A stretch of DNA of 34,085 nt, from positions 1-34,085 of the forward strand of contig JAHEIB010000013.1 of NCBI GenBank assembly GCA_024639645.1, read 5' to 3'. Shown piece after piece: positions 1 through 34,085 of the stretch. The notes beneath the pieces were generated by a model. That model searched no databases. It worked only from the letters and a program-made list of their open reading frames with translations, and was not told where the DNA came from. Position 1 is the stretch's first letter. Every line of letters begins with the position of its first letter. The DNA is from Deltaproteobacteria bacterium. GTDB lineage: Bacteria; Desulfobacterota; Desulfobacteria; Desulfobacterales; B30-G6. The translations under genes were made by a program, and so were the position numbers.

Positions 1-385
1 CTAATTCGATTGCTATCTCATAGGAATGCATCGCTTTCCTGAACCATTCATATGCCATTCTGCCCGTACCTAATCCATTCCGCATAATTAGAGCTTTTGC
101 CCGCCGCTCATAAATGATACCCTCATAAAAGGTCTTTGAATAATCGTCTTTCAATCGGGATAGAATTCCCATCGCTTTTTCATATGCCGGATAGAGACTG
201 TTTCCAAACTGTTCGGAAAGAGCGAGTAACAAGGTTTTTAGGGCTCGCTGGTTATCCGGATCAACGGTGAGGATATCGTGACAGATGCTTTCCGCATCCA
301 TGGGCTCGTTCATCTGTCGATAGCGTTCTGCTCTTTCAAATGCGGCCGGAATGGTATCTTTTGAAATGGCTTTTAGTTTAAACAT
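1..385 (-). CDS. TPR-like hypothetical protein (partial, C-terminus outside window)
   Basis: This gene is open at the left window edge; 128 residues from the N-terminus are visible. The ATG at 385-383 is preceded by a GAGGAGG ribosome binding site at good spacing. The peptide starts MFKLKAISKDTIPAAFERAE and is rich in helix-forming residues. Its spacing resembles tetratricopeptide helices: a first pair around residues 12-50 (alanine, tyrosine and the segment DPDNQRALKTLL) and a second around 60-100. No enzymatic motif is visible. It is transcribed away from the UbiD operon at 953, so the AT-rich region 386-952 is a divergent intergenic region. TPR proteins act as protein-interaction scaffolds; its partner and role cannot be told from this fragment. 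Confidence 0.6.
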   Translation of the reverse strand, partial: MFKLKAISKDTIPAAFERAERYRQMNEPMDAESICHDILTVDPDNQRALKTLLLALSEQFGNSLYPAYEKAMGILSRLKDDYSKTFYEGIIYERRAKALIMRNGLGTGRMAYEWFRKAMHSYEIAIEL

Positions 386-516
386 CGTGCCTCCTCGAAT
401 ATGGCGGGATAAGGTTTGTCGATTTTTACCGCTGTCGCTATACATTTAACAATTATGATTCCCGACATCGATCAGCGTATGTACCAAATATTGTAAAACT
501 GTTCGGCTTGCTGTAC

Positions 517-555
517 ATATATTATAATATATTTTATAATATATTATAATATATT
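517..555. repeat. AT-only palindromic repeat cluster
   Basis: A 39-bp stretch made only of A and T, built from repeated units such as ATTATAATAT and ATTTTATAAT. It contains the 16-bp palindrome ATATATTATAATATAT. The part at 529-546 matches the GntR-associated 18-bp motif at 14 of 18 positions. It may be a weaker operator, a promoter element for the leftward TPR-like gene, or a simple AT-rich unwinding region. Confidence 0.45.
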
Positions 556-679
556 GTCAAGCGCTGTGATTCCGATTTTTCAACCCCCTTTATTGTTACT
601 TTATGAATGAAGTCTTCTCCTGAAGTACTGCAAGCACTTGATTTGGAGTTGAAATACCTTAGAAAATTAAACGAACTTC

Positions 680-697
680 ATATTTTATAAAATAAAT
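680..697. promoter_or_regulatory. Putative GntR/FCD operator, left operon
   Basis: The sequence ATATTTTATAAAATAAAT is identical over all 18 bases to 31251-31268 inside the palindrome over the GntR promoter. Its core ATTTTATAAAAT (682-693) is a perfect 12-bp palindrome. It lies just upstream of a TTGACA -35 box and about 260 bp before the UbiD start at 953. Identity to the distant site is seen directly; binding by the regulator encoded at 30479-31159 is inferred. Confidence 0.55.
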
Positions 698-704
698 TAT
701 TTTA

Positions 705-766
705 TTGACATTGTAAGATACAAAAACTAAAAATACTTGCAATAGTATCTTTTAAATTCATATAGA
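705..766 (+). promoter_or_regulatory. Putative promoter(s) of UbiD-cupin operon
   Basis: TTGACA at 705-710 is a perfect -35 box; 17 bp downstream lies a modest -10, TAAAAA (728-733). A second candidate pair is TTGCAA (737-742) with TATAGA (761-766) at 18 bp. Either would place the start of transcription downstream of the 18-bp operator motif. Confidence 0.35.
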
Positions 767-773
767 CAGGGAA

Positions 774-911
774 ATGGCAAGGAGGAAGTCAGAATCGGAA
801 TCAATCCTTTCAACGGAAGGCGTTTTCTCTGCAATTAATGCAAATCTTCCATTTATAACACCTGAATGGATTGTATCATCTAAGCGATCTATAAATGATT
901 CCCCTTTGTAA
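774..911 (+). CDS. Possible 45-aa small protein in the UbiD leader
   Basis: ATG at 774 follows ACAGGGAA, a poorly spaced ribosome binding site, and opens a 45-codon frame beginning MARRKSESESILSTEG and ending at TAA 909-911. It stops about 40 bp before the UbiD start, inside the presumed leader. It has no recognised domain and no hydrophobic segment. It could be a leader peptide, a small protein or chance; I favour chance or leader. Confidence 0.15.
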   Translation: MARRKSESESILSTEGVFSAINANLPFITPEWIVSSKRSINDSPL

Positions 912-952
912 GCGGGGGCCTATTTCAATATTATTTATTAAAGGAGGAAATT

Positions 953-2512
953 ATGGCAGGTGCTGGGAAAGTTGATCGAGACATATCGTGCTTGAGAAAT
1001 GCAATTAACTGGTTGATTTCAGAGAAAGATATTATCGATAGCGATAAAGAAGTCAACCCAGATCTTGAAATAACCGCGCTCCAGAAAAAATTGGACGGCG
1101 GTCTAGGACTGCTCTTTAATAATGTCAAGGGATACCCTCATATCCAGGCAGTTACGAACATGTTTGCGAACCGAGAAATCATTAACAAGATTTTTGAGTG
1201 GAAAGATGAGAAAGATCGTACCGTCAAATTAAGCCAGGCCCTCGTAAACCCGATAGCTCCACTTGAGGTGAAAGACGCTCCAGTGCAGGAAGTGGTTATC
1301 ACCGAAGATCTTGATGTGAACAAATGGGTCCTGGCCATCCGGCACACAGCACTTGAATCCGAGCTTACAATTGGAAGCGGACAGACGGTTGTTGTAGGGC
1401 CCTACTTTGACGGCGGCACGCACATCAGCTACAACAGAATGAATTTCCGATGGGGAAATATCGGTACCTTCCAGATTTCGCCCGGCTCGCACATGTGGCA
1501 GATCATGACAGCTCACTACCAGGATGACAAACCAATTCCGCTGACAATGAATTTCGGGATCCCCCCCGCCGCTCAGTTGGCCGCCGGTAGTGGTTTTGAT
1601 TACGTCATTCTGCCCAAAGGCTGTGATGAACTCGGGGTTGCCGGTGCTATCCAGGGCTTTCCATTGAACATTGTGAAAGCCAAAACCATCGACGCCTACG
1701 CGCTCGCTGATGCCGAACTCGTTCTGGAAGGGTATCTCCATCCCAGGGATAAGCGCTTCGAAACAAAGGAAGCGGAAGACTCTGGTGTACAGGGCAGGCA
1801 CTTTTTTCACCCTGAATGGGCGGGATATATGGGTAAGGCATACAAAGCACCCACCCTACATGTTACGGCTATCACCATGCGAGATCCCAAAAAAGAAAAA
1901 ATAACCATCTGGCCAATGGCGGTTCACACTGCCGATGCCCAAAACAATGACCAAATGATCCGTGAAGCGGCGATCTACGAGTTGTGCAATCGGCTGCAAC
2001 CGGGAATTATACAGGATGTCCATCTGCCTTATTGCATGACGGAGTGGGGTGGCTGTATCATCCAGGTGAAAAAACGCAATAGAATTGAAGAGGGCTGGCA
2101 GCGAAATTTTCTATCCGCAATCCTCTCCTGCAGTCAGGGAATGCGACTGGCCATAGCAGTGGACACAGACGTGGACATTTACAGCATGGATGATATCATG
2201 TGGGCAATGACCACCCGCGTAAACCCACGCACCGACATACTCAATCCTTTGCCGGGAGGACGTGGCCAGACCTTTATGCCGGCCGAAAGGATGACCGCCG
2301 GAGATAAGGAATGGACCGCTTCCAATACGACATTTGAAGGGGGTATGGGCATTGACGCCACCTTTCCTTTCGGCTACGAAAAGGATTTTCACAGACCGGA
2401 ATATGCGGTTGAAAGAGTGGATCCAAAAGATTGGTTCAGTGAAGACGATGTAGATCTTATAAAATCACGGATGAAGGGTTGGGTGGAACAGCTTGCAGCA
2501 ACCGGTCGTTAA
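953..2512 (+). CDS. UbiD-family (de)carboxylase, large divergent type
   Basis: A 519-residue UbiD-family protein, expected to use prenylated FMN to remove or add a carboxyl group on an aromatic or unsaturated acid. GGAGG lies 5 nt before the ATG. By-eye alignment to the two canonical UbiDs at 22467 and 24020 places the metal/prFMN region at residues 157-180 (HISYNRM, then QISPGSH), with H157, H180 and E226 as likely ligands and R162 as the catalytic Arg. The motif EGPFGE is replaced by HFFHPE (283-288): the second Glu is kept (E288), while the first is His283. The same pattern (HPEW[AS]GYMGK) recurs in the UbiD at 28834, so the two are a distinct pair. Such divergent UbiDs include aromatic-ring carboxylases (phenylphosphate and proposed naphthalene/phenanthrene types), but the substrate here is unknown. 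It heads the unit followed by two cupins. Confidence 0.9.
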   Translation: MAGAGKVDRDISCLRNAINWLISEKDIIDSDKEVNPDLEITALQKKLDGGLGLLFNNVKGYPHIQAVTNMFANREIINKIFEWKDEKDRTVKLSQALVNPIAPLEVKDAPVQEVVITEDLDVNKWVLAIRHTALESELTIGSGQTVVVGPYFDGGTHISYNRMNFRWGNIGTFQISPGSHMWQIMTAHYQDDKPIPLTMNFGIPPAAQLAAGSGFDYVILPKGCDELGVAGAIQGFPLNIVKAKTIDAYALADAELVLEGYLHPRDKRFETKEAEDSGVQGRHFFHPEWAGYMGKAYKAPTLHVTAITMRDPKKEKITIWPMAVHTADAQNNDQMIREAAIYELCNRLQPGIIQDVHLPYCMTEWGGCIIQVKKRNRIEEGWQRNFLSAILSCSQGMRLAIAVDTDVDIYSMDDIMWAMTTRVNPRTDILNPLPGGRGQTFMPAERMTAGDKEWTASNTTFEGGMGIDATFPFGYEKDFHRPEYAVERVDPKDWFSEDDVDLIKSRMKGWVEQLAATGR

Positions 2513-2625
2513 CCCATTTTTGGAAAAGTATCCGTTTCTGCCGATAGCACGGTGCGTACCCCGTGTGGAAAATACAGATTATGATAAAAACGATGAAACC
2601 GAAACCATAAATTGGAGGATTAAGA

Positions 2626-3153
2626 ATGGAAGAAGAAAAAGAAGTCAAGTGGGACCGATGGCAAAAGAAGCGCATTTTTGTTCGTGAACTATCTGGAAAA
2701 TACAACGAAATTTACAAACGCCTGGTCGAACAACCCAGGGTCTATAGCAGTACAGATATTCCATTTAAAGGTGGCCCGGCAAAATTCAATAAACATATTG
2801 TGAATCCTCAGCAAAATTTAATCACCCAGCTAGTCGAAGCCCATATCGACGTTGTTCCGCCTAACAGCTATGGTCAAAAACATGGCCATATGAACAGTGC
2901 GGTCATGTTTATTCTGGAAGGCAAAGGCCACGATGTGCACGATGGAAAAAGAATCGACTGGGAGGCCGGGGATGCGGCCATCGTCGATAATGCTTGTGTA
3001 CACCAACACTTTTGCGATGGCGACATACCAGCGCGGTATATCATCATCAAGGCCAAGCCGGTTTTCCTGTTTGCCCATTTGCTGTTTCAAAAAACCGTGT
3101 CATACCCGCCGGATCATGCACCGGAAGGCTACGAAGACTATCATCCAGAATAA
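2626..3153 (+). CDS. Cupin-domain protein, type A (3-His)
   Basis: A 175-residue single-domain cupin. GGAGG sits 7 nt before the ATG. Cupin motif 1 is KHGHMNSAVMFILEGKG (from residue 85): H86 and H88 are present, but the position of the usual Glu is Ala92. Motif 2 (from G115) supplies H126 within VHQHF. This leaves a three-His site, a pattern also found in thiol and gentisate-type dioxygenases, although an oxygenase is hard to reconcile with the otherwise anaerobic gene set. The paralogue at 21777 shares the stretches KHGH, DVHDGKR and VHQHF and also lacks the Glu. It is followed after 26 bp by cupin B. Role unknown: isomerase, hydrolase, lyase or accessory to the UbiD are all possible. Confidence 0.85.
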   Translation: MEEEKEVKWDRWQKKRIFVRELSGKYNEIYKRLVEQPRVYSSTDIPFKGGPAKFNKHIVNPQQNLITQLVEAHIDVVPPNSYGQKHGHMNSAVMFILEGKGHDVHDGKRIDWEAGDAAIVDNACVHQHFCDGDIPARYIIIKAKPVFLFAHLLFQKTVSYPPDHAPEGYEDYHPE

Positions 3154-3179
3154 CATATTGATATATAAGGAGAAACACC

Positions 3180-3731
3180 ATGCCATATGAAGAATCTCAA
3201 CTCGCATCTCTGGGAGACCAAAAAACTGACTTTTATCAGCAAGCCCTGGAGGAATCCAAATTATTTAGAGTGGATTACCAAAACAGGAAAGGTATCATCA
3301 AACCCAGCGAAATGCTCTGGGAGAATTCGCCGGACGGCAAGATAAAACACATTATCAATGAAAAAATGAACACCAAGGAATGTGCGCTGGATATGTATAT
3401 GCAGTTCCTCGACCCAACGGGTTGTTCAGGCAAACATCGCCATATGTCTGAAGAGTTATTCTTTGTTCTCGAAGGTGTTGGTTACGACCTGCATTGGGAT
3501 GTGGATTTCGAACTAGATGACGATTACACCTGGATCTGGGAAAAGGAACCTAAAAAATTTGAGTGGAAAGAGGGCGACATTGTCTATGTGCCCCCCTATT
3601 CAATTCACCAGCACTTTAACAGCGATTCTGGAAACACAGCAAGACTGCTCGTTACCACAAGCCGTATTCCCAAAGCTTTAGGTTTTGACTGGTTCGACCA
3701 GATCGAAAATGCCCCGGGGTATGGAGGATAG
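3180..3731 (+). CDS. Cupin-domain protein, type B (3-His-1-Glu)
   Basis: A 183-residue cupin with GGAG 7 nt before its ATG. Motif 1 is GKHRHMSEELFFVLEG (residues 84-99) and holds H86, H88 and the canonical Glu92. Motif 2 (EGDIVYVPPYSIHQHFN, 131-147) supplies H143. The full 3-His-1-Glu metal set is therefore intact, unlike its neighbour at 2626. The paralogue at 21159 shares GKHRHM.EE, LHWDVE-like and IHQHFN segments and the ending (LENAPEFG here reads IENAPGYG). The invariant pairing with cupin A suggests a two-component or heteromeric cupin. The stop lies at 3729-3731, next to the start region of the IDI-2 paralogue. Substrate and reaction cannot be read from the sequence. Confidence 0.85.
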   Translation: MPYEESQLASLGDQKTDFYQQALEESKLFRVDYQNRKGIIKPSEMLWENSPDGKIKHIINEKMNTKECALDMYMQFLDPTGCSGKHRHMSEELFFVLEGVGYDLHWDVDFELDDDYTWIWEKEPKKFEWKEGDIVYVPPYSIHQHFNSDSGNTARLLVTTSRIPKALGFDWFDQIENAPGYGG

Positions 3732-3750
3732 GTTTATTAGGAATTGTACA

Positions 3751-4812
3751 GTGCCAAATAAAACAGGCCGGCGCTATCCTGGCAAAACGTCGTCACCGGA
3801 TGACAAAGGCGAACATATTCGCCTTTGTCTTGAAAATGACATGGAATCAAGCTGTTCCAACGGTTTCGAAAAATACAGGCTTATCAATCAACCGCTGCCT
3901 GAGATTTTGTTCAGCTCTGTAGATACCTCCTGCAGATTCCTAGGCAAAGATATTTCGGCACCTTTTATTATTTCCCCCATAACAGGAGGGAGCGATCTTT
4001 CAAAGACCATCAATACAAATTTAGCAAAAGCCGCCCAAGCCCTTAGGCTGGTTTTGTCCGTCGGGTCTCAGCGCCTGGCCCTGGAAAACCCGGATCTTGC
4101 CGCCACATACCAGATCAGGCAAATAGCACCGGACATACCCATTATAGCCAATCTCGGTGCAATTTATCTCAATTACGGCTACGGTCTTAAAGATTGTGAA
4201 GCAGCCGTAAAGATGATTCAGGCTGATGCACTCTGTCTTTACCTAAATCCCATGCAGAAAATTCTTCAAGGGAGCCCAGATCTGGATTTCAAAGGCCTTG
4301 TCGATAAGATAGCCCATCTTTGCCGCCATCTCAGCGTCCCTGTAATGGTTAAAGAGGTTGGTTTTGGTCTTTCGCCACTGGCAGCAGAATTGCTTGCAGA
4401 CGTTGGAGTTGCTTGCATAGATATCGCCGGCGCCGGTGGTACTTCATGGGCAAAAATCACCCGGCAAATGAAAAAGTCTATCTGGGGTGAAACGGGTGCC
4501 TGTTTCGATGACTGGGGAACGCCCACCGCCGATGCCCTGGTCGCTGTTAGAAAGGCAGTTGGCAGTATTCAAATCGTCGCCTCAGGTGGCATCCGAAATG
4601 GCCTTGATATGGCAAAAGCACTGGCTCTGGGGGCAGATTACGCGGGCATGGCACTTCCGCTGCTGCGCCCTGCAACGCAGTCGGCCAATGCCGTAAAATT
4701 GCGGATAGAAGCGGTTTTGCGAGAACTTAGAATCACCATGTTCTGCAGCGGGATCCGAACACTGGAAGGTTTTAACGGAGACAGAAACATCATCGAGCTT
4801 TGTCATACATGA
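3751..4812 (+). CDS. Type 2 isopentenyl-diphosphate isomerase paralogue
   Basis: An FMN-dependent TIM-barrel protein of about 353 residues with the IDI-2 signature in order: KGEHIRLCLEND (19-30), GFEKYRL, ISPITGG (74-80), NLGA (134-137), LNPMQK (155-160), VKEVGFGLS (180-188), DIAGAGGTSWAKI (204-216), DDWGTPT (233-239) and ASGGIRNGLDMAKALALGA (247-265). IDI-2 converts isopentenyl to dimethylallyl diphosphate. The proton-transfer Gln is present (Q159), but the adjacent metal-binding Glu of the usual NxxQE motif is Lys160, the following EGD is missing, and the Arg of RKxxHI is Asp18. Activity may therefore differ from a normal IDI-2. I chose GTG 3751 (AGGA at 8 nt); ATG 3721, overlapping the cupin stop, is the alternative. 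Its place in a UbiD operon suggests a link to prenyl supply for prFMN, or a new FMN reaction. Confidence 0.8.
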   Translation: MPNKTGRRYPGKTSSPDDKGEHIRLCLENDMESSCSNGFEKYRLINQPLPEILFSSVDTSCRFLGKDISAPFIISPITGGSDLSKTINTNLAKAAQALRLVLSVGSQRLALENPDLAATYQIRQIAPDIPIIANLGAIYLNYGYGLKDCEAAVKMIQADALCLYLNPMQKILQGSPDLDFKGLVDKIAHLCRHLSVPVMVKEVGFGLSPLAAELLADVGVACIDIAGAGGTSWAKITRQMKKSIWGETGACFDDWGTPTADALVAVRKAVGSIQIVASGGIRNGLDMAKALALGADYAGMALPLLRPATQSANAVKLRIEAVLRELRITMFCSGIRTLEGFNGDRNIIELCHT

Positions 4813-4853
4813 TGCTCTAGCTGGTTTAACCCGAACAATTCATAAAACTTGAC

Positions 4854-4998
4854 TAGAAGCCATCTCAAAAAAAGGGTTTTGGTTCAAGTTCAAGGCGGGC
4901 CCGAACTTCAACCCACAGGCATACTGGAGTATTCCGAGGAGTTGAAGCAAGGGAACAACACAGAAATTGGGCAAAAAACTTTTTTGAGATAGCTTCTA
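4854..4998. mobile_element. MITE-like element with 20-bp terminal inverted repeats
   Basis: A 145-bp non-coding element bounded by TA on both sides. The left end reads TAGAAGCCATCTCAAAAAAA and the reverse complement of the right end TAGAAGCTATCTCAAAAAAG, 18 of 20 identical. No transposase is inside. The TA boundary fits elements mobilised by IS630/Tc1-type transposases. It lies between the convergent IDI-2 paralogue and MFS gene, where the T-runs at its ends might also stop transcription from both sides. Confidence 0.6.
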
Positions 4999-5050
4999 AG
5001 AATTCTTTAGTTGACTTACTATAGCCGGTCAGGTTCGTGAAATTTCCGGG

Positions 5051-6283
5051 CTAAAGAGACGCTGACTTTCTTCCCGAGACCATTTCTCGAGGCAGCCGCC
5101 AGAGCGAAAGAATCCCTGCCATAAAAAAAAGCAGACAGATGACAATAAAAGTGGTTCGCAAGCCCATCCACATAGCGACGGACGCACCAACAATTGGTGC
5201 GAGTGCCCTAGCGCCGGAGTTTACCGAGTTGTCCAGCCCGTACACTACACCTTCCTCACCTTGCGGTGTATACCTGGCCAACAGCGCGCTGATGGACGGT
5301 ATGATGCCACCCAACGCCGCTCCTGCCAGCGCCTGCATAACCAGCAATTGCCAGGGGGCCACCACGAAGCCTTGAGGCAAAAAAGCCAAAGCGCCTCCAA
5401 TAAAGCAACAGATCAGAATACGCCTGTGACCGATGCGATCCCCTAAACGGCCCAAATAAATAGCGCTCAGGGTGATAAAAATTGAACTGGTACCTACAAC
5501 CATGCCGGTAAATGTGTTCACTCGAGAAGGATCCTTCATTAACGTCTGAATAAAAAAAGGCAAAACTGGGTAAATCATCATACGGCCAAATTGGCTGACA
5601 AAGCGCAGACCATAAATGACCAATACGCCCGGTGTCGAGAGAATACCGCTCCATTTTTGTATTATCGTTCTTGTTTCCGTCTTTACTCTTGATGCTGGCT
5701 GAAAATTTTCCTCAACACCGAGCCATACAATGATACCAGAAAGAAACAGCAGCAGGCCTGTCACGTAAAAGGCGGCCCGGTATCCAAACAAATCCGCAAC
5801 CAGACCACCGATTAGAGGGCCTATCGCGATACCGATACCCAAACCGACCTGAAGTAGCCCCATAGCATATCCGGTTCGCTCACGGGGAACCACCGAAGCC
5901 ACCAGGGCGTTGTGGGCACCAACGACACCAGTGACCATTCCCTGGACCGCACGCAGCAGTACCAATTCCTCGGCCGATCGCGCTAACCCCATCAAACAGA
6001 TCACAACCGCCCCACCGAACATGGCACGTTCTACCATCAGTTTTCTGCCATAACGGTCTGCGATGATCCCCCAGATCGGCGAGGCGATCATCATCATGAC
6101 TGCCTGGCCCGAAAACGCCAACCCAGATAAAATTTCCACACTCAGCCGACTCTCCGCTCCCAGGTCGGCAATATATAGAGGCAGAAAGGGAAAGAAGCTA
6201 GAAAAGCCTATGGAAGTCATTATCTGGGCGAATACGGTGACATACAGTGTGCGCTTCCATGAGGCTGGACGTATCGGGTCCAT
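5051..6283 (-). CDS. MFS transporter (drug/organic-anion type)
   Basis: A 410-residue major facilitator superfamily permease with about 12 hydrophobic segments. The loop motif GIIADRYGRK after segment 2 and its weaker repeat GRLGDRIGHRR in the second half are typical. It resembles 12-helix proton-coupled efflux proteins (MdtG/TetA-like), but MFS substrate cannot be told from sequence; export of an aromatic acid or uptake of the pathway substrate are both possible. I chose ATG 6283 (AGGA 7 nt upstream) over an in-frame TTG 18 bp earlier. It is the last gene of the long minus-strand block, 95 bp after the response regulator. Confidence 0.85.
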   Translation of the reverse strand: MDPIRPASWKRTLYVTVFAQIMTSIGFSSFFPFLPLYIADLGAESRLSVEILSGLAFSGQAVMMMIASPIWGIIADRYGRKLMVERAMFGGAVVICLMGLARSAEELVLLRAVQGMVTGVVGAHNALVASVVPRERTGYAMGLLQVGLGIGIAIGPLIGGLVADLFGYRAAFYVTGLLLFLSGIIVWLGVEENFQPASRVKTETRTIIQKWSGILSTPGVLVIYGLRFVSQFGRMMIYPVLPFFIQTLMKDPSRVNTFTGMVVGTSSIFITLSAIYLGRLGDRIGHRRILICCFIGGALAFLPQGFVVAPWQLLVMQALAGAALGGIIPSISALLARYTPQGEEGVVYGLDNSVNSGARALAPIVGASVAMWMGLRTTFIVICLLFFMAGILSLWRLPREMVSGRKSASL

Positions 6284-6378
6284 GACTTGTTCCTGAGACA
6301 ATTCTTACTGCTTTAAGGTTTGAGACCGGAGGCAAAGTAGTTCGTCTTGGTAGGGGATGGAGCATGCTTTATCCCAGA

Positions 6379-6879
6379 TCATTCATCAAAATCCATCCAG
6401 CTGTATTTTTCACGGGCTTCCTTGTATCGGTCCATCCAGTCTTTGCCGAACTGCTTTTCAAAAAATGATTTCAACTTGCCAAACCATTTTACGGGACGCT
6501 GCACACCCTTCTTTTGAGCCGTAAGTATTTCCGCCGCATAGTCAGCAATGTTGGCCATCTCTTCTTTAGGAATATATGCTTTAGCACCACCTTCCATTGA
6601 TTTTTCGAACGCTCCTGGATTTAGTGCATGGGCGGTGAACATCAGCGCGGGGACATTTTTTTCTTTTGTTTTTTCCAGCAATTCATAACCGTTGACACCC
6701 ATGATATCCAAAATGGCCAAATCATAATCGTTTGCATTCAACAGTTGCAGAGCCGTTTTAAAATCCGAGGCCACATCGCAATGACATGTATCCAGCAAAT
6801 CTGTTAATGTTTCCATAACATCTTTTTCATCATCGACTATCAGTATCTTCTTATTTTCCAGAATTTTCTGATCATCCAT
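6379..6879 (-). CDS. Receiver-domain response regulator without DNA-binding domain
   Basis: A 166-residue protein with one CheY-like receiver domain (about residues 10-125): acidic pair D16-D17, phospho-acceptor D58 (LAILDIMG), T82 in MFTAH and K105 in YIPKEE. The remaining 40 residues are basic/aromatic (WFGKLKSFFEKQFGKDWMDR) and are too short for a standard helix-turn-helix output domain. GGAGG precedes the ATG by 8 nt. No histidine kinase is in the window, so it probably works with an unlinked kinase or signals through protein contact. Whether it regulates this cluster is unknown. Confidence 0.9.
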   Translation of the reverse strand: MDDQKILENKKILIVDDEKDVMETLTDLLDTCHCDVASDFKTALQLLNANDYDLAILDIMGVNGYELLEKTKEKNVPALMFTAHALNPGAFEKSMEGGAKAYIPKEEMANIADYAAEILTAQKKGVQRPVKWFGKLKSFFEKQFGKDWMDRYKEAREKYSWMDFDE

Positions 6880-7144
6880 CGTAAAGCCCTCCGGATTGTA
6901 ACATGCAGTTGTTTATTCGAAAAAGCGCTGCTAAAACCCTATATCTCACAATCAACAGAATCCACCCGCATTTTTTACGACTCCTTTTTTGTAATATCTT
7001 GCAGTAGGAGAGATTCCAGAGTGAGTCGCTAAAGACGAATCCGGCTTTAGCGGATTGTTTGGTAACAGGAACTCAATCTTAAATAGGTCAGGGAAAAGTT
7101 CTTCGTACCGTATGGGGATCTGTCTGTGTTTGTCTGGCAGCCGA
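6880..7144. other. 265-bp gap with a short hairpin
   Basis: No supported gene. CGCTAAAG (7027-7034) and CTTTAGCG (7045-7052) form a perfect 8-bp stem with a 10-nt loop, without a T-run on either strand. It could be a weak attenuator or mRNA-end structure after the flavin-reductase-like gene. Confidence 0.4.
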
Positions 7145-7783
7145 TTAAACACATTTATGGGTTTTTAACCAATTTTCATATTTTATGCGTTTCATTTCAA
7201 ACGAACCCTTTCGCCCCCAGTAGTAATCGTCACCCAAACGACCGAGAATGTTGAATTGTAGATGGTCCGGCAACCCGTCGTCTCTCAGATAGGTATCATT
7301 GACGTGAAACATCACCACTTCAGCGATAACGAAATTTCGTTTCTGTCCATTTCTACCGAATTCCATAATCTCCGTAACCCGGCACTCCATTTGTGCCGGA
7401 GATTCCGCGATTCTCGGTGGACGAACAACCGTACTGTCAAGGGTCGAAAAACCACTTGGTTCTATTTCGCTTTCAACCGCAGGAAAATCCATCGCTGAAA
7501 TCATCATCCCTTTTTTCATGGCCTCGGTCGTCACGTTGATGACAAGTTCCCGGGTCCTGCGAGCATTGGCCATGGTATCTTTATCCAGACCCTGACGGCT
7601 GCCGATAGAGATGCCGATGACGGGCGGGTGAGCGGAAACCACACCAAAAAAACTGAAAGGTGCAACATTAACCAAGCCTGATTCATTGACAGTGCTGACA
7701 AGAACGATGGGTCGCGGAATGACCAGATTCCGCATGATTCGGTAGTTGACAGTTTTATCGCCGTCTTTGGGGTCGATCTGCAT
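7145..7783 (-). CDS. Flavin-reductase-like FMN-binding split-barrel protein
   Basis: A 212-residue protein of the flavin reductase/FMN-binding split-barrel family. Typical features are PRPIVLVSTVNESGLVNVAPFS near the N-terminus, the SIGSRQGLDKDTMANARRTRELVINV stretch (given here as family context, roughly residues 55-85) and the later ECRV...E strand. Members bind FMN and either reduce free flavin with NAD(P)H or act as small flavoproteins. I set the start at ATG 7783 because GGAG lies 9 nt upstream; an in-frame TTG at 7888 would touch the AOR stop codon but has no ribosome binding site. It is downstream of the AOR in the same orientation, with 105 bp between. It could supply reduced flavin for UbiX/UbiD or pass electrons within the module; both are guesses. 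Confidence 0.8.
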   Translation of the reverse strand: MQIDPKDGDKTVNYRIMRNLVIPRPIVLVSTVNESGLVNVAPFSFFGVVSAHPPVIGISIGSRQGLDKDTMANARRTRELVINVTTEAMKKGMMISAMDFPAVESEIEPSGFSTLDSTVVRPPRIAESPAQMECRVTEIMEFGRNGQKRNFVIAEVVMFHVNDTYLRDDGLPDHLQFNILGRLGDDYYWGRKGSFEMKRIKYENWLKTHKCV

Positions 7784-7888
7784 GGTTTTTTTCTCCAGTG
7801 TTAGTATTTCATGATACTTTTTTTCTTTAAAATTGACCGGCAGCAGGCGTTGGAACACTGCTATTTTTTTTTGTTGCACCTTAAACAA

Positions 7889-9676
7889 TCAGGACAGATG
7901 CTGTTTCAGGGACGGCACCGTAAACCCCAAGCCGAGATCTTCTAAAAATTCTCTGGTGGGCCTGCCGTCATCGGCCAGACCATAAGAGCGGTACCGGCGC
8001 TTGCGCTCAGCTAAAAATTCGTCCCGGTTTAGCACTTTTGCCTCTCCGTATTTGTCATGGATAATTTCGCTGAAAAACCGCTCCGGCAGCAGGTCATCAC
8101 GCAGCGGGCGGTGGCCTTCTCTTAAGCTGTAGCAGCGTTCCATGGTGGCGGCCCGCATCATCATCCGTTCCCAATCGTCGGCTGTCAACTGCCACCCGCA
8201 GGCTCCCTGGAGCATGGGGATCGCCCAGCCGGCCACACCCTGGAATATCCGGTCGATCTCGCGCCTCAGGAAAGAACACGCAGTGAGAGAATCGTAGACG
8301 ATACGAAGCGGGGTGCCGCGACCACCGTGAAGCTCCCCTACGGCTGTGACAGCCAGATCCAGAGCGTCCTTCATGCTGCCTCTGGGCTCATAGGAAGAAA
8401 GAGCGGTCCCTTTGTGCGTCATGGCAAAAGGACGTGTTTTATCACCCAACGTCTGTGTCGCCATTTTCAGGCCGTCGGCCAGAATGTCGCCAATCCCCTC
8501 CCGGTATGCAATTTTTTTCAAAAGTACACAAATCGCCTCCAGGTTGCCCCAGGTCAAATCGATGCCGCCCAGATCTTCCCGGGTCACGATTCCTTTTTCA
8601 TAGCACTCCATCATCCAGGTAACCACCGCGGAAACGTCTTCACTGTCCAGCCCGAGATAGTCCACATAGGAGCAAAGATAGGTCTGCAGTTCATAACCGG
8701 GAATCATGGCGTTGGCCGACCAACCGCCGGCATTGTCATGCCGAAGCTCTCCTGCAACCGGCCCCAGCGGCGGCTCGCGCCGCAGATAGGGCACTTTGCA
8801 GCCCACAAAACATCCGTGACACGAATCGCCCCACACTTTGTACTGCTGCTCCAGACGCATGGGGTTGAACAAATCGCACATATCGTCCCAGCCGGTCTGC
8901 TTGTTTTTTACTCCTTCCTTGGTTTTGTAATAACGGCTCGCCATGGAGGTAGAGTGCCCCCAGCGGCGCTGCTTCGTTCGATAAAGCCGTGTTTCGTGGT
9001 GGATTTTTTTGGTTAGATCATAAATTATTTCCGGATGGGCATAACCGAGCGACTGGCTTCCTTTGACGGCAATTGCCTTCAGTTTTTTAGAGCCCATTAC
9101 GGCGCCCATGCCCAGCCTTGCCGCATGGTGATACAAATCGTGGCAGATGTCTGCATTCCGGACCTGATGTTCGCCTGCAGGCCCGATGGATAAAAATCGG
9201 AAATTCTGTTCTCCGGTGTCCATCTTTATCGTTCGATGAAGGGTTTGCTGACACGCCAAACCGGATTTTCCCCACACTGAAGCGGCATCCCGTATTTCAA
9301 CTTGATCATCGTTGATATAAAGATAGACCGGTTTGTCGGATTTGCCCCTGACAAGAATTCCAGCATTGTAACCGGCATAAGCCAGTTCCACACCGAAATG
9401 ACCATTCATATTGGACTCGCCGCGCAAATTCGTCAGCGGTGACTTGGCACTGACGTTTGTCACTGAGCCCATAAGACCGGTAATGGGTCCGATACCGATA
9501 TACAGAACATTTTCCTTGCCCATGGGATCTGCATCGGGCGGGACGCAATCCCACAAAATTTTGGCTCCCAGAGATCTTCCGCCTAAAAATTTTTTTACAT
9601 CCTCCGTCACATCAATGGTCCGGACGGATTGCCGACTAAGATCGACTTCGAGCAATTGGAACCGTTTTTCAGGCAT
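7889..9676 (-). CDS. Tungsten aldehyde:ferredoxin oxidoreductase family protein
   Basis: A 595-residue AOR-family enzyme, the family's usual length. It should hold a W- or Mo-bis-pyranopterin and a [4Fe-4S] cluster and interconvert aldehydes and carboxylic acids with ferredoxin-level electrons. The cluster ligands are visible as C286-x2-C289-x3-C293 (DSCHGCFVGC) with a distal Cys, C467 (SLTACSF). The N-terminal pterin-binding half shows GGRSLGAKIL and TGLMGSVTNVSAKSPLTN. The start is ATG 9676 with AGGAG 9 nt upstream; it overlaps the polyferredoxin stop by 8 bp, so the two are probably translationally coupled. The related benzoyl-CoA reductase subunit BamB is a less likely assignment because no BamC-I set is present. 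Confidence 0.88.
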   Translation of the reverse strand: MPEKRFQLLEVDLSRQSVRTIDVTEDVKKFLGGRSLGAKILWDCVPPDADPMGKENVLYIGIGPITGLMGSVTNVSAKSPLTNLRGESNMNGHFGVELAYAGYNAGILVRGKSDKPVYLYINDDQVEIRDAASVWGKSGLACQQTLHRTIKMDTGEQNFRFLSIGPAGEHQVRNADICHDLYHHAARLGMGAVMGSKKLKAIAVKGSQSLGYAHPEIIYDLTKKIHHETRLYRTKQRRWGHSTSMASRYYKTKEGVKNKQTGWDDMCDLFNPMRLEQQYKVWGDSCHGCFVGCKVPYLRREPPLGPVAGELRHDNAGGWSANAMIPGYELQTYLCSYVDYLGLDSEDVSAVVTWMMECYEKGIVTREDLGGIDLTWGNLEAICVLLKKIAYREGIGDILADGLKMATQTLGDKTRPFAMTHKGTALSSYEPRGSMKDALDLAVTAVGELHGGRGTPLRIVYDSLTACSFLRREIDRIFQGVAGWAIPMLQGACGWQLTADDWERMMMRAATMERCYSLREGHRPLRDDLLPERFFSEIIHDKYGEAKVLNRDEFLAERKRRYRSYGLADDGRPTREFLEDLGLGFTVPSLKQHLS

Positions 9677-10307
9677 TGCGGTCATCTCCTTTTTGGCCCC
9701 AGACCTCCTCTGGTAGTTGAAGCACCCGGTTTTGCGAGAGTGGATAGAGTCGTTTGGCCATACACTCAGCCTTTTCATCCGGATGGATTCGCTCCAGATG
9801 TTGCGGAAACCTGGGCTCAATAAATTCGAGGGCCTGGGTCGGGCAGATCTCAACGCACCGGGGCCGGCGCTGTCCATTCTTTTCACAGAGGTCGCAAACC
9901 ATCGAACAGTCTTTTTCATCAGGGTAAAAACTGGGGACCTCAGCAGGACAGGCTTCCCGGCACATGGCACAAGACTCTCCCAGGCAGCGGTCTTCATCAA
10001 CGGTCATGTGCTGAATCGCTTCATCATAATAAATCACCGGTGGGTCCACGGGGCACGCTTTTTGACACTCTCTTTCCTTTTCCGGGCATTGGCAGCAGAC
10101 CGTCTGGACTGATTTGGGCAGCGGCAGCAGATAGCGATAAATGCGAATCCGGGACAGGTGACGGTTGATGGTCCCGAAATGAAACATGGCACAGGCGACT
10201 TCACACCCGCCGCAGCCGATACAAAGATCCCATCGTGTGCTGATGTACGCAGTGCCTTCGGGGTATGGCAGGTTTTCGATCCCCCATCCTTGTGTATCAT
10301 CCGGCAT
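9669..10307 (-). CDS. Polyferredoxin-type 4x[4Fe-4S] electron-transfer subunit
   Basis: A 212-residue iron-sulfur protein of the DmsB/HycB-like type. Cysteine clusters run CIGCGGCEVAC (C29-C39), CCQCPEKERECQKACP (C71-C85), CLGESCAMCREACP (C108-C120) and CSMVCDLCEKNGQRRPRC plus CP (C134-C155), enough for four [4Fe-4S] clusters. No signal or TAT sequence is seen, so it is cytoplasmic. GGAG lies 9 nt before ATG 10307; a TTG 42 bp upstream is in frame but poorer. Its overlap with the AOR start and the 38-bp gap to the ThDP enzyme argue that it carries electrons between the AOR and a ferredoxin or quinone-linked acceptor. Confidence 0.9.
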   Translation of the reverse strand: MPDDTQGWGIENLPYPEGTAYISTRWDLCIGCGGCEVACAMFHFGTINRHLSRIRIYRYLLPLPKSVQTVCCQCPEKERECQKACPVDPPVIYYDEAIQHMTVDEDRCLGESCAMCREACPAEVPSFYPDEKDCSMVCDLCEKNGQRRPRCVEICPTQALEFIEPRFPQHLERIHPDEKAECMAKRLYPLSQNRVLQLPEEVWGQKGDDRNA

Positions 10308-10345
10308 CTTAAAAATCTCCTCTTGTAGTGATTTGTCCCGTTCTG

Positions 10346-12007
10346 TCAATTCTGTTTTAGATCTAGAAAACCAGGCTTGCCAAGCTCTTCCTGGCTCATC
10401 ATCACATCAATAACATAGGGTACCGAGCTCTTGAGACCGGCGATGACCGCTTGTCTGAGTTCATCCAAACGTTTCACTTTTGCACCATCCGCCCCGAACA
10501 GACGGGCCATTTCATCAAAGGGCGGATTGCCGTGATCACACTTGTAACGCCCTTCATATTTCATCTTCTGGTAGGCCCGTACATTGCCGAATCCAAAATC
10601 ATTGAAAACCACCACGATGATATTCAAGTCTTCCCTGACGGCCGTCTCCAATTCCTGGATGTTGAGCAGAAAAGCACCGTCACCATTCAAACAAACCACC
10701 GGCCGATCGGGATAAAATGCCTTCACGCCCAGCGCCATGGGGAAACTGGCACCCACGGAGCCATAATCATCAGGGTAATGGAATGTGTCGGGTTGCAAAA
10801 TCTCGAAATGCCGTCGCACATGCTTGGCAAAATTGCCGCCGTCCACCGCCACAATGGTTTCCGGCGGGAGTAGGTCCCGCAGGGTTCGGGCAATGGCCTG
10901 GGGCTGTAGCGGGATCGCATCCGGTCTGATTTCCTGATCCAATATTTTGCGGGCGGCCTGTTTTATGCCTGCCACCGATTTGCTCAGGTTAAAATCGAGA
11001 TGATTTTCCTTCGCTTTTTGAGCAAGCGCTTGCATGACGGGACCGGGATCGCAAACGATTCCCAACTCAAACGGATAGATGCGGCCGATCTCTTCGGCAT
11101 CCGTACCGATATGAACAATTTTGGCAGTGTCCGGAATTATCTGGTTGTTATATCGTGTCGACTGATAATCAAATTTTACCCCCATGGCCAGAATCAGGTC
11201 GGCCTCCTGCAAAACTGAATTGCCGGCCTCCCCCCTGCCCCTGCCGATGATGCCCACGCCCAGGGGATGGGAATAGGGAAAGGCACCGAGTGAAGACAGC
11301 ATGGTCGCCACGGGAACTTTAAGGGCCTCAGCCAATTCAACAAGGTATGCCCTGCCCTCCGACCACAATATATCCCAGCCGGCAAGAATGACGGGAAACT
11401 TCGATTGCTTAAGCAGATCAATGATTTCAACAACCGCCTCCTCCGAGCACGCCGGTGGCATGGACGGCCGGTACCGCTTCGGCGTTCCCGGCTGGAAAGT
11501 CAACCTGCCCCGCGACACATCGCTGGGGATAGCCAGATGAACAGGACCGCGGCGACCTGTCAAAGCCACCCGAAATGCCTTGCGCACCATTTCGGGAACA
11601 CTCTCCGGTTGATAGATGCAGGCACTCCACTTGGTGATCGGTCTAAACAAGCTCACCTGATCCGTCTCATGAAACGAGTCCTTTTCGAGAATCTTTTGAT
11701 CATGAATTCCGGTGATGGCCAGAACCGGTATCTGGGCTTTGAAGGAAGCGGCAATGCCCGAGACTAAATTCACCGCGCCGGGACCCACCGTCGACAGGCA
11801 GACCCCGACACCCCTTTTGGCCCTGGCATAGCCGTCTGCCATAAAAGCGGCCCCCTGTTCGTGGCGAGTCATCACCTGACGGATGGGGCTTTGATAGATT
11901 TCATCCAGGATATCAATTATTTGGGAACCCGGAAGATGAAACACCTGCTCCACCCCTTCCTCCAGCAACACCTCAACGACAGCTCTGGCCCCGGAAATTG
12001 TCTTCAT
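10346..12007 (-). CDS. ThDP-dependent enzyme, acetolactate synthase/benzoylformate decarboxylase family
   Basis: A 553-residue thiamine-diphosphate enzyme with the three-domain layout of this family. The N-terminal PYR domain holds the catalytic Glu50 (RHEQGAAFMADGYAR); the central domain follows at about 190-330; the PP domain carries GDG (442-444) and, 27 residues on, ND (469-470) in place of the usual NN. Family reactions are decarboxylation or carboligation of 2-oxoacids. The start is ATG 12007 with GGGAG 8 nt upstream. No small regulatory (IlvN/H-like) subunit is adjacent. Because polyferredoxin and AOR follow, a 2-oxoacid decarboxylase that feeds an aldehyde to the AOR is attractive; acetolactate synthase or oxalyl-CoA decarboxylase are alternatives. 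Confidence 0.85.
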   Translation of the reverse strand: MKTISGARAVVEVLLEEGVEQVFHLPGSQIIDILDEIYQSPIRQVMTRHEQGAAFMADGYARAKRGVGVCLSTVGPGAVNLVSGIAASFKAQIPVLAITGIHDQKILEKDSFHETDQVSLFRPITKWSACIYQPESVPEMVRKAFRVALTGRRGPVHLAIPSDVSRGRLTFQPGTPKRYRPSMPPACSEEAVVEIIDLLKQSKFPVILAGWDILWSEGRAYLVELAEALKVPVATMLSSLGAFPYSHPLGVGIIGRGRGEAGNSVLQEADLILAMGVKFDYQSTRYNNQIIPDTAKIVHIGTDAEEIGRIYPFELGIVCDPGPVMQALAQKAKENHLDFNLSKSVAGIKQAARKILDQEIRPDAIPLQPQAIARTLRDLLPPETIVAVDGGNFAKHVRRHFEILQPDTFHYPDDYGSVGASFPMALGVKAFYPDRPVVCLNGDGAFLLNIQELETAVREDLNIIVVVFNDFGFGNVRAYQKMKYEGRYKCDHGNPPFDEMARLFGADGAKVKRLDELRQAVIAGLKSSVPYVIDVMMSQEELGKPGFLDLKQN

Positions 12008-12071
12008 CACTCAAACTCCCGTTACTAAATTGTTTTATTTTTCAGCTACTCACTCCAGTATGGTACTATTT

Positions 12072-12497
12072 TTATTTTTTCTTTTTCTTGGGTAATTTAC
12101 CAATAAATTTGACCATTTTTGAATCGATCTCATTGTAATCGGCATCTGCCACCGTTATCATGTACTCACCTTCTTTGATGAGTTTTTTCTGCACAACCCT
12201 TTTTGCATCCCAAGTAACTTCCCAGACGCCATTGGCATCTGCCTTGGGTGCCATATCCAGAGCCCATCCCACGTCCGTGCGAATGCCATCGCCATCAGTA
12301 TAAAGAACGATGATCTCCTGATCGGGGGTAAAACCCGTGCCCTTCAACTTCACATCCGTCTCTTTATTAGCCAAGTCGAGAACCGGCGTTAGAATTTCTA
12401 GGGTACCGGGCCAGTCTGGTTTTTTTTCGGTTGTGGCACAGCCAGTTATCCCAAAAACAAGAACCATAATCAGAAAAATACGAGTTAAGTTTTTCAT
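12072..12497 (-). CDS. Small predicted lipoprotein
   Basis: A 141-residue exported protein with a short basic N-terminus, a hydrophobic stretch and the lipobox FGITGC, so Cys19 or nearby should be lipidated. The mature part is beta-rich and looks like an immunoglobulin-type fold (KLKGTGFTPDQEIIVLYTD, then a GVWEVTW strand). It ends in LPKKKKK. I do not recognise a family. It sits between the aldolase-like gene and the ThDP enzyme in the same orientation, and may be a periplasmic accessory factor or unrelated to catabolism. Confidence 0.8.
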   Translation of the reverse strand: MKNLTRIFLIMVLVFGITGCATTEKKPDWPGTLEILTPVLDLANKETDVKLKGTGFTPDQEIIVLYTDGDGIRTDVGWALDMAPKADANGVWEVTWDAKRVVQKKLIKEGEYMITVADADYNEIDSKMVKFIGKLPKKKKK

Positions 12498-12571
12498 ACG
12501 GCCTCCTTTTTCATGCCTGTTACAATTTACCCATCTTTAATGACTAAATCCACGTTCGTTAAAGAACCGGA

Positions 12572-13261
12572 TCACGGGAAATGTATCCCGGTTTTTTCCA
12601 CATAGTACCGCCACACTTTGTCGAACTGATTCTGACGCCAGATACCGGCCGAGGCTTTCAGTTCATCTTCCCGCAAAGGAATGGGTTCTCCTATTTTGAG
12701 GGATTCGACGAGCTTTTTGGCATTGTCTTCCAGATAAACCGATCCGAAAAATACCGCCTTTACACTCTCGGCAGCCACCACGGCTCCATGTCCACGCATG
12801 ATCATCGCACGATGATCACCAAGGGTTTCAGCAAGTGCATCACCTTTTTCCCTTGAGTTGACATGCCCGCAATTATCGTGAACAGGGACACCCGTTCCAA
12901 AAATTGCACCGTGGTGCATCACCGGTACATATGTTCTGCCGGCCACGCCTAACGCCGTTGTCACCGGTGGATGCAAATGGGCCACAGTACTGATATCCGG
13001 ACGCCGTCTGTACACAGCTGTGTGGATGTGTATTTCTGACGGAACGATCACATTCTTGTCAAGAGCCTCGCCATCGAGATTCGCCCTTACAATGTCCTGC
13101 GGTCCCAGGCAACAACGGCTGGCACCCCAGGAATTAATAAGGATCTCATCGTCCTTGTGCGGTGTTCTCATACTGACATGACCGCTGAAATCGATCAGTC
13201 CCAAATACTCCATCATCCGTATACATGTTGCCAATTCCGTGCGGATAATTGCTTCATTCAC
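12572..13261 (-). CDS. Class II aldolase/adducin-domain protein
   Basis: A 229-residue protein of the class II aldolase family (FucA/AraD/adducin head). The catalytic Glu is E76 (PSEIHIH), and the Zn site is H95 and H97 (VAHLHP) plus H158 (MRGHGAV). These residues indicate an active Zn-dependent aldolase, epimerase or decarboxylase; members in aromatic-acid operons can act as decarboxylases or aldolases. The start is GTG 13261 with AAGGAG 9 nt upstream; a nearby ATG is out of frame. It lies between TctC and the lipoprotein. The exact substrate is not evident. Confidence 0.88.
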   Translation of the reverse strand: MNEAIIRTELATCIRMMEYLGLIDFSGHVSMRTPHKDDEILINSWGASRCCLGPQDIVRANLDGEALDKNVIVPSEIHIHTAVYRRRPDISTVAHLHPPVTTALGVAGRTYVPVMHHGAIFGTGVPVHDNCGHVNSREKGDALAETLGDHRAMIMRGHGAVVAAESVKAVFFGSVYLEDNAKKLVESLKIGEPIPLREDELKASAGIWRQNQFDKVWRYYVEKTGIHFP

Positions 13262-13356
13262 AATCGTTTTCTCCTTTTGATCCGTTATGCGCAAACAACA
13301 CCGGCATCGGCAGTGGTACCCGAAGGATGGTTCGCCGGTCGGCTTTTTCGACGGTT

Positions 13357-14352
13357 CTAATCCCCGCTTTGATACGCATCTTTAATGACTTTTTTCAGCT
13401 CCGGGCTAAGCGTCATCATGCTGCTGACAAGTTCTCTGGCCTCTTCACCCTCTGTCAGGTCAATAGGTACGCCGGACTTTTCTGCGAACGACAAAAACTC
13501 AGGGTCATGGCACGCTTTCTTGAAGGCGTCCCTTAAAATTTTAAGCCGATCCGCCTGGATCCCGGGAGGGCCGGCAAACGGTCTGGCCAGCACGTTAAGC
13601 GTGTTCAGAAATCCGACAACCGGTATGTAATTCGGATCTGTCACGAGCTCACTTAAAAGCGGCAGGGTTTCATATCCCTGGGGTTTTGTTTTACCGATAA
13701 ACAGTATGATGTTTCCATTCCCTTCCTCGATAAATGACATGAGGCTGGACAGTGAAGCAAACACCCCGTCCACCTCGCCGCGCATCATTGCCAATTCTGC
13801 CTCACCCCCACCATAACCGGGAATCACCTTGATGTGGTCAAAGCCCATCATCGTTTTGAACAGCTCTGCTGTAACATTGGCCTGGGACCCGAGGCCCGCG
13901 CTTGCCAACTTCACCTCAGGGGCATTGCGAATATCATCTACGGTTTTGAATTTCTTCACCATCACCAGGATATAAAGATCCGAGGCCGGTGAACCCAGCC
14001 AGCTCATTTGGGGAAGATCGAATTTGACTCCCTTGAGTTCGGCCATTTGTGCCATGGGCAATGCCCGGTTGAAGGTTCCAAATGTCAGCCCGTCGGGCTT
14101 GGAATGAAAGATCTCACTGCAACCAATAATATGACCCGCACCCGGTCTGTTCTTGACAATAATTTTGCTGCCGGGCAAATATTTCTGCATGTATTTGGCT
14201 ATCATACGCGCGTACAGATCATAGCCTCCACCCGGTTTTGTGGAAACGATCAATTTCATCGTCTTGCCCTTGTAATATTCGGCGGCTTGACCAATAGCCA
14301 GAGGCATGGCCACCATAAAAATCAGAAACATGAGTGTGATTTTCTTCCGCAT
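13357..14352 (-). CDS. tctC: TTT solute-binding protein (TctC/Bug family)
   Basis: A 331-residue periplasmic binding protein of the TctC/Bug family, the receptor of a tripartite tricarboxylate transporter. The N-terminus has a Sec signal peptide (basic start, hydrophobic core, likely cleavage after GQAA near residue 24). The mature start shows the family pattern YYKGKTMKLIVSTKPGGGYD, followed by KNRPGAGHIIG. These proteins bind carboxylates (tricarboxylates, terephthalate, nicotinate and others). GGAGG lies 8 nt before the ATG. It follows its TctA and TctB, giving the order A-B-C. Ligand unknown. Confidence 0.93.
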   Translation of the reverse strand: MRKKITLMFLIFMVAMPLAIGQAAEYYKGKTMKLIVSTKPGGGYDLYARMIAKYMQKYLPGSKIIVKNRPGAGHIIGCSEIFHSKPDGLTFGTFNRALPMAQMAELKGVKFDLPQMSWLGSPASDLYILVMVKKFKTVDDIRNAPEVKLASAGLGSQANVTAELFKTMMGFDHIKVIPGYGGGEAELAMMRGEVDGVFASLSSLMSFIEEGNGNIILFIGKTKPQGYETLPLLSELVTDPNYIPVVGFLNTLNVLARPFAGPPGIQADRLKILRDAFKKACHDPEFLSFAEKSGVPIDLTEGEEARELVSSMMTLSPELKKVIKDAYQSGD

Positions 14353-14353
14353 A

Positions 14354-14428
14354 TCAATTACCTCCTTGTTTTTTACAGTTAAATTCGAAGGCCCTCTCAG
14401 TTTTGACGGGAATGAGTATCACCTCCTT
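14354..14428 (-). promoter_or_regulatory. Strong Shine-Dalgarno without canonical start, before tctC
   Basis: The minus strand reads AAGGAGGTGAT at 14428-14418, an 11-base perfect match to the 16S rRNA 3' end. No ATG, GTG or TTG follows at usable spacing; the codon 8 nt on is ATT (14413-14411), which would open a 19-codon frame ending in TGA 2 bp before the tctC ATG. It may be a translational standby site, a leader peptide, or the relic of a start codon. Confidence 0.35.
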
Positions 14429-14464
14429 TCGATCCGAAACCGTATCTTACCAATCATAGGATAA

Positions 14465-14935
14465 TCACCAGGCAAGTCCCAGTACTCCTCCAAATAATGA
14501 TACATCCATCACCTGGCTGAAAACAAGGAAGATGGAGGACCAGGCAACAACTGTAAACAGGCCGATGAATTTCCATTTTTCATGGCCGTATACGCGCATA
14601 AAAAGCGGGATGAAGACTGCGATCGCTACCCAAAAACCAACCACGAGAATTGTTGCGATAAAGCCAGCCAGCCACCCGACCATGTTGAATTCCATGCGCA
14701 CGTTCACTTCTTTCTTTTTTTTGATCTTACTTTTTAAACTTGCTGGCTTCCCCTTCTGTGAATCTTTACCTCTGAATCCATTATAGACCAGCCATCCTGA
14801 AAATAGGATACCGCCGGAAGTGAGGATTAACGGATACATGCGGGCTTTGTCAGGCCATTCCAGGGAAAAGACGAAAGCGCTAATAAATACAAGGAACAGT
14901 ATCATGCTGAACAGTGCCTCCCCTTTCAATTTCAT
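14465..14935 (-). CDS. tctB: TTT small membrane subunit (TctB family)
   Basis: A 156-residue membrane protein with about four hydrophobic segments and a lysine-rich loop (KSKIKKKKEV) in the middle, the typical TctB layout. The start ATG 14935 has GGAGG 8 nt upstream and overlaps the TctA stop in ATGA, so translation is coupled. With TctA it forms the inner-membrane part of a TTT uptake system. The in-frame extension upstream lies inside tctA and is rejected. Confidence 0.9.
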   Translation of the reverse strand: MKLKGEALFSMILFLVFISAFVFSLEWPDKARMYPLILTSGGILFSGWLVYNGFRGKDSQKGKPASLKSKIKKKKEVNVRMEFNMVGWLAGFIATILVVGFWVAIAVFIPLFMRVYGHEKWKFIGLFTVVAWSSIFLVFSQVMDVSLFGGVLGLAW

Positions 14936-16431
14936 GTCGCAACCCTCCTTCTTTCTTTTTTTTCCTTGTACGATTTCCACATCGTAAACGAGAGGGACAG
15001 AATTACCATCCCCAGCAAGATCAGGACCACCGGTCGTTTGAGGAAGGAAAATCCATATACCCCCAGAGATTTATGAAGATAATCTTCAGCAAGCTCTCCA
15101 AGAATGAATCCGAGAATCAGTGGCGCTCTCGGGTAATTGAATCGTTTCATACCATAGCCCAGAAAACCGAATATAAGAGCCAGGACAATATCCTGCCAGA
15201 ACCCTCTGATAAGATAGGCGCCAATCGATGCCAGGACCATGATGGCAGGTATCAGCACACTCCCACGAATAAGAACGAGTTTGCCCATATACCGTGACAA
15301 GGGATACAAGGAAACGGCACCAAAGATATTCGCGATCACCATCACCCAGACCATACCCCATACCAGATCCAAATGTTTAGTGATCATCTGGGGACCCGGA
15401 ACAATGCCCAGTATGAGAAAGGCCCCCAACAAAATGGCCATCCCGCTACTCCCGGGGATTCCGAAAACAAGCGTCGGAAGCAGGGAGCCTCCCTCTTTGG
15501 AATTGTTGGCCGTTTCAACGCCGATGACTCCCCGAATGTCCCCTTTCCCAAAAGTTTCATTGTTTTTAGAGGTCTGCACCGCATGCCCGTAGCAAATCCA
15601 TGTGGCAGCATCCCCGCCGAGCCCCGGAATGATACCGATAAAACATCCGATAATGGCCGTTCGGATGGCCAGCCACCAATGCTTTCCAACGGCGAGGGTG
15701 CCTTCCCAGAGCTGACTCCAGTTCATCTCCACCTCACCCTCGGCGATTTTGGCCTTTCGCCCTTTAGCACCCAGGGCTATCATTTCGGCGAACGCAAAAA
15801 CACCCAGTACAATGGTGACAATGTGAATACCATCCCACAACCAGAGTTGCCCGAAGGTGTAACGGCCGATACCTGTGTGGGCTCCCAAACCCACCGTGCT
15901 CAACAGCAACCCCAGTAAAGCGGCTGAAAAGCCTCTGGGAATCGATTCCCGACTGATCACCACAATAAAGGTCATGCCGAAAACTATGAGCATAAATACC
16001 TCCGCGGAACCGAAGGTCATGGCAATGGGCCGAAGAATCGGTATGAACAACGCCAAAACCAGAGCACCGACAACACCCCCAAAGGCCGAGGCGGCAAGCT
16101 GCGCCCCCATGGCCTGACCGGCCTTTCCCTTTTTGGTCATCTCATAGCCGTCGATAATAGTGGCAACGGTTGGCCCTGTTCCGGGGATGGCAAATAAAAT
16201 CCCTGGAATGGATCCGCCGGTGTGAACCACCGAGTGCATCGCCAGCAAGAACGAAAGCCCTAAAAAGGGATCCATTCCGAATACAAAAGGGATCATGAGT
16301 GCCAGCCCTATATTCCCGCCTAACCCGGGAACAGCACCAAAAAAATTGCCGATAAACGTTGCAGCCACCATCAATCCCATCACTTTCAAAGTCAGAACCT
16401 GCTGCAAACCCGCATACATCGATTCAAGCAT
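14932..16431 (-). CDS. tctA: TTT large permease (TctA family)
   Basis: A 499-residue integral membrane protein, the large subunit of a tripartite tricarboxylate transporter. Glycine-rich family signatures are FGAVPGLGGNIGLALMIPF near residues 31-49 and the repeated PGLGGDAA and GIPGSSGMAI motifs in the second half. About 10-12 membrane segments are visible. GGAG is 8 nt before ATG 16431. It overlaps tctB by 4 bp. Import is driven by ion gradients using the TctC receptor. Confidence 0.95.
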   Translation of the reverse strand: MLESMYAGLQQVLTLKVMGLMVAATFIGNFFGAVPGLGGNIGLALMIPFVFGMDPFLGLSFLLAMHSVVHTGGSIPGILFAIPGTGPTVATIIDGYEMTKKGKAGQAMGAQLAASAFGGVVGALVLALFIPILRPIAMTFGSAEVFMLIVFGMTFIVVISRESIPRGFSAALLGLLLSTVGLGAHTGIGRYTFGQLWLWDGIHIVTIVLGVFAFAEMIALGAKGRKAKIAEGEVEMNWSQLWEGTLAVGKHWWLAIRTAIIGCFIGIIPGLGGDAATWICYGHAVQTSKNNETFGKGDIRGVIGVETANNSKEGGSLLPTLVFGIPGSSGMAILLGAFLILGIVPGPQMITKHLDLVWGMVWVMVIANIFGAVSLYPLSRYMGKLVLIRGSVLIPAIMVLASIGAYLIRGFWQDIVLALIFGFLGYGMKRFNYPRAPLILGFILGELAEDYLHKSLGVYGFSFLKRPVVLILLGMVILSLSFTMWKSYKEKKERRRVAT

Positions 16432-16592
16432 TCGTCACACTCCATTTTCTTGTTTATTTTAACAAAACGTTTAGCAAATTATCATAAAATTTTACATATC
16501 CACCCAACAGACTCCAATTGATACCCGCCCGGCGTTTATACTCATCACCAACAGGATTTCTTCCTAATAATCACCAAATAACGCTTGAGAGT

Positions 16593-17786
16593 TTATTCTT
16601 CACATGCCTTCAAGTCGACCGGATGAGACACTCCTTTTATCAAACATGAAAGAAGTGCGGCAGTTAATGTCAGGGCGGCAATAAAATACATGGCATAACG
16701 AATCCCGAAAGCATCGGCCAGAAAACCGCCAACCAGCGGTGATACGGCCGAAAACGTCTGGTTCCATGCAAATACATAGCTGACCGTGGTTGCACCGATT
16801 TCCGGCGGTGTCACATCCAGAGCGTAAGCAAAAATAATCGGTCTAAGAGAGTAATGAAAAAAGCCCAGCAGCCCCACACTGATCATCATGGGAAGTCCTG
16901 GCGGGACCAGGGTAATAGCCACAACAGCCAGACCACTCATTGCCAGACTGATCATGAGGATGGCTCTGCGGCCGATATGGTCCGAAAGCCAGCCGATCAG
17001 GGGCTCCGGAAAAGTTGAGGAAAACGTTAATATGCTCAGATAAATTCCGATCCACACAGGATCCAGGCCGACCTTGTCGGCTAAAAACAGGGCCAGGAAC
17101 GTTTCGATGCCCCTCTGGCCCATGGTGCGAAAAGCGGAAACGATGGAAATCAATAACAGCGCCGGGTTCTTTATGATTTTTTCGGTCAACAGCTTTAAAA
17201 ATGCCGTTTTCGTTTTTCTTTTAAATTCAAACGCCCCGAGTCTTGGCAAAAAAACGATCAGCAGGGCGGCCATCAATAATCCCGGCAAAAGATTCAGTTT
17301 CAGTGCCGTCCGCCACCCCAGCCACGTGATCACCAACCCCACCATAAGGGGTGACAGCGCCTGCCCCAGATTGGCCGCAGCGCCGTGCATGCCCAGGGCG
17401 AATCCCTTTCTGTCTGGATAGGTCTCGGATAAAGCGCTCATGGCCGGGGCATGCCAGAGATTGCTGAAAGTGGTGGCCAAAGGTATGACAACCAGCAAAA
17501 ACAGGTAATGTTGGGCAAAGCCAGCAGCGAACCAGAAGATACCCATCCCGGCAGCACTGATGGTCAATATGAGGTTTCGTTTGCCGACGAGATCGACAAT
17601 CAATCCCGAGGTGGCGTTGCCGAACGCTCCGGCCAGGGATCGCAGCGAAATAATCAGACCGATCTGGGTAAAAGTTAGCTGCAGGTCCGCTTTTAAAATA
17701 GGAAGCACCAGCATGAGAACACCGATATACCAGTGCCCGACCATGTGACCGAAACAAATCAACACCAATGTTTTAATTTTCTGCAT
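16593..17786 (-). CDS. MFS transporter
   Basis: A 397-residue major facilitator permease with about 12 hydrophobic segments. Loop motifs GLIVDLVGKR and GWLSDHIGRR mark the two halves. The first segment (LVLICFGHMVGHWYIGVL) resembles anaerobe MFS proteins of the sugar/organic-acid branch. I set the start at ATG 17786, although the ribosome binding site is weak; frames running further upstream enter a hairpin region with no family sequence. It separates the two TTT operons and faces the same way. Substrate unknown. Confidence 0.85.
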   Translation of the reverse strand: MQKIKTLVLICFGHMVGHWYIGVLMLVLPILKADLQLTFTQIGLIISLRSLAGAFGNATSGLIVDLVGKRNLILTISAAGMGIFWFAAGFAQHYLFLLVVIPLATTFSNLWHAPAMSALSETYPDRKGFALGMHGAAANLGQALSPLMVGLVITWLGWRTALKLNLLPGLLMAALLIVFLPRLGAFEFKRKTKTAFLKLLTEKIIKNPALLLISIVSAFRTMGQRGIETFLALFLADKVGLDPVWIGIYLSILTFSSTFPEPLIGWLSDHIGRRAILMISLAMSGLAVVAITLVPPGLPMMISVGLLGFFHYSLRPIIFAYALDVTPPEIGATTVSYVFAWNQTFSAVSPLVGGFLADAFGIRYAMYFIAALTLTAALLSCLIKGVSHPVDLKACEE

Positions 17787-18021
17787 TTTTCCAAAAAGCT
17801 CGAAAAGTATGGAGTCTATCTCCAGTGAACCGAAATAGCGAGCGCACTCCATGTAGCTTGCTGCGGGGTTAGCAAGCGAATCCAAATTAGACAGAGATCC
17901 TTACGGTCGATGCGCAGCACCGCCGCACGGCAGAACATTCTTCGCAGCTTGCAGCGAGGTTTTTCAATTTCGCCTGCGCCGTCGGAAATGGATACGGTGG
18001 CAACGTCATTCAACCCATAGA
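17787..18021. other. 235-bp gap with GC-rich hairpin
   Basis: No supported gene. GCTTGCT (17856-17862) and AGCAAGC (17871-17877) form a perfect 7-bp stem with the loop GCGGGGTT. Open frames through here encode low-plausibility peptides. The hairpin and the flanking GCGAGCGC look like a REP-type intergenic repeat, and may separate the TctB gene from the MFS gene at the mRNA level. Confidence 0.4.
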
Positions 18022-18531
18022 TTACGACCACCACCAGGCACTGACGGCGTCGTAGATAATACCGCTGTACAGGGGTATCATCAACACACGTTCGAATAAA
18101 ATATACAGGGCCGCCACACTACCGACTGAAACATAAATCGCCGTGCGCCAAGGATCTTTGCACACCAAACGCAGGAAGAGAAACAGGAACAGCGCAATAC
18201 CTGCCAGATGCCCGCCCACGTAAATCATTCCCAAAAGCAACACGAGCCATAGGAGAATCTGAGACGCTCTGCGTACCGCCTGGCGGTTGATCTGTAGCAA
18301 GCCGCTTTGCTCCTGTTGGGATATATTGACCCGGTGCAAATTTTTCAGGATGAGAACCAGTTGCCCCAGAAGCATAGCAGCCAGCGGAATCATAACCAGA
18401 AACGGTGCACGACGGGTCACCGGTTTATAACCACCGGCGGCAATAAAGAACATCGTAAGCAACGCCAAAAGAAAGAGACAAAACCATAAATCCGCTTGCA
18501 GAACACTTTTTTCTTTCCGGTTATCAGCCAT
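18022..18531 (-). CDS. tctB: TTT small membrane subunit (TctB family), second system
   Basis: A 169-residue protein with about four membrane segments, typical of TctB. ATG 18531 overlaps the tctA stop by 8 bp (ATGGCTGA); its GGGAG is only 2 nt from the start, so translation probably relies on coupling from tctA. It is the last gene of the second TTT operon, whose order is C-A-B rather than the A-B-C of the first. Confidence 0.88.
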   Translation of the reverse strand: MADNRKEKSVLQADLWFCLFLLALLTMFFIAAGGYKPVTRRAPFLVMIPLAAMLLGQLVLILKNLHRVNISQQEQSGLLQINRQAVRRASQILLWLVLLLGMIYVGGHLAGIALFLFLFLRLVCKDPWRTAIYVSVGSVAALYILFERVLMIPLYSGIIYDAVSAWWWS

Positions 18532-20035
18532 CGCTCCCTGCCTTTTGTTTGTTTTTCACAATTTTAACGATGTTATAAATCAACACCAGAATGGTAAATA
18601 CCGCCAAACCCAGAGCCAGGGGCTGATAAATAAATTTACCACCGTAAAGTTTGAGGGATAAATATAGGTTGCGCTCCACCATCAACCCCAGGACAAAGCC
18701 GATAATAAAAGCCGGTCGGGAGTAATCCAGCTTTTTCATGGCATACCCGAGCAGTCCGAACACCAAAACCACAATCATATCGAACCACGAACGATGAAAA
18801 ATGTAGGCACCGGTCACAATAATGCAGAGCAAAATGGGAACCAGCAGGGAACCTCTTAAAAAGGTTGCCCGTGCCAGAGGATTGGCAATAAACATCCCTA
18901 AAATGGTGCCCATGAGGTTCCCCAGTACAACGGTCCAAATCATTAGAAACACCAGATCCAGGTGCATGACCATGAGCTTGGGCCCGGGCTCAACCCCCAA
19001 GATCAGCAGCGCTGAAATTAAAATGGCCATGGATGAACTGCCGGGAATCCCGAAAGCCAGGGTCGAAGCCAGCGCACCTCCCTCAACAGCGTCATTCGCC
19101 GCTTCCGGGGCGATGACCCCTTCAACGGTGCCGTTTCCAAACTCCTCCGGAGTTTTCGATGTCTGTTTGGCGTGACCGTAGGCAACGAAAGCCGCCGGTG
19201 CACTACCCAGCCCGGGTATCAGACCCATGGTCGTTCCGATGGCACTGCAACGGATCACCAGCCACCAACGCCGCAGGGTTTCCATGATCCCTGAAAAAAT
19301 CTGTTTCTGCATGCTTTCTGGAGCGCCGGCGGCGGCTTTGCGTGCCAGGCTGCCACCCGTAATCCAGAGGTCTATCATCTCGGAAACGGCGAAAATTCCG
19401 AGAAGGACCGGCACCATGGACAATCCATCCCACAACTCCAGCAATCCAAAGGTAAAACGTTTGGCACCGGTAACACTATCCATACCGACAAACGCAAACA
19501 TCAGGCCCAGGGCACCACCGATCAAGCCCTTATTGACACTGCCAGACCCGCCCAGAACAGCGATGAAGGTCAGGGCCAGGATGGCAAGCATAAAAAACTC
19601 GGGAGGTCCGAACAGCAGGACCACCTTTCTCAATATGGGGAGCAGCAAGGTCAATACGAACACACCGAAAAAGGCACCGATAAAACAGGCGCTCATGGCA
19701 GCCCCCACCGCCCGCCCGGCTTCGCCTTTTTCGGTCATCTTCGGCCCGTCCAGCAGTGTGGCGGCATTTTGACCGGTCCCTGGTGTTGCAAACAGAATCG
19801 CCGTCATCCCTCCTCCCTGGGCAACGGTGGCATGCGCGGCAAGGATAAAGGTGATGCCAACGGCAGGTTCCATTCGGAAAACAAACGGTACCAGCATGGC
19901 CATGGCAAAATGGCCGCTCAACCCCGGAATGATGCCGATGATCAGGCCCAGCACCGCACCGCCAATCAGATAGGGAAGAACCTGTAAACTCACTGCGGCG
20001 TACAGGCCCTGGGCAAGCCCCTCAAGGACACCCAT
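18524..20035 (-). CDS. tctA: TTT large permease (TctA family), second system
   Basis: A 503-residue permease with the TctA motifs IIPGLSGHFAMAMLVPF (near 35-50), PGLGSAPAAFVAYGH and GIPGSSSMAI. It is clearly paralogous to the protein at 14932 but not a recent copy, since many positions differ. ATG 20035 follows the tctC stop codon directly, with GGGAG 8 nt upstream inside tctC. It is expected to import a carboxylate with the TctC encoded at 20036. Confidence 0.95.
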   Translation of the reverse strand: MGVLEGLAQGLYAAVSLQVLPYLIGGAVLGLIIGIIPGLSGHFAMAMLVPFVFRMEPAVGITFILAAHATVAQGGGMTAILFATPGTGQNAATLLDGPKMTEKGEAGRAVGAAMSACFIGAFFGVFVLTLLLPILRKVVLLFGPPEFFMLAILALTFIAVLGGSGSVNKGLIGGALGLMFAFVGMDSVTGAKRFTFGLLELWDGLSMVPVLLGIFAVSEMIDLWITGGSLARKAAAGAPESMQKQIFSGIMETLRRWWLVIRCSAIGTTMGLIPGLGSAPAAFVAYGHAKQTSKTPEEFGNGTVEGVIAPEAANDAVEGGALASTLAFGIPGSSSMAILISALLILGVEPGPKLMVMHLDLVFLMIWTVVLGNLMGTILGMFIANPLARATFLRGSLLVPILLCIIVTGAYIFHRSWFDMIVVLVFGLLGYAMKKLDYSRPAFIIGFVLGLMVERNLYLSLKLYGGKFIYQPLALGLAVFTILVLIYNIVKIVKNKQKAGSDG

Positions 20036-21106
20036 TTAGATATCTCCCTTGACTGCGTCCACAAAAACCTTTTTTATCTCAGGATCTGAGATCTCCAGCG
20101 AGGTCCGAATAATCGCTTCCATCTCTTGGCCGGAAACATAATCGATTTCTCTCTTCGCTTTCTTAGCGCTATTGATGAATTCCGGATCCATCATGGTTTT
20201 ATCCAACGCCTCCCGCAGGAAGGCGATCCGCTCTGGTGGAACGCCAGGCGGGGCAGCCAGGGGACGACCTGTTTCGTGCATGGCATTCAGGACTGCCAGA
20301 ATTGTTTTGGCCTTTTCCGAAGGCGCCACTTCAAACCAGGTGGGGATGTCGGGTATTATGGCAGACCGGCTCTTACCGCTTTGCATAATGATAAACTGTT
20401 CACCCGCCTTGACCATACCCAACCGACTGCTGTAGGAACCGTATGTCCCATCGATTTCTCCCCGAAGAAGCCCAAGGTCGACTTCAGACGAACTATCATA
20501 TCCGTGAACAATTTCGATCGGAAGGTTCAAGGCCTTTTTGCTAATCACCGCATCCACATATGTGCTGCCGCCCAGTCCGGTGGCCCCGAGTTTGATCGGT
20601 GTTTTGGAACCGATTAAGGCATCGATGGTTTTCACTGCGGCACCTTTGCGCATGACGAGCACCCTGCGGTCGGTGGTGAGCCGGCCGAGCCAGTTATATT
20701 TGAGCATATCGTAACGGACCCCCTTAACCCCCACCAGCTGGTTGGTGACGGCTGCCACCGCATTTTGAATGTTAATGGTCAGACCGTTGGGGCGGGCATT
20801 GTAGACCTCGTTGATTCCAAGCATACCCCCGGCTCCCGGCATATTTTTAACGATCACACGGGTGCCCGTATATTTCCCCAGGTAGGGAGCCAGCAGCCGC
20901 CCCCAGGTGTCGTATCCACCACCGGGCTTGTATGGCACGACCAGCGTCAAATTCTTCCCTTTGTAAAAGGCCGCGGCATCTTTGATAGATTTGGCAGATG
21001 CTAATCCAGCAACAGAAACGGTCATCAAAATGACAACTAAAAGTAGCAATACCAGCCGCAAATCTCCTCTGACACCTGAACGGTTGCCGTAATGAAATAT
21101 ATCCAT
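20036..21106 (-). CDS. tctC: TTT solute-binding protein (TctC/Bug family), second system
   Basis: A 356-residue periplasmic receptor. It has an unusually long N-terminal region before the hydrophobic core (MDIFHYGNRSGVRGDLR), then a signal sequence ending about ASA at residue 38. The mature protein opens FYKGKNLTLVVPYKPGGGYD, matching the TctC at 13357, and continues with KNMPGAGGMLGINEV. GGAGG lies 5 nt before the ATG. It follows cupin B' by 52 bp, so the transporter is probably co-transcribed with the cupin and UbiD genes and serves their substrate. Confidence 0.93.
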   Translation of the reverse strand: MDIFHYGNRSGVRGDLRLVLLLLVVILMTVSVAGLASAKSIKDAAAFYKGKNLTLVVPYKPGGGYDTWGRLLAPYLGKYTGTRVIVKNMPGAGGMLGINEVYNARPNGLTINIQNAVAAVTNQLVGVKGVRYDMLKYNWLGRLTTDRRVLVMRKGAAVKTIDALIGSKTPIKLGATGLGGSTYVDAVISKKALNLPIEIVHGYDSSSEVDLGLLRGEIDGTYGSYSSRLGMVKAGEQFIIMQSGKSRSAIIPDIPTWFEVAPSEKAKTILAVLNAMHETGRPLAAPPGVPPERIAFLREALDKTMMDPEFINSAKKAKREIDYVSGQEMEAIIRTSLEISDPEIKKVFVDAVKGDI

Positions 21107-21158
21107 GGCTTCCTCCTTTCATAATTTCAGTAGTGGTTAAACCCGTACTCGCCGATCA

Positions 21159-21743
21159 TCAATCGGATCGTATATCTTCGAGGTACACTGACCAATCTTT
21201 ATCTCCGAACTCCGGGGCATTTTCCAGTTGCTCCAGATCATCCAACCCCATGAACCGGATAATCCGGCTTTCCGCCGAGATGAAACGCAGTGAATTTTCT
21301 GGATCGTCGTTAAAATGCTGATGTATCGTGTTGGGAGGGATGTATACAGAATCGCCTTTTTCCCATTCCCACCGGGAGGGGGAGTCCGGTACTTTCCAGG
21401 TGTACCTGTCTCCAAGTTCCATCTCGACATCCCAGTGCAGGGAATACCCCTTGCCTTCGAGTATAAACATATACTCTTCACCCATATGCCGATGTTTACC
21501 CGATTTACTGCCGGCCGGGATGAGCTGGATGACAAGATCCAGTGTGTTTTCAACCGTTGCCATTTCCTCATGAACCAGATGCTTGAGTATGCCCTGCTCA
21601 CAATTATCCCACGGCATGTCCTCGGGGGTGATCAGGGACCTCAAATTCTCCTTCTGCGCCTGTTCAGCTGATCTTAACCGGTCCCGGTACCATGTTACTT
21701 CATGGTCTCGGTAATTCGCGTTAACTTTTTCTTCGTAACTCAT
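21159..21743 (-). CDS. Cupin-domain protein, type B' (3-His-1-Glu)
   Basis: A 194-residue cupin paralogous to the one at 3180. Motif 1 is GKHRHMGEEYMFILEG (82-97) with H84, H86 and Glu90; motif 2 (KGDSVYIPPNTIHQHFN) supplies H141. The metal set is complete. The shared C-terminal stretch (LDDLEQLENAPEFG versus a similar DWFDQIENAPGYG) confirms common descent. GAGG precedes ATG 21743. It follows cupin A' by 33 bp, the same order as in the left operon. Reaction unknown. Confidence 0.87.
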   Translation of the reverse strand: MSYEEKVNANYRDHEVTWYRDRLRSAEQAQKENLRSLITPEDMPWDNCEQGILKHLVHEEMATVENTLDLVIQLIPAGSKSGKHRHMGEEYMFILEGKGYSLHWDVEMELGDRYTWKVPDSPSRWEWEKGDSVYIPPNTIHQHFNDDPENSLRFISAESRIIRFMGLDDLEQLENAPEFGDKDWSVYLEDIRSD

Positions 21744-21776
21744 GGATAGTCCTCTTTTCTACCTAATGGGTCGATG

Positions 21777-22343
21777 CTATTTAATGGTGGGTTTGAAATC
21801 CTCATGACCCGGCATCGGGTCTTTGGGCTGCCCTTCCACAACATCCTGGAAAAGCATATTCATAAAAAGGAAAAAGGGTTTCGACTTGATAATCAGGGCA
21901 CGTGCCGGCCGTTCTGTATCGGCATTAAAGTGCTGGTGAACCGTTGCATTGGGCACGATGGCTACGTCACCGGCTTTCCAGTCCACCCGTTTTCCGTCAT
22001 GAACATCGTAACCTTTGCCATCCAGAATGTAAAAACAGGCCCCGTTGACATGCCCGTGCTTCTGTGATTTTCCGCCCGGCGCGACCACAACCATGTGGGC
22101 ATACAACGATTGGGAGGTTCCGTTTTTGGGGCTTAGGATCGTCCAGTTAAAATATTGGGGGCCTTTTTTGAATCCCCGGTCGCGGCCTTTGATGACCCGT
22201 GGAAGACTCCTCAGCCGCTTTAATTCCTCATCCAGACAATAGCTGTGTCCGCTGATCTCCCGAACGAAAAGACGCGGTTTGTCATAATTGAGCTGTCCGG
22301 CGGCACCGTCATCATATTTGTCTTCAAGATCTTGGGTGCTCAC
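21777..22343 (-). CDS. Cupin-domain protein, type A' (3-His)
   Basis: A 188-residue cupin paralogous to the one at 2626. Motif 1 is KHGHVNGACFYILDGKG (from residue 95) with H96 and H98; the Glu position is Ala102, the same loss as in its paralogue. Motif 2 gives H136 (PNATVHQHFN). Shared segments include RLFVREISG, GYDVHDGKR and KSKPFFLF. The start is GTG 22343 with a strong GGAGG 6 nt upstream. It lies 123 bp after the canonical UbiD gene, which repeats the UbiD-A-B order of the left operon. Confidence 0.87.
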   Translation of the reverse strand: MSTQDLEDKYDDGAAGQLNYDKPRLFVREISGHSYCLDEELKRLRSLPRVIKGRDRGFKKGPQYFNWTILSPKNGTSQSLYAHMVVVAPGGKSQKHGHVNGACFYILDGKGYDVHDGKRVDWKAGDVAIVPNATVHQHFNADTERPARALIIKSKPFFLFMNMLFQDVVEGQPKDPMPGHEDFKPTIK

Positions 22344-22466
22344 AGTTTCCCTCCTTTTAAAATTTGCTTAGAAGTATTTTCAAAACCCCATTTAACGCCT
22401 GAATCCGGTTTTGCAAACCACGTCTATTTGCCTTTTCCTAAAAGCCATTAATTACTTCCTTGGTCC

Positions 22467-23900
22467 TTAACTGAAAAGTTTGTCTGCCCACTTTTTTAAA
22501 GTGGCATCCCTAAGTTCAGGGCTGGATTCGACAACCGGAGAAAACGCGTCTTTCCACTCATAGGGCCTGCAGGCGTCGATGATGGCTCTGGAGTTAAACC
22601 CTTTCTTGCCCACAGGAATTCTTGGGTCCAAAGGACCGCTCCAGCACCGGCGGATGATCTCGATGGACTGCTCTGGCTCGGACCGAGAAGCGATGGCCCA
22701 GAGGACGTCGTTGGTATTGGAAGGGTCGATATCTTCATCCACCACAATCACATAACGGCCCAGGTACGCGCCAGCGTGACACTGGGAAGCGACCAAGCCG
22801 GCCTGCCGGGAATGGCCCGGATAAGCCTGCTTGATGGACACAATGTTGAACATCCGACCGCCACCGGATTCGTGACACCAGACGCCCTGTACATTCGGAA
22901 TACCGGCTTTTTCCATCTCATCCCAGATCATGGCTGACTTCACCACACACTTGCTGAGCAGATAATCGGACGGAGGCCGCCCCGGACGAGCGCAGCAGAG
23001 GATGGGGTCATTCCGGTAATAGACGTTCTTGACCTTGATCACCGGTTCGGGTCTTGCGCTGCTGGCATAGTAGCCGGTCCACTCGCCAAACGGGCCCTCT
23101 TCCTTTAAATCGCCGGGCAGCGCTTCGCCTTCCAAAACGATCTCGGCGTGGGCCGGAAACGGCAGACCGGTGGTTTCTCCCTTGATCACCTCGATGGCTT
23201 CACCTTTGAAGCCCCCGGCATAATCGTATTCGGACAACCCGTATGCCACCTCATTGCCCGAAGCCAGAAATAAGAGCGGATCCTGTCCCACACACACCAC
23301 CACCGGGCAAGGCTCATTTCTTTCAAAAAATTTCTGGCGTTGCAGGTTGCCATGTTTACCGGGCGAGATGTAAAAGGCCACGTGCTGTTCATCATGCACC
23401 ATCACGCGGTAGGCGCCGAAATTCACCCACCCTTCGTCCGGATCCCGGGTAATGATCAGGCACGCGGTACCGATATACCGGCCACCGTCAAGTTCATGCA
23501 TCTTGGGGACCGGAAATTTAAGAACATTGACGTCATCTCCCCTATCCACATTCTCTAAAATGGGTCCCCTTTCTACTGTTTTGGGGGGAATCGTCTTAAC
23601 CGTCTTCAGTTTATTGCGATAGGCTTGAATCAACTCCATTTCTGTTTTGATGGAAGAAGGAAAACCCAGGGTAAGTGCCATGCGCCTTACAGAGCATGTA
23701 GCACCGAAAAGCGTCCTGAAGCCTTCCGGATAACCAGGGACCTTGTCAAACAAAACGGCCGGAGGGATCCCCTTGCCTTCATGATAGATCAACTCTGTAA
23801 TGGCGCCCATCTCAAGGTCCCAGGCAGCCCCGTTCAGCTTCTTGAGCTGATCAAACCCTTCAACTGCCGACAGAAATTCCCTTACATCCTTGTAAGCCAT
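22467..23900 (-). CDS. UbiD-family decarboxylase, canonical type (1)
   Basis: A 477-residue UbiD-family enzyme that should use prenylated FMN for reversible decarboxylation in the cytoplasm. Spacing matches fungal Fdc1 closely: metal ligands N160, H183 (SPGKHG) and E224 (GLSEYD), catalytic R165 (AYRVMV), and the pair E268/E273 in EGPFGEWTGYY. GGAGGAG precedes ATG 23900. It is 119 bp downstream of a second canonical UbiD at 24020 and directly upstream of cupin A'. The pair may form a hetero-oligomer or act on successive substrates. Candidates are decarboxylases of phthaloyl-CoA or hydroxybenzoate type; the substrate is not readable from sequence. Confidence 0.93.
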   Translation of the reverse strand: MAYKDVREFLSAVEGFDQLKKLNGAAWDLEMGAITELIYHEGKGIPPAVLFDKVPGYPEGFRTLFGATCSVRRMALTLGFPSSIKTEMELIQAYRNKLKTVKTIPPKTVERGPILENVDRGDDVNVLKFPVPKMHELDGGRYIGTACLIITRDPDEGWVNFGAYRVMVHDEQHVAFYISPGKHGNLQRQKFFERNEPCPVVVCVGQDPLLFLASGNEVAYGLSEYDYAGGFKGEAIEVIKGETTGLPFPAHAEIVLEGEALPGDLKEEGPFGEWTGYYASSARPEPVIKVKNVYYRNDPILCCARPGRPPSDYLLSKCVVKSAMIWDEMEKAGIPNVQGVWCHESGGGRMFNIVSIKQAYPGHSRQAGLVASQCHAGAYLGRYVIVVDEDIDPSNTNDVLWAIASRSEPEQSIEIIRRCWSGPLDPRIPVGKKGFNSRAIIDACRPYEWKDAFSPVVESSPELRDATLKKWADKLFS

Positions 23901-24019
23901 ATTCTCCTCCTTGCCTCCTTTTTAACAAAACCCTGATCGAATCCTGGGTTTGATACTTTCAATATCCCTATCTCGACAATAGGGTTCCACCCCAACACCT
24001 TTCACATCAAACACTGTCA

Positions 24020-25471
24020 TCAGGCATCTTTTATCAGATACCCGAATTTTTCCCTGGTTTTCCGATCCCTTTCAGGGCTGGGCATGTTCACCCGTGGAAA
24101 TTGATCTTTCCAGGCATATGGCTTGGTTGCATCGATGATAGCCCTGGAGTTTGTCAGCTTGCCCTTTTTTTTGTCTTCCGGTGAAATTCGCGGATCCAGG
24201 TGGGTTGACCATGCATTGTTTATAATATCAATCGATGTGGCCGGATCGGATCGCGTCAGCATGGCCCAGGTCACCTCTTCAAGACTGGTCACATCGATAT
24301 CGTCATCCACAACAATGACATATTTTCCTGCATAGGCACCCACATGGCATTGAGACGCCACGTGCCCTACCTGTGCTGCATGCCCTGGGTATCTCTGGTT
24401 GATGGCGATAGTCAGGAGCATCCTGGAACTGCCGGCTTCATGAGCCCAGACGGCCGAAATGCCTGAAAGGCCGCTGGCCTTCAACTGCCTGTCCAGCAAG
24501 CCCGTACGAATCACCGCCCGGTAGCGGGCAATTTCATCTGGCGGCCGGTTGGGCGGGCACCCCAGTATGATCGGGTTGTTGCGGTGATAGACAGCTTTCA
24601 CATCAAATACCGGTTCATCCCGGGAACCACTTGCATAATAACCAGTCCACTCACCGAATGGTCCCTCCTCGAGGCGTTTCTTCGGGTCCACAAAACCCTC
24701 CAGAACGATCTCTGCATGGGCCGGAAGGGGCAGTCCGGTAATTTTCCCCTTGATCACCGGATAGGGTTTGCCTCTCAACCCGCCGGCCAAATCGTATTCA
24801 CTGATGCCGTACGGCACTTCATTGCATGCCATCAAAAACAGCAACGGGTCTCCCCCCACGACCACAGCCGCAGGCATGGGTTCATTGCGAGCCATGTACT
24901 TATCCCGATGGACACGGCCGTGTTTCCCAGGAGAGATGTAAAATCCAACCTGTTTTTGATCGTGCACCATGACACGGTAGGTCCCAAGATTGACCCAATT
25001 CTCATCGGGGTCGCGGGTAATGTTGTAGCTGCCGGTCCCGATATAGCGACCACCGTCATGTTCGTGCCATAGGGGTGTGGGAAATTTCAAAACATTGACG
25101 TCATCCCCCAACTGGACATTTTCCATTACCGGGCCGTCGTCCACGAACTTGTGGGGTATGGGCTCAAGCTTGTTGAAGGTTTCCGTAAAATATTTTGCCA
25201 GGGTAAATTTGCTGTCTGCATCCGGAAAACCAAGGGTCATATTCATCCGCTTGCCACCGAAAAAATTGGTTAACACACGATACCCTGCCGTATATCCGGG
25301 AATTTCATCAAACAAAGCTGCGGGAGCCGGATCGGTATGATGGAGCAGTTCGGTCGCCATCCCGATCTCCTCCTCGGTGTTGGCCCCGGAAACCGTTTTC
25401 ACTTCTCCAAGATCCTTTGCAGCACCCAGCCATTCTCTCAGATCTTCGTATAAAAAATTTGCCGCCGCCAC
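24020..25471 (-). CDS. UbiD-family decarboxylase, canonical type (2)
   Basis: A 483-residue UbiD enzyme, clearly paralogous to the one at 22467 across its length. It keeps N161, R166, H184, E225 and the E269/E274 pair (EEGPFGEWTGYY). The N-terminus differs (MAAANFLYEDLREWLGAAKD). The start is GTG 25471 with AAGGA 7 nt upstream. UbiX is encoded 59 bp upstream on the same strand, an arrangement that favours cofactor supply for these two enzymes. All catalytic residues are intact. Confidence 0.93.
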   Translation of the reverse strand: MAAANFLYEDLREWLGAAKDLGEVKTVSGANTEEEIGMATELLHHTDPAPAALFDEIPGYTAGYRVLTNFFGGKRMNMTLGFPDADSKFTLAKYFTETFNKLEPIPHKFVDDGPVMENVQLGDDVNVLKFPTPLWHEHDGGRYIGTGSYNITRDPDENWVNLGTYRVMVHDQKQVGFYISPGKHGRVHRDKYMARNEPMPAAVVVGGDPLLFLMACNEVPYGISEYDLAGGLRGKPYPVIKGKITGLPLPAHAEIVLEGFVDPKKRLEEGPFGEWTGYYASGSRDEPVFDVKAVYHRNNPIILGCPPNRPPDEIARYRAVIRTGLLDRQLKASGLSGISAVWAHEAGSSRMLLTIAINQRYPGHAAQVGHVASQCHVGAYAGKYVIVVDDDIDVTSLEEVTWAMLTRSDPATSIDIINNAWSTHLDPRISPEDKKKGKLTNSRAIIDATKPYAWKDQFPRVNMPSPERDRKTREKFGYLIKDA

Positions 25472-25530
25472 TTAAATTTCCTTTGCATTAATTGTTTGAT
25501 CGTTGTCAATTGCGAGGAGCATCCATTCAT

Positions 25531-26106
25531 TTATTTGTTTTTGGTGGTGATTTCACCCCAGTGATCAAACAAATGGTTTTCAATATGGAAACAGTCCAGC
25601 ACCTTGCCAACGAGATGGTTGATCACGTCATCGATGGTTTTCGGCCGATGATAAAACGTCATAAACGGGGGTAAAATCATCCCTCTCAACCGCTCGACCT
25701 TGGCCATTAAATCCAAATGCCCCGCATGAAGCGGAGATTCTCTTGGGACCACCACCAGTCTTCTGCGTTCCTTCAGGGTAACGTCGGCCGCCCGGATCAA
25801 CAGATTGGTGTTGAAGGAATTGGCCAGCGCCGACATGGTTTTCATTGAACAGGGAAGAATGACCATTCCCCTTGTTCGGAACGAACCGCTGGCAATGGGG
25901 GCCCCTATATCGCGAAAGTCATGCTCAACATCTGCCAGAGCGACCACATCCTCAACTTTCCAATCCGTTTCAAGCTTGATGGTCTTTTCGGTGGATTTCG
26001 ACATCACCAGGTGGACTTCATAATCAGACTTCCCCAACACCTCCAGCAATCGAATCCCGAGAATGGCACCGGATGCTCCTGACATTCCTACAACAATTCT
26101 CTCCAC
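25531..26106 (-). CDS. ubiX: UbiX-type flavin prenyltransferase
   Basis: A 191-residue UbiX/Pad1 protein that joins a dimethylallyl group from dimethylallyl phosphate to FMN, making prFMN for UbiD enzymes. The phosphate-loop GMSGASGAILGIRLLEVL starts at residue 7. SMKTMSALANSFNTNLLIRA and the LKERRRLVVVPRESPLH segment with Lys and Glu, then MTFYHRP with the conserved Tyr, follow in order. I chose GTG 26106 (GGAAGG 4 nt upstream), which gives the usual UbiX N-terminus; a longer frame would add 14 residues. It is the only UbiX in the window and may serve all five UbiD-like proteins. Confidence 0.95.
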   Translation of the reverse strand: MERIVVGMSGASGAILGIRLLEVLGKSDYEVHLVMSKSTEKTIKLETDWKVEDVVALADVEHDFRDIGAPIASGSFRTRGMVILPCSMKTMSALANSFNTNLLIRAADVTLKERRRLVVVPRESPLHAGHLDLMAKVERLRGMILPPFMTFYHRPKTIDDVINHLVGKVLDCFHIENHLFDHWGEITTKNK

Positions 26107-26184
26107 TATACCTTCCTTTCTGATGATATTGGTTTTCAAGTTTTTCACACGATGGCGTCATCTTTCGGTTTTTGAGAAAATAAC

Positions 26185-27402
26185 TCAGCCGATGGTTCCG
26201 TCCGTTTCCATTTTCTGGTATTCTTCATCCGACATACCTAAAAATTCTTTAAACACCCGTTCATTGTCTTCCCCGATGCACGGAAAAGCCTTGTCAATCT
26301 TGAACGGTGTCTTGGAAAATGCAAACGGGGGGCCTTCCGCATGATGCTTACCTACCACTTTATGGTCCACCGGTGCCCAGATCCCCCGCCTCACCAGCTG
26401 CGGGTCCTCAAAAAGCTCATCGATACCCTGAACAATCCCAGCCATGACACCATTTTCCTGGAGCGCCTTAAAAAGATATTCCGCCGGGTGCTCTGAACTC
26501 CACTCGGCAACAATGACATCGAGCTCCTCCTCGTTCTGTTTTCTCTTCAAAATGGTTTTAAACCGTGAATCGGAAATCAATCCCGGTTTTTCCATGGTGC
26601 TGCACAACCGCTCCCACTGTTGGTCGTTGAAAACACTGATGGCGCACCAGCTATCCTCTCCGGCGCAGGGATACACATTGTGGGGAGCGGCATAACCGTG
26701 CCGGTTGCCGTCCCGCTCCATGACCCGGTTGTTCACCGTGTAATCCAACAAGGCCGGCATCATAAACTGGACCCCGCACTCATACTGGGCCAGGTCGATC
26801 AACTGACCGGCACCCGTCTTGTGCTTGTGTATCAAAGCTCCGACCAATGCAACGACACCGTATCCCACCCCTATATGGTCCACGTAGGGCCCGTACAGAA
26901 TGACCGGATCTCTATCCTTATACCCGGTTACACTGGTAAACCCGCACAAAGACGACAGGTGAGAACCAAATCCTGGGTGACGGGCGTGGGGACCGTCTTG
27001 GCCCTGGTTACAGGTACTGAGCATGATGATATCTGGTTTAGTGGCTTTTAAATCTTCATACCCAAGGCCAAGCTTTGCCATGGTCCCCGGTGTAAAATTT
27101 TCGGTTACCACATCCGCCCATGAGGCCAGTCGTTTGGCCAGATCGATGCCGCCCGGAGCCTTCAAGTTGATGGTAACATCCAGTTTATTGTTGTTGCAGA
27201 TCCCGAAAGAACCGGAACGGTCATACCCCGGTTCGTTATCCTTAAAAGGTGGGTAATTGGCTCTGAATCCGTCCGGCCGTGCGTAAGATTCCACGTGCAC
27301 CACCGTAGCCCCGTGATCGGCACAAAATTTTCCGATGAGCGGCCCAGCCGCAATAGCGGCAAATTCGACAATCTTAAGGTCTTTAAAAATGCCCTGATTC
27401 AT
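26185..27402 (-). CDS. CaiB/BaiF family III CoA-transferase subunit lacking catalytic Asp
   Basis: A 405-residue family III CoA-transferase homologue. The N-terminal Rossmann region (LKIVEFAAIAAGPLIGKFCADHGATVVHVE) and the later SVTGYKDRDPV segment align with the neighbour at 27421. At the position of that neighbour's catalytic Asp145 (GADLVLTAMSG) it has Gly146 (GFGSHLSSLCG). The acyl-enzyme intermediate cannot form on it in the usual way, so it is probably the non-catalytic partner of a heteromer, as described for benzylsuccinate CoA-transferase (BbsEF). GGAG lies 7 nt before ATG 27402; 18 bp separate it from the partner gene. Confidence 0.87.
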   Translation of the reverse strand: MNQGIFKDLKIVEFAAIAAGPLIGKFCADHGATVVHVESYARPDGFRANYPPFKDNEPGYDRSGSFGICNNNKLDVTINLKAPGGIDLAKRLASWADVVTENFTPGTMAKLGLGYEDLKATKPDIIMLSTCNQGQDGPHARHPGFGSHLSSLCGFTSVTGYKDRDPVILYGPYVDHIGVGYGVVALVGALIHKHKTGAGQLIDLAQYECGVQFMMPALLDYTVNNRVMERDGNRHGYAAPHNVYPCAGEDSWCAISVFNDQQWERLCSTMEKPGLISDSRFKTILKRKQNEEELDVIVAEWSSEHPAEYLFKALQENGVMAGIVQGIDELFEDPQLVRRGIWAPVDHKVVGKHHAEGPPFAFSKTPFKIDKAFPCIGEDNERVFKEFLGMSDEEYQKMETDGTIG

Positions 27403-27420
27403 GAGTGTTCTCCATTGTAC

Positions 27421-28674
27421 CTAAATAATTTTGGCGCGTTTCATGTTGAGCAAATCCTGAACTTGGTACCCCAGTTCGCCATATATTTCTTCGTTGTGTT
27501 CACCAATCTTCGGCGCGCGCCGCCATAAATTGCAGGCAATATCTGAAAATTTAGCAAAAAAAGACGGATAAACAATCTCTTCACCAAGATCCTCGTGTGC
27601 CAGCGTTTTCCAAAGATCCCGTGATCGGAGTTGTTCGTCTTTCATCGTGTCTTCTGAAGTTGCCACAGGGTATCCCAGCATGTCTTTTTCAAGGACTTTT
27701 TCAAAAAATTCCGATTTTGTGGTGGTCAGTAAGAAGTCATCGTTGGATCTCTCGATTTCATCGATCTCTTCCTGGGTCACAGCAGCAATATTGAATTTTT
27801 TCCAGTCTTTCTGCTTCAGGTGATCCGGTGCCATACCCTTGCTGTCCATCCACTCTGTCATTCGCACATTGGTCCTGATGCCAGCCGGCCCCCCGTAAAT
27901 GATGTAATTGACATATCCATCCTTGCAAGGACTGACGGCACGCATTTTCGCCCCGGTAATACTTCGACCAGTAATGAACCCCCCTGCCCGCTTGGGCACT
28001 TCCCCATTGTAGTCATAAAATGAAGGCGCAATGGAGCATGCCCACAACAGACTGGCTTGGGCGGAAACATCCACATGTTGACCCTCACCGGTAATTTCCC
28101 TATGGTAGTATGCCATTATCGTACCGGTAGCCGCGTGCATCCCAGTCCACATATAACTCTGGGGCAGAGTCACCCTGACAGGCGGTCTGTCAGGGTCTCC
28201 CACCAATGACATAAACCCACTCATGGCCGTCAAGACCAGATCCGCTCCGGTATAATCTTTATAGGGTCCCGTCTGCCCAAAAGGGGTGATGGAGGTGATG
28301 ATGAGACCGGGGTTGATTTGGCTCAGTGTATCATAATCCAGCCCCAGGCCTTCCATAAATCCCGGCGGGAAGGTTTCGATGACGATATCGGCGGTCTGGA
28401 CGAGCTGTTTAAAAATATCGGCGCCGGATTTTGTTTCGATATCCAGGGTGATCCCCCGCTTGTTGTGGTTATAGGAAAACCAGTAAAGGTTTCTTTCCGG
28501 ATCCGGTCGATCTTTATAATAGGTGCCTAAATTCCGTGATGGATCACCACCGGGTTTTTCGATTTTAATCACATCGGCACCCAAATCGCCTAAAATCTTA
28601 CCGCACAGAAATCCCAGTTCATTGCTGAGATCCAGAACTCGGCAATTTTCCAGTACTTTCACTTTTTCTGCCAT
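27421..28674 (-). CDS. CaiB/BaiF family III CoA-transferase, catalytic subunit
   Basis: A 417-residue family III CoA-transferase with the expected catalytic Asp145 in YTGADLVLTAMSGF. The N-terminal motif VLDLSNELGFLCGKILGDLGADVIKIE and GSKGMAP-like later regions follow the family pattern. It would move CoA from a donor such as succinyl-CoA to a carboxylic acid. It lies upstream of its Asp-less neighbour, with UbiX and two UbiDs next, so substrate activation before decarboxylation is a reasonable reading. The ribosome binding site (AGGG 8 nt before ATG 28674) is modest. Donor and acceptor are unknown. Confidence 0.9.
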   Translation of the reverse strand: MAEKVKVLENCRVLDLSNELGFLCGKILGDLGADVIKIEKPGGDPSRNLGTYYKDRPDPERNLYWFSYNHNKRGITLDIETKSGADIFKQLVQTADIVIETFPPGFMEGLGLDYDTLSQINPGLIITSITPFGQTGPYKDYTGADLVLTAMSGFMSLVGDPDRPPVRVTLPQSYMWTGMHAATGTIMAYYHREITGEGQHVDVSAQASLLWACSIAPSFYDYNGEVPKRAGGFITGRSITGAKMRAVSPCKDGYVNYIIYGGPAGIRTNVRMTEWMDSKGMAPDHLKQKDWKKFNIAAVTQEEIDEIERSNDDFLLTTTKSEFFEKVLEKDMLGYPVATSEDTMKDEQLRSRDLWKTLAHEDLGEEIVYPSFFAKFSDIACNLWRRAPKIGEHNEEIYGELGYQVQDLLNMKRAKII

Positions 28675-28833
28675 TTAGCTAACCCTGTCTTTTCTATTTT
28701 GGTTTAAATTTCCTTGTCACTTGAATTTTCCGACTTTGCTTTCCTGCCATCAGTTAACATGATTGCAGCGCCCCGGGACACCCGCCGTTAATGCAAAGCT
28801 TTCCCGGGACCAGAAAATGCCGCCCAGAAATGT

Positions 28834-30378
28834 CTATATTCCCATCTCTGAGAACCATTTGGCATATGATTCTTGATAGGTTTTCGCCTTTTGAATCTGT
28901 TCATCGCTGAACCAATCTTTCAAATCTACCATTTCGATAGGGTAGCTGGCCCTTTCGAAATCTTCCTGGTAAACCTTGGGCACGGTTGCATCCAAACCGA
29001 TGGCTCCGGAAAACCGAATGTTATTCTGGGTCCATTGCTTTTCTCCGGCAGAACTTCGCTCTGCCGGCTGGAAGGTCTGGCCCATGCCGCCCGGAGCCAC
29101 GATTTGGAAATCATCCACCGCATCAACGCGAGTGGCAATGGCCCAGAGAAGATCGTCGGCAGAATAAATGTTGATATCCGTATCCACAACGATTCCCAGG
29201 CGCGCGCCCAGGGAGCAGGAAAGGGCCGCAGCCAAGATATTTCGCGGGTAGCCCTCGTCCCGTGCGCGCCTTTTTTTAACCTGAAACACGATGCCACCCC
29301 AATCCGGTATGCACATGGGAATGTGAGTATCCACACAAAAGCCCGGGCTGATACGTTCCGCCAATTCGAAAAAACATGCTTCCCGGGCCAGTACATCGAT
29401 ATTGTGGTCTTCATAGCCGTGGACAACCAGCGGATCATAAATAGGCCTATCTTTCCGGTGGGTGATGCCTGTTACGTTGAAGCGCCAGGTTCGATAGGAT
29501 TTCCCCATGTACCCGGACCACTCCGGATGGAATGGGTATCGTCCCTGTACATTTTCCTTCTCAGCCTGGGGATGTTCCCAGAGTTTTTGGGTGGTATCCA
29601 GATATCCTTCGATAACGTATTCCGCTTGGGCAATAGCGTAGGCATCGATGGTTTTGCATTTAACCATTTCAAGGGGAAATCCCTGTATCGAGCCCGCGAT
29701 TCCGAGTTCATCACATCCCCTGGGTAAGATGGTGTACATGAAACCGGCGCCGGCCATCAGCGTGGCTGCCGGCGGGATGCCGATGTTGATTGAAAACGGA
29801 ATCGGTTTTTTCTTGTAAAATTGAGTTGCAATCTGGTCCGTGTGGGATCCAGGTGATATTTGAAAGGTGGCCTTGTCTTTCCAGTGCTGATCTTCCCTGA
29901 AACTCATTCGGTTGTAAGAAATGTGCCATCCGCCCCAAAATTCGTTGGGGGAGGCAACTGTTTTGCCGGCACCGAGGGTTCGTCCCGGATCTTTGGGTGT
30001 GTGCTGGATCATGGGGATGATCGGCCAAACATCTATATCTTTATCGATTACCACTTCCTGACAGGGTGCATCGTCAACGATCACCGGCGCCGTAGGTTTT
30101 AGAATCGACTCATGAATCTTAAATTTCAACGCTTTGCGGTCCTTACAACCGAACATTTGTGCACCGATTTTATCCGACCCGAAAACATTGGTTGCCAGAC
30201 GAGCGTTGGGATACTCTTTAACATTATTAAAAATTATAGGCGGGCCGCCATCCAATGATTTCTGAATGGCCGCCATTTCGCATCTGGGATCAATCTCGTG
30301 ATCAGTTTCAAGAAGCAATCCCTCCTTTTTCAACCACTCCAGATTTGTTCTTAAACTTCGAAGATGATCGTTCGACAT
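28834..30378 (-). CDS. UbiD-family (de)carboxylase, large divergent type (2)
   Basis: A 514-residue UbiD-family protein paralogous to the one at 953; both share HISYNRM, FQISPGSH, GCDELG.AG, and HPEW[AS]GYMGK blocks. Likely ligands are H152, H179 and E224, with R157. The second catalytic Glu is E286, but the first is replaced by Tyr281 (His in the 953 protein). GGAGG precedes ATG 30378. It is the first enzyme gene after the regulator, 100 bp downstream of the regulator stop. The changed acid/base set may indicate a different reaction direction or substrate from the canonical pair, for example ring carboxylation. Function remains unassigned. Confidence 0.9.
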   Translation of the reverse strand: MSNDHLRSLRTNLEWLKKEGLLLETDHEIDPRCEMAAIQKSLDGGPPIIFNNVKEYPNARLATNVFGSDKIGAQMFGCKDRKALKFKIHESILKPTAPVIVDDAPCQEVVIDKDIDVWPIIPMIQHTPKDPGRTLGAGKTVASPNEFWGGWHISYNRMSFREDQHWKDKATFQISPGSHTDQIATQFYKKKPIPFSINIGIPPAATLMAGAGFMYTILPRGCDELGIAGSIQGFPLEMVKCKTIDAYAIAQAEYVIEGYLDTTQKLWEHPQAEKENVQGRYPFHPEWSGYMGKSYRTWRFNVTGITHRKDRPIYDPLVVHGYEDHNIDVLAREACFFELAERISPGFCVDTHIPMCIPDWGGIVFQVKKRRARDEGYPRNILAAALSCSLGARLGIVVDTDINIYSADDLLWAIATRVDAVDDFQIVAPGGMGQTFQPAERSSAGEKQWTQNNIRFSGAIGLDATVPKVYQEDFERASYPIEMVDLKDWFSDEQIQKAKTYQESYAKWFSEMGI

Positions 30379-30478
30379 TTTTCTTCCTCCTTACGCAATC
30401 GTTATATTGTTTTAAAAACTGTAGAAAAAAAGAGCCTCGACAAGGGTTCGATACAGAACCAAACTAGACCTTTTGACC

Positions 30479-31159
30479 TCATTTAGCCAAAGGTCTCAGA
30501 ATGTTTTCCGAATGGGTATATTTGATATTCTTTATCATGTAATTCTTCTGTTCGCGGATGTGGTGCTTCATCAGTTCGGCGGCCTTTTTGCCGTCTTTTT
30601 TGCCGAGAACCATCAAGATTTTTGAATGTTCCTCGACAATTTTCTGTCCCCGTTCAGGGGAAATCTTTTCGAACAGACTTTTGAAAATAAGCTTATCGCA
30701 AATGAGGTTCAGCGTCTGGACGAGAATTTTGTTCCCGGATAGTTTAGCGATTTCCATGTGAAGTTTTTTATCGATTAGCAACCTGCTCCGGCTATAGGGA
30801 TCGGATAGAAGACGCTTGTATTCTTCTAATATTTTTAAAAAGATCGCGCTTTTCTCGGGTGTCATCGCACCAGCCGCTTTTTCAGCCATGGGAGGTTCGA
30901 TGACTTCACGAGTTTCGTATATTTCTCTGGCTTCGTCGAGGGTGATGGCGGAAATGGAAAATCCTTTATAATTTTCATGTTCAAGCAATCCCTCCGCTGC
31001 CAGCCGAAACATTGCCTCCCTCAAAGGTGTGTGGCTGATGCCGAGTTTGTACCCAAGTTCGTTGTGAAGTATCTTCTGCCCCACGTAGACATCACTGTTC
31101 AAAAGGGTTTCTCGAATATGAAGATAGGCTTGTTCAGAAATATTTTTTGTCTTGCTCAC
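30479..31159 (-). CDS. GntR-family transcriptional regulator (FCD subfamily)
   Basis: A 226-residue regulator. Residues 1-75 form a winged helix-turn-helix (ELGYKLGISHTPLREAMFRLAAEGLLEHENYKGFSIS). The rest is an all-helical FCD ligand domain with candidate metal-binding residues in LLIDKKLHMEIAKLSGN, EEHSKIL and HHIREQ. FCD regulators usually bind small carboxylic acids, which release DNA. The start is GTG 31159; the upstream Shine-Dalgarno is weak. Its promoter carries a perfect 34-bp palindrome, so it is probably autoregulated. It lies at the head of the long minus-strand block and divergent to the UbiD at 31526. Confidence 0.92.
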   Translation of the reverse strand: MSKTKNISEQAYLHIRETLLNSDVYVGQKILHNELGYKLGISHTPLREAMFRLAAEGLLEHENYKGFSISAITLDEAREIYETREVIEPPMAEKAAGAMTPEKSAIFLKILEEYKRLLSDPYSRSRLLIDKKLHMEIAKLSGNKILVQTLNLICDKLIFKSLFEKISPERGQKIVEEHSKILMVLGKKDGKKAAELMKHHIREQKNYMIKNIKYTHSENILRPLAK

Positions 31160-31235
31160 AGCAGGGGGAGTCCATTCCTTTATCCGGCTTTAATTATTTT
31201 CGCCATATCAGTTAATTAAGGCATGGGACGGCTCG

Positions 31236-31269
31236 TATTTATTTTATAAAATATTTTATAAAATAAATA
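31236..31269. promoter_or_regulatory. Perfect 34-bp palindromic operator
   Basis: The 34 bases equal their own reverse complement. Each half is TATTTATTTTATAAAAT or its complement, and the centre holds two abutting copies of the 12-bp palindrome ATTTTATAAAAT (31241-31252 and 31253-31264). Bases 31251-31268 match 680-697 exactly. It covers the -10 box of the regulator promoter, the position expected of a repressor site. The GntR/FCD protein is the obvious candidate to bind it. Confidence 0.7.
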
Positions 31270-31284
31270 TTGCTTTTGTGTCAA
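31255..31284 (-). promoter_or_regulatory. Putative promoter of the GntR regulator and minus-strand block
   Basis: On the minus strand a perfect -35 box TTGACA (31284-31279) is followed after 18 bp by TATAAA (31260-31255). The -10 box is inside the palindromic operator, so repressor binding would block it. This promoter may drive the downstream catabolic genes as well as the regulator. Confidence 0.6.
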
Positions 31285-31392
31285 CCTTAATTTTCATCGC
31301 TAATTAATTTTATGCGGTGCCGAGAGATTAAGCTTGGACAACCGATGCTTCCTTTCGGCTCAAACACAATAAGAAAGCTAAATAATTTTCCA

Positions 31393-31438
31393 GTGACGGA
31401 ATTGTGTTGATTTTTATATAATAATTTATAAAATAAAT
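31393..31438 (+). promoter_or_regulatory. Putative promoter and operator of the right UbiD unit
   Basis: TATAAT (31417-31422) is a perfect -10; the -35 candidate GTGACG (31393-31398) lies 18 bp upstream. The motif ATAATTTATAAAATAAAT (31421-31438) matches the 18-bp operator at 17 of 18 positions and starts at the end of the -10, where a bound repressor would stop initiation. Confidence 0.5.
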
Positions 31439-31525
31439 ATATCAAAAAATTGTTTGTAAATGTCAATTAAAAAAATGTGGTCAATATCCAGCCATTTGTG
31501 GGTTCGATAGGAAAGGAGATTTCGC

Positions 31526-32896
31526 ATGGCCAAAGATCTACAGCAGTTTTTGTCCGAATTCGAGGAGGAACTTCCAGCCAACTTGTTGCATGTGGAAACC
31601 GTTGTCAACCCCCAAAAGTATGAAATCACAGCCTTGTTGTCCCTCCTCGCGCGCAAGGGAAGCGAGCAGATCGTGCGGTTTGAGAACCCCCTGAACGTAA
31701 AAGGAGGCTCGGGGGTACCATTCGTTTCAAATGTCTTTGCAAGCCGGGGACTGTGCGCCCGTGCTATCGGATTGGACTATGACCATCATGGTATGGCCCT
31801 TGTGGAAGAATTCGGGAAAAGAGAGCGCATGCCAGGGGAAACCGAGATTATCTCCGATGCTCCCTGCCAGCAGGTTATCCGGAAAGAGAATTCGGCTGAC
31901 TTATGGGAACTGCCCATTCCGCTGCATCATCGGAAAGATGTGGGGCCTTATCTCACCATGACCTGTGCTATGAAAGGATTGGACCGGGAATTTTATAATA
32001 TCTCTTTTACAAAAAACTGGTCCAAGTCGCCTCAAAAAATGAGCGTGTCCGCTCATGGCCATCATCACCTGGCCAGAATCATTGCCGAGCACGAAGAAAA
32101 GGAGCAGCCGACACCCATGATCGTCATCCTGGGTCACCACCCCGCCTTCTATCTTTCCACATGCTGCCTGATGCCCTATGGAAACAACGATTATCTGACC
32201 GCTTCGGCGTTTCTGGAAGAACCGCTCAGGCTTTGTCCATCAATCACCTGGGGCGATCAGTTTCTCGTACCAGCCGATGCGGAAATTATCATCGAAGCGG
32301 AAGTTCCTCCCGGCATTCGGGAGACCCAGAACCCATTTGGTGAAATTGCAGGCTATTACCAACCCGCGATGCAGTCACCAATTGCCGAAATTAAAGCAAT
32401 TACCATGAAAAAGAACGCCCTTATGCAGGGCATTTTCCCTGGTAACGCCGAGCATTGGCATTTGGGCGGCATTCCCAAGGAGGGCACCGCTTTTCAGTCT
32501 GTCAAACATAAATTTCCCGGTGTAAAAGCGGTTCATTTACCCCCTTCGAGTTGCGGCCGGTTTTCCTGTGTTGTTTCAATGGAAAAAGAAAGGGACAGCG
32601 ACCCCAGGAGAGCGGCAATGATGATGTTTCCGGAAATAGAACACCTGAAGATGGTCACGGTGGTTGATGCGGACATTGATATCTATAACGAACGGGAGGT
32701 CCAATGGGCAGTCGTTACACGAACCCACTGGGACAAAGACATTGAAATTCTACGCAATGTTCAGGGCTTTCGCCAATGGATGGGGGAAGCCGTCGTCATC
32801 ATCGATGCCACACGCCCGTCGGGCGTCAGTTTCCCCGAAAAAATCGAGGTTCCGCCGGAAGCAATTGAGGCCGTCCTTAGAAAGGGCTTGGTGTAG
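31526..32896 (+). CDS. Divergent UbiD-like protein
   Basis: A 456-residue UbiD-family protein, shorter than its relatives. GGAG lies 7 nt before the ATG. Family blocks are visible (VSNVFASRG, SDAPCQQVI, NPFGEIAGYY, VVDADIDIYN, IIDATRPSG). By-eye alignment gives N158 and H181 as ligands, with Asp222 where Glu is usual. The catalytic Arg position falls on T162/K163, and the first catalytic Glu is Gln268; only E273 of the R-E-E set is kept. It may be an altered enzyme or a non-catalytic partner subunit. It is followed by a molybdopterin oxidoreductase after 39 bp. Confidence 0.87.
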   Translation: MAKDLQQFLSEFEEELPANLLHVETVVNPQKYEITALLSLLARKGSEQIVRFENPLNVKGGSGVPFVSNVFASRGLCARAIGLDYDHHGMALVEEFGKRERMPGETEIISDAPCQQVIRKENSADLWELPIPLHHRKDVGPYLTMTCAMKGLDREFYNISFTKNWSKSPQKMSVSAHGHHHLARIIAEHEEKEQPTPMIVILGHHPAFYLSTCCLMPYGNNDYLTASAFLEEPLRLCPSITWGDQFLVPADAEIIIEAEVPPGIRETQNPFGEIAGYYQPAMQSPIAEIKAITMKKNALMQGIFPGNAEHWHLGGIPKEGTAFQSVKHKFPGVKAVHLPPSSCGRFSCVVSMEKERDSDPRRAAMMMFPEIEHLKMVTVVDADIDIYNEREVQWAVVTRTHWDKDIEILRNVQGFRQWMGEAVVIIDATRPSGVSFPEKIEVPPEAIEAVLRKGLV

Positions 32897-32935
32897 ATTC
32901 ATGAATAAAGAATCCCGGTCCAAATAGTCAGGTTT

Positions 32936-34085
32936 ATGTTACCGGAAACACAGCTAAAAATGAGTCTTGAAAAAAAACCTTCATATTGTGCCCAATGCCA
33001 ATCTACCTGCCCAATCCTGTGCACGGTTATTAACAATAAACTCGTAAATATCCGCGCCGATAAGAGCCATCCCAATACCAGTTCGCTGTGCCCCAAAGGA
33101 TTGGCAGGGTCGGAGCTGGTATATCACCCACTTCGGCTGAAATACCCGCTGAAAAGAACCCGGCCCAAGGGAGCATCTGACCCTGGCTGGCAAAGAATTT
33201 CCTGGCAAGAAGCCTTTCAGATCATTTCCAAAAAACTTCTGCATATCAAAGAGAAATATGGCCCTCATTCAGTGGTTTTTAACCGGCCCGGCCCCGGGGG
33301 ATCGCCATCCAGGGACTATGCGCATTGGGTGGTGCGACTCGCAAATGCTTTTGGATCGCCCAACACGCTCGCGACCGGGCATGTTTGCCAATGGCACAGA
33401 GATACAGGATCCAAATATACCTTTGGTTGGCAAAAACCACCCGAGCCGGATTATGAACATACCCGAATGGTCATTGTATGGGGGCATAACTCCCATGCGT
33501 CGGTTCGCTGCAACGTGCGTGACATATCCAATGCCATCAAGCGAGGAGCAAAACTGATTGTTGTGGACCCCAGGCGAACCTCCTGGGCTGAAAAAGCAGA
33601 CTTGTGGCTTCAGATCCGCCCAGGAACAGACACCGCCCTCTTGCTTGCAGCTATCAATATTCTGATCCGGAAAAACGGATTTGATCGTCAATTTGTGAAA
33701 AACTGGACCAATGCCCCCTTTCTGGTCGATTCGACGACTGGAAACCTCATCCGGTCTCAAGGGGCTTCTCATCGCCAAGAAGCTGAAACCTTTTTTGTAT
33801 GGGATAAGCACAGCAATCAACCTTGTGCTTACCATCCAGACACCGGGACCTATGAACGACCTGACGTTGACCCAAAACTGCTCAGTGAGGCTGATTTCAA
33901 ACGTTTTGATGGAAAGGTGGTCAACGCCAGATCGGTTTTTACTCATCTCAAGGCGATTGCTGAAAAAATGGATCCGAAAACAGCTTCAAAAATCACCAGA
34001 ATTCCTCAAAAACAGATCCGTACTTTCTCGAATATGATCATCCAGAACAGGCCGGCATGCTATTATTCTTACAACGGACTCGAGC
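32936..34085 (+). CDS. Molybdopterin oxidoreductase, DMSO-reductase family (partial)
   Basis: The gene runs off the right edge; about 380 residues are visible. Counting from ATG 32960, an N-terminal [4Fe-4S] site is formed by C10, C13, C17 and C44 (YCAQCQSTC, then SLCPKG), and a probable Mo/W ligand is C133 in TGHVCQWHRDTG. VIVWGHNSHAS and LIVVDPRRTSWAEKADLWLQIRPGTD are pterin-binding segments of the family. No TAT signal is present, so it is likely cytoplasmic. ATG 32936 and ATG 32960 are both possible starts and neither has a good ribosome binding site. The class includes formate dehydrogenases, hydroxylases and transhydroxylases of aromatic compounds; the choice is open. Confidence 0.88.
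   Translation, partial: MLPETQLKMSLEKKPSYCAQCQSTCPILCTVINNKLVNIRADKSHPNTSSLCPKGLAGSELVYHPLRLKYPLKRTRPKGASDPGWQRISWQEAFQIISKKLLHIKEKYGPHSVVFNRPGPGGSPSRDYAHWVVRLANAFGSPNTLATGHVCQWHRDTGSKYTFGWQKPPEPDYEHTRMVIVWGHNSHASVRCNVRDISNAIKRGAKLIVVDPRRTSWAEKADLWLQIRPGTDTALLLAAINILIRKNGFDRQFVKNWTNAPFLVDSTTGNLIRSQGASHRQEAETFFVWDKHSNQPCAYHPDTGTYERPDVDPKLLSEADFKRFDGKVVNARSVFTHLKAIAEKMDPKTASKITRIPQKQIRTFSNMIIQNRPACYYSYNGLE

Follow-up and report, generated by a model that had tools for sequence, protein, structure and literature searches.

The IDI-2-like gene and its surroundings

The window, by which we mean the whole 34,085-nucleotide stretch of DNA analysed here, carries a same-strand run in which the gene for a UbiD-family decarboxylase is followed by two cupin genes and then by one encoding a protein that resembles type 2 isopentenyl-diphosphate isomerase (IDI-2), the successive gaps being 113, 26 and 19 nt; the UbiD operon context proposed from the sequence alone therefore stands. 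The features on which our analysis draws are as follows, with equivalent residues of the Sulfolobus shibatae enzyme given in brackets.

953..2512, plus strand: UbiD-family decarboxylase that opens the same-strand run; phthaloyl-CoA decarboxylase candidate
2626..3153, plus strand: Cupin_2 protein 1
3180..3731, plus strand: Cupin_2 protein 2
3751..4812, plus strand: IDI-2-like protein of the K subfamily; intact ORF, start GTG at 3751, alternative ATG at 3721
3799..3816, plus strand: DDKGEH motif, with Asp18 (Arg7), Lys19 (Lys8) and His22 (His11)
4246..4260, plus strand: NPMQK motif, with Gln169 (Gln160) and Lys170 (Glu161, presumed Mg ligand)
25531..26148, minus strand: UbiX flavin prenyltransferase, His at the position of Phe181 in Pseudomonas aeruginosa UbiX (‘Pa181’)
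26185-27402 and 27421-28674, minus strand: two class III CoA transferases
28834..30378, minus strand: second UbiD, of the same type as 953-2512, upstream of the two CoA transferases

Just 3′ of the IDI-like gene lies a 19-bp inverted repeat (4854-4872 / 4980-4998, 95% complementary, 107 nt spacer), which resembles a small MITE-type element. The minus strand between 7145 and 13294 holds genes for an aldehyde ferredoxin oxidoreductase-like protein, a flavin-reductase-domain protein, an acetolactate-synthase-like TPP enzyme and a class II aldolase. The same strand carries a second UbiD cluster (21159-30378), in which a UbiD, the two class III CoA transferases and UbiX are joined by two more UbiD genes and a second cupin pair. 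The UbiX gene is 20.7 kb from the IDI-like gene and on the opposite strand.

An IDI-2 homologue with an altered metal–diphosphate site

By profile and by fold the window protein is a homologue of IDI-2. It scores 359.8 bits against TIGR02151 (type 2 isopentenyl-diphosphate isomerase; cut-off 281.3), its best matches in the PDB are the Thermus thermophilus and S. shibatae enzymes, and it is ~37-42% identical to the nearest solved ones (2zrw; T. thermophilus 1vcf/3dh7). Its AlphaFold2 model (pLDDT 92) aligns with the S. shibatae structure containing FMN and IPP (2zrw) at a TM score of 0.91 and a deviation of 1.6 Å, so that the predicted fold is the IDI-2 TIM-barrel.

Glu161 of S. shibatae IDI-2 is the residue that we take to hold Mg2+. 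Arg7, Lys8, Arg98 and His155 of the same enzyme are near the substrate, with the acid–base role probably falling to the flavin N5 (PMC3509576). On alignment, the window protein has Lys170 for Glu161, Tyr164 for His155 and Asp18 for Arg7, and has also lost Glu229 and Arg232; the flavin-side residues, Lys8 and Gln160 are shared. The sequence-only reading had recognised NPMQK in place of NxxQE and Asp18 in place of the Arg of RKxxH, both of which the alignment confirms, and had missed the change at His155; it named the right residues as Q159 and K160 but misnumbered them by ten, the count from the GTG at 3751 giving Gln169 and Lys170. The EGD motif is absent, as it had said, but this is no diagnostic sign, the motif being absent from the solved S. 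shibatae and T. thermophilus enzymes too, and we have set it aside. With Arg7, His155 and Glu161 all replaced, the name ‘IPP isomerase’ is therefore unsuited to the window protein ahead of an assay.

The substitutions mark a single clade

Searches of ~765 genomes of the same phylum turned up seven further proteins that carry LYLNP[ML]QK (one each in G187, G413, G727, G732 and G751, two copies in G420), which share 56-60% identity with the window protein across the aligned region; the K subfamily thus consists of eight proteins from seven genomes. All eight form one clade in a tree of 53 proteins (support 100/98), with that of G413 branching first. The K substitutions hence mark a clade of single origin, and the Lys, being clade-wide, is no isolated change.

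In S. shibatae numbering, Lys161 is present in 8/8 K proteins versus 0/46 canonical sequences, Tyr155 in 8/8 versus 1/46, and Asp7 in 7/8 (Val in G413) versus 0/46, with Glu161 found throughout the canonical set. What looked like a ‘QI’ variant in Bacillota was an artefact of an overlapping pattern, the alignment placing Glu161 in those sequences. Lys8, His11, Thr68, Ser96, Asn125 and Gln160 are retained in every K protein and in at least 97% of the canonical set, Asn157 and Glu194 are invariant in both groups, and Gly69 and Gly70 are kept as well. The switched residues are those of the metal–diphosphate side, and the chemical end of the site is therefore spared; joint alteration of three positions that are near-invariant in the canonical sequences would be unexpected were the substrate unchanged. 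Asp18 and Lys170 might represent an ion-pair swap that keeps the metal site, but the basal G413 protein has Val7.

The sequence-only reading called the protein a paralogue, which our data do not bear out: a search of the window's assembly (83.6% complete) for another IDI-2, and with an IDI-1 profile, found no second IDI-2 and no IDI-1 above cut-off, and the same holds for canonical IDI-2 and IDI-1 across the K genomes. As the sole IDI homologue found in its genome, the window protein could be a standard IPP isomerase that serves isoprenoid synthesis at large, with a site tolerant of changes and an incidental neighbourhood. The majority of genomes in our class and phylum samples, however, have no full-length IDI-2 match, and the enzyme is therefore seemingly unneeded for general isoprenoid synthesis there; given also the altered Mg/diphosphate site and the enrichment of neighbours described below, we regard this explanation as quite improbable.

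Gene neighbourhoods of K-type and canonical IDI-2

The gene orders at the K loci are listed first, followed by those of canonical IDI-2 genes from the same phylum (RFK, CTP-dependent riboflavin kinase, PF01982; HAD, phosphatase; PNPOx, PNPOx-like flavoprotein; X191, see below).

Window, K: UbiD-cupin-cupin-IDI
G413, K: UbiD-HAD-RFK/HAD-UbiX-RFK-IDI
G732, K: UbiD-RFK-X191-IDI-SdhB-SdhA-UbiD
G420, K (two loci): same parts as G732, interrupted by masked stretches
G727, K: UbiD-UbiX-RibBA-HAD-RFK-SCP2-HAD-HAD-ABC-ABC-X191-IDI-PNPOx-SdhB-SdhA
G187, K: X191-IDI-PNPOx
G751, K: X191-IDI-PNPOx, UbiX ~4.5 kb further
G082, canonical: UbiX-IDI
G315 and G638, canonical: UbiD-UbiX-IDI, overlapping
G483, canonical: RFK-UbiX-IDI-PNPOx
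G120, canonical: UbiD-UbiX-RibBA-IDI-UbiD
G227, canonical: IDI-HAD-RFK, UbiX 4.9 kb off
G326, canonical: IDI-RFK-HAD

K-type genes thus have among their neighbours UbiX, RFK, RibBA, HAD phosphatases or a PNPOx-like flavoprotein. A UbiD gene is found within 10 kb at 6/8 K loci, and the two without one carry the PNPOx-like and X191 genes of the loci for prenylated FMN (prFMN), the cofactor of UbiD decarboxylases (one of them UbiX besides). The case that the sequence-only reading had named as its refutation, a solitary Lys whose relatives sit away from UbiD loci, is thus not what we observe, and the link to prFMN supply is sustained. Canonical IDI-2 of the same phylum is near UbiX in 7/9 cases, with UbiX and IDI overlapping or adjacent in G082, G315, G638 and G483; this count excludes G292, G331, G366 and G381, where no such prFMN or flavin genes were found beside the canonical gene.

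The number of UbiX genes in these genomes ranges from zero to three and is one or two in most. At 11/21 loci a UbiX gene is no more than 10 kb from the IDI-2 gene, against 0.15 expected (p 4e-19), and the same is true of 4/8 K loci taken alone, against 0.07 (p 3e-7); the test presumes random gene placement, and since real placement is non-random and the loci are partly dependent (G420 contributes two copies, one of them almost indistinguishable from the G732 protein), the p-values serve as a rough guide only. At 32 canonical IDI-2 loci of other phyla, drawn from a contig scan that yielded canonical IDI-2 only, mostly from other phyla, and covering in most cases up to 10 kb per side with some limited by short contigs, 0/32 had UbiX, UbiD, RFK, HAD, PNPOx, RibBA or X191 at E 1e-6.

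The catabolic neighbours vary from locus to locus (phthalate-type in the window, fumarate-reductase-like SdhAB in G420, G732 and G727, BcrAD-type in G751) while the flavin, prenyl and UbiX genes recur. This argues against the alternative offered by the sequence-only reading, in which the protein would carry out some other FMN chemistry on the aromatic compound or its CoA ester, an idea that draws on the UbiD and cupins of the window operon and on the versatility of the FMN-dehydrogenase superfamily; the phosphate-side residues are moreover kept, and we hold it to be very improbable. The K genes show the co-location with ubiX and ubiD across lineages that is expected of a prFMN accessory protein, and the link between the K subfamily and prFMN supply is well supported.

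Flavin-handling neighbours

Among the control genomes, PF01982 was matched only in the four archaea. The kinase occurs here in bacterial UbiX/UbiD/IDI-2 loci, in one case fused to a HAD phosphatase; no riboflavin kinase of this type was found in the window's genome. The role of the HAD genes may be in riboflavin synthesis rather than in producing monophosphates. The coordinates of the kinase genes, and of a second recurrent family, X191, are:

PF01982 riboflavin kinase: L085:3786-4847; L084:11101-11508; L106:3096-3503; L107:4019-4699; L086:7437-7862; L067:11563-12048; L108:9956-10417
X191: L106:3606-4181; L065:10404-10979; L107:8818-9393; L116:8189-8764; L084:10423-10998; L112:7112-7702

X191 is a family of 191 residues, 52-58% conserved across lineages and with a CxxC (RCLPC), whose gene directly precedes that of the K-type IDI at five loci and adjoins RFK/HAD in G120. 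It has no match in Pfam or NCBIfam, and a fold search with its model (pLDDT 72) gave no confident match; we put it forward as a candidate new prFMN accessory protein.

The second UbiX gene of the window's genome (G000 contig 257, L117:566-1150) overlaps a PNPOx homologue (1147-1665) by 4 bp, which links a PNPOx-like flavoprotein to UbiX in this genome too; the pair adjoins a molybdopterin oxidoreductase.

Chaperones that bind prFMN and maturases resembling flavin reductases are dedicated parts of other UbiD systems (PMC10865409, PMC13040415), and the K protein might by analogy have given up prenyl-phosphate isomerisation, its FMN pocket and the isoprenoid pocket over N5 instead binding prFMN or prFMNH2. 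It would then serve UbiD by carrying, maturing or isomerising prFMN, a role like that of LpdD or PhdC. The altered diphosphate end of the site and, in the window, the position of the IDI-like gene closely behind UbiD would suit such a role. We nevertheless judge it improbable: the phosphate-side Lys8 and Ser96, together with Gln160, are retained in all eight K proteins, canonical IDI-2 holds the equivalent operon position in sister lineages, and the PNPOx-like flavoproteins of these loci are better maturase candidates.

Donor specificity of UbiX

UbiX requires dimethylallyl mono- or diphosphate. The P. aeruginosa enzyme (PaUbiX, Phe181) is specific for DMAP and that of Aspergillus niger (AnUbiX, Gln203 at Pa181) for DMAPP, O157UbiX (His164 at Pa181) uses both, and a single residue is insufficient to settle specificity (PMC6541611). 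Gln or His occupies Pa181 in 15/15 UbiX sequences of the loci described here, rather than the Phe of the DMAP-specific type, in K-linked and canonical-linked loci alike, so the residue does not separate the two groups; on that evidence DMAPP is at least as likely a donor. PaUbiX binds isopentenyl monophosphate yet does not use it (PMC6541611), and an isomerase would therefore be needed if the monophosphate is the source.

These UbiX residues, shared with DMAPP-using AnUbiX and dual-use O157UbiX, favour a prFMN-pathway isomerase that still takes IPP, Lys170 binding the diphosphate in the stead of Mg2+ (or Asp18 acting as metal ligand), and so makes DMAPP for a DMAPP-type UbiX; the canonical IDI-2 genes in equivalent operon position in sister lineages favour it as well. 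The joint change of Glu161, His155 and Arg7 speaks against it, as does Val7 in G413, which means that an Asp metal ligand is not general, and we consider it rather unlikely.

A candidate phthalate-type pathway in the window

The first UbiD of the window (953-2512) shares 70% identity with a UbiD on plasmid 2 of Aromatoleum aromaticum EbN1, a known anaerobic phthalate degrader by a CoA-transferase route (PMC13040137; PMC8269228), and is therefore a candidate phthaloyl-CoA decarboxylase. The plasmid cluster has the order UbiX-UbiD-CoA transferase-CoA transferase, with class III CoA transferases 46-47% identical to those of the window, and the cluster at 21159-30378 resembles it; unlike the window, the part of the plasmid that was viewed carries no annotated gene for an IDI-like protein or a cupin. 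G187 (L118) carries the same cluster as 21159-30378, its UbiD, UbiX and CoA-transferase genes being 73-81% identical. Phthaloyl-CoA decarboxylase is thought to be held at high levels, phthaloyl-CoA being unstable (PMC13040137), which would explain a high demand for prFMN.

Discussion

Taken with the conserved chemical end of the site, the gene neighbourhoods lead us to propose that the K protein works in prFMN supply as an isomerase with flavin and the IDI-2 fold, feeding UbiX and with its phosphate site rebuilt, a proposal that we regard as evenly poised. Speaking against it, besides the UbiX residues, are the distance of 20.7 kb and the opposite strand of UbiX in the window and the failure to find a PF01982 kinase in that genome. 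We infer the catalysis, the substrate and the delivery to UbiX. The K protein would bind FMN, the residues around the flavin N5 that serve to protonate and deprotonate a C5 alkene being retained, and would turn an isopentenyl phosphate into its dimethylallyl form; UbiX would then attach the dimethylallyl group to FMNH2, and the prFMN so formed would serve the operon's UbiD decarboxylase, probably a phthaloyl-CoA decarboxylase. The recurring genes would fall into place around these steps: RibBA and RFK making FMN, HAD hydrolysing phosphates, the PNPOx-like protein handling flavin, UbiX prenylating FMN and UbiD using the product, with the IDI-2 fitting as supplier of the dimethylallyl donor.

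Lys170, Tyr164 and Asp18, in place of the metal-binding Glu, the diphosphate-side His and the Arg, would amount to a rebuilt Mg2+–diphosphate site. Its likeliest outcome may be a metal-free headgroup site that accepts isopentenyl monophosphate, the substrate suggested in the sequence-only reading, giving DMAP, and the next likeliest one that accepts metal-free IPP; loss of the metal site would point to a less charged substrate such as a monophosphate, which is plausible for the K subfamily. More tentatively, we suggest a dedicated, Mg2+-independent and FMN-dependent IP-to-DMAP isomerase that arose from IDI-2 within prFMN operons; as these also encode riboflavin synthesis and a CTP-dependent riboflavin kinase, they would constitute a complete supply of the UbiD cofactor, and the isomerase would be a new activity.

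Dedicated cofactor accessory genes, those for the LpdD chaperone and the PhdC maturase, are known from the UbiX–UbiD prFMN system and share the UbiX/UbiD neighbourhood of the K genes; LpdD and PhdC differ in having folds unrelated to IDI-2 and in acting on prFMN after UbiX, where the K protein would act before it. A literature search covering few subscription papers found no description of an IDI in prFMN operons.

To our knowledge, the cellular source of the dimethylallyl donor of UbiX, above all of the monophosphate, is unclear. The loci described here gather riboflavin synthesis, riboflavin kinase, phosphatases, an isomerase, UbiX and UbiD, and so bring the question within reach of direct tests on a set of five or six genes. 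If the IDI-2 site has been rebuilt, nature would here have carried a prenyl-phosphate enzyme from metal–diphosphate to metal-free binding, and the genes of the K loci could aid production of active UbiD enzymes, such as phthaloyl-CoA decarboxylase and the benzene and naphthalene carboxylases, in laboratory hosts.
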